A stretch of DNA of 64,000 bases, taken from the NCBI GenBank assembly GCA_017395425.1, contig JAFPUM010000054.1, forward strand, positions 51,706-115,705. Reading direction: 5' to 3'. Position 1 is the stretch's first letter. Each line of letters begins with the position of its first letter. The translations under genes were made by a program, and so were the position numbers. The DNA is from Clostridia bacterium. Its GTDB lineage: Bacteria; Bacillota; Clostridia; Oscillospirales; Acutalibacteraceae. The notes under the pieces are model-generated. The model saw only the letters and a program-made list of their open reading frames with translations. It ran no database searches and was not told the DNA's origin. Shown here piece after piece: positions 1-64,000 of this stretch.

Positions 1-312
1 GAATTTCAGCAGCAGCACACGCTCCAGCCCTGCCTGTTCCACTGCCGACAGTCTGGCGCCGCACAGACGTTTGCGCAGCAGCATACACAGCATCGGCGGC
101 TGGGCGGGATTCTCTACGGAAAATGATGTAAAGTGAATGCGTGCGGAATTGGCGGAAGCGGACAAGAGCAGCTTGCGATTGGCATTTTTTCCCCGCATGG
201 AAAAAATCAACGTTTCCTTGGAAGGCTGGTAGATTTTATCTACCTTCGCACCCAGAATGCCGTCCGCTATTTCTTTTCGCAACAAATGGAGCATTGCCCC
301 ATCCAGAGCCAT
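1..312 (-). CDS. rqcH: RqcH/FbpA (NFACT) ribosome quality-control factor, N-terminal part only
   Basis: The first 104 codons are visible; the rest lies beyond the left edge. The start is the ATG at 312-310, preceded by AGGAGAGG. The translation opens MALDGAMLHLLRKEI and continues with GAKVDKIYQPSKETLIF, then NPAQPPMLCMLLRKRL, the recognisable NFACT-N pattern of fibronectin-binding A / RqcH / Rqc2 proteins. The family binds obstructed 50S subunits and recruits tRNA-Ala to add C-terminal alanine tails to stalled chains; it was first named for fibronectin binding. It is the last gene of a leftward run with trmK and the Nif3-family gene (39 bp after the Nif3 stop). Family assignment is strong; the catalytic middle and C-terminal domains cannot be seen. 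Confidence 0.9.
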   Translation of the reverse strand, partial: MALDGAMLHLLRKEIADGILGAKVDKIYQPSKETLIFSMRGKNANRKLLLSASANSARIHFTSFSVENPAQPPMLCMLLRKRLCGARLSAVEQAGLERVLLLKF

Positions 313-351
313 ATAGAATCCTCTCCTTTTCTGTCTTTATCATTCAAAAAT

Positions 352-1146
352 TCATTGCATTGTAAATCGCAACGGATCATCCAACGTCGTAACTTCCACT
401 GACAAGGTGGGAAATCCCTCCCGCAGCGCAGAAGCCAACCCAGACAGCGCCACTGCTTCCGTTGCATAATGACCGGCGGGAATCAAGGTGATGCCGTTTT
501 GCGCCGCATAGAGCAACTCATGATGCTTGGCTTCACCGGTTACAAAAGCGTCGATGCCGTTTTTTGGGCATTCAAAGACAAATTCTCCGCACGCACCGCC
601 GCCTACCGCAATCGTCTGAATGGATTTACCCCCGTCTACGTATTCAATGCCATGCCGTCCGCGCAGTTTTTCCATGACATAATCCGCCAATTCTCCGGGA
701 GACAGCGGTTCGCTTAATTCGCCCGCACGTCCGATATAATTTTTCTGCACAAGCCCATCCTGTACCTGTTCCGAAACAGAAAAAACCGGGCGGATATTCT
801 GTAAACCCAATTTGCTTGCCAATAAGTCATTCACGCCGCCCGGCGCGATGTCATAATTGGTATGCGCCGAAATCGCGGAAATGCCGTGCGCCACTAGAGC
901 GAACACCGGCATTTCATGCGTCAACTGCCGAAGGGGACGAAAGATGACCGGGTGATGAGAGACAATCAATTCCGCTCCCGCCGATGCCGCGTAACGGATG
1001 ACTTCACGCGTCACATCCAGCGATACCACCGCTTTGGTAATCTCTCTGCCGCTGTCTACCATAATCCCACTGTTGTCATAGCTTTCCTGCAGCCGATAGG
1101 GATACCGGCTGTCAAGATATTCATAGATAGCTTTCACTGTTATCAT
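352..1146 (-). CDS. Nif3-family (YqfO/DUF34) metal-binding protein
   Basis: 264 residues starting at MITVKAIYEYL; longer upstream starts would run deep into trmK. Family landmarks are the early DNSG, the metal-binding HHPVIF near residue 65, the segment HTNYDIAPGGVNDLLA near residue 95, and the C-terminal GHYATE. Nif3/DUF34 proteins are ring-forming dinuclear metal proteins; GTP cyclohydrolase-like activity has been reported for some, but the cellular role is unsettled. The start lies inside the end of trmK (26-bp overlap), so the two are translationally linked. The trmK-nif3 pairing is widespread in Firmicutes, which supports both calls. Length fits the short form without the YqfO middle insertion. 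Confidence 0.9.
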   Translation of the reverse strand: MITVKAIYEYLDSRYPYRLQESYDNSGIMVDSGREITKAVVSLDVTREVIRYAASAGAELIVSHHPVIFRPLRQLTHEMPVFALVAHGISAISAHTNYDIAPGGVNDLLASKLGLQNIRPVFSVSEQVQDGLVQKNYIGRAGELSEPLSPGELADYVMEKLRGRHGIEYVDGGKSIQTIAVGGGACGEFVFECPKNGIDAFVTGEAKHHELLYAAQNGITLIPAGHYATEAVALSGLASALREGFPTLSVEVTTLDDPLRFTMQ

Positions 1147-1840
1147 TGTCTTTCTTCTCCTCTCCATGAGCATACGCCCGCAATTGCGCTGACATTGAAC
1201 GCCAATGCGCTTCTTGTTCCGGAAGCTGCTGTGCCGCCATGCCATCGGCAACGGCTTCCAGAATATCAGCCTGTTTTTCCAGAAGACGCACGGAAAGAGG
1301 ATTGTCGCATCCCAAGCGTCCCGCATAAAAGTCAAATTCGGTAAAAGGCGTGGGATTTGTTGAATAGGTGGCATGAATCACCGTGTAAATCCGATTTGCT
1401 TCGCATACAGGTTTTTCAGCTATCATCGTAAATCCATGCCGATACAGAAATTCCCTGAGCCGTTCCACATGGGACATCGGCTGTAATATCAGACGATATT
1501 TCTCATGACATATCCAGTCAGCCTGCGCCATAATCGCAGCAATGGCATCTCCCCCCATGCCGGCGATGATGATATCATCCACGTCATCCGGCGGGATTTT
1601 AGCAAGCCCGTCTGCTGTAAAGGTGATAATCTTGTCAGATAATCCGTATCGTTGGATATTGGATTTGGCTGATTGGATGGGTTCCTCATGGATATCGGAA
1701 GCGTATGCACGGGGAACCTTACCGCTTTGAACCAACCAGATGGGCAGATACGCGTGATCGGTGCCGATATCCGCCGGAACCATCCCTTCCCGAACCATTT
1801 CCGCACAAGCTGCCAGACGGGCACCGAGCGAAAAAAGCAT
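1121..1840 (-). CDS. trmK: tRNA (adenine22-N1)-methyltransferase TrmK
   Basis: 239 residues. The SAM-binding motif DIGTDHAYLP is at about residues 24-33, the acidic SAM contact ASDIHEEP at about 47-54, and the TrmK-specific motif IIAGMGGD at about 91-98, followed by LILQPMSHVERLREFL. The family methylates N1 of A22 in tRNA-Ser and related tRNAs and is Firmicute-typical. The ATG at 1840 is preceded by AAAGGAGA about 11 bases upstream. Only about 30 bp separate it from the hairpin that ends the DUF1858 gene, so its promoter is not obvious; read-through past that hairpin is possible. The 3' end overlaps the Nif3-family gene. Confidence 0.93.
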   Translation of the reverse strand: MLFSLGARLAACAEMVREGMVPADIGTDHAYLPIWLVQSGKVPRAYASDIHEEPIQSAKSNIQRYGLSDKIITFTADGLAKIPPDDVDDIIIAGMGGDAIAAIMAQADWICHEKYRLILQPMSHVERLREFLYRHGFTMIAEKPVCEANRIYTVIHATYSTNPTPFTEFDFYAGRLGCDNPLSVRLLEKQADILEAVADGMAAQQLPEQEAHWRSMSAQLRAYAHGEEKKDNDNSESYL

Positions 1841-1871
1841 ATCGCTGATTCTCCTTTCCGTAAACAGAAAT

Positions 1872-1911
1872 AAGGTCTGTCACAACGAAAGATTTCGCAG
1901 CGACAGACCTT
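1872..1911 (-). terminator. Hairpin terminator after the DUF1858 gene
   Basis: AAGGTCTGTC at 1872-1881 pairs perfectly with GACAGACCTT at 1902-1911 around a 20-nt loop. Read leftward it is followed by ATTTCTGTTT, a mediocre T-rich tract. It lies 14 bp past the DUF1858 stop. It may be leaky, which would let the same transcript reach trmK. Confidence 0.65.
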
Positions 1912-1925
1912 CTCTCAAAATATCA

Positions 1926-2126
1926 TTACTTTCCCTGAATATGAGCGTTCAGCTTACTGACCAGTTCATCGGCGTTGACACCGTGAACCATACACGCCTG
2001 CTCAATGGATTCGCCTCTGGAAGCGGGACAGCCCAGACAGTGCATTCCCATCTCCAGAAAAAACGGCGCAGTGGAAGAATCTATATCGAGAATATCGCCG
2101 ATAATTGTATCTTTTGTAATTTCCAT
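1926..2126 (-). CDS. DUF1858 domain-containing small protein
   Basis: 66 residues starting at MEITKDTIIGDIL, with GGGAGG ideally placed upstream; a longer reading from 2186 would begin inside the promoter. The sequence contains GMHCLGCPASRGESIEQAC, the paired-cysteine pattern CxxC plus a later C typical of DUF1858 proteins, which also occur as domains beside hybrid-cluster and redox proteins in anaerobes. The function is unknown; a redox or Fe-S-related role is inference from the cysteines. It is a single-gene unit with its own promoter (2158-2186) and terminator (1872-1911). Confidence 0.85.
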   Translation of the reverse strand: MEITKDTIIGDILDIDSSTAPFFLEMGMHCLGCPASRGESIEQACMVHGVNADELVSKLNAHIQGK

Positions 2127-2157
2127 CACTTTTGCCTCCCTTACTTTTATGGCATAC

Positions 2158-2186
2158 ATTATATTATGAAAAAATGAAATTGTCAA
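2158..2186 (-). promoter_or_regulatory. Sigma-A promoter of the DUF1858 gene
   Basis: Read leftward: TTGACA (2186-2181), exactly 17 bp, then TATAAT (2163-2158). Both boxes are perfect consensus. The start codon lies about 32 bp downstream of the -10 box. Confidence 0.85.
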
Positions 2187-2280
2187 TATTCATTTTCCAT
2201 AATTTAGCAATCGCATTTTCTTCATTTTCTGCCATTGGAATATTTGTCCCTAAAAGGCCCATAAAACAAAAATCTCTCTC

Positions 2281-2309
2281 TTGACAATTGAACCGTTTTG
2301 GCTTACAAT
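2281..2309 (+). promoter_or_regulatory. Sigma-A promoter of the topoisomerase pair
   Basis: TTGACA at 2281-2286, a 17-bp spacer, and TACAAT at 2304-2309, 65 bp before the GyrB-like start. It gives the pair its own transcription unit, back-to-back with the DUF1858 promoter. Confidence 0.8.
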
Positions 2310-2373
2310 TAAGATTTGTAGATGACTATCCCCACACATTCGTTTTATTTTTGATACAAAATGGAGACAGAAC

Positions 2374-4365
2374 ATGGAGCAATTGCAAAATTCCCCGGAA
2401 AAAAAAGAATACGGAAATGACAATATTGTAGCGCTCAAAGGCGCCGACAGAGTACGCAAGCGTCCCGCCGTTATCTTCGGCTCAGACGGCATAGAAGGCT
2501 GCTGTCACTCGGTCTTTGAAATCCTGTCCAACTCGATTGACGAAGCACGGGAAGGGTACGGCAAAAAAATCATTGTGACCCGTTTTGCGGACGGTTCCAT
2601 TCAGGTGGAAGATTTCGGGCGCGGCATTCCCGTGGATTACAACAACGTGGAACAGCGTTACAACTGGGAACTGGTATTCTGCGAAATGTACGCGGGCGGC
2701 AAATACAACAACGACGACGGCGAAATTTATGAATATTCACTCGGACTGAACGGTTTGGGATTGTGTGCCACGCAGTACGCTTCCGAATATATGGACGCCG
2801 AAATCCGCCGTGACGGAACGAGATTTTCCCTGCATTTTGAACACGGCGAGCCGATTGGCGAAATGAAAAAAGAGCCTTATAACGGGAAACAGACCGGCTC
2901 CCGCATCAAATGGAAACCGGATCTGGAAGTCTTTACCGATATTGCCATTCCTCTGGAATATTTTCAGGATACCATGCGTCGTCAGGCAATTGTCAATGCG
3001 GGTGTACTGTTTATCCTCGACGATAAAGCCAGCGGTGAGACATTTGAATATTTCTATCAGGACGGTATTGCCGATCATGTAAGAGAACTTGCGGGAGACG
3101 ACGCCATTTCGCAGGTGCAGTTCTGGCAGTGCGATCGACGCGGACGTGACCGCGAAGACAAGCCGGATTACAACGTAAAAATCAACGCGGCGGTTGCTTT
3201 CTCCAATCGCGTCTGCGTCAGCGAATATTATCACAATTCCAGTTGGCTGGAATACGGCGGCGCACCTCAGAAGGCAGTACGCAGCGCGTTTGTCGCCATG
3301 ATTGATGCCCGTCTCAAACAGACCGGCAAATACGCCAAAAACGAGAGCAAAGTCACGGCGCAGGATGTGGAGGACTGTCTGATTATTGTGGTGTCGTCCT
3401 TCTCCAACCAGACCAGCTATGAAAACCAAACAAAAAAAGCCATTACCAACCGCTTTATACAGGAAGCCATGACCGAGTTTTTCCGCCATCAATTGGAAAT
3501 CTGGTTCCTTGAAAACCCGTTGGAGGCAGACAAAATCTGCGGACAGGTACTGCTCAATAAACAGAGCCGGGAACAGGCGGAAAAACAGCGCCTTGCCATC
3601 AAGAAAAATCTCTCGTCCAATATGGATATCACCTCCCGCGTCAATAAATTCATCGACTGCCGTTCCAAAGACCCCAGCGAACGCGAACTGTATATCGTGG
3701 AAGGCGATTCGGCAGCCGGTTCCTGCAAGAATGCCCGCGACCCCGCGTTTCAGGGCATTATGCCGGTCCGCGGCAAGATACTCAACTGTCTCAAGGCAGA
3801 TTATACCAAAATCTTCAAAAGCGAAATAATAACCGATCTCATTAAGGTGCTGGGTTGCGGTGTAGACGTAAAGGGACATCAGAATAAGAACCTCTCCACC
3901 TTTGATATCACCCAGCTTCGCTGGAACAAGGTCATCATCTGCACCGATGCCGATGTGGATGGCTTTCAGATTCGCACCCTGATTCTGACCATGATCTACC
4001 GGCTCATGCCTGATCTGATTGACGCAGGCAAGGTGTACATTGCCGAGTCGCCGCTTTATGAAATTACCTGCGGCAGCGATACCTATTTTGCCTACACCGA
4101 GCAGGAAAAAACCGAGATTCTTGAAAAAATCAGCAAAAAGAAATTTACCATCCAGCGCTCCAAGGGACTGGGCGAAAACGACGCAGACATGATGAGTTTT
4201 ACCACCATGGCGCCCGCCACCCGTCGGCTCATTCAGGTCATGCCCGCCGACCGCGAACCCACGGAACAGATGTTCGACGTGCTGCTGGGCGATAATCTGA
4301 GCGGGCGCAAAGAATATATCGCGCTGCACGGCAGCGAGTTTATCGAACTGGCGGATATTCAGTAA
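2374..4365 (+). CDS. Divergent type IIA topoisomerase ATPase subunit (GyrB/ParE-like)
   Basis: 663 residues. The order is a GHKL ATPase domain (N-box EILSNSIDEA at 49-58; FGRGIP at 81-86), transducer (YENQTKKAI near 349-357), TOPRIM domain (EGDSAAGS at 443-450; TDADVDG at 524-530) and C-terminal QRSKGLGENDADMM. The domain plan and length match GyrB/ParE without the long insert of gamma-proteobacterial GyrB. Several motifs depart from consensus: EGDSAGGS is EGDSAAGS, DDGRGIP is EDFGRGIP, and the usual GGLHGVG loop reads LGLNGLGL. With the downstream GyrA-like gene it should form an A2B2 enzyme that passes one duplex through another using ATP. It is probably an accessory pair, with gyrBA elsewhere (inference). 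Confidence 0.85.
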   Translation: MEQLQNSPEKKEYGNDNIVALKGADRVRKRPAVIFGSDGIEGCCHSVFEILSNSIDEAREGYGKKIIVTRFADGSIQVEDFGRGIPVDYNNVEQRYNWELVFCEMYAGGKYNNDDGEIYEYSLGLNGLGLCATQYASEYMDAEIRRDGTRFSLHFEHGEPIGEMKKEPYNGKQTGSRIKWKPDLEVFTDIAIPLEYFQDTMRRQAIVNAGVLFILDDKASGETFEYFYQDGIADHVRELAGDDAISQVQFWQCDRRGRDREDKPDYNVKINAAVAFSNRVCVSEYYHNSSWLEYGGAPQKAVRSAFVAMIDARLKQTGKYAKNESKVTAQDVEDCLIIVVSSFSNQTSYENQTKKAITNRFIQEAMTEFFRHQLEIWFLENPLEADKICGQVLLNKQSREQAEKQRLAIKKNLSSNMDITSRVNKFIDCRSKDPSERELYIVEGDSAAGSCKNARDPAFQGIMPVRGKILNCLKADYTKIFKSEIITDLIKVLGCGVDVKGHQNKNLSTFDITQLRWNKVIICTDADVDGFQIRTLILTMIYRLMPDLIDAGKVYIAESPLYEITCGSDTYFAYTEQEKTEILEKISKKKFTIQRSKGLGENDADMMSFTTMAPATRRLIQVMPADREPTEQMFDVLLGDNLSGRKEYIALHGSEFIELADIQ

Positions 4366-4414
4366 TTTCTATCTTTTATTCTATATTTCTATCAAACCAC
4401 ACGAAGGTGATTAT

Positions 4415-6649
4415 TTGGCTCCCAAAAAGAGAAAAACCTCGCCGCAGCAGGCGGCAATGAGCGGTTATATCAAAGGCGCGGGCGAAGTGGTGCCGCAGGC
4501 TATCGTGGATACGCTCGAAGGAAATTATATGCCCTATGCCATGAGCGTCATCATGAGCCGCGCGATTCCGGAAATCGATGGCTTCAAGCCTTCTCACCGC
4601 AAGCTGCTCTATACCATGTACAAAATGGGACTGCTTGGCGGAGCCCGGCAAAAATCCTCCAAAATCGCCGGTTCCACGATGGCACTCAATCCCCACGGCG
4701 ACGCGGCAATCTATGATACAATGGTGAGAATGACGGTCGCTTATGAAGCACTGCTTCACCCATACGTCGATTCCAAAGGTTCCTTCGGCAAAGCCTATTC
4801 GCGTGACACACAGGCGGCAGCCTCCCGATATACCGAAGCGCGTCTGGCGCCGATTGCCGCTGAGCTTTTCCGCGACATCGACAGTGACGCCATCGATATG
4901 GTTGATAATTTCGACAATACGATGAAAGAGCCGTCACTGCTGCCTGTGACGTTTCCCACGATTCTGTGCAATACCAACACCGGTATTGCAGTGGGCATGG
5001 CAAGCTCGATCTGCTCCTTCAATCTCAACGAACTCATCGAAACCACCATCCAGCTTCTCAAAAATCCCGCACATGATATCAGTTCCACCTTGCTTGCGCC
5101 GGATTTTCCGGGCGGCGGGCAGATCATTTACAACAAAACGGAACTGGAAAAAATCTATCATACCGGACGGGGCAGCATCAAAGTACGCGCCCGCTATTCC
5201 TACGATCGCGACGCCAACTGCATCGACGTGACCCAGATCCCTCCCACCACCACCTGTGAACAGATCATCGAGAAGGTTATCGAATTGGTCAAGGCAGGCA
5301 AGATCAAGGAAATATCCGATATCCGTGACGAACAGGGTTTGCACGGTCTGCGCATTACGATGGACCTCAAACGCGGCACAGACCCCGATAAGCTCATGCA
5401 GAAGCTCTATAAATTTACTTCGCTGGAGGATAGCTTCGCCTGTAATTTCAATGTGCTGATTCATGGCGCCCCTCAGGTACTGGGTGTAGACGGGATTCTG
5501 GACGAATGGATCAGGTTCCGTATGAATTGCGTGGAACGCCGCACCCGCTTTATTCTCGACAAGAAAAAAGAACGTCTCCATCTGCTGGAAGGTCTGCAAA
5601 AGATTCTGCTGGACATAGACAAGGCTATCAGAATCATCCGCGAGACGGAAGAGGAAGCGGAAGTCGTTCCCCATCTCATGAAGGGATTTGATATCGACGA
5701 AGTGCAGGCGGAATATGTCGCTGAAATCAAGCTGCGCCATATCAATCGCGAATATATTCTCAAACGCACGGAGGATATTGAAGCTCTTCGCGCCGATATC
5801 GCCGATCTGGAAGAAATTCTGGCTTCTCCCAAGCGCGTCCGGAAAATCATCATTGACGAGCTCAAAACCGTCTCCAAGAAATACGGGCAGCCCCGCCGCA
5901 GTATGATTCTCTATGACGTGGAAGAAACCGCCATCGATGATATTTCCCTGGTGCCGGATTACGCGGTTCACCTTTTTATTACAAAGGAAGGCTACATCAA
6001 AAAAATCAGCCCGCAGTCGCTCCGCATGAGCAGCGACCAAAAACTGAAAGAGGGCGACGAAATCGTACAGACCTTTGAAACACGCAATCTGGCGGAGCTG
6101 CTCTTCATCACGGATCAATGCCGGGTGTATAAAGCCAAGGTCAGTGATTTCAGCGATACCAAAGCAAGCGTTCTGGGCGAATATATCCCTGCCGTGCTGA
6201 GTATGGAAGAAGACGAGCATATCCTGTATGCGATTCTGACCACGGATTACAGCGGCTATGTTCTTTTTGCCTACGAAAACGGCAAGGTGGCAAAAGCCGA
6301 ACTTACCACATATGCTACCAAAACCAACCGTAAAAAACTGCTTGCCGCTTACAGTGACAAATCTCCGTTAATCAAAGCGCTGTGGATTGCCGAGGACTGT
6401 GATCTGCTGCTGCGCTCCTCTGCTGACAAACTGCTGATTTTTTCTTCTTCCGAGATTCCCGCTAAAACCCGTACCGCACAGGGCAATCAGGTGATGACGC
6501 TGCGGCGTAACGCAGTAATCAGCGATATGGTGATCTTTGCGCCGGGCATGGTCAGACCCGAGAATGAAAAGAAATTCCGTCCCCGCCACCTTCCCGCTGC
6601 CGGCGTCATCAGTGATGAGCAGCAAGGTGAACAGACCTCGCTTTTATAA
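4415..6649 (+). CDS. Divergent type IIA topoisomerase cleavage subunit (GyrA/ParC-like)
   Basis: 744 residues from a TTG at 4415, four bases after AAGGTGA. The winged-helix/tower region opens YMPYAMSVIMSRAIPEIDG; the catalytic tyrosine is Y139 in SRYTEAR. The quinolone-determining region reads NPHGDAAIYD, with Ala97 at the position of E. coli GyrA Ser83 and Asp101 at that of Asp87. A coiled-coil gate region spans roughly 370-480. The C-terminal beta-pinwheel (about 510-740) contains RTAQGNQVMTL but no recognisable GyrA-box (QRRGGKG-like), so decatenation/relaxation rather than negative supercoiling is likely (inference). It follows the ATPase subunit by 49 bp with no terminator, consistent with one mRNA. 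Confidence 0.85.
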   Translation: MAPKKRKTSPQQAAMSGYIKGAGEVVPQAIVDTLEGNYMPYAMSVIMSRAIPEIDGFKPSHRKLLYTMYKMGLLGGARQKSSKIAGSTMALNPHGDAAIYDTMVRMTVAYEALLHPYVDSKGSFGKAYSRDTQAAASRYTEARLAPIAAELFRDIDSDAIDMVDNFDNTMKEPSLLPVTFPTILCNTNTGIAVGMASSICSFNLNELIETTIQLLKNPAHDISSTLLAPDFPGGGQIIYNKTELEKIYHTGRGSIKVRARYSYDRDANCIDVTQIPPTTTCEQIIEKVIELVKAGKIKEISDIRDEQGLHGLRITMDLKRGTDPDKLMQKLYKFTSLEDSFACNFNVLIHGAPQVLGVDGILDEWIRFRMNCVERRTRFILDKKKERLHLLEGLQKILLDIDKAIRIIRETEEEAEVVPHLMKGFDIDEVQAEYVAEIKLRHINREYILKRTEDIEALRADIADLEEILASPKRVRKIIIDELKTVSKKYGQPRRSMILYDVEETAIDDISLVPDYAVHLFITKEGYIKKISPQSLRMSSDQKLKEGDEIVQTFETRNLAELLFITDQCRVYKAKVSDFSDTKASVLGEYIPAVLSMEEDEHILYAILTTDYSGYVLFAYENGKVAKAELTTYATKTNRKKLLAAYSDKSPLIKALWIAEDCDLLLRSSADKLLIFSSSEIPAKTRTAQGNQVMTLRRNAVISDMVIFAPGMVRPENEKKFRPRHLPAAGVISDEQQGEQTSLL

Positions 6650-6703
6650 TGTGGACAAATCATTTGATTCGACAAGTATTTATCGTTTTTTAATAAATTC
6701 CGC

Positions 6704-6732
6704 TTGACAAACGGTATAAACAGGATTATAAT
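6704..6732 (+). promoter_or_regulatory. Consensus sigma-A promoter of the lipoprotein gene
   Basis: TTGACA at 6704-6709 and TATAAT at 6727-6732 with a 17-bp spacer: a perfect promoter, 51 bp before the start at 6784. Confidence 0.9.
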
Positions 6733-6783
6733 GACAGCATAAGCACCTGTGTCGGGTTATTACTGTGAAACGAGGTTTTGGAT

Positions 6784-7308
6784 ATGAAAAAACGATTCAT
6801 ACTGTGTTGGTTAAGCATTTGGCTGCTGCTGGAACTGGCAGGCTGCGGAGATGTGGAAGCCATATGGAAGCAATCACTTTCCGAAAAGTTAGGTTTTGAC
6901 TGTTCGCAGGCAGAGATGATGGACAGCTATGATTCTCACGGCGGATTTAACGGAGACGGCTCTTCCCTCTACACGCTCCAGTTTTCCCAGGTAAACGCCG
7001 TGGAAGCGCTGCGAATTATCAAAAGCAGCGATCAGTGGCATGAACTCCCGCTTCCCGATGAATATACGGCGGAAATATACGGTCTGGAAAAAGAATATTA
7101 TTACTACACCCCTTCTCTGATTCGTGATGACGATTGGGACAATCCCCTGATGCCGCGTGTGAAGAACGGCTATTATCTCTTTATTGACCGTGGCAGCACC
7201 CTCTCGGACGACAAGGACGCACCTGTTTCGAGAGACTATCTCAATTACTCGATTGCCATTTTTGACACGGATCACAATACACTGTATTACGGTGAAAGCG
7301 ATTCCTGA
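6784..7308 (+). CDS. Putative lipoprotein of unknown function
   Basis: 174 residues from the ATG at 6784, eight bases after GAGG; a TTG six bases earlier is too close to that site. The N-terminus MKKRFILCWLSIWLLLELAGCG is a type II signal peptide with lipobox LAGC, so the mature protein should be lipid-anchored outside the membrane. The mature part is acidic and aromatic-rich (EKEYYYYTPSL, NGYYLFIDRGS) with no motif I recognise. It is a single-gene unit with a perfect promoter and a strong terminator. Convergent with the Lgt-like gene. Confidence 0.8.
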   Translation: MKKRFILCWLSIWLLLELAGCGDVEAIWKQSLSEKLGFDCSQAEMMDSYDSHGGFNGDGSSLYTLQFSQVNAVEALRIIKSSDQWHELPLPDEYTAEIYGLEKEYYYYTPSLIRDDDWDNPLMPRVKNGYYLFIDRGSTLSDDKDAPVSRDYLNYSIAIFDTDHNTLYYGESDS

Positions 7309-7319
7309 CAGTAAAAATA

Positions 7320-7358
7320 GCGGCGGGCTGACGCTTCTGAAAGCGTGCAGCCCGCCGC
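7320..7358. terminator. Long G+C-rich hairpin between convergent genes
   Basis: GCGGCGGGCTG (7320-7330) pairs with CAGCCCGCCGC (7348-7358), extended by ACGCTT/AAGCGT inside. Leftward it is followed by CTATTTTTA, so it can terminate leftward transcripts; rightward the T-tract is poor and may rely on the next hairpin. Confidence 0.8.
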
Positions 7359-7381
7359 CTGATTGATTGGGATGAATCATA

Positions 7382-7408
7382 CCCGCGCCTTTATGTGCGG
7401 GCTTTTTT
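7382..7408 (+). terminator. Intrinsic terminator overlapping the end of the Lgt-like gene
   Basis: CCCGC (7382-7386) pairs with GCGGG (7397-7401), followed by CTTTTTTATT. It serves the rightward lipoprotein transcript and overlaps the last codons of the convergent Lgt-like gene. Confidence 0.65.
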
Positions 7409-8380
7409 ATTGGCAGCTGTTTTTCCCGGTTCTGAAATTCGTGCGTATTTGGCATAATGTACCACCATCGCGCTCAAAAATACCATAGCACCCAGCATCA
7501 TCAGGTGTTTGCTGATATAATTGCCCTTGCCCACACGGTATTCTGCCAATACACCAAACGCAATACACTCCAGGAGAATCAGAAAGGAGAAAAAGTGTCC
7601 CAAACGAAACCGATCTTTTTTTATCGCTTCCACAAGCAACAGCAAGAGAATCACCACGCCGCTGACAATACCGATGATCTGCGCAATGTTAATAAATCGA
7701 TTGACGCCCAGTTTCAGCCCATCCGCCCGCATACTGTCGCAGATGACCTGATTAAAGCCATGCAGCGCCAGCATCACCAGCGCGGTCTTTCCTTCGGTAT
7801 GCTCCGGATGACTATCGCGCTGGCAAAAGCGGAAAAACCACAGACTCACTCCAAAAACAACCAATTCCAGCAGACCGTCCAGCCAATATACCGCGAAAAC
7901 ATGAAGATCATGCGCCTCATCGTACACTGTCATGAACGAAAAATCTACTTCATAGCCCAGTTCCGTACCGGTGAAATAGGTGGCAAACCGTCCCACCGCG
8001 ACAGCAAACGCACCGCCTACGGCAAGACAATCCATGATACCGCCAAAATCATCTATATCCGCTACCAGCATAGCCGTGGATACACCCAGATAGACGCCAA
8101 AAATCGCGCCATAAAGTCCGTAACCGCCTTCTGTAAGCTTTGTCATCTGTGCCAATCCCTCAAATTCCCGCATGGAAAACAGACAGTAGAACCATCTCGC
8201 ACACAGCAATCCCAATGGAATCGAAAAGATCATACTGATAAAGATATCCGACACAGGCTTTGCCTGTGTGCCACGCAGCACACAGGCAATCACGATTCCC
8301 ATCAGACAGCCAAATGCGACGAACACGCCAAACCAACTGATTGTCACGGTATCTCCGATCAATGCCAAACGATTCTCCAA
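7391..8380 (-). CDS. Lgt-like (prolipoprotein diacylglyceryl transferase family) membrane protein, divergent
   Basis: 329 residues from a TTG at 8380 with GGGGAG seven bases upstream. About eight hydrophobic segments are visible. The family pattern is present: TISWFGVFVAFG near the N-terminus, GGYGLYGAIFG, then GGAFAVAVGRFATYFTGTELG where Lgt has its GRxGNFxNxE signature, and MRADGLKLGVNRFINIAQI where Lgt has its second essential arginine. The GNF and second Asn of the signature are missing, so it may be a paralogue with altered activity rather than the housekeeping lipoprotein lipidating enzyme. It follows the glycosidase gene by 19 bp. Confidence 0.7.
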   Translation of the reverse strand: MENRLALIGDTVTISWFGVFVAFGCLMGIVIACVLRGTQAKPVSDIFISMIFSIPLGLLCARWFYCLFSMREFEGLAQMTKLTEGGYGLYGAIFGVYLGVSTAMLVADIDDFGGIMDCLAVGGAFAVAVGRFATYFTGTELGYEVDFSFMTVYDEAHDLHVFAVYWLDGLLELVVFGVSLWFFRFCQRDSHPEHTEGKTALVMLALHGFNQVICDSMRADGLKLGVNRFINIAQIIGIVSGVVILLLLLVEAIKKDRFRLGHFFSFLILLECIAFGVLAEYRVGKGNYISKHLMMLGAMVFLSAMVVHYAKYARISEPGKTAANKKART

Positions 8381-8399
8381 TCCTTTTCTCCCCTTTCCA

Positions 8400-9428
8400 T
8401 CAGGATTCTGCCGAAGCAAAATACATAATATCACTCATAGCGCGTTCAACGCCTTTATAGGCAATTTTATTGTAGACTTTTCCGTTAAACAGCAAAGTGC
8501 CGGTCTGTCCGCCATCGAGATTATATGCCGTAACGCAGCCCTTGCTTTCCATCAGTTCCGCCATCTGCCGACAGGTGAGCCCCGGACGGTACAGCGTGCA
8601 GAAAAGATAGTGCCTCTCCCCCAGCTGACCAATTGCGGCACGCGCCACGGTCTGATACAATTCCCCCAACACCTGACCACTCCAATGATCGGACGAAACG
8701 GCATGACCGTTTTCTACCAGTGCCGGACCGAAGGTAAAGGAAAGCATGATATCGTCAGCGCCTTGTTCCCGGATCCGGCTGCGAAGCGCATCATCACGCC
8801 AGATATGGAAATTCCCATCATAATCCACCGTCAGCACATCCAGCACACTGCTGCCGCGCCGGTCGCAGATCACGGTGCCATATTGTATCACAATGCCGAA
8901 ATTGCGGAATTTATGAAAATCGCCCGACATTCCCACCACGCCGTGAGAAGCCAGAAACATATTGGACGGATACTGATATCCCCTTGCGTTATAATCTCCG
9001 TGCGCCCACTGTCGGCGAAACTGGGATGGATGCTGAATCATCACATCCGCGTAATAGGCGGTACTGTCCACACCGCTGTTGCTGTTGTGATACGGTTCGC
9101 TCCAGCATTTGACCACGATGGTACTGTCCTTGTAACAGCTCATACCGTTTTCTTCATAAAAATGACGGGGATCCGGCTCTTTCTCCGGCACACTGAAATC
9201 ATAGGGCAGCACCCTGGCACTCTGAATACCGATAACCTCCGACAGCAGTTCTCCGGCTCGGTTGTTCAGATAGGTTGATGCGGCATCTCCTGAAAGCTGC
9301 ACGCTTTCCACTTTCGCGGCGGGAGAAACCGCAAAATAAGCCAATCCTCCTATCATGGCTGCACATAGTAGAAAACAAAGCAGCACTGTGAAAAAGCTTC
9401 GTTTCTTTTTCCTTTGACCGTTACGCAT
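8400..9428 (-). CDS. Phosphodiester glycosidase (NAGPA-domain) family, membrane-anchored
   Basis: 342 residues from MRNGQRKKKRS, nine bases after GGAG and overlapping the end of the upstream lipoprotein gene by 8 bp. One N-terminal membrane segment (about residues 13-33) places the domain outside the cell. The C-terminal half carries the family hallmark AYNLDGGQTGTLLFNGKVYN; earlier blocks are VVGMSGDFHKFRNFGIVI and MLSFTFGPALVENG. NAGPA-domain proteins cleave sugar-phosphodiesters; bacterial members are tied to exopolysaccharide or wall-phosphate turnover. The substrate here is unknown. It is the middle gene of a three-gene leftward set. Confidence 0.8.
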   Translation of the reverse strand: MRNGQRKKKRSFFTVLLCFLLCAAMIGGLAYFAVSPAAKVESVQLSGDAASTYLNNRAGELLSEVIGIQSARVLPYDFSVPEKEPDPRHFYEENGMSCYKDSTIVVKCWSEPYHNSNSGVDSTAYYADVMIQHPSQFRRQWAHGDYNARGYQYPSNMFLASHGVVGMSGDFHKFRNFGIVIQYGTVICDRRGSSVLDVLTVDYDGNFHIWRDDALRSRIREQGADDIMLSFTFGPALVENGHAVSSDHWSGQVLGELYQTVARAAIGQLGERHYLFCTLYRPGLTCRQMAELMESKGCVTAYNLDGGQTGTLLFNGKVYNKIAYKGVERAMSDIMYFASAES

Positions 9429-10044
9429 TGCTGTCATCTCCAAAAATAGCCCGGATCAGCTCCGTTTCCTGTCGGATTTTCCATTGGTTATCTTCCCACT
9501 CAAAATGAACTGTCACATCATGTTCTATGATCCCCACCGAGTCGCCATAGGCACCTATCGCAATACAGATAATATTACCAACATCCTGCTTGTCTTTTTG
9601 TTTGTCAAGGCTTTTCAGACCATGCGTGGTTAAATACTCGTATTCCAACGGCATATAATTGTTCTTAATTGCCTGAACCAATCCGTTCCAATTGAGTGCG
9701 GTGACACGAACCGTGCGGATTGCTGTCAATTGATCTATCTGACACTCGCCGATAAAAGTATAATCCAAATGCTCCATACATTTGTTGGCCAGTGGAAGAA
9801 CGATGCTGTACTCCGTATTGTCCTTAATGATAAAACTCTCGTTATCAGCCAGATAACGACCGCATGTTTCATACTGACCGGATTTCAGTGCCTCAAAAAA
9901 ATGATTCAGCACCATATCGGGCGTTTCGCTGTCGGTCAGAATCAAAGGCTGAAACAAATCGTCACATCCGCTTACCAGCAGCACCGACAATGCAATCAGC
10001 CATGCAGCTGCACAGCGAACCGCTGTTTTTTTGATATGTCTCAT
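9421..10044 (-). CDS. Putative lipoprotein
   Basis: 207 residues from the ATG at 10044, six bases after GGAGGAG. The N-terminus ends its hydrophobic stretch with LLVSGCDD, a clear lipobox. The mature region (SETPDMVLNHFFEALKSGQYETC...) resembles the small helical/cystatin-like extracytoplasmic modules common in Firmicutes, ending with an FEWEDNQWKI strand pair. No specific family is claimed. Translationally coupled to the glycosidase gene, so the two probably act together at the membrane surface. Confidence 0.75.
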   Translation of the reverse strand: MRHIKKTAVRCAAAWLIALSVLLVSGCDDLFQPLILTDSETPDMVLNHFFEALKSGQYETCGRYLADNESFIIKDNTEYSIVLPLANKCMEHLDYTFIGECQIDQLTAIRTVRVTALNWNGLVQAIKNNYMPLEYEYLTTHGLKSLDKQKDKQDVGNIICIAIGAYGDSVGIIEHDVTVHFEWEDNQWKIRQETELIRAIFGDDSNA

Positions 10045-10088
10045 CACTGTCTCCTCCCCATTGAGATTGCAAAAAATGATATACTATC

Positions 10089-10117
10089 ATATTACCATAT
10101 TCTTGTACCTATTGCAA
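10089..10117 (-). promoter_or_regulatory. Promoter of the lipoprotein-glycosidase-Lgt-like operon
   Basis: Read leftward: TTGCAA (10117-10112), 17-bp spacer, TAATAT (10094-10089), 44 bp before the start at 10044. Confidence 0.65.
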
Positions 10118-10168
10118 CCCAAAGATCAGAAAAACAACCTTCCGTTTCTATCGCGCCGGGCTAATGCA

Positions 10169-10477
10169 CTAATGCAGCAAAATCCACGCCAGCGTCAGCA
10201 GAAGCGCCAGAATCAGCAGAATGGGACCAAACACCAGCAGTGCGGAAAAGATCAGCGCAAATACATCTCCCTTTTCCAGCCCCAAATCCTCATTCTGCCG
10301 CCGATACGCTTCGGCCTTCGCCATGGCCTCGCGAATATCTTCCGCATTTTGTGTATCTTCGGATAATTGTTCTTTGTCCGATGGCTCAGCCTGTTCCATC
10401 GTTTGCAGGAATCGTCGATTGCGTTCCTGCATAACCTCCATATCTCGCTTGACTTTTTTATCAAACAACATAAACAA
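10169..10477 (-). CDS. Small hypothetical protein with C-terminal membrane helix
   Basis: 102 residues. The start is a TTG at 10477 with GGGAG seven bases upstream; an in-frame ATG at 10471 is the alternative. Residues 1-75 are highly charged and helical (KKVKRDMEVMQERNRRF, EDIREAMAKAEAYRRQ); residues 76-101 form one hydrophobic helix (FSALLVFGPILLILALLL). A tail-anchored topology with a cytoplasmic coiled region is likely. I do not recognise a family. It stands between the Opp operon terminator and the lipoprotein promoter. Confidence 0.6.
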   Translation of the reverse strand: MFMLFDKKVKRDMEVMQERNRRFLQTMEQAEPSDKEQLSEDTQNAEDIREAMAKAEAYRRQNEDLGLEKGDVFALIFSALLVFGPILLILALLLTLAWILLH

Positions 10478-10510
10478 ACATCATCTCCCAGATAAATGTG
10501 AGTCATGGAA

Positions 10511-10558
10511 AAATTCAAAAAGCGCGGCAAGTACCGATAAGGGTGTACCACCGCGCTT
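10511..10558 (-). terminator. Terminator of the opp operon
   Basis: Leftward, AAGCGCGG (10558-10551) pairs with CCGCGCTT (10527-10520) around an imperfectly paired loop, followed by TTTTGAATTTTT. It is 43 bp past the oppF stop. Confidence 0.75.
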
Positions 10559-10601
10559 CTTTTGACACGCTATCAGAAAAACAAGGAAAAATTATGAGTG
10601 A

Positions 10602-12167
10602 TTATTCCGTATCCTTCTCCTGATTGACGGGAGGCAAATCGGAAATATCGCCCAGAATATGGTGACATGCCACAAAGTGATTGGGTCTGACTTCCCGGAA
10701 TTCCGGAGTGATGTTTTTGCAGACGTCCGTGCAATATTTGCAGCGGGTGTGGAATTTGCAGCCCTTGGGAGGATTGACCGGACTGGGAATATCGCCTTCG
10801 AGAATCACCAGCTCACGGTCATCATCTACATTGGTCGTGGGAATGGCTGAGAGCAGCGCCTCGGTGTAAGGATGAAGCGGGTGGTCAAACAACTCCTGCG
10901 AATCACTCAGTTCCACCATATTGCCCAGATACATAACACCAATACGGTCGGAAATATACTTGACAACTGACAAATCATGCGTAATAAAGAGATAGGTGAG
11001 ATTATTCTGTTCCTTCAGATCCTGAAGCAGGTTAATAATCTGCGACTGAATGGAAACATCCAACGCGGAAACCGCTTCGTCACAAATCACAAATTTCGGA
11101 TTGGTGGAAAGCGCACGGGCGATGCCGATGCGCTGGCGCTGTCCGCCCGAAAACTGATGCGGAAAACGGTGGATAAAATAGGGCGCCAGTCCGCACTTGG
11201 TCATGATTTCCAGAATGCGATCCTGCATACGGGGACTGTTTTTGCTGTAATACTTATGGGCGACCATGCCCTCGCCAATGATCTGTCCCACCGTCATTCT
11301 GGGATTGAGCGACGAATAGGGATCCTGGAAAATCAACTGCAATTCGCTCCGGAAACTGCGCATTTCCTCGGTAGTCAGACGGGACAGATCAATGCCGTCA
11401 TCGCGGTAGACCTCGTACTTCTGAAATTCAGGGTCATCGGCGTAAGGTTCGCGCATTTTATCGATTTCGCCTAATGCCTCGTCCAGTTTGCCACGCGTTT
11501 CACCCAGTTTGGTATCAATTTCTTCGAAGTCCTTCTTCAGGGAAGCAACCTTGCTGTCGCCCTTCCCTTTATTCTGCAATACATACTCCGCGTCTGCCAG
11601 CTTGCTTTCCAGCACACGGCGGCGGTCGTTCAGCTTGCGGATTTCCGCGGAATGGGAACGTGCCTTCATAAACGCTTCCTGAATCGGCGCGCAATCGTCT
11701 ACGGTCATAAAGCCGCCGAAGATACTGGCAATATTGAAGAGCGCCGCATCGGCATCCCTCTTGGCTTGACGGAGTGCCTCGCTTTTGGCGTTCTGATCAC
11801 TTTCGCCCGCTTTGTCAAAAGCCGCCTGCGCCTCTTTTTCTTTCTGCTGAAGTCTGACCAACTCTTTTTTCAGTGAGGGAAGGTTTTTAATCGTATCGTG
11901 AACGTACTGCGGCGCAAATTCATCCAGCGACTGTCCGTAATACATGGTGCGTCCGTCGGTCTGCGGATAGAGCTGGAGCAGCGTGCGTCCGAACGTGGAC
12001 TTACCGCAGCCCGATTCGCCGACCAGACCGAAGGTCTCGCCTTCATAAATATTTACGTCGATACCGTCGTTCGCTTTGACATACAGCCCCTTGGTACTGA
12101 GCGGAAAGTACTGCTTCAGATTGGTGATTTTAAGGAGAATTTTCTTTTCGCCGTTATTTTGTGCCAT
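10602..12167 (-). CDS. oppF: Oligopeptide ABC transporter ATPase OppF with large helical insertion
   Basis: 521 residues against about 320-330 for usual OppF. Walker A GESGCGKST is at 50-58, the Q-loop at Gln281 (IFQDPYSS), the signature FSGGQRQR at 339-346, Walker B FVICDEAVSALD at 359-370 and the H-loop at His397. The C-terminal cysteine-rich OppD/F extension GCKFHTRCKYCTDVC is at 469-483. Between Walker A and the Q-loop about 170 extra residues form charged heptad-like helices (see 11403-11915). All catalytic motifs are intact, so it should be an active ATPase that powers peptide import. The start overlaps oppD by 14 bp. Last gene of the opp operon. Confidence 0.92.
   Translation of the reverse strand: MAQNNGEKKILLKITNLKQYFPLSTKGLYVKANDGIDVNIYEGETFGLVGESGCGKSTFGRTLLQLYPQTDGRTMYYGQSLDEFAPQYVHDTIKNLPSLKKELVRLQQKEKEAQAAFDKAGESDQNAKSEALRQAKRDADAALFNIASIFGGFMTVDDCAPIQEAFMKARSHSAEIRKLNDRRRVLESKLADAEYVLQNKGKGDSKVASLKKDFEEIDTKLGETRGKLDEALGEIDKMREPYADDPEFQKYEVYRDDGIDLSRLTTEEMRSFRSELQLIFQDPYSSLNPRMTVGQIIGEGMVAHKYYSKNSPRMQDRILEIMTKCGLAPYFIHRFPHQFSGGQRQRIGIARALSTNPKFVICDEAVSALDVSIQSQIINLLQDLKEQNNLTYLFITHDLSVVKYISDRIGVMYLGNMVELSDSQELFDHPLHPYTEALLSAIPTTNVDDDRELVILEGDIPSPVNPPKGCKFHTRCKYCTDVCKNITPEFREVRPNHFVACHHILGDISDLPPVNQEKDTE
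11403..11915 (-). other. Predicted coiled-coil insertion in OppF
   Basis: Encodes about residues 85-255. It is rich in Lys, Glu, Ala and Gln, with stretches such as KKELVRLQQKEKEAQAAF, AEIRKLNDRRRVLESKL and LKKDFEEIDTKLGETRG that look like antiparallel coiled coil. A short uncharged patch (FNIASIFGGFMTV) lies mid-way. It enters the ABC core where the RecA-like subdomain meets the Q-loop and leaves the catalytic motifs untouched. Confidence 0.8.
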
Positions 12168-13173
12168 TTTGTCTTTCCTCCTTATTGGGATAGAAGCAGC
12201 GTACCTGCTGCTTATCGCTGATCTTGGTCAGCTCCGGCTCGCACTCGCGGCATTTGTCGGTCGCGTATTTGCAGCGGGGCGCAAACTTGCAGCCTTTGGG
12301 CAGGTCGAGCGGATGCGGCACCGCGCCGGGAATCGCCTGCAAACGCTCGTTGGCGGGCGTGTCAAGGCGTGGAATGGAAACCAGCAGTCCCTCGGTATAG
12401 GGATGAGAACAGGGCGTTTTCGGGTCAAACAGCACCTTCGCGGGCACACTCTCCACCACCTGTCCGCAATACATGACCGCCACAAAATCAGCCATCTGAT
12501 TGATAACGCCGAGGTCGTGGGTAATAAACAGAATACTGGTGCCGCGTTCGGCTTGCAGTTCGTTCATCAAACGGAGAATCTGCGCCTGAATGGTCACGTC
12601 CAGTGCCGTGGTAGGTTCGTCGGCAATGAGCAGCTTGGGCTTGCAGGCAAGCGCCATGGCAATCATCACGCGCTGACGCATACCGCCGGAGAGTTGGTGC
12701 GGATACTGTTTGGCGACAATCTCCGGATTGGGAATCTTCACTGAACGGAGAATTTCCACCGCCTGTTTGGCGGCTTCCTTCTTATCCATGCCCTGATGAA
12801 TCATGAACACTTCCGAAATCTGCTTTTCAATCGTAAAGACCGGATTTAAACTGGTCATCGGCTCCTGGAAAATCACGGAGATATCGTTGCCTCTGACCTC
12901 ATACATTTCGTTTTTGGAAATTTTTGTCAGGTCTCTGCCGTCAAACAGAATCTCACCGCTGTCAATGTAGCCGTTCTCGTCGAGCAATCGCAGAATGCTC
13001 ATGGCGGACACGCTCTTACCCGAACCCGATTCGCCCACGATACCCAACGTTTCACCCTCGCGCACGGCATAGGAGGTGTCATTGACCGCCTTGATCACGC
13101 CGCGGCGGGAGGTAAAAAAGGTGTGCAGATGCTTGACTTCCAGCAGGAACTTTTTTTCTTTGTTTTCTTCCAT
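12154..13173 (-). CDS. oppD: Oligopeptide ABC transporter ATPase OppD
   Basis: 339 residues, the usual length. Walker A GESGSGKS at 47-54, Q-loop IFQEPMTSLNP near 101-111, signature LSGGMRQR, Walker B LLIADEPTTALD, H-loop ITHD, and a cysteine-bearing C-terminal segment GCKFAPRCKYATDKC. It pairs with OppF to hydrolyse ATP for import. Unlike its partner it has no insertion. A weak ribosome site (GGTAAG) precedes the ATG. It overlaps oppF and follows oppC by 63 bp. Confidence 0.95.
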   Translation of the reverse strand: MEENKEKKFLLEVKHLHTFFTSRRGVIKAVNDTSYAVREGETLGIVGESGSGKSVSAMSILRLLDENGYIDSGEILFDGRDLTKISKNEMYEVRGNDISVIFQEPMTSLNPVFTIEKQISEVFMIHQGMDKKEAAKQAVEILRSVKIPNPEIVAKQYPHQLSGGMRQRVMIAMALACKPKLLIADEPTTALDVTIQAQILRLMNELQAERGTSILFITHDLGVINQMADFVAVMYCGQVVESVPAKVLFDPKTPCSHPYTEGLLVSIPRLDTPANERLQAIPGAVPHPLDLPKGCKFAPRCKYATDKCRECEPELTKISDKQQVRCFYPNKEERQNGTK

Positions 13174-13236
13174 CTTATCTTACCGTTGCTTTTTGAAAGA
13201 TCGAAATCCTTCAAAAAAGCCTCCTTTCTCTAAAAT

Positions 13237-15114
13237 CTATCTGCCGTTGGCTTTGGGATCAAGGGCGTCACGGAGACCGTCGCCGATCAGGTTGATACAA
13301 ATGCAGGCTACGCCGAAAATCGCGCCGACAAACAGCCAGTTCCACCAGTAGTTCTGAATGATAATGCTGTTATTGGCGCCGGTCAGCATATTGCCCCATG
13401 TAGGCGTGGGCAGCGGCACACCGAAGCCGAGGTAAGAAAGAGTGGATTCGGTCAGCATGGAAGTACCGAAAGCAAGCGTGATGGATACCAGACAAACCGA
13501 CATGACATTGGGTATGATATGGGAGAAGATGATCTTTCCTTCCTTGACGCCCAACGCTTTGGCAGCCACAACATATTCCATCTCGCGCTGCGCAAACATC
13601 TGGGCGCGCACCAGACGGCACAGTCCCGGCCATGATAGAATACCCAATATCACCATGATGATATACATTCGCTGTTCCACCGTCACCTTGGTACCCATAA
13701 CCGCGGAAAGAATCATGGCAAAGGGGATAAACGGCATGGAGGAAACCACTTCGGCGATACGCATGATGACCATATCCACCACGCCGCCGAAGTAACCGGC
13801 GATACCGCCGAGGATGATGCCGATGATCATCTCAATCACAACCGACAATGCGCCGATGGTCATGGTCATCTTGCCGCCGTTGACCAGACGGGCATAGACG
13901 TCACGTCCCAGACCGTCGGTGCCAAGCAGGAAACCTTTCAGACCCCATGTGTGAATCTTGCCGTCGGTATCGACCGCGTAATTCTGGAAGGAACCGGTGT
14001 ACATTTTTTCGAGTTTGACGTCGATGATATTCTGCGGAACATCGAGCTGCTTATAGCGGTTACTGCCCCAGCAAACCACATTGCCGTCTTCGAGACGCGC
14101 CGCGTAATGGTAACGGCCGCCCTCAATTTCCACTACTTTGGAGGAAAATTCCGGCACTTTGTTTTCACCCTTGGTGGAGGCACCCCATACCACCACACTG
14201 CCGTCATCCTTGAGCGCTGCAATGGTGTTGCTGCTGCCGGCAATAGCGGTAACGTGGAACGTCGCTTCAAAGGGAATCTTGGTTGCGGCGGTAGAAGCAT
14301 TATTATTGCCGCAAACCACGCTGCCGTTGTCGGTCAAAAGGACATAGGCGGTATTGGTCAGTGCCGCATCCACCACATGACCGTCCAGTTCGGAAGCTTT
14401 ATAAGAAAGATCGGCAAAGTTTTCGTTGCCCCAGAGAATCGCGCGATTGTCATCGGTGACCACCAGTGAGAACTGGTCGGAAGCATAAATCTCGCGGATA
14501 CCGAATTCATGGGTGCGATTGTTGGTCATGAGTTCGGACGGAAGGGTAGTCTGACGCAGACGGTTATTGCCCCACGCGTAGAGCGTTCCCTTGTTATCCA
14601 GCGCGAGAACATGGTCGCTGCCCGCCGCCACTTTGACAATTTTGGCTTTGCGGACGTTATCCGGCACATCCGCCAGATCAATTACCTTTGTCACCTTGCT
14701 TTTGCCCCAGACATAGAGATTGCCTTCTTTATCGGCGCCCACGGAATAATTCCGTCCAACCGCAATATCCGCAACGCCGTTTTTCTGGAGTTCGTTGGGA
14801 ACATCCATCATATCGTAGCCGGGCGCGACAAACACCAGCGTACTGTCCTGTTCGCCCAGATCCAGCTTGACAAAGTGCGGAGCAATAAAGACGAAGAGTG
14901 CAATGACGATAAACACGCACAGTGCCACGACCGACATGGGATTGGAAAAGAAGTTGCGGATCACCATGCGCATCGGACTTTGCATCTGTTCCTCGGCATA
15001 AATATCCAGTTCCTTGTTGGGGAAAAGCAGACGCTTGATCCAGCGGAACAGGAAAAATTCCTTGATCTGCTTGGCGGAGCCATTGTTGGTGGTTTTGTTC
15101 TGATTTTCGCTCAT
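13237..15114 (-). CDS. oppC: Oligopeptide ABC transporter permease OppC with extracellular RCC1-like propeller
   Basis: 625 residues; ordinary OppC is about 300. Residues 1-60 are cytoplasmic, 61-79 the first membrane helix, about 112-393 an inserted RCC1-like domain, and 394-625 the usual permease core (GTDGLGRDVYARL at 398-410, five further helices, the EAA-loop AAKALGVKEGKIIFSHIIPN at about 517-536, and a terminal GDGLRDALDP). The insertion enters the loop between helix 1 and the GTD-LGRD block, which faces outward in OppC. Everything needed for transport is present. The start has GGAGG nearby and lies 18 bp after oppB. The domain may contact OppA, the wall or substrate (inference). Confidence 0.93.
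   Translation of the reverse strand: MSENQNKTTNNGSAKQIKEFFLFRWIKRLLFPNKELDIYAEEQMQSPMRMVIRNFFSNPMSVVALCVFIVIALFVFIAPHFVKLDLGEQDSTLVFVAPGYDMMDVPNELQKNGVADIAVGRNYSVGADKEGNLYVWGKSKVTKVIDLADVPDNVRKAKIVKVAAGSDHVLALDNKGTLYAWGNNRLRQTTLPSELMTNNRTHEFGIREIYASDQFSLVVTDDNRAILWGNENFADLSYKASELDGHVVDAALTNTAYVLLTDNGSVVCGNNNASTAATKIPFEATFHVTAIAGSSNTIAALKDDGSVVVWGASTKGENKVPEFSSKVVEIEGGRYHYAARLEDGNVVCWGSNRYKQLDVPQNIIDVKLEKMYTGSFQNYAVDTDGKIHTWGLKGFLLGTDGLGRDVYARLVNGGKMTMTIGALSVVIEMIIGIILGGIAGYFGGVVDMVIMRIAEVVSSMPFIPFAMILSAVMGTKVTVEQRMYIIMVILGILSWPGLCRLVRAQMFAQREMEYVVAAKALGVKEGKIIFSHIIPNVMSVCLVSITLAFGTSMLTESTLSYLGFGVPLPTPTWGNMLTGANNSIIIQNYWWNWLFVGAIFGVACICINLIGDGLRDALDPKANGR
13936..14781 (-). other. Seven-repeat RCC1-like beta-propeller insertion in OppC
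   Basis: Encodes about residues 112-393. Seven blades can be counted by their repeated G(N/S)xxVWG ends: VWG at 135-137, AWG at 180-182, LWG at 227-229, VCG at 267-269, VWG at 309-311, CWG at 348-350 and TWG at 389-391. Each is preceded by a pattern like AxGxxHxLALxxxG. Seven blades is the canonical RCC1 number, so the insertion could close a complete propeller within the permease loop. Confidence 0.88.
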
Positions 15115-15131
15115 GTTCGATGCCTCCTTTC

Positions 15132-16151
15132 TTACTTGTCAATGCGCACGCGCGGGTCAACCAGCGTATAGCTGAGATCGGTCAGCAGCACGCCGATCAG
15201 GCTCACGAGGGTATAGAACATCTGCATGGCGAGCACCAGTTCATAGTCGGTGGTGTTGAGCGCCGACCAATAGAGACGTCCCGTGCCATTCAGGGCGAAT
15301 GTCGTCTCGATAACCAGCGAGCCGCCGGTGAAGACACTGATCATCCAGCCCATGATGGAGGTGGAAACCGGCAGCAGCGCATTGCGCCATGCGTGGCTGT
15401 AAATGACAACCTTTTCCTTCAAGCCTTTGGCGCGGGCGGTACGGATGTAATCCTGCGATAGGGTATCCATCATCGCGGCGCGCACGGTTCTGGTCATGCC
15501 CGCCAGACCCGTGAACACCAGCACGATGATCGGCAGCATCATGTAATACATGCGGTCGCCGAATTCCGCAATGCCGGTATAGGTGGAGCCGGGCGTTTTG
15601 GCACCGCCGGTGGGTAAAATCTTGAGCCACACGGCAAAAATGAAAATAAACAGAATACCGACAAGGTACGTCGGCAGGCTGTAACCTACCACAGTACCCG
15701 CCTGAATCACATTGTCCGACGTCTTGCGGGCATGTACCGCGCAGTAAATGCCCAGCGGAATGGTGATGGCAAGGGTGATGATTGTGGAAACAAGGTTGAG
15801 AATAATGGTGTTGAGCATAGGCGTACCCATGATGTCTACCACATCACGCTTATAGCTGATGGAATAGCCGAAGTTGCCTTGCAGCATACCCTCAAATTTG
15901 CCGCTGACATCGGGCATGAAGCCCATCCAGCGGGCGTATCTTTGCAGCAGCGGCGCGTTGAGACCCATCGACTCACGCAGTGCCTGATACTGCCGCTGCC
16001 ACTCGTCGGGCTTGAGCGATTTGCGCAGAGGCTCCATCTGCACCATCGCCGGGTCGCTCGGAATCAGATTGTAGATGGCATACATCATCAGAGAGACGAC
16101 GAAGAAAACAATAATCAGATATACGATTCGCTTGAGAATGTATTTTTTCAT
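15132..16151 (-). CDS. oppB: Oligopeptide ABC transporter permease OppB
   Basis: 339 residues from the ATG of MKKYILKRIVYLI, 12 bases after GGAGG; a TTG at 16163 abuts that site and is less likely. First membrane helix at about 10-30, then the periplasmic-type loop, five further helices and the EAA-loop RTARAKGLKEKVVIYSHAWRN. The C-terminus DLSYTLVDPRVRID is typical of OppB/DppB. Forms the channel with OppC. Followed by oppC after 17 bp and preceded by a 187-bp spacer holding a heptamer array and a hairpin, which may lower its expression relative to oppA. Confidence 0.95.
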   Translation of the reverse strand: MKKYILKRIVYLIIVFFVVSLMMYAIYNLIPSDPAMVQMEPLRKSLKPDEWQRQYQALRESMGLNAPLLQRYARWMGFMPDVSGKFEGMLQGNFGYSISYKRDVVDIMGTPMLNTIILNLVSTIITLAITIPLGIYCAVHARKTSDNVIQAGTVVGYSLPTYLVGILFIFIFAVWLKILPTGGAKTPGSTYTGIAEFGDRMYYMMLPIIVLVFTGLAGMTRTVRAAMMDTLSQDYIRTARAKGLKEKVVIYSHAWRNALLPVSTSIMGWMISVFTGGSLVIETTFALNGTGRLYWSALNTTDYELVLAMQMFYTLVSLIGVLLTDLSYTLVDPRVRIDK

Positions 16152-16185
16152 ATATCCAATCAACCTCCATTTCTTTTGAGAATTG

Positions 16186-16248
16186 TTAGTGATTAGTGGT
16201 CAGTGGTCAGAGGCTAACCGCTAACCATTAGCCACTAATCACTAATCA
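16186..16248. repeat. Array of nine 7-nt units, palindromic as a whole
   Basis: Nine contiguous heptamers: TTAGTGA, TTAGTGG, TCAGTGG, TCAGAGG, CTAACCG, CTAACCA, TTAGCCA, CTAATCA, CTAATCA. The second half is the reverse complement of the first in type, so TTAGTGATTAGTGG (16186-16199) pairs perfectly with CCACTAATCACTAA (16232-16245). Located between oppA and oppB. A second heptamer array is at 21110-21144. Confidence 0.85.
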
Positions 16249-16259
16249 TAACGCACACA

Positions 16260-16295
16260 AAGGGTCTCCCGCCTATTGTAAGGAAGGAGACCCTT
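16260..16295 (-). terminator. Hairpin in the oppA-oppB spacer (possible partial terminator)
   Basis: AAGGGTCTCC (16260-16269) pairs with GGAGACCCTT (16286-16295). It lacks a proper T-tract leftward. A smaller hairpin AGGCTT/AAGCCT lies at 16308-16326. Such structures after a binding-protein gene commonly protect its mRNA 3' end or attenuate the downstream permease genes; which applies is not decided by sequence. Confidence 0.55.
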
Positions 16296-16338
16296 CGCCG
16301 ATCAATTAGGCTTTTTTAGGAAGCCTGAAAATCAGAAA

Positions 16339-18315
16339 TTACTTTGCGCTTTCGCCCACATAATCCGCGTACAGGATGGCTCTGTCATAGCTCCAGAACG
16401 GACCTTCCTGATAGTTGGTGATGGAATTCGGATAAATGGTGACATAGATGTTGGAGTACAGCGGCACTCTGGGGAGAATCTCGTTGTAACGGATAACAAA
16501 CTGCTGCCACTTATCGAGGTAAGTCGCGTAATCGCCGGGCTCAACGCCATAAACCATATCCATCGAGAGCTTATCGAGCTGCTCGTCATAGCAATGGGTG
16601 GAATTGTAACCGTCAGCGATATAGTTTTCGTCGGTGGTAAACTCAAAGGAGAAGTCATACACGCCGCCGGACCAACCGGTCGCGAGGTTGAACATATTGT
16701 AGGTAGGCACAGAGTAGTCGCCGCCGATGCCATAAGCATCCTGACGATACATATAGTTGAGCAGTTCGGGGAAGGTCATAACGTTCTGCTTGATTTCCAC
16801 GCCGGCTTCCTTGGTAGCGGCGCCGTTGGCAAGCATGGTCACGAGCAGGTCAGAAACGGAGTTGCCTTCGGAAGAAGCCCAGTTCAGGGTAGCGGACATG
16901 AGAATCTTGTCGCCCTTCTTGACACAGAAGTTGTCATAGTTGAGAGCCTGCTCCGCGGTGACTTCCTTATAGCGGAGTTCGCCGCTGCCGTCCACATAGT
17001 CGCTGCCGTCCTTGTTGTAAACAAAGCCGGCGCTCTTGAGCAGTTCCACTGCCTTGGCAGGATCATAGCTGTAAGTGTTCAGCTTTTCAGCAAGAATGTC
17101 CTTGCTGTCGTTGTACATGGTGAAAGCGGTGCAGTAAGGACCGTGCACAACGCCGCCCCAGCCGGCACAGAAGGTCTTGGCGAACTCGGTGCGGTCAAGG
17201 AGGTGGGCAATCGCCTGACGGAACTCTACGAACTGTGCAGGACCGAGGTCGCAGGCAAACTGGAAATAACCGAAGCCCGCGCGGTCATACTGGCAGTAAG
17301 AGCTGTCGATGGTGCCGTTGTCGATAAGGTCGATCGCAGCGTTGACCTGAGCGCCGTCCGCGATACCGGAGTAAATCTGAATGCCGCCGGTTGCGATGGT
17401 GTCGATGACGGTGTCATCTTCGGTCTTGACGATGATGATCTTCTTGATGCCGGGCTTCTGACCCTGGAAGTCGCCGGCGTAGTTTTCGTTGACTTCGAGC
17501 GTGATCTGATTGGCGCTCTTGTCGAAATCTACCAGATTGTAAGGACCGGCGGTTACGCGATCCTTGGTGGCAAACTGGGCTTCCTTGACGGTGTCGCCGA
17601 TGTCAGCCACAGTGAGGCTCTTGCCGTTGCTGTTGGTGAGGTAAGCGCCCTTGCCGTCGTCCTTGACAGACCAACCCTCGCCGAACCAGTAGGTGAGGTT
17701 TACAGCACGCATGGCGGCATAGCCAAGATCATAATAATAGGGCAGATAGCTGTTGCCGTCATAGCCCTTGGCGAGAACGGTAGTAGAGAACTTGTAATCG
17801 TCGAGCAGGCGAAGACCTTCGAGGTAATCAACCTTGCCTTCACGGTAGTCCGCACCGCCGGGAATCATGTTGTATTCTGCGGTGACAGTACCCATTTCCT
17901 TACCCGCAGCACTCAGAAGAAAGAGCTTCCATGCGAGGAAGTTCTCGGCTTTGATCGGATCGCCGTTGTTGAACTTCAGACCCTTCTTGATTTCGAAGGT
18001 GTAGGTGGCGTTGCCGTCAGCGTCGGTGGTGCGCTCATAGTTCTTGACGATGGAATCGTTGAGAACATAGTCGCCGCCCTCGTTGGTGGTGACCGTCAAA
18101 CAGTCATCGGTAAGGGTCATGACATCTTGGTCGGTCGCGTTGGGGTTGCTGGTGAAGGCGCTGTAAGCCCAGTCACCGTTAGCCTCTGTACCGGTGCCGA
18201 TGATAACCTGACCTTCGGCTTTTCTCTTTTCCTTGCAGCTTGTGAGCGTGACAGCCATAGCGGTGAGCATACCGATTGCCAGCAGCAAGCTGAGGATACG
18301 TTTGTGCATTTTCAT
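16339..18315 (-). CDS. oppA: Peptide ABC transporter substrate-binding lipoprotein OppA
   Basis: 658 residues. A signal peptide with lipobox LTSC (Cys27) directs lipid anchoring. Family SBP_bac_5: VKNYERTTDADGNATYTFEIKKGLKFNNGDPIKAENFLAWK is split here by its blocks YTFEIKKGLKFNNGDP (about 105-120) and ENFLAWKLFLLS; later FRQAIAHLLDR and YDPAKAVELLKSAGF are standard. Length exceeds the 520-600 usual for the family. It captures peptides and delivers them to OppBC. GGAGG lies ten bases before the ATG. First gene of the operon; its upstream region (18316-18755) is AT-rich, with a long leader and a striking palindrome at 18513-18541. Confidence 0.94.
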   Translation of the reverse strand: MKMHKRILSLLLAIGMLTAMAVTLTSCKEKRKAEGQVIIGTGTEANGDWAYSAFTSNPNATDQDVMTLTDDCLTVTTNEGGDYVLNDSIVKNYERTTDADGNATYTFEIKKGLKFNNGDPIKAENFLAWKLFLLSAAGKEMGTVTAEYNMIPGGADYREGKVDYLEGLRLLDDYKFSTTVLAKGYDGNSYLPYYYDLGYAAMRAVNLTYWFGEGWSVKDDGKGAYLTNSNGKSLTVADIGDTVKEAQFATKDRVTAGPYNLVDFDKSANQITLEVNENYAGDFQGQKPGIKKIIIVKTEDDTVIDTIATGGIQIYSGIADGAQVNAAIDLIDNGTIDSSYCQYDRAGFGYFQFACDLGPAQFVEFRQAIAHLLDRTEFAKTFCAGWGGVVHGPYCTAFTMYNDSKDILAEKLNTYSYDPAKAVELLKSAGFVYNKDGSDYVDGSGELRYKEVTAEQALNYDNFCVKKGDKILMSATLNWASSEGNSVSDLLVTMLANGAATKEAGVEIKQNVMTFPELLNYMYRQDAYGIGGDYSVPTYNMFNLATGWSGGVYDFSFEFTTDENYIADGYNSTHCYDEQLDKLSMDMVYGVEPGDYATYLDKWQQFVIRYNEILPRVPLYSNIYVTIYPNSITNYQEGPFWSYDRAILYADYVGESAK

Positions 18316-18512
18316 TTTCTTTTTTCCTCCAATACAAATTTTTTTGGATTGCCGTCTGACGCAAAAGGTATATGCACATCACCTAATACGCCGGAAAAGA
18401 AACGCTTCTTTCTGCCTTTCCCCAGACGGAACGCAGAAAAATTTATTTCCGGAAGCGGACAAATTCACATATACCCGCTTTCAAAAATACTCAGTAAAAG
18501 GGATAACACAAC

Positions 18513-18541
18513 GGATTCAAAAAAGTATACTTTTTGAATCC
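18513..18541. promoter_or_regulatory. Near-perfect palindrome upstream of oppA
   Basis: GGATTCAAAAA and TTTTTGAATCC flank a central AGTATAC; the arms match over 11 bases. Read leftward the centre contains TATACT, a good -10 box, without an obvious -35 partner, so this may be an operator overlapping the oppA promoter. The half-motif AAAAAGTATAC recurs at 18647-18657. The remainder of the 18316-18755 spacer holds only AT-rich leader sequence that I cannot assign. Confidence 0.55.
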
Positions 18542-18755
18542 CATCGGAAAATCATAATTCAACGATATTTTATCATAGATTTGTTAGAAAATCAATAGAT
18601 TTTTGGATTTTTTTATTTAATTTCTAACAACTGATGTCCCAGTACGAAAAAGTATACAATATTAAATTGCTTTATGAATGAATATATTGATTAGCCAAAA
18701 ACGTTAATCCATTATGCCCCTTGCCAAAAATAAAGAAGAAAAAGACAGTCACGGG

Positions 18756-18784
18756 TTGCAAAATGCGTTGGCGTTCATTATAAT
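18756..18784 (+). promoter_or_regulatory. Promoter of the glycosyltransferase gene
   Basis: TTGCAA at 18756-18761, 17-bp spacer, TATAAT at 18779-18784; 48 bp before the start codon. Confidence 0.75.
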
Positions 18785-18832
18785 AGAAACAGCGGATACA
18801 GAAAAACATTCCAACGGAAAGAAGCAGACCTG

Positions 18833-19801
18833 ATGAAAAAATTAGCCATTGTGGTTCCCTGTTATAATGAAGAGCCGGTATTGGAAGATACCGCCCGACA
18901 GCTTACCGATTTACTGAGCGACCTCATTGCAAGAGAAAAAGTCTCGCCCGACAGCTTTATTCTGTTTGTCAACGACGGCAGCACCGACGGCACATGGAGG
19001 CTGATTGAGCAGGCATACGCCGGCAGCAGGCTGGTCTGCGGACTCAATCTGGCGGCAAACGTCGGTCATCAGAACGCGCTGCTGGCGGGACTGTCCAGTG
19101 TGCAGTTGTTGTGCGACGTGACCATCACCATCGACGCGGATTTGCAGGACGACATTGCTGTGATGGAAGAAATGATCGACCAATTTGAGGCTGGCGCGGA
19201 TATTGTCTACGGGGTACGCAAGGAACGCAAAACCGATACCTTCTTCAAGCGCTTTACCGCGCAGTCATTTTATAAAGTGATGGCACTGATGGGGGTAAAA
19301 TCGGTGTACAACCACGCGGATTACCGTCTGATGAGCGCGCGCGCCGTCCGGCAGCTTCTGCAATACAGCGAGCGCAATCTCTTTCTGCGCGGCATTGTCC
19401 CCCTCATCGGCTATCCCACCGCGAAGGTCTATTATGCCCGCAAAGCCCGTACCGCCGGGGAAAGCAAATACCCGCTCAAAAAAATGCTGTCCTTCGCCTT
19501 TGAAGGCATCACCTCCTTCAGCATCAAGCCCATCACGATGGTCATGATGGCGGGTATCGCGATTCTCTTCTGCACCGTGCTGGCTTTCATTTATATTCTG
19601 GCGTCCTATTTCACCGGTCACACCGTTTCCGGCTGGGCTTCCATCATGACGTCCATCTGGTTTCTTGGGGGTATGCAGCTGGTGGCGATCGGCATTGTGG
19701 GCGAATACGTCGGCAAGACCTATCTGGAAGTCAAACGCCGTCCTCGCTTCAATATTGAACGCTTCCTAACACATGAGGAAAAAACCGACAGCGACAGATA
19801 A
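18833..19801 (+). CDS. Family 2 glycosyltransferase with two membrane helices (DPM1/GtrB-like)
   Basis: 322 residues. GT-A fold N-terminus: IVVPCYNEEPVLEDT at 6-20, LFVNDGSTDGTW near 44-55, and the metal-binding ITIDADLQDD near 99-108. Then FFKRFTAQSFYKVMALMG and YARKARTAGESKYPLKKM, typical of undecaprenyl-phosphate glycosyltransferases. Two hydrophobic helices lie at about 230-255 and 268-290. Homologues attach a sugar to polyprenyl phosphate for envelope glycan decoration; donor and acceptor cannot be told. It is monocistronic, with its own promoter and terminator. Confidence 0.88.
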   Translation: MKKLAIVVPCYNEEPVLEDTARQLTDLLSDLIAREKVSPDSFILFVNDGSTDGTWRLIEQAYAGSRLVCGLNLAANVGHQNALLAGLSSVQLLCDVTITIDADLQDDIAVMEEMIDQFEAGADIVYGVRKERKTDTFFKRFTAQSFYKVMALMGVKSVYNHADYRLMSARAVRQLLQYSERNLFLRGIVPLIGYPTAKVYYARKARTAGESKYPLKKMLSFAFEGITSFSIKPITMVMMAGIAILFCTVLAFIYILASYFTGHTVSGWASIMTSIWFLGGMQLVAIGIVGEYVGKTYLEVKRRPRFNIERFLTHEEKTDSDR

Positions 19802-19810
19802 TCAAAAGAA

Positions 19811-19854
19811 AAACGGTACCGCACGACTGACACAGCCGCTTGGTACCGTTTTTT
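19811..19854 (+). terminator. Terminator of the glycosyltransferase gene
   Basis: AAACGGTACC (19811-19820) pairs with GGTACCGTTT (19842-19851), followed by a T-run. It can also act leftward for the converging dnaJ transcript. Confidence 0.85.
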
Positions 19855-19871
19855 ATGACATAAAAGGATAT

Positions 19872-21005
19872 TTATTTTTTTTGAAAAGGAAATCTACTAT
19901 TTTTGAATTTGGATACATCCGTACCCATCGATTTTTCCAGCTGCATAATGAGATCGCGCTGCTCGCTGGTCACGCTCTTGGGTACGACCACTGTAAAATG
20001 CACATACTGATCGCCTTTGGAACGGGAATTCAAACGTTGAATACCCTTGCCCTGCATACGGTTGATGTCGCCGGGCTGCGTACCCGCCGGAACCTTGATC
20101 TTTACAGGACCGTCCAGCGTGGGGACCTCGATGTCCGCGCCGAAAACAGCCTGACCGTATGTAATCGGCTGTTCCATGTGAACGTCGTATCCCTGACGCT
20201 CAAAAATATGGTGCGGACGGATATCCACATTGACATACAGATCGCCCGATGTGCCGCCGTTGCTGCCCTGATTGCCCGCGCCGGACACGCGCACTTTCTG
20301 ACCCTCGTCCACGCCTGCCGGGAATTCCACCGAACGGGTGGTTCTCACACGAACCTTGCCCAGACCGCTGCATTTGCTGCACTTGTGTTCCACGATTTTG
20401 CCGGTTCCCTGACAGGTGTTGCAGGCGTGCTGCGACTGAATCACACCGAAAGGTGTGCGCTGGTTGACCCGTACAAAACCGGAGCCGCCGCAATCCGTAC
20501 AGGTCTTGGGAGAAGTGCCGGGCTGTGCGCCCGAACCGCTGCACTGGTTACAGGTTTCAATGCGGTTATACTCCACATCTTTCGTGCAGCCCTTGGCAGC
20601 TTCCTCAAAGGACAGCGTGACGGTCTTGCTCAGATCGGAGCCTCTGCGAGGGGCATTGGGATTGGCACGTCCGCCGCCGCCGAATCCGCCGCCGAAGAAG
20701 GTGCTGAATATATCGCCCAGATCACCGAAATCGACGTTGTAAGCACCGCCGGAACCGCCTGCGCCGAAGTTCGGATCCACGCCCGCGTGACCGAACTGGT
20801 CATAACGCGCACGCTTCTCGCTGTCCGAAAGCACTTCATATGCTTCGCCGACTTCCTTGAATTTTTCCTCAGCCACCTTATCGCCCGGATTGAGGTCAGG
20901 GTGATATTTTTTAGCCATCTGGCGGTAAGCCTTTTTGATATCAGCATCAGAGGCGCCCTTTTCTACGCCGAGAACCTCATAATAATCTCTTTTTGTGTCT
21001 GCCAA
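19872..21005 (-). CDS. dnaJ: Chaperone DnaJ (Hsp40)
   Basis: 377 residues, starting at a TTG (21005) with AAAGGA upstream. J-domain 1-70 with the HPD motif ([11 protein letters not shown]), Gly-rich linker about 75-115 (GGGFGGGG), and four zinc-binding CxxCxGxG motifs: [24 protein letters not shown] and CSKCSGLG. The C-terminal substrate-binding domain ends at 377. It stimulates DnaK ATPase and delivers clients. Last gene of the CIRCE-regulated operon, 163 bp after dnaK. Confidence 0.97.
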
Positions 21006-21109
21006 AGCAATTCGTCCTTTCGACGCCGTTTCAAAAGTTTGATATATGGATGATAGTGTGAATGAGCGCCCCGCACTAAATTTTTTCTTTCAGCGCGAAG
21101 CGCTCCGAC

Positions 21110-21144
21110 ACTATTCTCTATTCGTTATTCACCATTCACTATTC
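21110..21144. repeat. Array of five 7-nt units between dnaK and dnaJ
   Basis: Five contiguous heptamers ending in ATTC: ACTATTC, TCTATTC, GTTATTC, ACCATTC, ACTATTC. The unit differs from the oppA-oppB array but the period is the same, and both lie in intercistronic spacers of strongly expressed operons. No protein can be read across it. Confidence 0.85.
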
Positions 21145-21168
21145 ATTTAGCGAACGAATGTGAGCGCA

Positions 21169-22989
21169 TCAGTTGTTGTCAACGTCATTGTAGCCGCCGT
21201 TGCCGTCGTCAAAGCCCGCGTCATACGCGCCGCCTTGCGGTCCGCCCTGCGCGCCGGCATCCTTATAAAGCTGCTCGCTGAGCTTGTAAAGCTCCTGCTG
21301 GAGCGCGTCGGTCTTGGCCTTGACTTCGTCGGCGGGAGCGCTGTCCTTCACGGCACGAAGGTCGGCAATCTTGGACTGCACAGCGGACTTGGTGCCGGAA
21401 TCCACTTTGTCGCCCATATCGTCAAGCAGCTTCTCGGTCTGATAGATCATCTGATCGGCGTTGTTGCGGATGTCGACTTCTTCTCTGCGCTTGGCGTCTT
21501 CGGCAGCGTACTTCTCAGCATCCTTGACGGCTCTCTCGATGTCAGCTTTATCCATGGAGGTGGAAGAAGTGATGGTGATATGCTGCTCCTTGCCGGTGCC
21601 CTTATCTCTGGCGGAAACATTCACGATGCCGTTGGCGTCAATATCGAAGGTCACTTCGATCTGCGGAATGCCTCTGCGCGCGGGAGCAATGCCGTCGAGA
21701 TGGAACACACCCAGCAGCTTGTTGTCTCTGGAAAACTCACGCTCGCCCTGCAGCACCTTGACTTCAACGGAAGTCTGATTGTCGGCAGCGGTAGTGAAAA
21801 CCTGCGACTTCTTGGTGGGAATGGTGGTGTTTCTCTCGATGATCTTGGTGCAGACCTCGCCCATCGTTTCGATACCCAAGGACAGCGGGGTGACGTCGAG
21901 CAGCAGCAGACCGTTCTTGACGTCGCCGGAAAGCACGCCGCCCTGAAGTGCCGCGCCAAGCGCCACACATTCATCAGGATTGATGCCCTTGAAGGGTTCT
22001 TTGCCGATGAGCTTCTTGACAGCGTCCTGCACGGCGGGGATTCTGGAAGAACCGCCGACCATCAGCACCTTGTCAATCTGACCGACCGACAGACCGCTGT
22101 CGGAAAGTGCCTGACGTACCGGACCCATGGTCTTTTCAACCAGATCAGAAGTCAGCTCGTTGAACTTCGCTCTGGTGAGCGTGAGGTCAAGATGCTTCGG
22201 ACCGGTGGAGTCGGAAGTGATGAAGGGCAGGTTGATCTGCGCGGTGGTCATGCCGGACAGCTCAATCTTGGCTTTTTCGGCAGCTTCCTTGAGACGCTGC
22301 ATTGCCATCTTGTCGCCCGAGAGGTCGATTCTGTCAGTTTTACGGAATTCCTCGCAGATCCAGTTGATGATTCTCGCGTCGAAGTCGTCGCCGCCCAGAC
22401 GGTTGTTACCGGCGGTTGCGAGAACTTCCTGCACGCCGTCGCCCATTTCGATGATGGATACATCGAAGGTACCGCCGCCGAGGTCATATACCATAACCTT
22501 CTGCTCGGCTTCCTTGTCGATGCCGTAGGAAAGGGCTGCGGCAGTGGGCTCGTTGATGATTCTCTTAACGTCGAGACCGGCAATCTTACCGGCATCTTTG
22601 GTTGCCTGACGCTGGGAATCGGTGAAGTAAGCGGGGACGGTAATCACCGCGCTGGTGACTTTCTCGCCCAAATAGGCTTCCGCGTCCGCCTTGAGTTTTT
22701 GCAGAATCATAGCGGAAATTTCCTGCGGGGTGTAACGCTTGCCGTCAATAGTAACGGTATAGTTGGAACCCATCTCTCTCTTGATGGACGAAATGGTTCT
22801 GTCGGGGTTGGTGATTGCCTGACGCTTTGCCACCGTACCGACCATTCTCTCGCCGGTCTTGCTGAAACCAACCACAGACGGAGTGGTTCTCGCGCCTTCG
22901 CTGTTGGGGATGACGACGGCTTCGCCGCCTTCAATGACTGCCACACAAGAATTTGTCGTACCAAGGTCAATACCGATTGTCTTTGCCAT
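21169..22989 (-). CDS. dnaK: Chaperone DnaK (Hsp70)
   Basis: 606 residues. Nucleotide-binding domain: [14 protein letters not shown] at 4-17, [19 protein letters not shown], the linker-proximal [16 protein letters not shown]. Substrate-binding domain about 370-500, then a helical lid and a Gly/Asp-rich tail ending [19 protein letters not shown] lies ahead of the ATG. Length and the shortened loop in the first lobe match Gram-positive DnaK. It refolds and holds client proteins with DnaJ and GrpE. Confidence 0.98.
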
Positions 22990-23046
22990 AATAAATTCCT
23001 CCCAAATTTTTTCAATCGTAATCAGTGTATATTATATAGCAGTTGT

Positions 23047-23655
23047 TTACTCTGCGACCTGCACCATGGCGGGGCGAATGACTTTGTCACCAAGCTTGTA
23101 ACCTTTTTGCAGCACCAGGGCAATCGCGCCCGATTCTACGCCTTCCGCTGCCACTGTTGCCACACAGTGGTGCATATTGGGATTAAACGCATCGCCCACC
23201 GCGCCAAAAGCTGCCACTCCGAGCTTTTCAAATGCCTGTGCCGCCTGCGTGCCGATCATCTCGACACCTTTGCGCATATCCTCCGCAGAAGCATTTTCCA
23301 CTGCCAGCGCCCGCTCGATATTGTCAATCACAGGAAGCAGCGCCATGACGCCCGCCGCAGTCGCGTCGGTGTAGATGGCATCCTTTTCCCGCTGGGAACG
23401 CTTGCGGAAATTATCGTACTCCGCCGCCAGTCTCAGTCGGATATCCGTGAGCTGCGCGAGTTCCGCCTTGACCTTTTCGGTCTCCGCCTGTGCCGCGCTG
23501 AGCGCCTTCTGTAAAGCGCCCACATCGACTGTTTCGGGGGCTTTCGTCTCCTCAGCCGGTTTGGTTTCTTCCGCTTTTGCCGCCTCTTCCGGCGCCTGTG
23601 CGGAAGCTGTCTTTGTTTCGACCGCTGCGTTGTCTTCTGTCTTTTTCTTGAACAA
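23047..23655 (-). CDS. grpE: DnaK nucleotide-exchange factor GrpE
   Basis: 202 residues from a TTG at 23655 nine bases after AAAGGGG; longer frames would run into hrcA. The N-terminal 55 residues are low-complexity Ala/Glu/Pro/Lys. Then comes the long dimerising helix (about 60-110) with the family pattern LAAEYDNFRKRSQREKD and a C-terminal beta domain with FNPNMHHCVATV and LQKGYKLGDKVIRPAMVQV. It resets DnaK by releasing ADP. Lies 52 bp after hrcA and 57 bp before dnaK. Confidence 0.95.
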   Translation of the reverse strand: MFKKKTEDNAAVETKTASAQAPEEAAKAEETKPAEETKAPETVDVGALQKALSAAQAETEKVKAELAQLTDIRLRLAAEYDNFRKRSQREKDAIYTDATAAGVMALLPVIDNIERALAVENASAEDMRKGVEMIGTQAAQAFEKLGVAAFGAVGDAFNPNMHHCVATVAAEGVESGAIALVLQKGYKLGDKVIRPAMVQVAE

Positions 23656-23707
23656 AATTAGCAGCCCCTTTCCAAATGTAATATGTGTTTCCCGATTGCG
23701 GCATATC

Positions 23708-24754
23708 TTACCGGTCAAGAATCTGTCGGAGCATATTGCCCACAGCGCCGGCAAAGTAATCCACATAGGGAATCAGCCTCGCGTAATTCATTCTGGTAGG
23801 ACCCACCACACCGATCCACCCGGCTGTCTGACCGCCGCCGTAATAGCGTTCCGTGATCATCGCGGTTCCTTCCAGTTCCGGTCGATGGGATTCATTGCCG
23901 ATGAGAATACAGGTTCTTCCGCCCTTGGAAAAACCGTTTCCCTCCCCCAGCAAATCCGCGACCGCGCCGCGTTTTTCCATGAAGTCCATGATGCCCGCCA
24001 GTTGCCACTCTGCAAAGACGCCTCGTGCCAGCATATTGGACTGCCCTTCCATGATGACCTGCATTTCCTTCGAATCTTCAGCACATTCCCGCACAGCCGC
24101 CACCAACGGTTCCATGAAATCCCACAGGTCACCCAGCCGAAAGGCGGTTTCCGATACAAACGGATCGTCTATGCTGTCGATGGGAACGCTCAACAGCCTG
24201 TCGCGAAGCACTTCCCGGAACCGATTCAACATATCCGGTGTAACATCTCTGTGAAGCCGACAAATGCGGGTTTTCAGAATCGTAGGCGAAATCATCATCA
24301 GCAGCATTACGGAACGGGCGCTGATCCACATCAGCTCCACATTGGTGATCACCGGATGTTCGTCCTCAGGATTGGTAACCACTGCCAGCAAGCCGGTTTG
24401 CTCGGCAATTAAAGAAGCAGTGACCTCCAGAAATTTGTTGGGATCATAGATGAATTCCGAAAGCCGACGGTCGATTTCGCCTTGCAATTCCAGCGGAAGT
24501 TCGTGGTTTCCCATCATCAGATGATCCACATAAAGACGGTAGCCACGCTGAGAAGGGATTCTGCCCGATGACGTGTGAGGCTGTTCGAGATAACCGCTCG
24601 CCACCAGCTCCGCCATATCATTGCGAATGGTTGCCGACGAAACCGAATGTTCCATTGCAGCCGCCAATGCTTTGCTTGCAATAGGCTCGCCTGTGAGAAC
24701 GTAGCTTTCGATGATGGAAGCCAAAATCTTGAGTTTTCTTGCCCTCGGTTCCAT
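23708..24754 (-). CDS. hrcA: Heat-inducible transcription repressor HrcA
   Basis: 348 residues. N-terminal winged helix (KILASIIESYVLTGEPIASKAL, then SSATIRNDMAELVASGYLEQPHTSSGRIPS), a GAF-like middle domain, and the C-terminal block IGVVGPTRMNYARLIPYVDYFA. HrcA binds CIRCE elements and is kept active by GroEL in studied species. CIRCE at 24804-24830 lies just upstream, so it represses its own operon with grpE, dnaK and dnaJ. Confidence 0.97.
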   Translation of the reverse strand: MEPRARKLKILASIIESYVLTGEPIASKALAAAMEHSVSSATIRNDMAELVASGYLEQPHTSSGRIPSQRGYRLYVDHLMMGNHELPLELQGEIDRRLSEFIYDPNKFLEVTASLIAEQTGLLAVVTNPEDEHPVITNVELMWISARSVMLLMMISPTILKTRICRLHRDVTPDMLNRFREVLRDRLLSVPIDSIDDPFVSETAFRLGDLWDFMEPLVAAVRECAEDSKEMQVIMEGQSNMLARGVFAEWQLAGIMDFMEKRGAVADLLGEGNGFSKGGRTCILIGNESHRPELEGTAMITERYYGGGQTAGWIGVVGPTRMNYARLIPYVDYFAGAVGNMLRQILDR

Positions 24755-24803
24755 TGAACCAAACCGTCCTTATCTGTCAGGATTCTCCTTTTGTTTTTAT
24801 CAA

Positions 24804-24830
24804 TTAGCACTCTCGAATGTCGAGTGCTAA
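24804..24830 (-). promoter_or_regulatory. CIRCE operator (HrcA binding site)
   Basis: Perfect consensus: TTAGCACTC, nine bases, GAGTGCTAA. It lies just downstream of the -10 box at 24842-24847, so bound HrcA would block RNA polymerase at the start site. Confidence 0.97.
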
Positions 24831-24841
24831 TTGATGTTTAT

Positions 24842-24870
24842 AATTTACCACGTCTTTTCCCGGTTGTCAA
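24842..24870 (-). promoter_or_regulatory. Promoter of the hrcA-grpE-dnaK-dnaJ operon
   Basis: Read leftward: TTGACA (24870-24865), 17 bp, TAAATT (24847-24842), directly before CIRCE. Confidence 0.8.
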
Positions 24871-24981
24871 GAGGATAATGTGAAGAATATGTGAATTGAT
24901 TATTATAATTTTCTGATGATCTGTTAATACCACCATAAACCGGATACATCAAATCGATTTTTTAGCGGAATTCACCGCACC

Positions 24982-25018
24982 AAAAAAAGCGGCTGTTTAT
25001 CATTCCAAAAACAACCGC
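24982..25018 (-). terminator. Terminator after the helical-bundle gene
   Basis: Leftward, GCGGTTGTTT (25018-25009) pairs with AAACAGCCGC (24998-24989) including G-U pairs, followed by TTTTTTT (24988-24982). It isolates this gene from the heat-shock operon. Confidence 0.85.
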
Positions 25019-25029
25019 CTTTTCCGATC

Positions 25030-25482
25030 CTACAAATAAGCCTTCATGCTATCTGCCATACGTTCTTCCACGTCAATCAGCCGCTCGGTCATACTGCGCG
25101 ATTTTCGGTCTGCCTCTTTGTATTCGTTGAGAAAACCGCTGAGCGATTTCACGCCCATATGACAGCCGTCGATCATCAATTCCGCCACCGTCTTGTCATC
25201 GGCTCCCATTTGCAGTTTCACGTTGGTTTTGAGCCACGACATTCCTTTGGCAATCGGGTGAGGTTCCTTGGTATCGCATCCGTATGCCAGCAGCAGTTCA
25301 TGTGTTTCATCGCCCAATTGATTGTGTTCTGCGCGACTGTCCTTCAACACCTGTTTGAGATGCGGGTCTTTGACCGTATCAATTACTTCGTCAATAGACG
25401 TAACCCCCATCTTGATGCCGGCGTTGCACTCACGAAGCAGCTTGCGTGTATCTTCCGTTTGCTGGTTTTCATAAGTTTCCAT
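25030..25482 (-). CDS. Predicted helical-bundle protein, unknown function
   Basis: 150 residues from METYENQQTEDTR. The sequence is almost wholly helical, with blocks LRECNAGIKMGVTSIDEVIDTV, LKQVLKDSRAEHNQLGDETHELL and IDGCHMGVKSLSGFLNEY. Spaced Glu/His residues in the second helix recall ferritin-like or DUF2383-type four-helix bundles, but a full metal site is not evident, so this is a fold guess. Its ribosome site (AAAGGA) sits inside a strong hairpin (25489-25536). It follows nrdG by 79 bp. Confidence 0.65.
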   Translation of the reverse strand: METYENQQTEDTRKLLRECNAGIKMGVTSIDEVIDTVKDPHLKQVLKDSRAEHNQLGDETHELLLAYGCDTKEPHPIAKGMSWLKTNVKLQMGADDKTVAELMIDGCHMGVKSLSGFLNEYKEADRKSRSMTERLIDVEERMADSMKAYL

Positions 25483-25488
25483 AACAAA

Positions 25489-25536
25489 AGCGCTTCCTTT
25501 CAAATGATTTGTAACCATATCATTTGCAGAAGCGCT
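25489..25536 (-). promoter_or_regulatory. Hairpin containing the ribosome-binding site of the helical-bundle gene
   Basis: AGCGCTTC (25489-25496) pairs with GAAGCGCT (25529-25536) and CAAATGAT (25501-25508) with ATCATTTG (25519-25526), enclosing the AAAGGA site in a partly unpaired bulge. Leftward the stem is followed by TTTTG, so it could terminate nrdG transcription weakly, mask translation, or both. Confidence 0.6.
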
Positions 25537-25561
25537 GTGTTTTATACGTCAAAAGCGACTG

Positions 25562-26071
25562 CTATTCAAATTCAAACGTGACCACCCGTCCCGTTGCCAG
25601 CGACTGCGGCACATCGATCACCCGCTGGTTGGATGAGCCACGGAAGCGAAGATCATAATCCAGCAGTTCCAGCACAAACCGACCGTCGATCAGCACGTCG
25701 GTTTGCCGCAGCAAATCCATCACGGACGGTTCCCTCTCGCCCCGTTCCAACAGTTGTTCAAACGTATAGCCGGTATAAGCCATCACGTCACGTCCCGCTT
25801 TATGTACCTTTGCCGCCAGATCGGCAAGCGGCGCAGGCTGCTCGAATGGATCACCGCCCGAAAAGGTCACGCCCTGAATCAACGGATCCTGTATCAATTC
25901 TTCCAGCAAATCATCCGTGTCTACCTCATATCCGCCGCTGAAATCATGTGTCTGCGGATTATGACAGCCCTTGCAGTGATGGCGGCATCCCTGGGTGAAA
26001 ACCGTATAGCGAATACCCGGACCGTCCACTACCGATTCCGTCACAATACCTGCCACTCGCAGCTTTGCCAT
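25562..26071 (-). CDS. nrdG: Anaerobic ribonucleotide reductase activating enzyme NrdG
   Basis: 169 residues. Radical-SAM cluster motif CRHHCKGC at 29-36, preceded by VDGPGIRYTVFTQG and followed by VTFSGGDPFEQP, which contacts SAM. It installs the glycyl radical on NrdD so that ribonucleoside triphosphates can be reduced without oxygen. nrdD is not in the window, so the partner must lie elsewhere. It is preceded by a membrane-protein gene (15-bp gap). AGGGGG lies ahead of the ATG. Confidence 0.95.
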   Translation of the reverse strand: MAKLRVAGIVTESVVDGPGIRYTVFTQGCRHHCKGCHNPQTHDFSGGYEVDTDDLLEELIQDPLIQGVTFSGGDPFEQPAPLADLAAKVHKAGRDVMAYTGYTFEQLLERGEREPSVMDLLRQTDVLIDGRFVLELLDYDLRFRGSSNQRVIDVPQSLATGRVVTFEFE

Positions 26072-26086
26072 AAAAAAACCCCCTTG

Positions 26087-26869
26087 TCAGCAAGGAAACA
26101 GTTCCAGCCGCTGTTCCCCCTTTTCGTCCCGCACCAACTCGACACGCCATTCACTTTCCATCTGCCGTTTCCGCTCCGATTCGTATGCTTTCATCAGTGC
26201 GTCCGCATAATTCATACGACTGAGTATCGCAATGGCGGCACCTTGCCCGTGCGACAGGAAACAAACCGTCAGCAACTCTCCCCCATATTTGCGTGTCAGA
26301 CGCCATGAATCTGTCAGCGCAGTACCCGGTGAATCGCACCGTCCACTCAGCAGCAGGTAGAACGCACAGCTAAACCGTACCGTCAGTATCCACGCGGTCA
26401 AAATGCCGCTGACCGTCAGACAAAAAGCCGCACTCACCAAATGCGCCAACAGGGTTTCATCGTCGCCGCCCAGCGCATAGGCTGCTGCCCCTTCCCGCAG
26501 ACAAAGCCACGCAGGTGCTAACGTCAGCAGCAACACACCACATTGAAACGCTGCCAGAGACAACTCCCAGCCAAACACTTTCAGACGTCCTGCGCAAACC
26601 GGTGTAAACAACCGTTCCGTCCGCAGAAAATGTACCGTTACATTGTACAGTTCCCGCACAAATGTTCCACGGCAATACAGAGCCGTCAATCCTGCGGCTG
26701 CCGCACTCATCAGCCAAACGGGATTATCTCCGCCGCCGCGCATCCATTGTATCAAAGCTACCGTCGCAGCGGAAGCCGCCAAGAAATAAGTCAGGCAGAG
26801 CGCATAAGGAATTGACGTGCTCTCTGCCTGACAACGGGATAACGCAATCATACCTCGTGACAAATTCAT
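26087..26869 (-). CDS. Uncharacterised integral membrane protein
   Basis: 260 residues with about four hydrophobic segments (roughly 22-40, 50-65, 105-125, 140-172). A cytoplasmic-looking piece SPGTALTDSWRLTRKYGGEL resembles the amphipathic repeats in DUF975-type membrane proteins, a weak similarity. The ribosome site is poor (AAGGA ten bases upstream). It sits 15 bp before nrdG, so the two may be co-transcribed, but no functional link is evident. Confidence 0.65.
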   Translation of the reverse strand: MNLSRGMIALSRCQAESTSIPYALCLTYFLAASAATVALIQWMRGGGDNPVWLMSAAAAGLTALYCRGTFVRELYNVTVHFLRTERLFTPVCAGRLKVFGWELSLAAFQCGVLLLTLAPAWLCLREGAAAYALGGDDETLLAHLVSAAFCLTVSGILTAWILTVRFSCAFYLLLSGRCDSPGTALTDSWRLTRKYGGELLTVCFLSHGQGAAIAILSRMNYADALMKAYESERKRQMESEWRVELVRDEKGEQRLELFPC

Positions 26870-26987
26870 AGGGCAACCGTCCTTGTTCTGCCATCAAATT
26901 TTGCAATCGTTCTTTCAGAGCAGATACAAACACAGTATTTGCGATATCAGGTGAATTATGCCTTTAGAGTATCCCTGACCCGGTATC

Positions 26988-28058
26988 CTAGATTTTGGCA
27001 CACACCAGATCACCCATCTCGGAGCAGGTGACTTTACGGAAGCCTTCCACATAAATATCGGGCGTGCGTGCTTCATTCAGCACCTCAGCAACTGCCTTCT
27101 CAATGCGTTCAGCCGCGTCGGGCTGATTCAGCGAATATTTCAGCATCATCGCGACCGACAGAATGGTGGCAAGAGGATTGGCGATGTTCTGACCCGCAAT
27201 GTCAGGCGCCGATCCGTGAATCGGCTCATACAGTCCCGCGCCGGTCGCCCCCAGCGACGCCGACGCCAGCATACCGATCGAGCCGGAAATCATGCTTGCC
27301 TCATCCGAGAGAATGTCGCCGAAAATATTCGATGTGAGAATCACATCAAACTGACCGGGATTCCGAACCAGCTGCATCGCACAGTTATCCACATACATAA
27401 AGCTGAGCGCTACCTCAGGATACTCCTTGGACATTTCCGTGACCACTTCCCGCCACAGACGGCTGCTTTCCAGCACGTTGGCTTTATCCACCGTGCAGAG
27501 CTTCTTGTTGCGCTTCATTGCCATGTCAAATCCGATTCTGGCAATCCGCTCGATTTCGGGTACGGAGTACTTCTCGGTATCATAGGCTGCCGCCACACCG
27601 TTTTCCTCCAGACGACCACGTTCCCCAAAATAGATACCGCCGGTCAGTTCCCGTACCACCATGATATCCAGCGAGCCGTTGATAATGTCGGCACGAAGCG
27701 GCGAGGCGTCGCGAAGCGGTTCAAAAATACGGGCAGGACGCAAATTGGCAAAAAGACCCAGCGCACTGCGAATACCGAGCAATCCCTTTTCGGGACGCAC
27801 ATTGCCGGGCAGATTGTCCCATTTCGGCCCGCCGACGGCGCCGAGCAGTGTGGAATCCGCGGCCTTGCATTTGGCTATGGTTTCGTCCGGCAGCGGCACA
27901 CCCGTCGCGTCAATGGCGCAGCCCCCGAGCAGCGCTTCGTCATAGTCAACGGTAAAACCGCAAGCCTGCGCGGTCTTGTCCAGCACCTTGATCGCTTCAT
28001 TGACAATTTCCGGTCCGATGCCGTCGCCTTTGAGGACAGCAATACGATAATTTTTCAT
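26988..28058 (-). CDS. leuB: 3-isopropylmalate dehydrogenase LeuB
   Basis: 356 residues from [17 protein letters not shown], with AGGATGG upstream. Family blocks: [34 protein letters not shown], the catalytic Lys/Tyr region, [19 protein letters not shown] (metal-binding Asp residues) and [20 protein letters not shown]. It oxidatively decarboxylates 3-isopropylmalate with NAD+ in leucine synthesis. The other leu genes are not adjacent here. Own promoter at 28098-28126. Confidence 0.96.
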
Positions 28059-28097
28059 GGTAAATCCATCCTGTCTGTGTAAAAATTCTTGAACCTT

Positions 28098-28126
28098 ATT
28101 ATATCTCAGCCCCCTCAAAAAATCAA
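28098..28126 (-). promoter_or_regulatory. Promoter of leuB
   Basis: Read leftward: TTGATT (28126-28121), 17 bp, TATAAT (28103-28098), 40 bp before the leuB start. No T-box or leader peptide is apparent in so short a leader. Confidence 0.75.
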
Positions 28127-28197
28127 GCGCTTCTTGCAATGATTTCACAAAAACCGCCAATGAAGCCTATCACATTCCGGACTGTTTTTCATATTCT

Positions 28198-28216
28198 GAT
28201 AATGAGAATTATCTCA
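28198..28216. promoter_or_regulatory. Possible Fur/PerR-family operator upstream of the cupin gene
   Basis: GATAATGAGAATTATC is an inverted repeat (GATAAT/ATTATC) resembling Fur-family boxes, overlapped by TGAGA-ATTA-TCTCA. Spacing differs from the canonical 7-1-7 box, so the assignment is tentative. Confidence 0.35.
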
Positions 28217-28243
28217 AGACGTCTCTTTAGGAGGTATAGGTAA

Positions 28244-28681
28244 ATGAACGAAAAAATGTGCGGTAACGATTCGTTCTGCATCCGGGATTTGGGCGGAACG
28301 CCTCTGGCGATTGACATTGACTGTGTAACCAAACACAACCCCAATTACCGAACAGCCTTGTGGACAGGTGAATATTTACAGGTAACGCTCATGTGCATTC
28401 CGGTGGGCGGCGATATCGGCGCGGAGGTTCACTGTGATACCGACCAGTTCCTGCGGATTGAAAGCGGCTGCGGTCTGGCGGTAATGGGACCTTGCAAAAA
28501 TAAGATGACCTGCCGCCGGAAAGTTGACACCAACGACGCCGTGATCATTCCCGCGGGCACATGGCACAATCTCATCAATACGGGAAATATCCCCCTGAAA
28601 ATCTATTCCATCTATGCGCCGCCCCACCATCCTTTTGGCACAGTACAGCGTACCAAGAAAGAAGCGCAGCAGGCAGAATGA
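28244..28681 (+). CDS. Cupin-domain protein
   Basis: 145 residues with AGGAGG at ideal spacing. A single cupin barrel: motif 1 GGDIGAEVHCDTDQFLRIESG (metal-site His and Glu/Gln positions) near 47-66, motif 2 VIIPAGTWHNLINTG near 100-114, and a C-terminal YAPPHHPFGTVQRTK. Homologues in anaerobes are annotated as mannose-6-phosphate isomerase-like cupins, without demonstrated activity. Unusually Cys-rich for the family (six Cys). Monocistronic, with a Fur-like palindrome upstream and a terminator after it. Confidence 0.85.
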   Translation: MNEKMCGNDSFCIRDLGGTPLAIDIDCVTKHNPNYRTALWTGEYLQVTLMCIPVGGDIGAEVHCDTDQFLRIESGCGLAVMGPCKNKMTCRRKVDTNDAVIIPAGTWHNLINTGNIPLKIYSIYAPPHHPFGTVQRTKKEAQQAE

Positions 28682-28690
28682 TAAAAAAAG

Positions 28691-28735
28691 CCATCGCCAA
28701 AACCTTCAGACACAAAGGTTTTGCGATGGTTTTTC
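28691..28735 (+). terminator. Terminator of the cupin gene
   Basis: CCATCGCCAAAACC (28691-28704) pairs with GGTTTTGCGATGG (28717-28729) with one bulge, followed by TTTTTC. Confidence 0.9.
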
Positions 28736-28786
28736 TTTGTTTTTTGAAAGAGAAACAATTGCAAGGCAAAAACTATAAATATAGAA

Positions 28787-29221
28787 TTATGTCTCTTCGA
28801 GCAGCAGACACATCGCTTCCTGATATTTTTCCCGACGTCGGATATCCTGCTCCGTCAGCGTATCCATACGCGTTATGTCACTGTTATGCCGTAAATCTGC
28901 GAGTTTGACCTTCGTCGCCAACGGATTGCGCCGGATCGCCCTGATATAATCCATATACGGCACGCCTTCCCGGTGGGTCATCAGATCAAGCGCCTGACAG
29001 ACCTCTTCGGAAAATCCCATCGCGCGAATCTGTTCCAGCGTGTAATCGGTATCCTCCACCACATCATGCAGCAGCGCTACAATCGTGGTTGCTTCGTCTT
29101 CCATCTGCTCCGCCACATGGAACGGATGAAACACATAAGGCAGACCGGTTTTATCTACCTGCTCCTTATGAGCATCAAACATCAGCCGCATCGCTTTGCG
29201 CGTCATAGGCGTATAAATCAT
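28787..29221 (-). CDS. HD-domain hydrolase, small RelA/SpoT-hydrolase-like
   Basis: 144 residues from MIYTPMTRKAMRLMFDAHK, eight bases after GGAGG. HD-type metal residues are visible in GLPYVFHPFHVAEQM, IVALLHDVVEDTDYTL and the later KLADLRHNSDITR, the layout of single-domain (p)ppGpp hydrolase-like (MESH1-type) proteins. Such enzymes remove pyrophosphate from alarmones; the substrate here is inferred only. It follows a small membrane-protein gene by 32 bp. Confidence 0.85.
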   Translation of the reverse strand: MIYTPMTRKAMRLMFDAHKEQVDKTGLPYVFHPFHVAEQMEDEATTIVALLHDVVEDTDYTLEQIRAMGFSEEVCQALDLMTHREGVPYMDYIRAIRRNPLATKVKLADLRHNSDITRMDTLTEQDIRRREKYQEAMCLLLEET

Positions 29222-29253
29222 CTGAATGCCTCCGTTTCGTTTTTCCGATGATA

Positions 29254-29559
29254 TCATCGTCTGTTTTTCTGTGCGGATGCAAGGGTTTTCTTTCGATACG
29301 ATTTGGATTTTGATCCTTTTTTCGGCGGCGCGATTAACCTATCTGAAATCACATCTACCAACTGATCAGACGCAAAATACAGCACGCAGCCGCAGGTAAA
29401 CACAATCCCTGTCAGAATCAGCTTGCGGGCAAATTTTTTACGTCGTTTTGCCAGTTCTTTTTTCACCTGCTTATTGACCGCTTTTCTGATTTCCTGCGCC
29501 ACCTTTTCTTTCGCCGCGTCGCTCAGACCGTTCAAGGCACCGCTTATTTTCTCCGCCAT
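29254..29559 (-). CDS. Small basic membrane protein, unknown function
   Basis: 101 residues from MAEKISGALNGLSDAAKEK, with GGGAGG upstream. A highly basic stretch KKELAKRRKKFARKL (about 34-48) precedes one membrane helix (about 49-65), followed by a second basic tail (KKGSKSKSYRKKT). The topology suggests a cytoplasmic N-terminus next to phospholipid headgroups. No family recognised. Probably co-transcribed with the HD hydrolase gene. Confidence 0.65.
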   Translation of the reverse strand: MAEKISGALNGLSDAAKEKVAQEIRKAVNKQVKKELAKRRKKFARKLILTGIVFTCGCVLYFASDQLVDVISDRLIAPPKKGSKSKSYRKKTLASAQKNRR

Positions 29560-29707
29560 GACAAAAATTCCTCCCATTATGTAAAATCATTTATAAACAG
29601 CTGCCTTTGCAGCCTCTTTTATGATTATACCATTCCCCTCTCCATTCGTCAAGCATCCCGGAAAAAGGGAATAAGTAATGAAAGCAGTACAAAAAGAAAC
29701 GGCTGTA

Positions 29708-29736
29708 TTGACTTTGAAAAAAAAGCGTGATAAAAT
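29708..29736 (+). promoter_or_regulatory. Promoter of the mgtE leader transcript
   Basis: TTGACT at 29708-29713, 17-bp spacer, TAAAAT at 29731-29736. Transcription should start near 29743, giving a leader of about 280 nt before mgtE. Confidence 0.75.
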
Positions 29737-29777
29737 ATAAGCGTTGCAAATCTCAAAAGCAAAAGGGGTGATGTTTC

Positions 29778-29891
29778 GTGTCAAGCGGCGATAGTTACGG
29801 AGGCAAACGGAAGAATACGACATGGGACGGTCTGCCTTGTACAATGGTAATGAGGGTGGTTCCTTCGTCACTCAGACAGGAAACACGCTGA
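29778..29891 (+). CDS. Putative 37-residue leader peptide upstream of mgtE
   Basis: Starts at GTG with AAGGGGTG seven to eight bases upstream and ends at TGA (29889-29891). The product begins VSSGDSYGGKRKNTTWDG, followed by LPCTMVMRVVPSSLRQETR; no signal peptide or membrane segment is present. The region complementary to the terminator arm lies in codons 7-9, so ribosome position could choose between the antiterminator and the terminator. It may instead be a chance ORF inside a structured riboswitch. Confidence 0.5.
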   Translation: MSSGDSYGGKRKNTTWDGLPCTMVMRVVPSSLRQETR

Positions 29892-29913
29892 GCATTCTCC
29901 GATCCTTTGTCGT

Positions 29914-29946
29914 CTCCGTATGCGTTCTGGCATAGGGAGTTTTTTT
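29914..29946 (+). terminator. Intrinsic terminator within the mgtE leader
   Basis: A ten-pair stem with one central G-G mismatch, a six-base loop and seven consecutive T (29940-29946), 75 bp before the mgtE start. A terminator here, downstream of a promoter and upstream of the gene, implies regulated read-through. Confidence 0.8.
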
Positions 29947-30020
29947 GATTTGTTTGTCCGTTGCTGTTGATGAAGTTTTTTAATTGCAGCATATTTCATC
30001 AAATGAACGGAGTGATACTC

Positions 30021-31451
30021 ATGGCAAAGGAACCGATTTCCGGCGTGGAAGAACTGACGGCAGCCGTGCGCCCGGATTATGAAAACGAAATTGCCGCCAT
30101 TATCAGAGGAAACCTTTCTCCTCACATGATACAGAATCGACTGGGTGATTATCATGAAAACGACATCGCGCAGGTCATGCCCCGCCTCTCCCCTCAGGAG
30201 CGGAAAAAGCTCTGCCGTATCTGCACGGTGGAAATGCTGGCTGAGATTTATGAACATCTTGACGAGGAAACGGCAAGTCTTTATCTGACCGAAATGCCCA
30301 TTCAAAAAGCCTCTGATGTGATTTCGGCACTCGAACCGGATACGGCTGTCAATGTGCTGCATGAAATTCCCAAAGAAAAACGCGAACTGATTATCGAAAC
30401 CCTCCCCAGCGAAATCAAGAAAGATATCCGCCTGATTGCCTCTTTTGACGAAGACGAGATCGGCAGCCGCATGACCACCAATATGATTCATATCCAGCGA
30501 GGTATGACGGTTAAGGATGCGATGAAGGAGCTGATTCGCCAGGCAAGGGAAAATGACAATATTTCCACCATCTTCACGGTGGATGAAAACAACGAATTTT
30601 ACGGCGCCATTGACCTCAAAGACCTCATCACAGCGGATGCTGCTCAGGAGTTGGAATCACTGATTGCCACATCGTTCCCCTATGTATACGCCAGTGAATC
30701 CATTGATGACTGCATCGAGAAATTGAAGGATTATTCTGAGAATTCCATTCCCGTGCTGGATAATTTCAACCGCCTGCTGGGGGTCATCACTTCACAGAGT
30801 ATCATTGAAGTGGTCGATGACGAGATGGGTGAAGATTATGCGCGGCTGGCAGGTCTGATTGCAGAAGAGGATTTGCAGGAACCGCTCAGGGAAAGCATGA
30901 AAAAGCGTCTGCCGTGGCTGCTGGCGCTGCTGGGACTGGGCATTGTCGTGTCCGGCGTGGTGGGACTGTTTGAAGCGGTCGTCGCACAGCTCACGCTGAT
31001 TATGGCGTTTCAGTCGCTGATTCTCGACATGGCGGGCAACGTGGGAACCCAGTCGCTGGCTGTCACGATCCGGGTGCTGACCGACGAAACTTTGACGCTG
31101 GGACAAAAGCTCCATCTGGTGACCAAAGAAATGCGCATCGGCTTTTTCAACGGTCTGCTGCTCGGTCTGCTCTCGTTCGTGCTGGTGGGGAGTTATCTGA
31201 TGATCTTCAAGCAGAAGCCCGTTCCCTTTGCCTTCGCCGTTTCGGGCTGTATCGGCGCTTCGCTCATTCTGTCCATGTTGATTTCCAGCGCGGTGGGAAC
31301 CTTTATCCCGCTTTTCTTCAAAAAGATCAAAATAGATCCTGCCGTAGCGTCCGGTCCGCTGATTACCACGGTAAACGACCTTGTTGCCGTGATCAGCTAC
31401 TATGGTCTGAGCTGGCTGCTGCTGATTCAGACCCTCCATCTCCACACCTGA
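30021..31451 (+). CDS. mgtE: Magnesium channel/transporter MgtE
   Basis: 476 residues from MAKEPISGVEEL, eight bases after GGAG. N-domain with MgtE repeats (about 1-135), paired CBS domains (about 136-265) beginning EIGSRMTTNMIHI, a plug helix, then five membrane helices from about 310 with the channel signature FQSLILDMAGNVGTQSLAV and a terminal IDPAVASGPLITTVNDL. In studied MgtE the N and CBS domains sense cytosolic Mg2+ and close the pore. Expression is probably controlled by the leader at 29743-29946. Confidence 0.95.
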   Translation: MAKEPISGVEELTAAVRPDYENEIAAIIRGNLSPHMIQNRLGDYHENDIAQVMPRLSPQERKKLCRICTVEMLAEIYEHLDEETASLYLTEMPIQKASDVISALEPDTAVNVLHEIPKEKRELIIETLPSEIKKDIRLIASFDEDEIGSRMTTNMIHIQRGMTVKDAMKELIRQARENDNISTIFTVDENNEFYGAIDLKDLITADAAQELESLIATSFPYVYASESIDDCIEKLKDYSENSIPVLDNFNRLLGVITSQSIIEVVDDEMGEDYARLAGLIAEEDLQEPLRESMKKRLPWLLALLGLGIVVSGVVGLFEAVVAQLTLIMAFQSLILDMAGNVGTQSLAVTIRVLTDETLTLGQKLHLVTKEMRIGFFNGLLLGLLSFVLVGSYLMIFKQKPVPFAFAVSGCIGASLILSMLISSAVGTFIPLFFKKIKIDPAVASGPLITTVNDLVAVISYYGLSWLLLIQTLHLHT

Positions 31452-31489
31452 ATGGTTATTAGTTGCTATGTATGATAATTGCTTCTCCT

Positions 31490-31519
31490 CCCTTAGCCGT
31501 TGCTCTGTACGGCTAAGGG
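31490..31519 (+). terminator. Hairpin after mgtE
   Basis: CCCTTAGCCGT (31490-31500) pairs perfectly with ACGGCTAAGGG (31509-31519). The T-tract after it is weak (ATTGCTGCTTTC), so termination may be partial. Confidence 0.65.
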
Positions 31520-31615
31520 ATTGCTGCTTTCAAGCTGAAAAAATGAAAAAATTTCTGTCTGTCTGTAACGAAAGGCTTGCCGCAAAGACTAATATGGTGG
31601 AAAGAGGAAAGCGCC

Positions 31616-32119
31616 ATGGGCTTTGAAGAAATTTACAGCCTGTATAAACAAGACGTCTTTTGCTATCTTTGCGGACTGACGGGAAACGCGGATGAAGCCG
31701 AAGAACTGCTGGCGGAGACCTTCTTCCGGGCGTTTCTGGGATTTCAGGCTTTCCGCAGTGAAAGCAGTGTGAAAACATGGCTATTCGCTATTGCCAAACA
31801 CGTTTTTTATCAGCATCTTACCAAAAGAAGACGGGAAATCCCCGTCGAGGATACATTTCTCTACCCGCTGTGCGAACGTGGCATTGAAAACCGAAGCGAT
31901 ACGCAAAGCACTGTCGCATTGACGCAGCTGGTTTCCTCTCTGCTTGCGAAAAAGGATGAACGCAGCCGAAGGGCTTTTCATCTGCGGCTGGCGGGCTATT
32001 CCTTCCGTGAGATCGGACAGGCTTTGGGAATCTCGGAAAATTCCGCCCGTGTGCTTGTGCATCGTGTCAGGCTGTATCTGCAAACCGAACTGAAAAAGGA
32101 GGGGTACGGAAATGAGTGA
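31616..32119 (+). CDS. ECF-type RNA polymerase sigma factor
   Basis: 167 residues from MGFEEIYSLYKQDVFCYL, eight bases after AGAGG. Region 2 (about 4-70) contains the ECF patterns DEAEELLAETFFRAFLGF and VKTWLFAIAKHVFYQHL; region 4 (about 110-160) has RLAGYSFREIGQALGISENSARVLVHRVR. Directs RNA polymerase to a small regulon. Its stop overlaps the start of the anti-sigma gene, the standard arrangement for coupled synthesis. Confidence 0.92.
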   Translation: MGFEEIYSLYKQDVFCYLCGLTGNADEAEELLAETFFRAFLGFQAFRSESSVKTWLFAIAKHVFYQHLTKRRREIPVEDTFLYPLCERGIENRSDTQSTVALTQLVSSLLAKKDERSRRAFHLRLAGYSFREIGQALGISENSARVLVHRVRLYLQTELKKEGYGNE

Positions 32120-33431
32120 CCGTATCATCAATTCATCCGCTGTCACCTGCGGCATCGTGCAGGATCTGGCGCCGCTGGTAGCCGACGGCGTGGCATCCGA
32201 GGAGAGCAGGGCGGCGGTGATGTCGCATATCGCTTCCTGCAAGGCATGTGAGGCACTGATGCAGACACTTGCATCATCTGCCATCGAAACCAAAAACGAC
32301 AAAAGCCAACGCAACCCGTCTTTCGTCACATCTCCAAGACCCGACGACCAAAAAATCATGGCATATATCCGTCGGAGGGCAGTGTATTTCATTGCCCTTG
32401 TGACGCTGCTGGGGGCAGCAGCCGGCGTTATGATGACAGCCACTTCGCTGCAATTTCAGAATTTTCTCATCATGCCGCTGGTCGGCGCACTGTCCTATGC
32501 CTGCTTCCAAAAAAAAGGACTGCTGTCTTGTCCGGTAGTGTTTGTCATGACATTCCTGCACGCCGCTGTCAGTTCGATAATATCAGGAGACTGGTCGGAT
32601 TTTTCCGGCTTTCTCATCTATGGCGTTATTTATGTGATACTGATTCTGGTGGGGATTTGTATCGGCGCCTTGCTGACTACCATTGCGGCAAAAATGCAAA
32701 TCAGTAGAAATAATGCCGCAGCAAGAAAAAAAGCCATCTTAAAAATCGGGGCAGGTGCCGTGGCACTGGTACTGATCGCGGGCGTATTGTTTGTGTATAA
32801 CGCTTTCTGCGGCAACTTCATTTCAGCGACAATCGCCAAACACCGTGTGTCGGAATACATCGCGCGAACCTATCCCGGTCATTCCTATCAGATTTCCGCC
32901 GCAAGTTATGATTTCAAAACAGGGGGCTATACCTGCCGCGTTACCGACCCCGACAGCGCCGACCGCAGCTTTACGGCGGGAACCGCTTCAGGCGGTAACG
33001 TCTATGACACCTACCAGGATGTATTGGATATGAATACTACCCTCACGCGGCTGGAAATGGCATACAGGGACGCGGTCGATCCGCTGATTGATGCGCATTT
33101 CACTGATGAAAATGAATTTGGCTATCCCACCATCTTTTTCGGCAATGAAGACATTGACCGCAGCGGTCTGACCTATGATATGACGGCTGATCCCAAGCAT
33201 ATGCCGGTTCCCACCTGTGTGGTGCTTTCGCTCAAAACCGACGCTACGCAGTCGCTTCGGCGCACACAGTCACTCGCTGTGAGATTGGCAATGGAAGGCT
33301 ATCAGGTGGATTATTGGAGTTATTCCGATCAAGAAGGGCATTATTTTGAAATCATTCCCACAGAACGACTGCTGACAGCCTCTTCTCCGGATGATTTAAA
33401 AGAATTCCAACTCGAAGATAATATGAAATAA
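32112..33431 (+). CDS. Membrane anti-sigma factor with zinc-finger (ZAS) N-terminus
   Basis: 439 residues; AGGAGG precedes the ATG and the start overlaps the sigma gene by 8 bp. An N-terminal HxxxCxxC motif (HIASCKAC at about 37-44) is the zinc-binding anti-sigma signature. Around residue 90 membrane helices begin; five hydrophobic segments can be drawn up to about 240. The remaining about 190 residues lie on the far side of the last helix and include YRDAVDPLIDAHFTDENEF and PTCVVLSLKT. It probably holds the ECF factor until a membrane or envelope signal arrives; the external domain is the likely sensor. Confidence 0.85.
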   Translation: MSDRIINSSAVTCGIVQDLAPLVADGVASEESRAAVMSHIASCKACEALMQTLASSAIETKNDKSQRNPSFVTSPRPDDQKIMAYIRRRAVYFIALVTLLGAAAGVMMTATSLQFQNFLIMPLVGALSYACFQKKGLLSCPVVFVMTFLHAAVSSIISGDWSDFSGFLIYGVIYVILILVGICIGALLTTIAAKMQISRNNAAARKKAILKIGAGAVALVLIAGVLFVYNAFCGNFISATIAKHRVSEYIARTYPGHSYQISAASYDFKTGGYTCRVTDPDSADRSFTAGTASGGNVYDTYQDVLDMNTTLTRLEMAYRDAVDPLIDAHFTDENEFGYPTIFFGNEDIDRSGLTYDMTADPKHMPVPTCVVLSLKTDATQSLRRTQSLAVRLAMEGYQVDYWSYSDQEGHYFEIIPTERLLTASSPDDLKEFQLEDNMK

Positions 33432-33435
33432 ACCA

Positions 33436-33485
33436 AAACCCGGCTTTTTCTTCCCTTGAACAAAAGGGAAGAAAAAGCCGGGTTT
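33436..33485. terminator. Bidirectional terminator with a 22-bp perfect stem
   Basis: The stems at 33436-33457 and 33464-33485 are exact reverse complements around a six-base loop; the arms begin AAACCCGGC and end GCCGGGTTT. It separates the anti-sigma gene from the converging DUF4190 gene. Confidence 0.9.
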
Positions 33486-33510
33486 ATCCATTCAATTCAT
33501 GATTCTATAT

Positions 33511-34203
33511 TCAGTTGTAGCTGCCGCTGCCCAAAAAGACAAACATCCAGAATACGCTAAGCAACATACCAATCACACCGAGAATAATTCCCGCCGTCGA
33601 AAGACCCGTGGGACGGGTGCCGTCATTCTTTGTCTTAGAAATAATGCCAAAAATCAGACCGAGCAGCGAGGGCACGAACGTACAGCAAGTCAGAATACCG
33701 GCAATCCCCAGAATCAGGGACGCCACCGCAAAACCGTCATTTCCGGCAGAAGCGGAAACGCCGGTCGGCGCATACTGATAATATCCCGCCGCATAATTGG
33801 GCTGTCCCTGCGGCTGCTGGACGTATGGATTGGACTGAGCCTGATAGCTTTGCTGCTGGGTATAAGAGGTTGGCTGGGGCTGATAGCTCTGCGGCTGCTG
33901 GGCATAAGGATTGGGCTGAGGCTGATAAGCCGGCTGTGCATAGGGATTGGACTGAGATTGCCCCTGTGTGGACTGCGCATAAGGACTCTGCGTAGGCTGA
34001 TAGCTCTGTTCATAGGTATTCTGCTGCGGTTCCGACTGCGCATAGGGATTCTGCTGAGGCTGATAGCCCTGCGGTGCCGAAGGTTCGGATGCCATCTGTG
34101 TGGAAGAAGAATCGTCAGAAGATGATTCAGGCGTTACGACATCTTTTACCACATCGGCAATCGTATCGCCGCCGGAAAACGCGTTATTCCAATCTTCGCT
34201 CAT
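33511..34203 (-). CDS. DUF4190-type membrane protein with Gln/Pro/Tyr-rich N-terminal repeats
   Basis: 230 residues. Residues about 45-140 are imperfect repeats around NPYAQ, SYQPQ and QPQSY, a flexible polar region; residues about 150-230 hold two hydrophobic hairpins with FAVASLILGIAGILTCC and GLSTAGIILGVIGMLLSV, the DUF4190 pattern. Function unknown. It is the second gene of a two-gene leftward unit with a paralogous arrangement (34234-34710). The repeats are A+T-poor and could vary in length between strains (inference). Confidence 0.8.
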   Translation of the reverse strand: MSEDWNNAFSGGDTIADVVKDVVTPESSSDDSSSTQMASEPSAPQGYQPQQNPYAQSEPQQNTYEQSYQPTQSPYAQSTQGQSQSNPYAQPAYQPQPNPYAQQPQSYQPQPTSYTQQQSYQAQSNPYVQQPQGQPNYAAGYYQYAPTGVSASAGNDGFAVASLILGIAGILTCCTFVPSLLGLIFGIISKTKNDGTRPTGLSTAGIILGVIGMLLSVFWMFVFLGSGSYN

Positions 34204-34233
34204 GATAAACAGACACCTCGGTTAATTTAATTA

Positions 34234-34710
34234 TTAAAATGAAAAGTGAAAGAGAATAAACTGCAGCGACTGCATAAGCTGATCCGCTGTATCCTTACCA
34301 TAGGCGGTTTCAAGGAGCTGGCGCATCACATCGGGATGAGTAAACATATATACCATATATGCAAGCCAACAAACCGAGGCGACAATACCGAGAATCATGC
34401 CAATCCAAGATACCACTGATTTCTTATTGCGTGCCACACCGATAATGCCCAGTATCGCGCCGGGTACGGATGTGAAGAAACTACATCCACACACACTGAT
34501 GCAGGAAAGCACAATGGAAATAATGCCCAGCACCATGCTCTTGTTTTTCTGTTCCGGCTGCACCGCCGTCTGATAAGGCATCTGTACCGGCTGATAAGGC
34601 ATCTGTACCGGCTGTCCCTGCGGATTGACCGGCTGCTGCGCATTCTGATCAGGAGTAGGCTGATAGTTGTTGAAATTGGTGTAACCGTTCTGATTGTTCT
34701 GATTGTCCAT
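34234..34710 (-). CDS. DUF4190-type membrane protein, shorter paralogue
   Basis: 158 residues from MDNQNNQNGYTNF, with AAAGGA upstream. The N-terminal 55 residues are Gln/Pro/Asn-rich, with the tandem repeat PVQMPYQ; two hydrophobic segments follow (MVLGIISIVLSCISVCGC, then WIGMILGIVASVCWLAYMV). Same architecture as the next gene, 30 bp away, suggesting local duplication and divergence. No known function. Confidence 0.75.
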   Translation of the reverse strand: MDNQNNQNGYTNFNNYQPTPDQNAQQPVNPQGQPVQMPYQPVQMPYQTAVQPEQKNKSMVLGIISIVLSCISVCGCSFFTSVPGAILGIIGVARNKKSVVSWIGMILGIVASVCWLAYMVYMFTHPDVMRQLLETAYGKDTADQLMQSLQFILFHFSF

Positions 34711-34768
34711 TTTTTGAACGTCCTTTCGTGATGATATTTTTTGAGCAATTGAACCAATGCCCAAAGCC

Positions 34769-34797
34769 ATTATACCACTGTTTTTGTCATTTGTAAA
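34769..34797 (-). promoter_or_regulatory. Promoter of the DUF4190 gene pair
   Basis: Read leftward: TTTACA (34797-34792), 17 bp, TATAAT (34774-34769), 59 bp before the start. Confidence 0.75.
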
Positions 34798-34932
34798 TAT
34801 GAATTTTCAAATTTTATCTGTTTTTTTGACTTTTTCACCTTTTGATTCTTCTTTCGGGTTGTTCCCTGCTTTCACAGCTACTATCCGCGTAAACGGATTG
34901 GCAGGTCGTTTGGGAGAATTTGCGAAATCTAT

Positions 34933-34961
34933 TTGACAAAGTTTCCGTGGTGTGTTATAAT
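34933..34961 (+). promoter_or_regulatory. Consensus promoter of yebC
   Basis: TTGACA at 34933-34938 and TATAAT at 34956-34961 with a 17-bp spacer, 41 bp before the start. Confidence 0.9.
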
Positions 34962-35002
34962 CAATGCCGTTGATTATTTTGCGAATCAGGAGGCATCATC
35001 CC

Positions 35003-35740
35003 ATGTCAGGACATTCCAAATGGAGTACCATCAAAAGAAAGAAAGAAAAGATTGATTCAGCCCGTGCCAAGGTCTTTACCAAAATCGGCAAGGAAATCGC
35101 TATCGCTGTGAGAGAAGGCGGCAGCGCCGATCCCGGTGCCAACGCCAAGCTGCGGGATTGCATCGCCAAAGCCAAAGCCAACAATGTTCCCAACGAAAAC
35201 ATTGAGCGCATCATCAAAAAAGCGTCCGGTGAGAACGATGGCAAGACCTATGAAGCACTGACATATGAGGGCTACGGTCCTTGTGGCATTGCGGTCATCG
35301 TCGAAACTCTTACTGACAACCGCAACCGCACGGCTGCGGATCTTCGCCATTATTTCGACAAGTTCGGCGGCAATCTCGGCACCACCGGCTGTGTTTCCTT
35401 TATGTTCAACGAGAAGGGCGTTATCGTCATTGATAACGAAGACGGCGACATTGACGAGGATCAGATGATGGAAGACGCGCTTGAAGCAGGTTGCTCGGAC
35501 TTCCAACCGGAAGGCGACGTGTTTGAAATTTACACAGACCCCTCTGATTTCAGTGCCGTGGTCACGGCACTGGAAGAGAAAGGCTATACCTTTGTTTCCG
35601 CCGACGTAGAGCAGGTGCCGGACACCTATTCTGCCATTGAAGACGAAGAAGCCGCCGTGAAAATGCAGAAGCTGCTCGACATTCTCGACGAAAACGACGA
35701 TGTGCAAAACGTTTTCCACAACTGGGAAAACGCGGAATAA
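35003..35740 (+). CDS. yebC: YebC/PmpR-family protein (TACO1 family)
   Basis: 245 residues from [16 protein letters not shown], the invariant family N-terminus, with AGGAGG upstream. Later blocks are [35 protein letters not shown] and [14 protein letters not shown]. The family was long annotated as a transcription regulator; more recent work points to a role in translation through difficult sequences such as polyproline, like the mitochondrial TACO1. Monocistronic. Confidence 0.95.
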
Positions 35741-35780
35741 CATCCCCTTTCCTCCGTATAATGAATCACTGGCAACAAAA

Positions 35781-35840
35781 AAGCAACACAGGAAGATTTT
35801 CCCCTTTGTGAGGGTGTAAACCTTCCTGTGTTGCTTTTAT
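35781..35840. terminator. Terminator between yebC and rubrerythrin
   Basis: AAGCAACACAGGAAG (35781-35795) pairs with CTTCCTGTGTTGCTT (35822-35836) around a 26-nt loop, followed by TTAT. It can serve both converging genes. Confidence 0.85.
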
Positions 35841-35870
35841 ATTGGGGTTATTGTGTACTTGCGAATCAAA

Positions 35871-36416
35871 TTACTTGCCAAAGTATCTGTTGAGCAGACC
35901 TTGGAATGCCTTGCCATGACGGGCTTCATCACGCGCCATCTCATGGACGGTATCGTGAATCGCGTCGAGATTAAGTGCCTTTGCACGCTTGGCTAGATCA
36001 GTCTTGCCGGCAGTCGCACCGTTTTCGGCTTCCACTCTCATTCTCAGATTCTTCTCGGTAGAATCAGTCAGAACCTCTCCCAGCAGTTCCGCAAACTTAG
36101 CTGCGTGCTCCGCCTCTTCATAAGCAGCCTTCTCCCAATAGGCACCGATCTCGGGATAACCCTCGCGGTACGCCACTCTGGACATTGCCAGATACATACC
36201 AACCTCGGAGCATTCGCCTGTGAAATTGGCTCTGAGATCTTCTTTGATGTCGTCGGGCGCGTCAGACGCGACGCCTACCACATGCTCGGCAGCCCAGGAC
36301 ATTTCTGCATCCTGCTTGACAAACTTGGACGCGGGCGCTTTGCATACCGGACAAATTTCAGGAGCAGCTTCTCCCTCAAACACATATCCGCAGACAGAAC
36401 ATACAAACTTCGCCAT
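35871..36416 (-). CDS. Reverse rubrerythrin (rubredoxin domain first)
   Basis: 181 residues from [15 protein letters not shown], with GGAGG upstream. A rubredoxin-type iron site ([10 protein letters not shown]...ICPVCKAP) occupies residues 5-30; a ferritin-like di-iron domain follows ([44 protein letters not shown] supply the Glu/His ligands). The N-terminal rubredoxin defines the reverse type described in clostridia, which reduces hydrogen peroxide and oxygen. It fits a strict anaerobe. Single gene. Confidence 0.93.
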
Positions 36417-36570
36417 AATGATAACCTCCGTAATCAAAAGAGTATTTGAATGTAAAAACTCACGCCGCTATAAATTCACGGCAATGATATTTTTTGTATT
36501 ATATCATTTTTCTCATAAAAAATGATAAATAAAATGAAAATTTTTTATAATTGTTCATAAATTTTTTGCC

Positions 36571-37107
36571 TTAAACCTTGCCGCCAAAGATACCCTCATA
36601 AGTCTTGATGCAGTGAGATATTATTTTCATCGCCTCTTCCCTGCCCTGCACTTCGGTCACACTGGTTTTGGTACCTTCCAGATTTTTGTAAACCTCAAAA
36701 AAGTGTGCGATTTCCTCAAAGATATGTTTCGGCAGTTCGCTGATGTCATGATACTCATTGTAGGAAGGATCTTTGAACGGAATGGCAATGATTTTTTCGT
36801 CCGCCGAATCGTTGTCTGTCATCTTGATGACACCCACAGGATAGCATTGCACCAGCGTCAACGGTAAAATTTCCTCCTGACAAAGTACCAGCACATCCAA
36901 CGGATCATCATCCGCCGCCAATGTCCTGGGAATAAAGCCGTAGTTGGCAGGATAATGAGTGGAAGTATAGAGAACGCGGTCGAGTTTCAGCATTCCCGTT
37001 GCCTTATCCAGCTCATACTTGTTCTTACCGCCTTTGGAAATCTCAATACAGGCCACAAATTCCTCCGGCGTAATTCTTTCCTTCGCGATATGATGCCATA
37101 TGTTCAC
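36571..37107 (-). CDS. ppa: Inorganic pyrophosphatase, family I
   Basis: 178 residues from a GTG at 37107, seven bases after AGAGGT. Signature EISKGGKNKYELDK, then YGFIPRTLAADDDPLDVLVL with the metal-binding Asp triad (DDDPLD). It hydrolyses pyrophosphate released in biosynthesis. Soluble type I enzymes are less common in clostridia than membrane or family II forms. Own promoter at 37142-37170. Confidence 0.94.
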   Translation of the reverse strand: MNIWHHIAKERITPEEFVACIEISKGGKNKYELDKATGMLKLDRVLYTSTHYPANYGFIPRTLAADDDPLDVLVLCQEEILPLTLVQCYPVGVIKMTDNDSADEKIIAIPFKDPSYNEYHDISELPKHIFEEIAHFFEVYKNLEGTKTSVTEVQGREEAMKIISHCIKTYEGIFGGKV

Positions 37108-37141
37108 GATACAGACCTCTTTTCAAATCTTTATTTGTATT

Positions 37142-37170
37142 CATTATACCACATAGATTATGCCTTTTCA
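37142..37170 (-). promoter_or_regulatory. Promoter of ppa
   Basis: Read leftward: TTGAAA (37170-37165), 17 bp, TATAAT (37147-37142), 35 bp before the GTG start. Confidence 0.8.
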
Positions 37171-37625
37171 AGAATAATCGGAAAAAAACACAAAAAAGGT
37201 CATACAAAAGCATTTTCATATTACTATTTTTATTCATCACAAAAAAATCAAAAATCAACCTTTCGGGAAACGCAGTCGACATGACTGCAAAAGTCATCTT
37301 GCCATTGTTATATCAGATTAAAAGTATTTATTTAATACTATCAACTTATCTGTTTTTTCTGATTTGTAAAAAAATGCTAAAGATTTTTCTCTTTTTTGTA
37401 TAATCAAAACCTTTTTCTATTTTCAGCAAAACACCATTCTACATTTCTTTTATGCAATTTTACGTGAATAAAAGCAGCAGCGTCACATAATGACGGCATT
37501 TGTTAAAATAACAATAATTTTAATTATAAGAATAGAAGAATCAAATTGATATGTGAATATTGATTTTCCGATTTAGAAAACCATCAAAAACACCTAAAAT
37601 CGGAAAATTTTTTGGATATTTACAC
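37171..37625. other. AT-rich intergenic region without a recognisable gene
   Basis: About 455 bp, visibly more AT-rich than its surroundings, with many T- and A-runs. I see no supported ORF, RNA gene or strong hairpin. It separates the divergent promoters of ppa and the XRE gene and may hold upstream promoter elements. Confidence 0.5.
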
Positions 37626-37654
37626 TTGACATCATGTGTGAAAAATGTTAGAAT
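37626..37654 (+). promoter_or_regulatory. Promoter of the XRE regulator gene
   Basis: TTGACA at 37626-37631, 17 bp, TAGAAT at 37649-37654. Confidence 0.8.
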
Positions 37655-37684
37655 GAAAAACAGTATAAAGGTAATTGTTCTAAC

Positions 37685-38026
37685 TTGAAAACGACTGAAT
37701 ATATTCTGCATAGTTCCTTAGACATAGAGCGTCAAGAGGGAAAGGATCTGGGGTTTATGTATTATCTTAGCAGTAATGAAAAAGGGGTTTTAAATGTCAT
37801 AGGTCCCCGGCTCCGCAAAATCAGATGTGATAAAAAAATCTCGCAGACAAAATTGAGTGAGCTTTGTCGTGAGCGTCATCTGAGACGGTCGGTCGCAACG
37901 ATCAGCAAAATTGAAAACCAGCTTCGCTCGGTTTACGATTATGAGGTACAAATTTTTGCTGACGCTTTGGGTGTCACTATTGATGATCTATATAGAGACA
38001 GTGTGGTTCTTCCTGCGGAAATATAG
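37685..38026 (+). CDS. XRE-family helix-turn-helix regulator
   Basis: 113 residues from TTG at 37685 (AAAGG 13 bases upstream); an ATG at 37757, ten bases after AAGGA, is a serious alternative and would give 89 residues. The HTH_3 domain lies at about 40-103 (GPRLRKIRCDKKISQTKLSELC, then SVATISKIENQLRSVYDYEVQIFADALGV is the recognition and scaffold region). It probably binds DNA as a dimer; target unknown. Monocistronic, with a consensus promoter and a strong terminator. Confidence 0.8.
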   Translation: MKTTEYILHSSLDIERQEGKDLGFMYYLSSNEKGVLNVIGPRLRKIRCDKKISQTKLSELCRERHLRRSVATISKIENQLRSVYDYEVQIFADALGVTIDDLYRDSVVLPAEI

Positions 38027-38059
38027 CATTGAGACCATCTTTCAGCGTCATAATATTTT

Positions 38060-38124
38060 ACTCCCATCCGCTGCCTTCGTGACTGTTGCTGGTTTGATTG
38101 GCGGATGGGAGTTTATTTTATTCC
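38060..38124. terminator. Terminator between the XRE gene and apbE
   Basis: ACTCCCATCCGC (38060-38071) pairs with GCGGATGGGAGT (38101-38112), followed by TTATTTTATT. It overlaps the end of apbE by 7 bp. Confidence 0.85.
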
Positions 38125-39158
38125 GTTTTGGTTCCGATTCGGCGAATCTCATTTTGCGATGTTACCAATACTGCGCTTACACCGGGATAATGTGTCAGCA
38201 GTTCCTCCGTTTTCTGATACCCCATCAACATTCCGACAGTAGAAAGGGCATCGCACTCTTCCGCGCTATTCCCTATCATCGTAACGGAGTACAAGCCCGT
38301 ATCACATGGCATACCACTGCGTGGATTCAGAATGTGATGATACAGTATGCCATCCTTTTCAAAACAACGCTGGTATACGCCTGAGGTCACCACTGCCTGA
38401 TTGGATACCACAACCGTATCGATGAGGTTGTCATCAAACGGCTTCTGAATTCCCACACGCCAGTTACCGCCTTCCGGTCGCTCCCCCATCGCCAGAATAT
38501 TGCCGCCAAGATCGATCATGGCGTTTTCTACGCTCATTTGACGCAAATACGCTGCCATCTGGTCAGCGGCATACCCTTTGGCAATCGCACCAAGGTCAAT
38601 AGCCATTCCTTTTGGTAAAAAAACCGTCGTACCGTCCACTTTCATTCTGGTATAATCTACCTTTTTCACCGCATCGGCCAGCTGTGACACGTCAGGGATC
38701 GCATCATCGCTCCCATCAAAGCGCCATAGTTCTTTGACGGGACGAATGGTTATATCAAACAACCCGTCACTGGCAGATGAATAGCCGTTGGCACGAGTCA
38801 ATAACGCGGCTGTTTCCACAGATACCTCCGTCGGATTCCCTTCTGCGTGATTCACACGGTATATGTCACTTGTGCTGACGGAAACGCTCAGCCGTGCCTC
38901 ACATTCTCGGCAAACGGCAAATACACCATCCAACAGCACGTCGCTGTTCTTATCATCAAACAGTGTTACGGTACATATGGTGTCCATCAGAAATTCCGTG
39001 CGGGACACCGGTTCCGGTTTCCGCAAACCAATCCGACAGAGTATCACAATGATGATCATGATCAAGGTTAATCCTGCCAATCCCACACCTCTAGCAATGG
39101 CAGAGGTCATGAAGATCTGCTTTATTTTTTTCACGTTCCTCACGATCCTTGTCTTCAT
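38118..39158 (-). CDS. apbE: FMN transferase ApbE (flavin transferase)
   Basis: 346 residues with an N-terminal membrane helix (about 27-42). ApbE landmarks: TEFLMDTICTVTLFD, SASDGLFDITIRPVKELW, MAIDLGAIAKGYAADQM, NAMIDLGGNILAMG and YHHILNPRSGMP. It covalently attaches FMN from FAD to Thr/Ser of exported or membrane redox proteins, such as RnfG/NqrC or extracellular flavoproteins. No such acceptor is in the window. Start context is weak; internal GTG codons shortly downstream are alternatives. Divergent from the Gx-transporter gene with a 36-bp gap. Confidence 0.92.
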   Translation of the reverse strand: MKTRIVRNVKKIKQIFMTSAIARGVGLAGLTLIMIIIVILCRIGLRKPEPVSRTEFLMDTICTVTLFDDKNSDVLLDGVFAVCRECEARLSVSVSTSDIYRVNHAEGNPTEVSVETAALLTRANGYSSASDGLFDITIRPVKELWRFDGSDDAIPDVSQLADAVKKVDYTRMKVDGTTVFLPKGMAIDLGAIAKGYAADQMAAYLRQMSVENAMIDLGGNILAMGERPEGGNWRVGIQKPFDDNLIDTVVVSNQAVVTSGVYQRCFEKDGILYHHILNPRSGMPCDTGLYSVTMIGNSAEECDALSTVGMLMGYQKTEELLTHYPGVSAVLVTSQNEIRRIGTKTE

Positions 39159-39194
39159 TTCGTTTCCGTTTCAGGAAAGAGGTCGTAATCATAT

Positions 39195-39731
39195 ATGAAA
39201 AATGCTTCATGTACATCATCCACGCCTCCGCTGTCACATTCAGACACGGCGGCACTGGCAGCGTTGCTGGCAGCTTCCGCGCTGCTTTTAGGGTATGTGG
39301 AATCATTGATTCCCGTTGTTCCTCCCATTGCGGGCATCAAACTGGGATTGGGTAATCTTGCCCTCCTGCTTTCACTCCGGGTGTGCAGCGATGCCCGCAT
39401 CACCTGGGGCATTATGCTGACCAAGGTGTTGCTTTGCGGGCTGCTCTTTGCCGGTCTGGGAACGCTTCCCTATGCGCTTGCCGGCGGCACGGTGAGCGTT
39501 GCCGTTATGCGTTTACTCAGTCGGTCAACACATCTTTCCTGCATGGGCGTCAGTACAGCGGGAAGTGGGGCACATATGGCGGCACAAACGCTGGTAGCTG
39601 CACTGCTTACCTCCACCCCCGAAGTCCTGCTGCTGCTACCGGTTCTTTGCTTCATCGGTGTTTTAACCGGAGCCGTCAATGGATTACTCGCCAATCAGAT
39701 CATGAAGCGCCTGAATGATTTGCATCCGTAA
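39195..39731 (+). CDS. Gx transporter family / heptaprenyl diphosphate synthase component I-like membrane protein
   Basis: 178 residues with about five hydrophobic helices. The motif ESLIPVVPPIAGIKLGLGNL near 33-52 is the family signature. Members were named for heptaprenyl diphosphate synthase subunit I, but look like ECF-type substrate-binding membrane components. In many clostridia the gene is next to apbE, as here, hinting at a quinone- or flavin-linked redox role (inference). AAAGAGG precedes the ATG by about ten bases. Confidence 0.85.
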   Translation: MKNASCTSSTPPLSHSDTAALAALLAASALLLGYVESLIPVVPPIAGIKLGLGNLALLLSLRVCSDARITWGIMLTKVLLCGLLFAGLGTLPYALAGGTVSVAVMRLLSRSTHLSCMGVSTAGSGAHMAAQTLVAALLTSTPEVLLLLPVLCFIGVLTGAVNGLLANQIMKRLNDLHP

Positions 39732-39732
39732 C

Positions 39733-39776
39733 AAAGCGGTCTTTGGAACACATCTTCCCAAAGACCGCTTTTGTTT
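39733..39776 (+). terminator. Terminator of the Gx-transporter gene
   Basis: AAAGCGGTCTTTGG (39733-39746) pairs with CCAAAGACCGCTTT (39758-39771), followed by TGTTTT. Confidence 0.9.
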
Positions 39777-39844
39777 TATTCTGTAAACTGAAAAAGAATT
39801 AAGAATTCCGAAAGGCTTGTCCCTGATCTCTTTATTGCGTCCCG

Positions 39845-40258
39845 TTATTCTTCGGTATCCTCAGCAGACTGACCTTTGCGTGCTTTCTTCCGTTTTTCCA
39901 GTGCGGAAGAACTCAGCGAGAACAGCAAATCCTCCTGCTGTTTCGCAGACAGCATACGGAAATTGATAACAAGCTGTTTCTCCGCTTTGGAAAGCTCATA
40001 AATGTGCATGATTTCAATATCATCTTCCTCTGTCGCACCGTCACGAACTACTGTGCACGGTTCGGGCTCATCAACCAAATCATAATAAGTGATATTGAAA
40101 ATCTTAACTAATTTGCTTACGGATTTAATATCAGGCGTCGTCTTTCCCGCTTCATAATACGCATACGTTGAGCGGTCAAGATTTAAGACGTCCGCTACCT
40201 GCTGCTGGGTCAAACCGGAAGCAACTCTGAATTTCTTCAATCTTTGATTTAATGTCAT
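39845..40258 (-). CDS. XRE-family transcription regulator
   Basis: 137 residues, with AGGGGTG upstream of the ATG. HTH_3 domain at 1-62 (FRVASGLTQQQVADVLNLDR, STYAYYEAGKTTPDIKSVSK), followed by an acidic linker and a helical C-terminus (ELSKAEKQLVINFRMLSAKQQEDLLFSL) that may be a dimer or ligand region. The likely -10 TATACT lies upstream at about 40287-40292. Target unknown. Confidence 0.85.
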   Translation of the reverse strand: MTLNQRLKKFRVASGLTQQQVADVLNLDRSTYAYYEAGKTTPDIKSVSKLVKIFNITYYDLVDEPEPCTVVRDGATEEDDIEIMHIYELSKAEKQLVINFRMLSAKQQEDLLFSLSSSALEKRKKARKGQSAEDTEE

Positions 40259-40488
40259 AATTAAGACACCCCTATAAAATAAAAAGTATACAGGATGAAA
40301 AAAACGGTCAGAAAAACGATTGACTATGCTGGATATATTATAGTGGAGAAATGACGATTTTTCCAGTACAGGTGATAAATATTCACTGTGAAACCGTGTT
40401 TTTTGGCATCTTTAACAAAAATCAAGGAACCGATTGACCTCATATTTAGTTGGAATCCTATCGTCTGAATCATTCAAAAAAACAATTC

Positions 40489-40590
40489 CTATAACATACT
40501 GAATATTGCACCGGAAATGATACCCAATACCATCAATCCTGCCAGAATCAGCGCGACAAGTTTTACCCAAAAATTCTGTTTTTGATTCAT
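40489..40590 (-). CDS. 33-residue membrane peptide (DUF4044/Prli42-like)
   Basis: The product begins MNQKQNFWVKLVALILAGL and continues MVLGIISGAIFSML. It starts at 40590, about ten bases after AAGGAGG, a very strong site for so small an ORF. A short polar head and one hydrophobic helix match the plan of Firmicute small membrane proteins such as DUF4044 or Prli42; the identity is inference. It lies 42 bp after the MoCF-like gene, so it closes that operon. Confidence 0.7.
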   Translation of the reverse strand: MNQKQNFWVKLVALILAGLMVLGIISGAIFSML

Positions 40591-40632
40591 TGAAAAACAT
40601 CCTCCTTAAAAAAACAGTGCTGCCATAGCGCT

Positions 40633-41457
40633 TTATCGCCATGAAACAGTTGACCATCCCGCCGTAATAATCAACGCCACAATGAACCCGATGACCACAA
40701 ACAGCGAAAGGATCCCCCGCGTTTTTCCCGCTGACAACTGCTGACGATAATATGCCTCTTCCTTCGCGGCTTGACTGTCAAATGCTTCTGTCTCACCGCT
40801 TCCGGCACGGCGACGCCGTCGTGCGCCGGAAGCGGCTCTCGCCATGATAGATTGTAATTGTGATTCGCTGTATACCCGCGCTGTCGTGGATTTCCGAAGG
40901 GTCTGTGACGGAAATTTTTGATATGTCTTACAGTTTCCGGACAAAACGGGAGGCAGCGGTACCTCCTCTGCACTGCGTCGTTTCTCCGCGTAAGGCGCAA
41001 GATATTTTCGCATGGAAACGGCAATCGACACTGCTGCCTGCCGCATACCCGGCAACAGCATAATCGTATCCTTGCCTGCCATCAGCAGGATTCCCTCCGG
41101 TCCGTCAAATCGTGAAGGAAACAGTACGGCTCCCTGCGGCGACGGCAATCGGGTTCCACGCAGTGTATCATAAACAAACCGCGAACGGCTGCGCTTTCCT
41201 TTTTCCAGCGGCACGTTCAATGCCTCACTTAAAAGGAACACCGTATTCTCTTCCTGGGAAATGGCATCCAGCCCCCCGATAATGATAGCCGTATGTGACC
41301 GCTTCATCACGTCCGCGGTCAGCGAAAGAAGCTTCCGCGGCTGTACCGTAGCATCGAGACTGCAAATGCCGCCGCAAAAATCGGAAAGCAGGTCATTCAC
41401 AGCACGCGAGATAGCGGAATCGGGCTGCATCCTGTACCAGATGATTCCTGCCGACAA
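40633..41457 (-). CDS. MoCF-like (CinA N-terminal-like) domain protein with C-terminal membrane anchor
   Basis: 274 residues. The N-terminal 150 residues resemble a truncated molybdopterin-binding-like fold as in CinA: AIIIGGLDAISQEENTVFLL recalls the CinA GG-LGPTxDD loop, and LPSPQGAVLFPSRFDGPEGI followed by TIMLLPGM recalls its GTAPG and LPGVP blocks. The acidic catalytic pair of CinA is not clearly conserved. A basic linker (SGARRRRRAG) leads to a final helix (ILSLFVVIGFIVALIITAG). Located two genes after pncC. Function unknown. Confidence 0.6.
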   Translation of the reverse strand: MSAGIIWYRMQPDSAISRAVNDLLSDFCGGICSLDATVQPRKLLSLTADVMKRSHTAIIIGGLDAISQEENTVFLLSEALNVPLEKGKRSRSRFVYDTLRGTRLPSPQGAVLFPSRFDGPEGILLMAGKDTIMLLPGMRQAAVSIAVSMRKYLAPYAEKRRSAEEVPLPPVLSGNCKTYQKFPSQTLRKSTTARVYSESQLQSIMARAASGARRRRRAGSGETEAFDSQAAKEEAYYRQQLSAGKTRGILSLFVVIGFIVALIITAGWSTVSWR

Positions 41458-41510
41458 TACGGCTCACCATTCCTTTCGTCATAATATTCCTGCATTTCAC
41501 CGGCTCTGTC

Positions 41511-42617
41511 TTACGGCATCAGCGGCGTGGGATTGAGTTCCGCCGAAGTGACATCTACGGTTGTCTCGCCTTCACGAAGCTGACGCGCCGCGATCACCAT
41601 TCGCCAATTGGACTTTTCGTAAGAACAGGTAGAAAGCAGCAGAATCTTATCATCGGCATTGACTTCCACAGGGGTAATGATTTTGGAACGCTTTTTGATG
41701 GCTGCCACAAAATTGAGAAATTCGGTATCGTTCTTAAAATTCGTTCTGATATACTTGAAAATTTTGCCGGTATCGGAACTTGCGGTCGCGCGGAAGTTTG
41801 CAAATACAACCCACTTTTTCCGGTCGTACAGCGTATCAAACGTGATAACCGGATTCTGCTTGTAAAATTCCACATCATCGTAATACTTCAACTTGGCAAA
41901 CATCGTACCGTTGCGGCGGTGATGACCGTAGATCAGGGAACATTTGGAGAGCGTATTGTTTGGTCCTACCTCATTACGATAGTCAAGGAAGGGATTGCCC
42001 GCCGCATTATACTCCTTGTTGATATCGTGATTGAGGTAATAACTGTTCAGCGTGTCCTTTTTACGCTGTGTCACTGCATAGTCGATAGGCGTGTTGGGAA
42101 CCTGAATCCAGCCCACGATATCCTCGTTTTTCTCCAACAGGGCTGCCATCTGTTCCAGCATACCGTTTTCCAGCCGTTTTTCTTCCACAACAGCGCTTTC
42201 GGTATTTTCTTCCCACACGCCGTTATTGGCCTGCTGCACCTCATGTCCCTGGTGAGCCTCCTGAAACTCTTCCATTTTTTGAGACAGAATCATCGGCTCT
42301 GCGACATATTTATAGAGCAGGAAGCCCGCTGATCCCAGAAAAATACAAATGGAGAGTGCCAGAATCACATTGGTGACGGGATCGGATTTCTTTTTCTTCT
42401 TGGATTTGGACTTTGCCTTGGATTTGGTCTTTTTGGCAGAGGAAGTCTCTGCGGGAAGATCGTCGTCAAAAGAATCCACAAAACCGTCACCAAAATCCAC
42501 AGCCGGCGCCGCAAAGGGAACCGTTGCTGTAAAATCCGCGTCATCCGGTGCCCGGCTGCCGCTTTTCAATTCACGAGCCAGTTCCTCATACCATCTGTTG
42601 CTGAATTGTCCTTCCAT
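41511..42617 (-). CDS. Class B sortase
   Basis: 368 residues from MEGQFSNRWYEEL. A cytoplasmic head with a Lys/Ser-rich stretch (KTKSKAKSKSKKKKK) precedes one membrane helix (about 85-105). The sortase barrel follows: IVGWIQVPNTPIDYAVTQ, SLIYGHHRRNGTMF with the catalytic His, LLLSTCSYEKSNWRMVIAAR with Cys and Arg. Sortase B enzymes attach or polymerise surface proteins. No obvious LPXTG-type substrate is adjacent. It begins 7 bp after pncC. Confidence 0.92.
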   Translation of the reverse strand: MEGQFSNRWYEELARELKSGSRAPDDADFTATVPFAAPAVDFGDGFVDSFDDDLPAETSSAKKTKSKAKSKSKKKKKSDPVTNVILALSICIFLGSAGFLLYKYVAEPMILSQKMEEFQEAHQGHEVQQANNGVWEENTESAVVEEKRLENGMLEQMAALLEKNEDIVGWIQVPNTPIDYAVTQRKKDTLNSYYLNHDINKEYNAAGNPFLDYRNEVGPNNTLSKCSLIYGHHRRNGTMFAKLKYYDDVEFYKQNPVITFDTLYDRKKWVVFANFRATASSDTGKIFKYIRTNFKNDTEFLNFVAAIKKRSKIITPVEVNADDKILLLSTCSYEKSNWRMVIAARQLREGETTVDVTSAELNPTPLMP

Positions 42618-42624
42618 GTTACGC

Positions 42625-43155
42625 TCATTCCTTTCCGGTTGATTGGTTCTGATAGTCTGCTGCTTTTTGCATGATTCCATGCAAAGCCGCTTCCGCAGCA
42701 TGAAAACGATTTTCCTCACGGTTGCGATGCGCACCGTTATCTTCCAATTTTACAATGTCAACTTTTTCACAGCCGCGTAAGGCAAAGCCAAGAAATATCA
42801 GACCCACCGGTTTTTCTTTTGTTCCTCCGCCCGGTCCGGCAATGCCCGTTACCGATACCGCAATATCCGCACCCGAAAGTGCCAGCAATCCCTTTGCCAT
42901 TGCTGCGGCGGTCTGCTCCGAAACAGCCCCATAATGCGCCAGCACGTCCTCCGGAACACCAACCATTCGGGTCTTCATCTCATTGGAGTAAGTGGTGATG
43001 CCTAACTCAAATACGTCAGACGAACCCGGTATATCGGTAATCAGCTTGGAGATCAGTCCGCCGGTACAGGATTCCACTGTCGAAACCTTCCACCCGTTGC
43101 GGCGCAGGATATTCACTGTCTCTTCCGCCAGTTGACCGTCATATTCGTTTTTCAT
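42625..43155 (-). CDS. pncC: CinA C-terminal family nicotinamide-nucleotide amidohydrolase PncC
   Basis: 176 residues, only the C-terminal CinA domain. STVESCTGGLISKLITDIPG, ITTYSNEMKTRMVGVPEDVL, GAVSEQTAAAMAKGLL and SVTGIAGPGGGTKEKPVGLIF are conserved blocks; the Ser in ESCTGG is thought to act in catalysis. The family deamidates nicotinamide mononucleotide to recycle pyridine nucleotide. Lies 33 bp after thiI. Confidence 0.93.
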   Translation of the reverse strand: MKNEYDGQLAEETVNILRRNGWKVSTVESCTGGLISKLITDIPGSSDVFELGITTYSNEMKTRMVGVPEDVLAHYGAVSEQTAAAMAKGLLALSGADIAVSVTGIAGPGGGTKEKPVGLIFLGFALRGCEKVDIVKLEDNGAHRNREENRFHAAEAALHGIMQKAADYQNQSTGKE

Positions 43156-43188
43156 TGCTTCACTCCTCTCGCCTGCCGTTGCAGGACT

Positions 43189-44406
43189 TCATTCGGATCG
43201 TATGATTTCAACCGCCGTATTGACCAAAGCCCGTTCTATCATGTCTGCCACACAAATTCTTTCATTTTCCAGCGCTGTCTCCGCCAGTAAAATTTTGTCG
43301 AGAGAAGGCTTGGTTTTGGGATGTTTGGGCGTAAATACCGTGCAGCAATCTTCAAACGGCAGAATGGAAATCTCGAATGTGTCAATCCGTCGGGCAATTT
43401 CCACAATTTCCTCCTTGTCCATCCCGATGACCGGACGCAGAATCGGCATATTTGCCGCCGCGTCAGTGCATACCAGCGCTCCCAATGTCTGACTTGCCAC
43501 CTGTCCGACGCTCTCACCGCTCACCAGTGCCTGCGCTCCGTCTTCACAGGCAATTGCCTGTGCGATTTTGATCATATAGCGCCGCATAATCAACGTAAGC
43601 ATATCTTCGGGACAATTATCCCGGATCGCCTCCTGAATCTCAGTGAAAGGAACAATATGCAGCCGGATTTCTCCCGACCACCTCGCCACCTTCCGGAGCA
43701 GATCACGCACCTTATCTTCAGCGCGGCGGCTGGTGTAGGGCGGGCTGGCAAAATTGACTGCGGAAAGCGCCAGTCCCCGCTTTGCCATCATCCACGAAGC
43801 CACAGGCGAATCAATACCGCCGGATATCATCACACAGGCACGCCCTCCTGTTCCCACCGGCAGCCCTCCCGCACCGCGTATAGGCTGCTTGTGCAGATAA
43901 GCTGCGGTATCACGGATCTCAATGGTTACAGTCACGTCGGGGGAATAAACGTCCACGGTCAGATGCGGGAATTGTTTCAGAATATATTCTCCCGCCATCG
44001 CACAAATTTCCGGACTTTTCAGCGGAAATTTTTTATCGGCTCGTTTGGCGTTGACCTTAAAGGTACGGGCATTTTCCAGATCGTCCTTCAGATACGTACA
44101 AGCAGACGGAAGAATCACATCCATGCTTTTCTCCACCTCGGCAGCACGGCTCAGTGCCGCAATCCCAAATACACGGGAAATACACGAAACGATATCCTCT
44201 ATATCCGCACCGCTATCCAGCGGTGTAACATACATGGTGGACTGCGCGCGCCACACATTTACACCGCCGCAGGGAGCCGCCGCCTTTTGTATGTTCTTAG
44301 CGAGTGTTTCTTCAAAATTCCGACGGTTCAGCCCCTTGAGAGCCAGTTCGCCGTTTTTGACCAGTATGATTTCTTTCAGTTTGTTCAACCGGTTTCCCTC
44401 CGACAT
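43189..44406 (-). CDS. thiI: tRNA 4-thiouridine synthase ThiI (no rhodanese domain)
   Basis: 405 residues. Ferredoxin-like and THUMP domains occupy about 1-170 (LVKNGELALKGLNRRNFE at the start); the PP-loop SGGIDSPVASWMMAKRG lies near 195-211 and adenylates U8 of tRNA. The rhodanese domain of the E. coli enzyme is absent, as in Bacillus, where a dedicated cysteine desulfurase donates sulfur directly. The gene immediately upstream is such a desulfurase, matching the known nifZ-thiI pairing. Confidence 0.95.
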   Translation of the reverse strand: MSEGNRLNKLKEIILVKNGELALKGLNRRNFEETLAKNIQKAAAPCGGVNVWRAQSTMYVTPLDSGADIEDIVSCISRVFGIAALSRAAEVEKSMDVILPSACTYLKDDLENARTFKVNAKRADKKFPLKSPEICAMAGEYILKQFPHLTVDVYSPDVTVTIEIRDTAAYLHKQPIRGAGGLPVGTGGRACVMISGGIDSPVASWMMAKRGLALSAVNFASPPYTSRRAEDKVRDLLRKVARWSGEIRLHIVPFTEIQEAIRDNCPEDMLTLIMRRYMIKIAQAIACEDGAQALVSGESVGQVASQTLGALVCTDAAANMPILRPVIGMDKEEIVEIARRIDTFEISILPFEDCCTVFTPKHPKTKPSLDKILLAETALENERICVADMIERALVNTAVEIIRSE

Positions 44407-44470
44407 AATAACCTGATTTATATTGTATCACAGTTTTTTAATGGTATTATTAAGATTTTGTTTTGATTTA

Positions 44471-45658
44471 TCAAATTTTTTCCGCATTTTCCCGCTTCTT
44501 TGGCTTGGGTTTCTGAAAATGCGCCAGCGTCCTGATTCCTTCGGCAACGGTCTCTGCCAGCAGCCGAACCTCCTCAGCAGTATTATCCGCACAGAAACTC
44601 ACCCGAATAGCACTGTCTGCCGCGTCACGGGGCAGACCGAGCGCCTTGATAACGTGACTGGGTTCTCCCTTGGCACAGGCAGAACCGCCCGACACAAATA
44701 TCCCCCGCTCCGAAAGATGATTCAGCATGGTTTCCGCTTTCACACAGCAGGTGCTGAAATTGAGAATATACGGTAATCCGTCGTCGGGACTGTTGATTAC
44801 AATGCCGTCAATATCGACAAGTCTCCGACGCGCTTCTTCCCACAGCGCTTTGACCTTTTCGTACCTCGCTGCCATTTTGGCACGATCACCCGCTGCAATG
44901 GCAGCAGCACCAAAGGCGGCAATGAGCGGTGCGGCTTCCGTGCCCGGCCGGAAGGAATTTTCCTGATGACCGCCATAAGTCAACGGAGGCAAATGAAGCC
45001 CTTTGCGTTTCCATAAAGCACCTGCGCCTTTCACCGCGTGAATCTTGTGTGCCGATACCGTTACCGTGTCGGCTCCCAGACGTGTGACGTTGACAGGCAG
45101 TTTACCGAAAGCCTGTACACAGTCACAGTGAACAATGGCTCTAGGGGCATGGTTCCGGGCTGCCCTGACCGCTTCTTCCATCGGAAGAATACTGCCCAGT
45201 TCGTTATTGACCAGCATCATCGCGACCAGAATCGTATCAGACGTAATGGCTTCCCGGATGGCGGCAGAAGGAATATGCCCGGAGCGGTCGGGCTGCAGAC
45301 GTATCACTTCAAACCCACGCCGTTCCAGTTCCGCTACGCTGTCCAGTACGGAAGAATGTTCAATCGCGGTGGTGACAATGCGGCGTCCGACCTTGGCGTT
45401 TTTGGCTGCCGCTCCGAAAACCGCGATATTATTGGCTTCCGTGCCGCCGGACGTAAAAACGATTTCCTCCGTCGCGGCTGACAGCGCAGATGCCACATGG
45501 CAGCGGGCTTCGTGAAGTGCGGCGGCGGCTTCGTCGCCTTTGGCGTGGGTGGATGAAGGGTTGCCCCAGCGGGATTCCATCATCTCCACGGCGGCTTGTA
45601 TCGCTTGGGCAGACGGTCTGGTCGTCGCACTGTTATCCAGATAAATTTCTTTTTGCAG
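44471..45658 (-). CDS. Cysteine desulfurase (NifS/NifZ-like)
   Basis: 395 residues. No ATG fits: a CTG at 45658, about eight bases after AAAGAGGT, is the best-supported start and gives (M)QKEIYLDNSATTRPS; a TTG at 45691 lacks a ribosome site. PLP-binding lysine is in VTVSAHKIHAVKG, GTEANNIAV binds PLP phosphate, and the active-site Cys is in SGGSACAKGEPSHV. It supplies persulfide sulfur, here most likely to ThiI encoded 64 bp downstream. First gene of a leftward operon through sortase B. Confidence 0.92.
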   Translation of the reverse strand: MQKEIYLDNSATTRPSAQAIQAAVEMMESRWGNPSSTHAKGDEAAAALHEARCHVASALSAATEEIVFTSGGTEANNIAVFGAAAKNAKVGRRIVTTAIEHSSVLDSVAELERRGFEVIRLQPDRSGHIPSAAIREAITSDTILVAMMLVNNELGSILPMEEAVRAARNHAPRAIVHCDCVQAFGKLPVNVTRLGADTVTVSAHKIHAVKGAGALWKRKGLHLPPLTYGGHQENSFRPGTEAAPLIAAFGAAAIAAGDRAKMAARYEKVKALWEEARRRLVDIDGIVINSPDDGLPYILNFSTCCVKAETMLNHLSERGIFVSGGSACAKGEPSHVIKALGLPRDAADSAIRVSFCADNTAEEVRLLAETVAEGIRTLAHFQKPKPKKRENAEKI

Positions 45659-45744
45659 AACAAAGCACCTCTTTGATTCGTTGCAAGGCAATTATTAATC
45701 CGTTGCTGAGAAATCACCATGCAGTTCGAGACATATACTAAAGT

Positions 45745-45773
45745 ATTATACCTCATTATTTCGGTCAGTTCAA
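45745..45773 (-). promoter_or_regulatory. Promoter of the desulfurase-thiI-pncC-sortase operon
   Basis: Read leftward: TTGAAC (45773-45768), 17 bp, TATAAT (45750-45745). Confidence 0.8.
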
Positions 45774-45866
45774 TACATCTAAAAAATATTTTTCAAAAGA
45801 GACATTTTCAGGCATCTACTCCTATGGTTCTCCTTCGTGGATTTCCCAGAAAAAAGCAAAAGAGAG

Positions 45867-45895
45867 TTGAAAAAAACGCGGAGGGAGTATATAAT
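45867..45895 (+). promoter_or_regulatory. Promoter of the MurL-like operon
   Basis: TTGAAA at 45867-45872, 17 bp, TATAAT at 45890-45895. It puts the start of transcription near 45902, supporting the GTG start at 45930. Confidence 0.8.
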
Positions 45896-45929
45896 AAACC
45901 GTGACATCATGAGAAGGGGCGTTACGATT

Positions 45930-47315
45930 GTGAAATACGAAGAACTGACAGCCAGATACCCGGAATTTATCTACCACGGTTTTACGATTGACGAGCAGGA
46001 AGACGGTATAAAGGTCACCTATCACTTTGAAACCGTAGGACTGACCCATTTTTATCCCGCGTGGGTTTTCCCCAAAAAAGGCATAGACACTGCTGACCAG
46101 ACCGTACAGGCGTTTCTTTTTTCCATTGGTATGGTGGAACTGATCAGCTATTGGAAAGCCGCCTGTCCGCCCCACGTCCGCGTGATGTGCGGTTATCTGA
46201 GCGACGCGCAGAAGGCATGGTGGAAAAAGCTGTATTTTCACGGTCTGGGCGAATTCTTTTACACCAACGGCATCGACCCGGATATGGACGGATTTATGAC
46301 CATTACCGCGCTTGATGAATCACACAGATACAGAATCGCTCCAAAATCCGACCTTACCGGCTGCATGGTGCCGGTCGGCGGCGGTAAGGATTCAATCGTG
46401 ACGCTTCATCTGCTCTCCCAGACCGGCGATATGGGGAACAACAGGTGCTTTATGATCAATCACCGCAATTCGGCTCTCGCCTCGGCGCTGCTCGCCGGCT
46501 GTACGCCCGAACATATTTACCGTCCCCGCCGTTATCTGGACAGAACCATTGTAGAACTCAACCGGAAGGGCTTTCTGAACGGTCACACGCCGCTTTCGGC
46601 ATTGATTGCCTTCTCCGCTTCTCTGGCGGCCTATGTGACCGGAAAAAAATACGTGGTGCTTTCCAACGAATCCAGCGCCAACGAAGCCTCTGTCGCAGGC
46701 AGCAGCATCAATCACCAGTACTCCAAGAGCTTTGCGTTTGAAAAGGATTTTGCGGATTATCTTGCTGCGTACCTTCCCTGCGGCGTAACTTATTTCAGTC
46801 TGCTCCGTCCGCTTTCAGAAATCCAGATTGCCGCGATTTTCGCGCAGCTCAAGGAGTTTCATCCGGTCTTTCGCAGCTGCAATGCCGGCAATGCGGGAAA
46901 GAATTTTGACACTTGGTGCCTCAATTGCTCAAAGTGCCTGTTTGTAACCATGATTCTCTCTCCTTTCCTCTCGGACAGCGAAATAAAAGATATTTTTCGC
47001 GTCAACCTGCTGGATTCCGCAGATGACAAAATGCGGCTTTACTTTGAACAGCTCATCGGGCTGCATGAAACCAAGCCCTTTGAATGCGTGGGCAGCATGG
47101 ACGAAATTAATTTTGCCCTCTGCCGTGCCATTGAAAAACGTGAGACTGCGAATGCGGTTCTCCCGCGCCTGCTGGCATATTATACGGCTCTCCCCCTTTA
47201 TGCCGTTCACAGAAACGAACCCAATCGCTATGCGGATTATTTCGATGAAGTCAACCTCATTCCTGACCAATTCAAAGACATAGTGCGACAGGGTGCGAGG
47301 GAATGTCAATGGTAA
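45930..47315 (+). CDS. MurL-like UDP-MurNAc-L-Ala-L-Glu epimerase family protein
   Basis: 461 residues from a GTG at 45930, about ten bases after GAAGGGG. The PP-loop-like VPVGGGKDSIVTLHLL (about 148-163), VVLSNESSANEASVAG followed by INHQYSKSFAFEKDF, YFSLLRPLSEIQIA, and a cysteine-bearing SCNAGN...WCLNCSKCLF fit the MurL pattern. In Xanthomonas MurL, with MurD2, provides D-glutamate to peptidoglycan by epimerising L-Glu already attached to UDP-MurNAc-L-Ala. No murD2 is adjacent, so activity is inference. The stop overlaps the deacetylase gene by 7 bp. Confidence 0.7.
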   Translation: MKYEELTARYPEFIYHGFTIDEQEDGIKVTYHFETVGLTHFYPAWVFPKKGIDTADQTVQAFLFSIGMVELISYWKAACPPHVRVMCGYLSDAQKAWWKKLYFHGLGEFFYTNGIDPDMDGFMTITALDESHRYRIAPKSDLTGCMVPVGGGKDSIVTLHLLSQTGDMGNNRCFMINHRNSALASALLAGCTPEHIYRPRRYLDRTIVELNRKGFLNGHTPLSALIAFSASLAAYVTGKKYVVLSNESSANEASVAGSSINHQYSKSFAFEKDFADYLAAYLPCGVTYFSLLRPLSEIQIAAIFAQLKEFHPVFRSCNAGNAGKNFDTWCLNCSKCLFVTMILSPFLSDSEIKDIFRVNLLDSADDKMRLYFEQLIGLHETKPFECVGSMDEINFALCRAIEKRETANAVLPRLLAYYTALPLYAVHRNEPNRYADYFDEVNLIPDQFKDIVRQGARECQW

Positions 47316-48550
47316 GGCTCGCCTTCAAAAAAAAATTTTCTCCGCACGGCGGAATTTACACGATTCTGATGACATTGTTTCTGTGCGGTATTCTTACCGC
47401 CTGTCGGACGGATTCACTTATTTCTCCGGATTCACCTTCCCAAACGGGTGAATCCGATCATCCCGCTTCACTGACGCTCCGCGAATCATCGTTGGAAATC
47501 GGCAAGGGTCTGAGCGCGGCACTCCACGTCGAGACCGGGGAAATCTCCGCATGGCGATCTTCGGATGCTTCCATAGCATCGGTTACAGAAGATGGAACCG
47601 TTACGGGCATCAACGTGGGAAGCTGCGTTATTACTGCTGTCAGTGAGAACGGCACCGTCGCCGATTGTACGGTTGCCGTCAAAAAAACCTGCTATCTGAC
47701 CTTTGATGACGGTCCTAACGAAAGAACCCCGGAGCTGCTGGCTGTTCTGGAGGAATATGACGCAAAAGCAACCTTTTTTGTGGTCAGTTCCTATTATCTG
47801 GAATACACCAGGAACATTGAGGAACAGGGCAGTGTCGTGGGACTTCATACGTACAGTCACAACTACGAATCCTGCTACCGCAGCACCTTCTCCTATTATT
47901 ACGGACTGGAACAAATGGCGCGGCGGGTGGAAGCCTTCACGGGTTCGCGCCCCACCCTGATCCGTTTTCCCGGCGGCACCCACAATGCCGTCAGCGACCC
48001 GCTCATTATGCAGCGAATTGCCAACGGCGCCAAGGATCTCGGCTACCGTGCCTTCGACTGGACCGCTACATCCGGCGATACCTCTACGAAAAACGCATCT
48101 GCCGATTTTTCTGTCTACTGTGTCAAACGGGACTGTGTTCATGATGTGGAAATCCTTCTCATGCACGAAAAGGCATTTAATATCCCCGCACTCCGAACCA
48201 TCCTTCCCTATCTGCGGGAACAGGGATACGTTTTTGAGACACTGGATCATTATCCCGAAGACAGCTTCACCTTTGCGACCCGTTACAGCCGCAAAAACGC
48301 ACTTATTCCCTCCACTTCCATATCCGTCACACGTTCCGAAGCCAATCTGCAAGTCGGCGATTGTCTGACGCTGGGCGCTCACATCTATCCTTCCAACTCT
48401 ACGGATTACACCCGCTGGGAATCGTCGGATCCTAGCGTCGCGGAAGTCCTGCCCAACGGAGATGTTACTGCGATGGCACCGGGTGAAACCGAGATTGCCG
48501 CCATCACGTCAAGCGGTCAGAAGGCAATCTGCCGTATAACAGTGCTTTGA
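47309..48550 (+). CDS. Polysaccharide (peptidoglycan-type) deacetylase lipoprotein with two flanking Ig-like domains
   Basis: 413 residues from the ATG at 47309, seven bases after GAGGG. Signal peptide with lipobox LTAC (near residue 32). A BIG2-like domain (about 55-125, WRSSDASIASVTEDGTVTGI) precedes the NodB domain (about 128-315): TFDDGP, HTYSH, RFPGG, FDWTATSGD and LLMHE preserve motifs 1-5 with the metal Asp-His-His set. A second BIG2 domain ends the protein (WESSDPSVAEVLPNGDVTAM). It probably removes acetyl groups from wall glycan at the cell surface. Translationally coupled to the MurL-like gene. Confidence 0.92.
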   Translation: MVRLAFKKKFSPHGGIYTILMTLFLCGILTACRTDSLISPDSPSQTGESDHPASLTLRESSLEIGKGLSAALHVETGEISAWRSSDASIASVTEDGTVTGINVGSCVITAVSENGTVADCTVAVKKTCYLTFDDGPNERTPELLAVLEEYDAKATFFVVSSYYLEYTRNIEEQGSVVGLHTYSHNYESCYRSTFSYYYGLEQMARRVEAFTGSRPTLIRFPGGTHNAVSDPLIMQRIANGAKDLGYRAFDWTATSGDTSTKNASADFSVYCVKRDCVHDVEILLMHEKAFNIPALRTILPYLREQGYVFETLDHYPEDSFTFATRYSRKNALIPSTSISVTRSEANLQVGDCLTLGAHIYPSNSTDYTRWESSDPSVAEVLPNGDVTAMAPGETEIAAITSSGQKAICRITVL

Positions 48551-48585
48551 CAGCATTGCCAAACCTACAAAAATTCATCACCGTA

Positions 48586-48614
48586 TTGACTTTTTTTGTG
48601 AATGACGGTATAAT
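48586..48614 (+). promoter_or_regulatory. Promoter of the pyruvyltransferase gene
   Basis: TTGACT at 48586-48591, 17 bp, TATAAT at 48609-48614, 81 bp before the start. Confidence 0.8.
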
Positions 48615-48695
48615 AATTCTATTATACAGAAAAACCTTTGTCGGTCACTGTCATAGCGGTGACCCGCGACGGACACAAAGGAGCCTTGGTTCACA

Positions 48696-50090
48696 TTGAA
48701 AAAGCGAAACATTCTGGTTGTCTCTCATGTGGACGACAACTTTGGCGACAATCTCATCCGCATTTGCTTCGGCAGAATTCTGTCGGTCGTATTGCAAAAC
48801 CTCGGTTTGGATCAGGACAAAGTGACAATCAGCTATATGGCACTCAAAGAAATCGACGAGGCATTCGTAAAGAATGCGGATATAATTGCTTTTGCCGGCG
48901 GCGGGCTTTTCGGTCTGAGCTATCTCAATTTTTTTGATTCCCTCGACCGCATTACCCTGCTGGCGGAGGAACATCAGATTCCGGTCATTTTTTCTTCCAT
49001 CGGCATCAACAATATGGATGCCAGTTCAGAAAATGAACATAAACTGCGAGCGATTTTACAGCGCAAGTGTATTCAGGCGGTATCGGTGCGTGAAAATCTC
49101 CATATTTTCCGCGAGTACGCCGGGCAGTGTGATTATGAAATCTGCAAGGTCTGCGATCCGGCCGTATGGACAAAATATGTCTATCACAACCTGCTCGATC
49201 ATCTGCCCTCTCATAATGGAACGCTGGTAGGAATTAACGTGGTACGGGGCGGTCTTTTCAACGACAACGGAAAACAATGGAAACTGGGCGACGAAATTGT
49301 ATTTCTCAATGAATTGAAAAAGTCGCTTGATGATCACGGCATTCCCTATCGCTTCTATACAAACGGCAGTGTGCTGGACGACAACGCCCTGCGTTTCTAC
49401 GCTGACCAATGTGCCATTCCCTCCGATCAGGTCATTCTCACCCACACCACCTGCGAACTGGTACAGACAGTGGCACAGTTTGACTATGTCGCCACCATTC
49501 GTATGCACTCTTCCATCATCTCCTATGCGCTGAGTATTCCGTCAGTCAATCTCATCTGGAACGACAAGATTCCTTTCTTCTACCGGAATATCGGCTATCC
49601 TGACCGTGCCATTGATTTATCCGAGTGGAACGGCGGTCATGTGTTTGACCTGCTGCAATCCATCAAAGATGCGCCCTATACGCTTGATGAAGACTATCTG
49701 ATGTCGCTCTATCGTTATCTTTACCGGGTGATGAATCGTTTGTGTCAGGCAGGTGCCGATGAAACAGCCATTTATGATTTCAAGCGGGTCAAATCCGTAT
49801 TGTGCGAAGGTTCCGTATCCCCCGAGGAAGATATGCTGGATCAGCGGCTGAAAATCGAAAAGTGCGAAAAACATTATCTTTCCCGCTTTAAGGAAATCAA
49901 GCAGAACGACGCTGATCTCAAACGTCAGAAGAAGGAACTGGACAAAGCCACACGCGCATTGGAAAAGAAAACCGGCGAAGCACAGCGTCTGCGCTCGGCG
50001 CTCGACCGTCTTTCTTTCCTTCCTTCGGTCTTCCTGCTGCGCCTGGGAAGAAAGGTTTTTAAAAAACTTGTGTCAAATAAAAAATCATAG
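48696..50090 (+). CDS. Polysaccharide pyruvyl transferase family protein (CsaB/WcaK-like)
   Basis: 464 residues from a TTG at 48696, 12 bases after AAAGGAG. Family blocks: VVSHVDDNFGDNLIRICF at the N-terminus, IIAFAGGGLFG, IPVIFSSIGINN, VSVRENLHIF and VATIRMHSSIISYALSIPSVNL. About 70 extra C-terminal residues form a charged coiled coil (FKEIKQNDADLKRQKKELDK, ALEKKTGEAQRLRSALD) ending in a hydrophobic-basic tail that may contact the membrane. Family members add pyruvate ketals to surface glycans or wall polymers; donor and target unknown. Follows the MurL/deacetylase pair. Confidence 0.85.
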   Translation: MKKRNILVVSHVDDNFGDNLIRICFGRILSVVLQNLGLDQDKVTISYMALKEIDEAFVKNADIIAFAGGGLFGLSYLNFFDSLDRITLLAEEHQIPVIFSSIGINNMDASSENEHKLRAILQRKCIQAVSVRENLHIFREYAGQCDYEICKVCDPAVWTKYVYHNLLDHLPSHNGTLVGINVVRGGLFNDNGKQWKLGDEIVFLNELKKSLDDHGIPYRFYTNGSVLDDNALRFYADQCAIPSDQVILTHTTCELVQTVAQFDYVATIRMHSSIISYALSIPSVNLIWNDKIPFFYRNIGYPDRAIDLSEWNGGHVFDLLQSIKDAPYTLDEDYLMSLYRYLYRVMNRLCQAGADETAIYDFKRVKSVLCEGSVSPEEDMLDQRLKIEKCEKHYLSRFKEIKQNDADLKRQKKELDKATRALEKKTGEAQRLRSALDRLSFLPSVFLLRLGRKVFKKLVSNKKS

Positions 50091-50118
50091 CTCAACCGAT
50101 CCCTTGATAAACAAATGA

Positions 50119-50158
50119 AAACACGCCTTACTGTCATATGATACAGCAGGGCGTGTTT
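50119..50158. terminator. Terminator between the pyruvyltransferase gene and pyrF
   Basis: AAACACGCC (50119-50127) pairs with GGCGTGTTT (50150-50158), with inner TACTGT/ACAG pairing, then CTTGTTTC. It can end both converging transcripts. Confidence 0.8.
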
Positions 50159-50207
50159 CTTGTTTCTCATGCAGATGACAGGCAGGGAAAGCCCTTATCA
50201 TCCTTTT

Positions 50208-51125
50208 CTACAAAACACTGTTGATATCGTCCTTCATGCGGAGTGCTTCGCGTCTGGCTGCTCCCGCAAAATCCTGTTCGTCGCAGCCTTCTTTCTTATA
50301 GGCACACATAATGGCACGGGATGAATTGACAATCGCACCCAATCCGTCGCTGTTGAACGCACCAACCAAACCTTTTGCGCCGCCTCCCTGTGCGCCGTAG
50401 CCCGGTACGAGGAAAAACAGCGAGGGATGTGCCGCACGCAGTTCGGCAAGCTGTTCGGGATAGGTAGCGCCTACAACAGCCCCTACGCCGGTAAAGCCGT
50501 ATCGACCGGGAAGCGCTTTGCCCCATTCGTCGCACATAGCTGCCATGCGATTGTAAATTGTCTCACCGCTTGACAGAGACAAATCCTGCAATTCGCCGGA
50601 GGATGGGTTGGAGGTTTTTACCAGTACGAAAATTCCTTTGTCTTGCGCCGCGCAGACCTCCAGCAGCGGCTTAATGCCGTCGGTACCAAGGTAACCGTTT
50701 ACCGTCAGCGCGTCTGCCCCGAACGCCGCGAAGGACTGTCCCCCCACGTCGGTCAGACCGAGATGTCCGGTCGCGTAGGCTTCCATCGTTGCGCCGATAT
50801 CGTTGCGCTTACCGTCAGTGATAACATACATCCCTTTGGATTGGGCATACTTTACCGTGCGGTCAAAGGTTCTCACGCCCTGCCAGCCGTACATTTCATA
50901 ATATGCCATCTGCGGTTTGACTGCCGGCACCACATCATACAGAGCGTCAATTAATCCGACGTTGAATTCATACAGCGCCTCCGCGGCAGCCTCCAGCGTC
51001 TGACCGTACTGTCCAAAGGCTTTTTCTCTGATATAAGAGGGCACATAATCCAGCTTGGGATCCAGTCCTGCCACAGTGGGATTATTCATTTCTACGATTT
51101 TATCTATGAGACGATTAAACGACAT
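50208..51125 (-). CDS. pyrF: Orotidine 5'-phosphate decarboxylase PyrF (type 2)
   Basis: 305 residues. PTVAGLDPKLDYVP near the N-terminus, VKPQMAYYEMYGWQG, then the catalytic Lys-Asp motif DGKRNDIGATMEAYA and FLVPGYGAQGGG for phosphate binding. The length and motif order fit the long (type 2) form. It makes UMP from OMP, the final step of the de novo pyrimidine pathway. Follows pyrC by 39 bp, with AAAGGA upstream. Confidence 0.96.
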   Translation of the reverse strand: MSFNRLIDKIVEMNNPTVAGLDPKLDYVPSYIREKAFGQYGQTLEAAAEALYEFNVGLIDALYDVVPAVKPQMAYYEMYGWQGVRTFDRTVKYAQSKGMYVITDGKRNDIGATMEAYATGHLGLTDVGGQSFAAFGADALTVNGYLGTDGIKPLLEVCAAQDKGIFVLVKTSNPSSGELQDLSLSSGETIYNRMAAMCDEWGKALPGRYGFTGVGAVVGATYPEQLAELRAAHPSLFFLVPGYGAQGGGAKGLVGAFNSDGLGAIVNSSRAIMCAYKKEGCDEQDFAGAARREALRMKDDINSVL

Positions 51126-51164
51126 AACAAAACAAATCCTTTCAATATATGAATATCTTATCTA

Positions 51165-52427
51165 TTATTCAATGTCACAATACACCAGTGTGCCATTGCA
51201 ATAGGTCTGTTTCACTCTTCCGATCAGTGTTTCTCCCTTGAAAACGGCATTTTTGGATTTGCCGTGAAGCTGCTCCGGATTGACCTTCCATTTCTCATCC
51301 GGGTCAAACAGCACCAGATCCGCTGCCGCACCTTCTTTGATTTCACCGCCCTCAATCATCATGATACGAGCCGGACGGGTCGAAGTAAGTGCCGCAATTG
51401 CTTCCGGCGACAACCTATCACCCAAAAATGTAAACATAGCCGCTAACGATGTCTCCATACCAATTACGCCATTTGGTGCCGCCGCAAAATCCGCTTTTTC
51501 CGCAGGGGTGTGGGGGGCATGGTCTGTGGCAATCGCGTCAATCGTACCATCCAGCAATCCCTCAATCACCGCCAAACGGTCAGCTTCCTCACGCAACGGG
51601 GGATTCATGCGGTAATCCGCATCACGGGACAGTACCTTTTCGCAGGTATACACGAAATAATGTGGCGCCGTTTCACAAGTAATCTGCACGCCACGCGCCT
51701 TGGCGCGGCGAATCAGTTCAATGGATTCTTTTGTACTGACGTGGCAGATATGAACGGGGGCTGCCGCCTGTTCCGCCAACCGGATGGTACGCGCCACATC
51801 GTCGTATTCCGAAGCGGAAGAAATACCTTTCACGCCCAATGTCTGCGCCACCGATTCATGTACCTTACCGCCTGCCGCCTGTGTTAAATCCTCACAGTGA
51901 CAGGTAACCGGCAATCCCAGCCGTTTTCCTTCCCGCAGCGCAGACAGCAGCATTTCATCGTGTTCCACCGGGCGGCCGTCGTCCGAAAGCGCCGCCGCTC
52001 CTGCCTTCTGAAGTGCGGCATAGTCACAGCAGCCTTTTCCGGCAATACCGTGGGTAATTGCGCCGACAGGATACACCTTTATGCCTGTAGCCGCCGCTTT
52101 TTCACGGATATAGGTGATCACATCAGGCGAATCGGCCGCAGGCATCGTATTGGGCATACAGAAAAGCGAAGTCACGCCGCCTGCTTTGGCGGCTTCACAG
52201 CCTGTGACAATGTCCTCCTTGTGTGTCTGACCGGGATCACGCAGGTGAACATGTATATCCACCAGACCAGGCAGAGCGTATCGTCCGGTTCCATCCACGA
52301 TCTCCCAGCCTTCCTGAGGCAAAATGGTACCTCCCACCTTGACAAACCTTTCCCCATCGATCAGGATATCTCCTTGAACCGAGGTGTCTGCATTAACAAT
52401 ACGGACATTCCGAATTAACAATGCCAT
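51165..52427 (-). CDS. pyrC: Dihydroorotase PyrC (type I)
   Basis: 420 residues. Metal-binding DIHVHLRDPGQTHKED near 56-71, FCMPNTMPAADSP, VTCHCEDLTQA, HICHVSTKESIELI, and ATDHAPHTPAEK provide the His/Asp ligands and substrate contacts of the class I amidohydrolase. It closes carbamoyl-aspartate to dihydroorotate. AGGA precedes the ATG at short spacing. The rest of the pyr genes are not nearby; no PyrR attenuator was seen in the short leader. Confidence 0.96.
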   Translation of the reverse strand: MALLIRNVRIVNADTSVQGDILIDGERFVKVGGTILPQEGWEIVDGTGRYALPGLVDIHVHLRDPGQTHKEDIVTGCEAAKAGGVTSLFCMPNTMPAADSPDVITYIREKAAATGIKVYPVGAITHGIAGKGCCDYAALQKAGAAALSDDGRPVEHDEMLLSALREGKRLGLPVTCHCEDLTQAAGGKVHESVAQTLGVKGISSASEYDDVARTIRLAEQAAAPVHICHVSTKESIELIRRAKARGVQITCETAPHYFVYTCEKVLSRDADYRMNPPLREEADRLAVIEGLLDGTIDAIATDHAPHTPAEKADFAAAPNGVIGMETSLAAMFTFLGDRLSPEAIAALTSTRPARIMMIEGGEIKEGAAADLVLFDPDEKWKVNPEQLHGKSKNAVFKGETLIGRVKQTYCNGTLVYCDIE

Positions 52428-52463
52428 ATAATCCTACAACCAACTTTCTGTCAGATGATATAA

Positions 52464-52495
52464 AAACAGGCGGATTGCTGCAACAGAAATCCGCC
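52464..52495 (-). terminator. Terminator of the metallophosphoesterase gene
   Basis: Leftward, GGCGGATT (52495-52488) pairs with AATCCGCC (52476-52469), followed by TGTTTTTATATC. Confidence 0.85.
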
Positions 52496-52510
52496 TTGTT
52501 TGTATGCCGA

Positions 52511-53794
52511 TTAAAGGTGAATATCACCGAAAACCTTGATATTGTCGATTTCCTCGGCGGTTTTGAATCGATCATAAGAATGCACAGCGTCAGCGTTTCC
52601 GGCTTCTGCCTGCAATTCACTGATGTATTCCGAACGGGTCTTGACACGCGACACCCGACGGGCGCCGCCATTGCGCATCGCCTGACGCGCGTTTTCCTTT
52701 GCCCGTTCCTGCGGAGACAGATAGGTATGACCGGTTCTCTTGTCTCTGCCGCGTTTGGAATATACCGATTGCTGCTGTCCCGTGAGATCATCCCACCAAT
52801 CCCGTATCGCATCGGTCCGTTCATTCAACAGTTCTTTCAGCGCTCTTCCCTCGGATTTGACCCAGTAAAGGAAAACCTCGTAGGCATTGTCATTGTTCAC
52901 TGGCATGGTTCCCAGCAGTGGGCTGTTGGGACGCGCCAGATTAATGACGGATATTTCGGGCGGATTGTTGAAACGGGTGCGGGAAGACGTACTCAAACCG
53001 CGGGTAACATACATTTTACTCCGTCTCAGACGGTATTCACCGCTGGTGTAGGCAATCTTCTGATGATGGAAGAGCCTATCCAGCACAGGAATACGGTAAT
53101 AACCTCCGTGGGTGCCGCCGGCAAGGACAATGGAAGCGCCCCAGCGGGAATAGGCTTCAAACCCCTTGGGACAGCCGGTCATTAAAATCACCGTAGCGTC
53201 CTTGGGACAGGGACCAAGCGCTTCATACACATCGTCCACCGTCACCTTCCGGAACTTCCACTCACTCATGGGTTTGCCCGAATCCTCTTTCAGTTTGGGA
53301 CAAAAGCCGTAAATGTAAATCTTTTCACCGTCTACATTGATTTCGGCGCGGGAATTGTTGAGAACCACACCGCCGGCAGCCGTCACGGAACTGACAAAAT
53401 TCTTGTGAACTGTACCGCTGCCAAGCGAAAGATCCTCCCGTCCCGGCACCATCACCACGGGGATTTCACCGCCCATGGCGTCCATAAAGTCATAGAAGGC
53501 ATCGACATTGACTGCCTTGGCATCTCCCATATTGCCGGTAAACAGCACATAATCAGGCTTTTCCCGCTTGATTTTCTGCGCAAGCACCGTATTTTTCCGA
53601 CCAAAATACATACTATGAAGGTCACTGACCATGACAAACCGCATACCGTCAAGGACACGCGGCAGTCCGTTGACCGTCACGGCTTTGTGCGATGTGGAAA
53701 GAACATACTTGCTTCGCTGCAGTTCCAGCCAGAACATACACCCGGCAAACAATACCAGGATCATCAGGATCGCCAGCCAATTCGGAATCAACAA
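52511..53794 (-). CDS. Membrane-anchored metallophosphoesterase-like protein with degenerate metal site
   Basis: 427 residues from a TTG at 53794, seven bases after GGGGGA; an ATG at 53809 with a poorer site is possible. One N-terminal membrane helix (about 5-22) leads to a YkuE/YaeI-like calcineurin fold: VMVSDLHSMYFG, LFTGNMGD, VMVPGRED, VILMTGCPKGFE, VLAGGTHGGYYRIP and YVTRGLSTSSRTRFNNPPE. Compared with the family, TGD is TGN, GNHD is GRED, the H before P is G, and GHTH is GGTH. The last about 130 residues are a charged tail. Probably inactive as a phosphatase (inference). Confidence 0.8.
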   Translation of the reverse strand: MLIPNWLAILMILVLFAGCMFWLELQRSKYVLSTSHKAVTVNGLPRVLDGMRFVMVSDLHSMYFGRKNTVLAQKIKREKPDYVLFTGNMGDAKAVNVDAFYDFMDAMGGEIPVVMVPGREDLSLGSGTVHKNFVSSVTAAGGVVLNNSRAEINVDGEKIYIYGFCPKLKEDSGKPMSEWKFRKVTVDDVYEALGPCPKDATVILMTGCPKGFEAYSRWGASIVLAGGTHGGYYRIPVLDRLFHHQKIAYTSGEYRLRRSKMYVTRGLSTSSRTRFNNPPEISVINLARPNSPLLGTMPVNNDNAYEVFLYWVKSEGRALKELLNERTDAIRDWWDDLTGQQQSVYSKRGRDKRTGHTYLSPQERAKENARQAMRNGGARRVSRVKTRSEYISELQAEAGNADAVHSYDRFKTAEEIDNIKVFGDIHL

Positions 53795-53831
53795 ATCGCA
53801 TTCCCCCATTTCATTGATGGTTCCACGTTTT

Positions 53832-53860
53832 ATTATACATGATAAATCCCGATTCGTCCA
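53832..53860 (-). promoter_or_regulatory. Promoter of the metallophosphoesterase gene
   Basis: Read leftward: TGGACG (53860-53855), 17 bp, TATAAT (53837-53832). The -35 box is weak; the -10 box is perfect. Confidence 0.6.
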
Positions 53861-53920
53861 TACTTTTTGACAATTTTTTTCAGAATTTTTTGTGAAGGAA
53901 AGAAAACTTTTTTCTTGCAA

Positions 53921-53958
53921 AAGCGACGCAGTCGATACGGGTATCAACTGCGTCGCTT
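53921..53958 (-). terminator. Hairpin after the second sigma-factor gene
   Basis: AAGCGACGCAGT (53921-53932) pairs with ACTGCGTCGCTT (53947-53958), extended by GATAC/GTATC. Leftward it is followed only by TTGCAAGAAAAAAG, so termination may be imperfect. Confidence 0.65.
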
Positions 53959-53990
53959 CAAGGGATAGGCATCCATTCCCGCCCGCCAGA

Positions 53991-55058
53991 TCACAGAAAA
54001 TCCCGGAGTTTCTTACTGCGGCTGGGGTGCCTCAGCTTGCGGAGTGCCTTTGCCTCGATCTGCCGGATTCGCTCCCGCGTCACATTGAACTGCTGCCCCA
54101 CTTCCTCCAGTGTATGATTACGACCGTCCACCAATCCATAGCGCAGCCGGAGAACATCCATCTCCCGCGGCGTGAGCGTATAGAGTGCGTTCTCAAGCTG
54201 TTCTTTGAGCATACTTATCGAAGCGGCATCCTCAGGGTCTTCCTGTGTGTCGTCCCTGATAAAATCACCGATGTGGCTGTCCTCTTCCTCTCCCACCGGG
54301 GCTTCCAGTGACACTAGGTCCTGTGCCACCCTCATAACCTCTACCACCTTGTCCTCAGACATCTCCGTATAAGCGGCTACCTGTGCTATGGTGGGATCTT
54401 TGCCATTTTCACTCAGTAAATGACTCTGCGCTTTTTTGATGCGATTGATATTCTCAACCATATGGACAGGTATACGAATGGTTCGTGCCTGATCGGCAAT
54501 GGCGCGCGAAACGGATTGACGAATCCACCATGTGGCATACGTGGAAAACTTAAATCCCTTGCTGGGATCGAATTTCTCGACGGCTTTGATGAGTCCCAGA
54601 TTTCCCTCCTGTATCAGATCGAGCAGCGGCATGCCGCGTCCGAGATATCGCTTGGCAATGCTCACCACCAGACGCAGATTGGCTTCACTGAGACGTCTTT
54701 TGGCATCGTCGTCACCTTCCGCAATGCGCCGGGCAATGTCTTTTTCTTCTTCCGGCGTGAGCATGGGAATACTGCCGATTTCACGAAGGTACATTTTCAC
54801 CGGATCGTCCATCATGCTGCTGTCATAAGTCTCATTCTGTTCCTCCGACACAATCTCATCCAGCTTCACGTTTTCAACAGGTTCTTCCACCACCTGAATG
54901 CCGTTGGCTTCCAATTTGTCGTAGAGCTTTTCAATCTGTTCGGGATTGAAATTTATTTCAGCCAGCACATCCATTATTTCCTGATTGGTCAGGTGACCTT
55001 TGACTCGCCCCATCTCTACCAGCCTGCGAAGCGTCTGTTTCTTATCTGTGCTGTTCAT
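53991..55058 (-). CDS. Second RpoD-like (group 1/2) sigma-70 factor
   Basis: 355 residues from [16 protein letters not shown], with AGGGAGG upstream. It has a full region 1.1-like N-terminus ([20 protein letters not shown]), region 1.2 ([17 protein letters not shown]), regions 2.1-2.4 ([37 protein letters not shown]), regions 3.0-3.1 and region 4.2 ([20 protein letters not shown]). It is a clear paralogue of the rpoD gene 61 bp upstream, with changed residues at region 2.4 (QSVSR for QAITR). Likely an alternative primary-type sigma with an overlapping promoter set (inference). Confidence 0.9.
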
Positions 55059-55119
55059 GCGATATCCCTCCCTTGATTTCTTTTCATTCACTCGTTATCG
55101 TATCATTGGATCGCAAAGA

Positions 55120-56220
55120 TCAGGTAAATCCCTTGAGCTTATTGCTGCGGGTCACATGTCTCAGCTTACGAATCGCCTTGACCTCAATCTGACGAATGCG
55201 TTCCCGCGTTACATCAAACTGCTTGCCTACTTCTTCCAGCGTATGACAGCGACCGTCTTCCAGACCGTAGCGCAGGCGAATCACCTCCGCCTCACGTTCC
55301 GTCAGGGTATCGAGCACCTCCGAAATCAGATCGTGTAAAATCATATTGCCCACCGCGTCCTCGGGAGCGGTCTGTTCCTCGTCCTTGATAAAATCCCCGA
55401 GATGGCTGTCTTCTTCCTCGCCGATAGGCGTTTCCAACGACACCGGTTCCTGCGATACGCGAATGATTTCGCGCACTTTTTCAACATCCATATCCAGCAG
55501 CTTGGCAATGTCCTCGGGGCGCGGTTCCTTTTCGTTTTCAGCGGTAAGCTGCGCTTTGGCACGCTTCACTTTATTTATGGTTTCCACCATATGCACCGGT
55601 ATACGTATGGTGCGCGCCTGATCCGCAATGGCACGGGTAATCGCCTGACGAATCCACCATGTCGCGTAAGTGGAAAATTTAAATCCCTTGCTGGGATCGA
55701 ATTTTTCCACTGCTTTGATCAGCCCCAGATTTCCCTCTTGTATCAAATCCAGAAATGAAAGTCCACGATTCATGTACTTCTTGGCGATACTGACCACCAA
55801 GCGCAGATTTGCCTCACTCAAGCGATTCTTGGCTTCCTTATCTCCTGCCATAATCCGTTCCGCCAGTTCCTTTTCCTCTTTGGAGGTCAGAAGCTGAATT
55901 TTACCGATATCGCGCAGATACGCCTTTACCGGATCCTCTACATAGACACCGATCACATCGGAATCATTATAGTAGTCCGTGTTGTCATCGGAATCTTCTT
56001 TTTCATTGATCTCCAGATTTTCCAATGACAGACTGTCGTCATCATCCTCGATCAGTTCGATTTCTAGGCTTTCAAGCTTGACATAAAAACTCTCGATCGT
56101 TTCGGGATTTACGTCCACATCGGCAAGAGCGTCCATAATTTCCCGATGAGAAATCCGACCCTCGGTCTTTGCCTTGTCTGCCAGTTCTTTCAGAATGGTT
56201 TTTACATTTGTTGCTGCCAT
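55120..56220 (-). CDS. rpoD: RNA polymerase primary sigma factor RpoD (SigA)
   Basis: 366 residues. Region 1.1 ([20 protein letters not shown]), an acidic stretch DDDDSLSLE near 60, region 1.2 ([17 protein letters not shown]), region 2 ([37 protein letters not shown]), region 3 and region 4.2 ([23 protein letters not shown]). The length and layout match Firmicute SigA, and its position after dnaG is the conserved macromolecular-synthesis order. The dominant promoters in this window (TTGACA-N17-TATAAT) are what it reads. Confidence 0.95.
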
Positions 56221-56329
56221 GTACTTTAATCAACCTTTCGTCTTCTATGACTGAAATATCAGTCAGGATTATTCGGGAGCTTCTCCCGCTCTCCTCAAAA
56301 AATGACAATATGTCATATCGCAAGTCAGC

Positions 56330-58084
56330 TCAACTCTTCTTTTTGCGCATTCGATCTATCTGCGCACGAAGTTCCTCCGATGAAAGCTTTGCCGCGTCAA
56401 TCGGTCTGGTTCTTGTTCCCTCCTCCTTAATGCGTGTGATCAGCATAGAAAAATCCTCTATGCCTCTCACATTCTGACCGTTTACGACGCGAACAATCTC
56501 CGCGGTTTCGTTGTCGCTGAATTCCTGCTGTAAGTCTGTAATCGTTATTTCCTGCCCGCTCTGTGAAAGTGTAATGAATTGCCCGTAAACCCTGCGGCTG
56601 AATTCCGTCACCATTGCCTGCGGCGGCAGTAATTTTGCAGCCTTGGGTATCAGATCCTGATGATGAAACAGCATCTCAAGCAGAGCATCCTCTGCCGCGG
56701 CAGCACGCAGATGGGTACTGCGCTGGGGATTCACCCGATCGCCTATACCCGCGCTGACCTGCGCCATTTCACGGAATTCCTTTCGCTTTTCCTGATAACT
56801 CCTGCGACGGGACACTGCGTCAATCTGACTGAGCAGGGCACTTTTGTCGGTTTTGAGCTTGTCCGCCAGACGGGAAGCATATACCTCCCGTTCCAATACA
56901 CTCAGTCCGGACAAAAACTCGCACGCCTCCCTCAGGAAATGCAGCTTGCCATCGTCCGTGGCAAGATCGTATTGTCCCTCAATGCGGGCGAGGGAATATT
57001 CAATATCGTTGGCACAGTTGTCCACCAGCCGGCGGAACCGTTCAGAACCATGCTTCCGGATAAACTCATCGGGATCCTTTGCGCCGGTAATGCGCAGTAC
57101 CCGCACATCCAGACCCTCATCCTTCATAATGGGAATGGACCGCGCGATGGAGCGTTGTCCCGCCTCATCCCCATCCTGAGACAGCACCACACGCGAGACA
57201 TATTTCTTCATCAGATGCGCCTGCTGACGGGTAACTGCCGTACCTAGTGCAGCCACCGCATTGGGAAACCCCGCCTGATGCAGCGCAATCACATCCATGT
57301 AACCTTCACAGAGAATCAGCTCGTCCGTCTTTTGGCTCTTGGCAAAATTCATCGCAAACAGATGATTGGTCTTTTTGTAAATAAGTGTATCCCCGGTATT
57401 GACGTATTTACCGCCTTTGGCGTTCTCTGTAAAAACACGTCCCCCAAACGCAATGACGCTGCCCTGCAAATCAATAATGGGAAACATCACACGATTGCGG
57501 AAACGGTCAATGACATTGCCTTGCCTGGAAATAAAGCCCAAATCCGCGGCGATCATTTCGTCCGGTTTATACCCCTTGCCGCGTAAATGTGCTGCCAGCG
57601 CATCCCATCCGTCAGGTGACCAGCCCAATCCGAAATGTCGGATGGTAGCATCGGTCAGACCGCGGGAATGAAAATAATCCAAGGCGTCCTTTCCTGACGG
57701 CGCATACAGCGCCTGATGGAAAAACCGCGCTGCTTCGCGATTCTGTTCGCGAATCCTGAGCCGCATACGCGAAAGGTCATCGCCGCGTCCGTCCTCCTGC
57801 ATCGTCATGCCCGCACGGTTAGCGAGAAATCTTACAGCCTCCACATAATCCAGATTTTCAATTTTCCGAATGAAACCGATCACGTCGCCGCCCGTCTGAC
57901 AACCAAAGCAATAGAATGAATCGGTATCTTCAAACACGGTAAAAGACGGCGATTTTTCTGAGTGGAACGGACAAAGTCCTTTGGCTGTTCGTCCGCTGCG
58001 TTTGAGATTGACATATCCGCCAACCACGTCAATGATATGGTTCTGCTCCTTCACCTCTCGGATAAACTCTGAAGGAATTGACAA
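56330..58084 (-). CDS. dnaG: DNA primase DnaG
   Basis: 584 residues from a TTG at 58084, seven bases after GAGGG, giving (M)SIPSEFIREVKEQN, the usual DnaG N-terminus; a GTG at 58105 adds seven residues. CHC2 zinc finger CPFHSEKSPSF...CFGCQTGGD at about 33-65; TOPRIM domain at about 245-345 with LILCEGYMDVIALHQAG and LSQDGDEAG; C-terminal helicase-binding domain about 430-584. It lays RNA primers for replication. Lies 39 bp after dgt and 109 bp before rpoD. Confidence 0.96.
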   Translation of the reverse strand: MSIPSEFIREVKEQNHIIDVVGGYVNLKRSGRTAKGLCPFHSEKSPSFTVFEDTDSFYCFGCQTGGDVIGFIRKIENLDYVEAVRFLANRAGMTMQEDGRGDDLSRMRLRIREQNREAARFFHQALYAPSGKDALDYFHSRGLTDATIRHFGLGWSPDGWDALAAHLRGKGYKPDEMIAADLGFISRQGNVIDRFRNRVMFPIIDLQGSVIAFGGRVFTENAKGGKYVNTGDTLIYKKTNHLFAMNFAKSQKTDELILCEGYMDVIALHQAGFPNAVAALGTAVTRQQAHLMKKYVSRVVLSQDGDEAGQRSIARSIPIMKDEGLDVRVLRITGAKDPDEFIRKHGSERFRRLVDNCANDIEYSLARIEGQYDLATDDGKLHFLREACEFLSGLSVLEREVYASRLADKLKTDKSALLSQIDAVSRRRSYQEKRKEFREMAQVSAGIGDRVNPQRSTHLRAAAAEDALLEMLFHHQDLIPKAAKLLPPQAMVTEFSRRVYGQFITLSQSGQEITITDLQQEFSDNETAEIVRVVNGQNVRGIEDFSMLITRIKEEGTRTRPIDAAKLSSEELRAQIDRMRKKKS

Positions 58085-58123
58085 ATGCGCACCCTCTTTT
58101 TGCACTAATGCCGGTTTATTGTT

Positions 58124-59143
58124 TTACTTGGTATCCCACCCTTTGGGAATAAACAGTTCCTTGTAAAAATCCACCGCAAATGTATCGCTCATGCCGGCGA
58201 TATAATCAGCGGCGGCGCGAAGGATACCGTCTTTCCGCATAACGTGGCGGAATTCTATGGGAATGAGATCCGGGTGATTGCAGAGGTAATGAAACAGTAC
58301 CTCAATCATATCTTCCGCCTTTCCCTCTTCCGCTTTGGCACGACTGCCCTTATATACGGTACTGTAAAGAAAGTCATGCAGTCCATAAAAAGCTTCCGAA
58401 AAAGCAGGCGACATTTCAATCGTGCCGTTGGGACTGTTTTCAACGACATTGCGAATCATATTATTGATACGCACGGAAGAGCCTGTCCCCAGCACATCAC
58501 GCAGATTTTGCGGAATATCGTCTTCTGAAAGAATTCCCGCACGAATGCTGTCATCAATATCGTGGTTCATATAAGCGATTTTGTCAGCAATCCGGATAAT
58601 CCTTCCCTCGGGGGTAAAAGCTTCCTGCCCCTTTGTATGGCACTCGATACCGTTGCGCACCTCTTTGGTCAGATTGAGCCCCATGCCGTTTTTTTCCAGC
58701 TTTTCCACCACCCGTACACTCTGCTCATAATGGCGGAATCCGCCGCTTTTCACCAGCATGAGATCCAGCACGCGTTCGCCCGCATGACCGAACGGCGTGT
58801 GCCCCAGATCATGCCCCAGCGCAATGGCTTCGGTCAGATCCTCATTGAGCCGCAGCGCACGGGCAATCGTGCGTCCTACTTGCGCCACCTCCAGCGTATG
58901 AATCAACCGTGTGCGATAATGGTCGTTTTCCGGTGCCAGATACACCTGGGTTTTATGCTTGAGACGGCGAAACGCTTTACAATGGATAATGCGATCCCGA
59001 TCCCGCTGAAAGACCGTTCGCAGATCACAGGGCGGTTCCTTTCGATCCCGCCCCAGCGAATTTACCGCCAGCGTGGCAAATGGGGATAATGTGAGCTGCT
59101 CAATCTTTTCGGTCTGTTCCCTTACACAAAGCTGTTCTGTCAC
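58124..59143 (-). CDS. dgt: Deoxyguanosinetriphosphate triphosphohydrolase-like protein
   Basis: 339 residues from a GTG at 59143, preceded by AAAGGCGGTGA; an ATG at 59161 directly abuts AGAGG and is the alternative. HD-type residues are in RTRLIHTLEVAQVGRTIAR, ALGHDLGHTPFGHAGE and the later IADKIAYMNHDIDDSI. Family members hydrolyse dNTPs to nucleoside and triphosphate. Conserved neighbour of dnaG-rpoD in clostridia. Confidence 0.92.
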   Translation of the reverse strand: MTEQLCVREQTEKIEQLTLSPFATLAVNSLGRDRKEPPCDLRTVFQRDRDRIIHCKAFRRLKHKTQVYLAPENDHYRTRLIHTLEVAQVGRTIARALRLNEDLTEAIALGHDLGHTPFGHAGERVLDLMLVKSGGFRHYEQSVRVVEKLEKNGMGLNLTKEVRNGIECHTKGQEAFTPEGRIIRIADKIAYMNHDIDDSIRAGILSEDDIPQNLRDVLGTGSSVRINNMIRNVVENSPNGTIEMSPAFSEAFYGLHDFLYSTVYKGSRAKAEEGKAEDMIEVLFHYLCNHPDLIPIEFRHVMRKDGILRAAADYIAGMSDTFAVDFYKELFIPKGWDTK

Positions 59144-59241
59144 TGCGTCACCGCCTTTCATCCTCTATGAACTATATACGAAACAAAAAAGGATTTCCCT
59201 TCTATGTTTTTAGTAATTTACATTTTATTTACATTTTAACA

Positions 59242-59270
59242 TAGACATTTTTTTCCGTTCGTGTCATAAT
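59242..59270 (+). promoter_or_regulatory. Probable promoter of the LCP gene
   Basis: TAGACA at 59242-59247, 17 bp, CATAAT at 59265-59270. Each box has one mismatch to consensus. Confidence 0.55.
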
Positions 59271-59305
59271 CAAAGTTATACCATTATCCATGAGGAGGAT
59301 GCCAA

Positions 59306-60559
59306 TTGAATCGACCTACATCTGACTCGCCCTTTGACCAGGAACCTTCCGACCAGACGCCAACGGATCCCTTTTTCTCTGAAGAACGGAAATTGCCTGC
59401 TCCACACCAGATCGGCGGACAGGTTGATTTGTTTCAGTATGCCGATCGAATCGAACGCAGAACACAGAATCCATCTGAGCACCCGGATCAAAACACAGTC
59501 TCCCCTGCTTCTCACGCTCCGGACAAAACGCATTATGTCATTGATGATAATGCTATCCCTGAACTCGGCACGCCTGACACCGACACCACATCACCCGCTT
59601 TATCGCCACCTCTTTCGTCACTTGCAACGACTGTTCGATGGAGTAAGACGCGCATAGCGATTGTATCGGTGATCACAGCTTTGGCTGTGACATTTGTTTC
59701 ATTACTGTCGTGTTTCTTACATTTCTACAGCAAAGTGAATTATATTCCCGATGATCCCAACGCTTATTATCACAGCGTAAAAGCCGAAGACATACAAAGC
59801 GCGTCATATGTCACAAATCTCCTGCTCATCGGCACCGATGAGCGCACAGAGGTCTTTTCAGAAAATGCACGCGCCGACTGTATGATGCTTCTCTCCTTTA
59901 ACAGCCACACCGACACGGTGAGTCTGGTTTCCCTTGAGCGCGGTATGACGGTTCCCTATCTGAAAACCGACGACTCCTATGGCTCGGATCTCCTCACGCA
60001 TGTCTTTCGCCACGGCGGCGCAGGACTGTTGATTCACACCATCGAAAATACTTTCAAGGTCAAAATCGACGGCTATGTACGCGTCAATTTTCATACCTTC
60101 GCGCAAATTATCGATCGGCTCGGCGGTGTTGACATCACGCTGAACGCCGAAGAAGTGAGAGGTCTTAACACGGAAAAACACAAAGGACAGGTGATTCACC
60201 GTCCGCTTTCGGAAGGCGTCAACCATCTCAGCGGAGAGGAAGCGCTGCTTTACGCCCGTCTTCGTTGGATTGACAGCGATTTTCAGCGCATTCAGCGGCA
60301 GCGTAAAGTCATACTCGCGGTAAAGGAAAAGCTCCGGGACGTTTCGCCTTTCCGTCTCATCGGAATAGCAGGCGACATCCTCCCGCTGGTACAGACCAAC
60401 CTTTCCGCCTCCCAAATGGCATCCGTTATGGTTAAGGGAAGCATGGCACTCGGAAGCGATACCCAACAGATGACGGTACCTTTTAAGGGAACTTACAAAA
60501 AGCTTAAGGCAGTCGATTTTAAACAGAATGCTGCTCTGTTGCGGGAAAAGCTCTATTAG
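59306..60559 (+). CDS. LytR-CpsA-Psr (LCP) family wall-polymer transferase
   Basis: 417 residues from a TTG at 59306, seven bases after AGGAGG. The first 105 residues are a polar Pro/Thr/Ser/Asp-rich cytoplasmic region, followed by one membrane helix (about 113-138). The LCP domain begins at about 168 (NLLLIGTDERTEVFSENARADCMMLLSFN) and includes VSLERGMTVPYL, FAQIIDRLGGVDITLN, GVNHLSGEEALLYARLRW and DFQRIQRQRKVI. LCP enzymes move teichoic-acid-like or capsular glycans from lipid carrier to peptidoglycan. The long cytoplasmic head is unusual. Confidence 0.93.
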   Translation: MNRPTSDSPFDQEPSDQTPTDPFFSEERKLPAPHQIGGQVDLFQYADRIERRTQNPSEHPDQNTVSPASHAPDKTHYVIDDNAIPELGTPDTDTTSPALSPPLSSLATTVRWSKTRIAIVSVITALAVTFVSLLSCFLHFYSKVNYIPDDPNAYYHSVKAEDIQSASYVTNLLLIGTDERTEVFSENARADCMMLLSFNSHTDTVSLVSLERGMTVPYLKTDDSYGSDLLTHVFRHGGAGLLIHTIENTFKVKIDGYVRVNFHTFAQIIDRLGGVDITLNAEEVRGLNTEKHKGQVIHRPLSEGVNHLSGEEALLYARLRWIDSDFQRIQRQRKVILAVKEKLRDVSPFRLIGIAGDILPLVQTNLSASQMASVMVKGSMALGSDTQQMTVPFKGTYKKLKAVDFKQNAALLREKLY

Positions 60560-60585
60560 CGTCTGACGGATAAATCATCATCATA

Positions 60586-60638
60586 AACAAAACAGCGACG
60601 AATCCGTTCCGTTTCACGGGATACGCCGCTGTTTTGTT
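60586..60638. terminator. Terminator between the LCP and DegV genes
   Basis: AACAAAACAGCG (60586-60597) pairs with CGCTGTTTTGTT (60627-60638), followed by GTTTTT; the flanks allow use in both directions. Confidence 0.85.
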
Positions 60639-60650
60639 GTTTTTAAAAAA

Positions 60651-61526
60651 CTATCTTGTTTCACCCATAAAGAAGAGTGCCAGAACACCTGGTCCGGCAT
60701 GTGCGCCAATTACCGGACCTATATTGCCGATAATCACATTTTTGATTCCCTTAAAGCGCTTTTTTATCTCGGAAGCAACATAATCTGCGTCGTCCCGGCA
60801 GCTTCCGTGACCAATCATCACGGTATCCCAGCCTTCCGTGTAATAGGTATCGGACATCCTATCGAGCAGAGCATTCAGTGAGGCTTTGCGCCCCCGTTCT
60901 TTACTGATATTGATAAGGTGTCCCTCATTATCCACATGCAGAACGGGTTTGATATTCAGCGCTGAACCCACAATCGCTGTCGCCGCGGACACTCTGCCCC
61001 CTCGCTTGAGATGGTGCAGATCATTCACTGTAAACCAATGGCACAAATGCAGCCGATAATCCACTACCCACTTGGCAAGTTCCTCCAGTCCCATGCCCGC
61101 TTTTTTCATTTTTGCAGCATAATAGACCAGCAACCCTTCTCCCATAGAAGCCGCAAGGGTATCTACCGAAAGAATTTTCCGCTCAGGATATTTTTGTTCC
61201 AGCTCGTCAATCGCAATGATAGAGGAACCATAGGTTCCGCTCAGACCGGATGAAAAAGAAAGATACAGAATATCCTGACCTTTTTCAAGATAAGAAGAAA
61301 AATGTTCACAAAACTCATGCACACTGATCTGTGAAGTCTTTGCAATCTTACCGCTGCGCATTGCATCGTAAAACTCTTCGGAATTCATTTCCCGTTCGTC
61401 CGCAAAATGGCGATACGTCAGGCCGTCCAAATCAAACTGCATGGGCAAAACCACGACATCGATTTCGTCGGCAAGTTTTTGGGGAAGATCCGACGTAGAG
61501 TCCGTTATCAACACGTAATTATCCAT
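60651..61526 (-). CDS. DegV-family fatty-acid-binding protein
   Basis: 291 residues from MDNYVLITDSTSDLPQ, the usual N-terminus. Blocks: VVVLPMQFDLDGLTY, KTSQISVHEFCEHF, ILYLSFSSGLSGTYGSS (fatty-acid headgroup contact), SVDTLAASMGEGLLV, VNDLHHLKRGGRVS, and GPVIGAHAGPGVLALFFMG. DegV/FakB proteins bind a fatty acid for phosphorylation by FakA. No fakA is adjacent. Upstream 61575-61700 is AT-rich, without other features. Confidence 0.93.
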   Translation of the reverse strand: MDNYVLITDSTSDLPQKLADEIDVVVLPMQFDLDGLTYRHFADEREMNSEEFYDAMRSGKIAKTSQISVHEFCEHFSSYLEKGQDILYLSFSSGLSGTYGSSIIAIDELEQKYPERKILSVDTLAASMGEGLLVYYAAKMKKAGMGLEELAKWVVDYRLHLCHWFTVNDLHHLKRGGRVSAATAIVGSALNIKPVLHVDNEGHLINISKERGRKASLNALLDRMSDTYYTEGWDTVMIGHGSCRDDADYVASEIKKRFKGIKNVIIGNIGPVIGAHAGPGVLALFFMGETR

Positions 61527-61700
61527 TACCATCACCGTTTCTTTATAGTTTTCACGCAACACAGCTTGTATCACAAGATTCAGAAAAGATTTTCCACTTT
61601 TCGTTAGTATTATAACACAAATGAAAAAGAAAATAAAGACATTTCTCTGAATTTATTGAGCACTCAACATAAAAAAGTATTAAAAAAACTTGTATTGATT

Positions 61701-63749
61701 TTACGATTTTTGTTCCGGGTCATCCGTGTGAATACCGCTCAAACGCTCGAATGCGCTTTTTCCGTCCTCGTAACCGTGTTCCCCTGCCAATCGGTACCAA
61801 TGTGAAGCTTCCTCCACATTGGTCTCTACGCCTTGTCCGAATTCATAGCATTCCCCCAGATTATACATAGCCACTTCATTGTTCTGTGCCGCCGATAATC
61901 GGTAAAGCCTCAGCGCTTCGTTATAATCCCGGTTCACACCGTTGCCATTCCGAAAACATTCACCCAGATTGCACTGTGCACGGGAATCGTTCTGTTTAGC
62001 GGCAAGCCGATAATATTTTACCGCTTCATCCCAATTCTGTTTGGTTCCTTTTCCATAGGCACAGTGCCATGCGTACATAAACTGTGCCTCTGCGTCACCG
62101 AGGTCGGCTGCCTGACGGTAACAGGATACCGCCACAACCGTATCCTGCGATGTACCTGAACCGTTCAGATAACAATACCCCAAGGCGCGAATGGCAGATA
62201 ACAAACCCTTGTCTGCCGCCTGTTGAAAACAATCGAAAGCGCGGCGTTCACTCTGTTTTACGCCTTGCCCCTTCGCGTAACAATATCCCAGACGGTACAG
62301 CGCATCGGCATTTCCCGCTTCCGCTGCCTTCCGCAGCAGACGAACCCCATGAGCCATGCTCCGACGCACGCCGCGTCCTTCCCGGTACAGCGACGCAAGG
62401 TTGACCATGGCACCGGTATGTCCCATTTCCACTGCTTTTTCAAATAGATGGACAGCAGCCTTATTGTCCTGTGCCACGCCTTCGCCGTCGCGATAGCACT
62501 CGCCCAGATTCACAATGCCGCTCGGATCGCCCGCTTCCGCCGCCAGACCGTAAAGCCGCGCTGCCTCCGCGTAACTTTGTGCAACCCCTCTGCCGAAATA
62601 ATAAAGGTTGCCGAGATTGCACATCGCCTCGCCATCCCCCTGATCAGCTGCCATTTGATAATATTGCGCCGCTTTTGCATAATCCTGCGTTACTCCCCTG
62701 CCTGTGGCATAGCAAATCGCCAGATTGTACTGTGCCGCCGCTCGTCCCTGATCAGCGGACAAGCGATAGAACCGTGCGGCTTCCTCTGAACTCTGACTGA
62801 CGCCTATACCCCGCTCATAGCAGAACCCGAGGTTGAGCTGTGCCATAGAATCTCCTTGGTCGGCTGCCATAGTATAATATCGGACTGCCATTTCATTATC
62901 CTGCGGAACGCCTTGTCCCAGACGATAGCAGGTTGCCAGATTATTTTGCGCACTCTCATCTCCCTGATCGGCAGCCATGCGATAATATGCTGCGGCTTTT
63001 TCCTTGTCAGTCGAAACCCCCAGTCCGTTATCGTAGCAATATCCTAGGTTGCACTGTGCCCGCATATCACCCTGATCGGCTGCCTTCTGATAACAATCCA
63101 CCGCCTTTTTCCAGTCCTGCGGCAAGCCAAATGCGGATTCATAACAATACCCCAGATTGCACAGAGCGCCGGGATGCCCCTGTGACGCGGCAAGCCGGTA
63201 ATAATTCACCGCTAATAGCGGGTCAACATCCACACCAAAGCCGTTATTGTAACAGACTCCCACAAAAAACATGGCGCTGACATGCCCCTGTCCAGCCGCT
63301 GCCAGAAAGAGCTGGAAAGCCTTATGATAATCCTTTGGAACCATATCACCGACGTAGTATTCATACCCCAGCTTGGCTTGTGCGCGTGAAAAGTCCTGCT
63401 CGGCTGCCAGCGTATAATACCGTATAGCCTCCTGGATATTTTTTTGAGTACCGATTCCGGATTCCAGACAGCCTGCCAGTTCGTACTGCGCCGAATCCAG
63501 TCCCGCATCGGCAGCCTGTCGATAATAGTTCACCGCTTCTGCCGGATTGGCATCAGTGCCTTCCCCATGTGCCAGACAATAGCCTGCGCTGTACTGTGCC
63601 GGTGGATAACCCTGTACGGCGGACAGCAGAAAGCAGTCCAGTGCCTGTCGGTATTGCTCCTTTTCATAAAAGATTTCTCCCTCCCGGTTCAGTTCCGCTG
63701 CCGACATTTCGCTGCTGATAATTCCCGCCGCCTGCCAAGTCTCCGACAA
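61701..63749 (-). CDS. Sel1-like repeat protein with 17 tandem repeats
   Basis: 682 residues from a TTG at 63749, eight bases after AAGGAGG; ATG codons at 63800 and 63707 lack ribosome sites, and 63800 lies only about 5 bp after the likely start of transcription. After a short helical head, 17 units of exactly 36 residues can be aligned, e.g. AQCNLGYCYDNGLGV and AAYYRMAADQGD. No signal peptide, membrane helix or catalytic domain was seen, so it is a cytoplasmic all-alpha solenoid, presumably a scaffold or partner-binding protein. Confidence 0.92.
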   Translation of the reverse strand: MSETWQAAGIISSEMSAAELNREGEIFYEKEQYRQALDCFLLSAVQGYPPAQYSAGYCLAHGEGTDANPAEAVNYYRQAADAGLDSAQYELAGCLESGIGTQKNIQEAIRYYTLAAEQDFSRAQAKLGYEYYVGDMVPKDYHKAFQLFLAAAGQGHVSAMFFVGVCYNNGFGVDVDPLLAVNYYRLAASQGHPGALCNLGYCYESAFGLPQDWKKAVDCYQKAADQGDMRAQCNLGYCYDNGLGVSTDKEKAAAYYRMAADQGDESAQNNLATCYRLGQGVPQDNEMAVRYYTMAADQGDSMAQLNLGFCYERGIGVSQSSEEAARFYRLSADQGRAAAQYNLAICYATGRGVTQDYAKAAQYYQMAADQGDGEAMCNLGNLYYFGRGVAQSYAEAARLYGLAAEAGDPSGIVNLGECYRDGEGVAQDNKAAVHLFEKAVEMGHTGAMVNLASLYREGRGVRRSMAHGVRLLRKAAEAGNADALYRLGYCYAKGQGVKQSERRAFDCFQQAADKGLLSAIRALGYCYLNGSGTSQDTVVAVSCYRQAADLGDAEAQFMYAWHCAYGKGTKQNWDEAVKYYRLAAKQNDSRAQCNLGECFRNGNGVNRDYNEALRLYRLSAAQNNEVAMYNLGECYEFGQGVETNVEEASHWYRLAGEHGYEDGKSAFERLSGIHTDDPEQKS

Positions 63750-63810
63750 TCCGCATTCCTCCTTGTGTGATGTCGATTGTGATCTTTCGCTCAAACACAT
63801 TATTGAACCA

Positions 63811-63839
63811 ATCTTACTATATTTGTTCCGGTATGTCAA
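63811..63839 (-). promoter_or_regulatory. Promoter of the Sel1-repeat gene
   Basis: Read leftward: TTGACA (63839-63834), 17 bp, TAAGAT (63816-63811). The remaining sequence to 64000 is AT-rich and I see nothing else in it. Confidence 0.8.
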
Positions 63840-64000
63840 CAATCATTTAGCAATTTTTTCGTAACTATTCAGTCCCACCTAAAAGCCACAATTATCATAT
63901 TGCTTTTCTGGAATTTTATGCTTAATAATGATTTATAACGATCATATTTTTCACATATAAATTCAGAAACTCAAGATGATTTAGATCATATTCCTGAAAA

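Follow-up and report, generated by a model that had tools for sequence, protein, structure and literature searches.

We find that OppC, a permease subunit of an oligopeptide ABC importer encoded in the window (the whole 64,000-nucleotide stretch of clostridial DNA that was analysed), carries a seven-blade propeller of the RCC1/BLIP-II type in the outer loop between its first two transmembrane helices (TM1 and TM2). Sequence comparisons identify this propeller Opp system as one member of a real, conserved subfamily of peptide importers, which is apparently unnamed and whose design is widespread but apparently unstudied. ABC permeases with outer domains have been described before, as have RCC1/BLIP-II propellers, and it is their combination that appears to be new.

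The oppC gene is an open reading frame of 625 codons on the minus strand, and the plus strand of 13237-15114 has stops. The first-pass annotation had described an otherwise normal OppC of this length, which is borne out by the presence of both the OppC_N and the BPD_transp_1 domains. These domains, with a GTDxxGRD block ahead of TM2, are those of the permease of an Opp-type peptide ABC importer, and the remainder of the operon (a family 5 substrate-binding protein, a second permease and two oligo_HPY ATPases) has the composition of an Opp importer. The permease core aligns with E. coli OppC (8z21) at E 1.7e-46. Opp4C is the closest NCBIfam model, with a score of 289.7 bits that lies below the equivalog cut-off of 350, and OppC is a relative of this equivalog, not a member. 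In the window's genome no second OppC-type permease was found at E 1e-3, the second match falling in OppB. The positions of all features are collected in Table 1.

Table 1. Features of the propeller Opp operon in the window, and loci in which OppC carries a different insert
Feature	Position	Strand	Basis
oppF, 521 aa, ATPase with ~170-aa insert	10602..12167	minus	Pfam
OppF insert, ~residues 88-255, boundaries by eye	~11403..11906	minus	ABC_tran and OppF models match in two stretches
oppD, 339 aa, ATPase	12154..13173	minus	Pfam, NCBIfam
oppC (labelled oppC*), 625 aa, permease with inserted propeller	13237..15114	minus	ORF translation, Pfam
Permease core from GTDGLGRDV onward, residues 399-625 (with BPD_transp_1 at 432-622)	13240..13920	minus	Pfam
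Seven-blade RCC1/BLIP-II-type propeller, residues 97-391	13942..14826	minus	Pfam, profile search, alignment
Blade 7, residues 351-391; conserved QNY 377-379	13942..14064	minus	
Blade 6, residues 312-350; conserved R334 and H336	14065..14181	minus	
Blade 5, residues 270-311	14182..14307	minus	alignment register
Blade 4, residues 230-269; most divergent, canonical terminal G in 11/67	14308..14427	minus	
Blade 3, residues 183-229; R185 and Q214 invariant (67 rows)	14428..14568	minus	
Blade 2, residues 138-182; conserved D167 and H168 in AB loop	14569..14703	minus	
Blade 1, residues 97-137	14704..14826	minus	alignment register
OppC_N, residues 46-92, contains TM1 (~residues 57-79)	14839..14979	minus	PF12911, E 9e-10; hydropathy peak 60-78
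oppB, 343 aa; own TM1-TM2 loop (read by eye)	15132..16163	minus	Pfam, NCBIfam
oppA, 658 aa, substrate-binding protein (SBP_bac_5)	16339..18315	minus	Pfam
Other insert at TM1/GTDxxGRD junction	L141-L149, L182-L185, L187-L190, L192, L193; L159		
Paralogues with other inserts	L090:19115-20872; L058:11696-13237; L065:1-1308		

Within residues 97-391, no 19-residue segment reaches the hydrophobicity of a membrane helix, the maximum Kyte-Doolittle mean there being 0.88, compared with 3.13 for TM1. The loop had been read as facing outward, and this holds up: it is the TM1-TM2 loop, placed by homology with the solved DppC and OppC and with the Ami model. A cytoplasmic propeller was ruled out by the order TM1, insert, GTDxxGRD, TM2, together with the homology to DppC and AmiD; the charges in residues 1-56 (9 K+R, 6 D+E) give a positive-inside count that is weak taken alone. 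Within the window there was no Rfam match at gathering thresholds, and neither terminator-like sites (10, against 10.2 in shuffles, hence no excess) nor promoter-like sites (16, against 8.2) were informative.

The insert measures ~295 residues, somewhat more than the about 280 first estimated, and the seven blade ends read from the sequence proved exact (VWG137, AWG182, LWG229, VCG269, VWG311, CWG350 and TWG391). Two Pfam models match above their cut-offs, RCC1_2 (PF13540) at E 2e-37 with 126.5 bits against 22, and RCC1 (PF00415) at E 7e-9 with 36.5 bits against 21.7. The whole-domain model WD40_RLD (PF25390) matches at E 8.5e-40, but its 137.6 bits lie under its own cut-off of 150, and the propeller is therefore a clear yet divergent relative. 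When a profile built from 67 family members (A4) was run against the PDB, BLIP-II came first (E 5.8e-46), followed by HERC2, RCC1/SRM1 and UVR8, and more weakly by the plant receptor kinase ACR4 (7a0j, E 1.5e-8). The first reading stands as to seven RCC1-like blades, with the correction that, among solved structures, the propeller is closest not to eukaryotic RCC1 but to BLIP-II from bacteria, whose blades are short (~40 residues). RCC1 is grouped with BLIP-II, a secreted binder of soil bacteria, in passages of a survey of propellers (PMC9218822).

Seven blade segments of 37-55 residues each are present in 67/67 aligned sequences, with median blade lengths of 39-46 and a total propeller length of 277-312, and there was no sign of blade gain or loss among these rows. 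A chance repeat or a miscount of blades was ruled out by the Pfam matches, the profile match to BLIP-II and the blade register, and a closed toroidal ring is very likely, given the homology to BLIP-II and RCC1. The ring is opened within the inter-blade loop of BLIP-II-like repeats, with its entry at P98 and its exit at TWG391-LKGFLLGTD, and P106 occupies the position of the proline found in other blades (P151, P281, P321 and P360). Blade 7 continues directly into L392-K393-G394 and then into GTDxxGRD. Since start and end both lie in the inter-blade loop, the propeller would be held by two short links, both leaving from one face, as follows from an antiparallel meander topology. Two ~300-residue frames from the same class (G338:C32:16507-17055 and G509:C1:819179-819628) also match the propeller profile, and are possibly free-standing BLIP-II-like proteins.

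The window's genome is a metagenome-assembled genome (MAG), drafted in 62 contigs, and such a draft could in principle produce an artefactual assembly or gene fusion. The first-pass annotation had raised the case of a fusion absent from close relatives; in fact, a same-genus genome and relatives in eight families of the order share the architecture, and with the order-level and named-genome relatives described below they rule out an assembly fusion, leaving an artefact of this MAG with next to no probability. Among 295 genomes of the same order there were 23 strong matches (E 1.5e-40 or better), the window's own genome included, and the next match reached only 3e-11. In every one of the 23 the propeller leads on to the GTD block, although further on some are cut by a contig end or by a broken frame. 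In the class, 17 of 391 genomes matched at E 5.3e-45 or better with frames of 609-707 residues; these overlap partly with the order-level genomes, and were counted by match and frame length. Among 100 genomes of the same family, four have the long form with a core identity of at least 59%, including the window's own and the same-genus genome, and the three besides the window's own proved on reading to be propeller OppCs as well. Scanning named genomes gave 153 encoding stretches, and the best 80 of the 153 are OppC with propeller without exception (80/80). The architecture, for which the first-pass annotation had proposed a search of OppC homologues, thus recurs in many Clostridia. The named-genome records are mostly MAGs, many of them from gut and rumen and some labelled Erysipelotrichaceae or Anaerolineaceae/Chloroflexi, and five are named strains (Hungatella effluvii, Falcatimonas sp. 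MSJ-15, Soehngenia longivitae, Acetivibrio ethanolgignens and Gemmiger sp. An120).

The propeller lies at the same junction in 23/23 order-level matches and in the 67 rows of alignment A3, which covers the 80 loci apart from 14 (L035 and L051, which are partial, and twelve omitted to limit size). When 83 permease cores were placed in a tree, those with a propeller, 43 in all, fell on one side of one branch with an SH-aLRT value of 100; this tree was made by a quick method with SH-aLRT as its sole support measure and has long branches at its deepest joins, and for it A3 was thinned to 40 rows, L161, in which the motif is missing, was dropped, and L166-L181 (sixteen known propeller genomes) were omitted. 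Cores at least 48% identical to the window's were all long, at 608-633 aa in the family sample (4/4) and, among the matches listed, at 586-667 aa in a second sample (17/17), with the window's genome included in each, and the next core below, at 47% identity, lies in a 351-aa frame. Accordingly, no loss of the propeller inside the clade was seen among the listed cores of these two samples. Over the 67 rows, propeller identity tracks core identity (Pearson 0.86, Spearman 0.74), as would be expected if the two are inherited together.

Sequence change is faster in the propeller than in the core (mean identity 45% versus 67%), with dN/dS values in six pairs of 0.07-0.17 and 0.006-0.08, respectively, which are rough because propeller dS rises to 2.6, near saturation. 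These ratios indicate that the propeller is under purifying selection. The possibility that it is a tolerated insertion with no specific role, serving stability or spacing only, appears improbable to us; the low propeller identity, the degenerate blade 4 and the fact that the loop accepts unrelated inserts in other OppCs would fit it, but it agrees poorly with purifying selection, with the retention of seven blade segments in every aligned row and with the lack of loss in the two samples. Outside the common blade pattern, 22 positions are conserved in at least 85% of weighted rows. When the two faces of the propeller were assigned by meander topology, 14 of these positions fell in AB and post-C loops, on the face that bears the links (among them D167, R185, Q214, R334, Q377 and L392-K393-G394), two in BC turns and six in strands. 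No difference in mean conservation separated one face from the other (p 0.72; p 0.71 with structural positions left out), and only the list of conserved non-pattern positions appears to lean toward one face.

The TM1-TM2 loop of OppC also carries other domains. Of 22 loci with core identities of ~42-47% (L140-L149, L182-L193), 19 have a different insert at the same junction, mostly of ~225 residues and up to 385, and three have none. By BLAST, these 19 inserts fall into one cluster together with the insert of the L090 paralogue, a type that the sister clade of the propeller OppCs carries widely. The propellers make up another cluster, and neither is matched by the inserts found in L159 and in the L058 paralogue, which gives the propeller, the sister-clade domain and at least two further insert types that are similar to neither of them; in this comparison the L065 protein (436 aa) fell below the length limit, and L143 was shortened by the start chosen. 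No Pfam domain above cut-off was found in the inserts of nine proteins tested, including the L058, L065 and L090 paralogues. On the tree, the label "other insert" requires four changes (gain or loss), three of them forced by starred branches. Since unrelated sequences occupy one site in OppC, the loop has, on this evidence, acquired outer domains more than once, and these comparisons point to it as a recurrent slot for outer domains. A further step, which we put forward only tentatively, is that the clostridial OppC loop may be a modular slot that furnishes each importer with its own surface receptor, each with a separate binding target, in which case the propeller would bind an external peptide source, a wall fragment or a protein, and not only OppA.

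Across the 80 loci, the opp genes beside propeller oppC share a single strand and follow the order A-B-C-D-F, with oppA present in 72/80, oppB in 79/80, oppD in 78/80 and oppF in 71/80, and the missing genes are all at contig ends except for oppA of L070 and L095. OppA has a median length of 650 aa (range 533-721) in the 60 complete operons, and among solved structures its best match is a 562-residue OppA (9p48). The N terminus of the window's OppA resembles a lipoprotein signal (LTSC, by eye). At three loci (L055, L075 and L106) two OppA matches lie upstream of a single propeller OppC, one of them being a 103-aa piece in L055; in L075 and L106 both are full-size, which suggests that one permease may work with two binding proteins. 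The flank clusters present in at least six loci were an ABC ATPase (20 loci), an M3-type peptidase and a small protein that is hydrophobic at its C-terminal end. The M3-type oligopeptidase gene, identified from one representative (Pfam E 6.8e-26), occurs in the flanks of 19/80 loci (e.g., L036:1532-3223), within 3 kb in 18 of the 19 and on the operon strand in 15 of those 18. Homology and these peptidase neighbours support oligopeptide import as the probable function of the propeller Opp system. The cluster of small proteins spans eight loci (e.g., L042:11104-11532), and in seven of them the gene lies downstream of the operon at no more than 3 kb and on the same strand; in the window, a protein with a C-terminal hydrophobic segment and no Pfam match is encoded just downstream of oppF (10169-10477, minus strand), and was tied to this cluster by eye through an EKGD motif.

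OppF is also enlarged. Its insert lies between Walker A and the Q-loop and gives weak matches to coiled-coil models, and an OppF of at least 420 aa is found in 60/68 complete propeller systems compared with 0/17 of the non-propeller operons inspected, an association that merits separate study. The OppF insert is not strictly tied to the propeller, since the other 8/68 propeller systems have a short OppF. The association bears on a reading in which the propeller, placed over the OppB/OppC mouth, would control opening or signal occupancy in a BceAB-like manner, without gripping OppA. This reading draws on the pairing of OppC with OppF, by homology with DppC-DppF, on the short, near-invariant link to the permease (L392-K393-G394, then GTD), and on the large outer loops of BceAB/VraG-type transporters, which act in sensing according to parts of the literature on them; but the two inserts are not bound together, and no kinase or sensor family recurs in at least six flanks, and we therefore consider a gate or regulator unlikely, although less so than a tolerated insertion.

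The role that we favour, at about even probability, is suggested by the Ami and Dpp transporters: the propeller may be a docking platform beside lobe 2 of OppA. In passages describing an AlphaFold model of the pneumococcal Ami transporter, a coil between TM1 and TM2 of AmiD (64-99), the OppC-type subunit, contacts lobe 2 of the binding protein, and AmiC is proposed to offer lobe 1 a platform in its extra domain ECD2 (PMC11192437). For E. coli Dpp, the TM1-TM2 scoop of DppB is described, in the parts of the report that bear on it, as entering the DppA cleft, with DppA forming a cap over DppB and DppC (PMC12136057). The propeller occupies the loop that makes the lobe-2 contact in AmiD, and an OppA docking platform is therefore favoured. 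On such a platform, the link-bearing face of the propeller would point to the membrane and the seat of OppA, and the propeller would grip the membrane-anchored OppA by its lobe 2 as the scoop of OppB enters the OppA cleft; it could thereby keep OppA seated over the channel in a cell without a Gram-negative periplasm, and assist the sealing of the cavity during peptide release.

Several observations weigh against docking. The Ami lobe-2 contact is itself predicted by an AlphaFold model. E. coli Dpp operates without a large insert, and so do seven inspected clostridial operons in which OppC has 295-347 aa. In a mirror-tree analysis of 53 of the 60 complete operons from the 80 loci, the partial correlation of the propeller with OppA was only 0.13, showing no special tie to OppA, compared with 0.30 for OppB, 0.26 for OppF and 0.36 for the core, and 0.47 between OppA and OppB. 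Thus, co-evolution with OppA is unsupported as a proof of docking, and neither the mirror-tree nor the face-wise conservation favours OppA docking.

The same lack of excess co-variation with OppA fits a receptor, in which the free faces of the propeller would engage some extracellular partner that is not OppA (peptides or proteins, wall glycan, or an enzyme such as a surface protease or a PBP-like one) and bring in the substrate or its source, much as BLIP-II binds beta-lactamases. The closest solved relative, BLIP-II, is described in part of PMC9218822 as a secreted protein binder; ACR4 is among the weaker profile matches, and the faster evolution of the propeller would suit a changing partner. 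However, no extra surface-protein family was present in at least six flanks of the 80 loci, some of which have short flanks, and many of the family-specific conserved residues lie on the membrane-link face. We judge a receptor to be about half as probable as the docking platform, and so a possibility to be held with some doubt.

The docking platform, if it exists, would bear on how Gram-positive cells retain a binding protein at its permease, which in our judgement is poorly known. A large, conserved permease domain with free-living relatives of known structure makes the retention of binding proteins testable, and peptide uptake is important for the amino-acid-using anaerobes of gut and rumen. 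The different inserts at one junction suggest a general route to new surface functions in importers.

In the open-access literature, which was searched without subscription journals and preprints, no description of a propeller-in-OppC architecture was found among the matches listed, and no paper combining RCC1 with OppC was found. The propellers of RCC1, UVR8, HERC2 and ACR4 belong, by profile, to the same superfamily as that of OppC, but are those of eukaryotic proteins that are not transporters. BLIP-II (1jtd, 3qhy, 9t9p) is the best solved sequence match and shares the short-blade RCC1/BLIP-II-type repeat units, but it is a free secreted protein, whereas the OppC propeller interrupts a loop of a permease. 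The P2 domain of MalF, which belongs to a sugar importer (that for maltose), has a different fold and lies in a different permease loop. Its likeness to the propeller OppC is that MalF-P2 is a permease outer domain that contacts the binding protein, MalE, as described in part of PMC3150292. The pneumococcal AmiC/AmiD pair is a Gram-positive permease of the Opp type in which large outer domains, proposed from AlphaFold, clamp the binding protein, but these domains are in AmiC, with no propeller mentioned in the passages on them, and AmiD has only a coil of 36 residues at the propeller site (PMC11192437). The E. coli DppABCDF and OppBCDF transporters (8z1v, 8z21) are of the same permease family and share subunits B, C, D and F, but their OppC and DppC, at ~300 aa, have no room for an outer domain, and the special outer element of Dpp, in the parts of the report that deal with it, is instead the scoop of DppB (PMC12136057).
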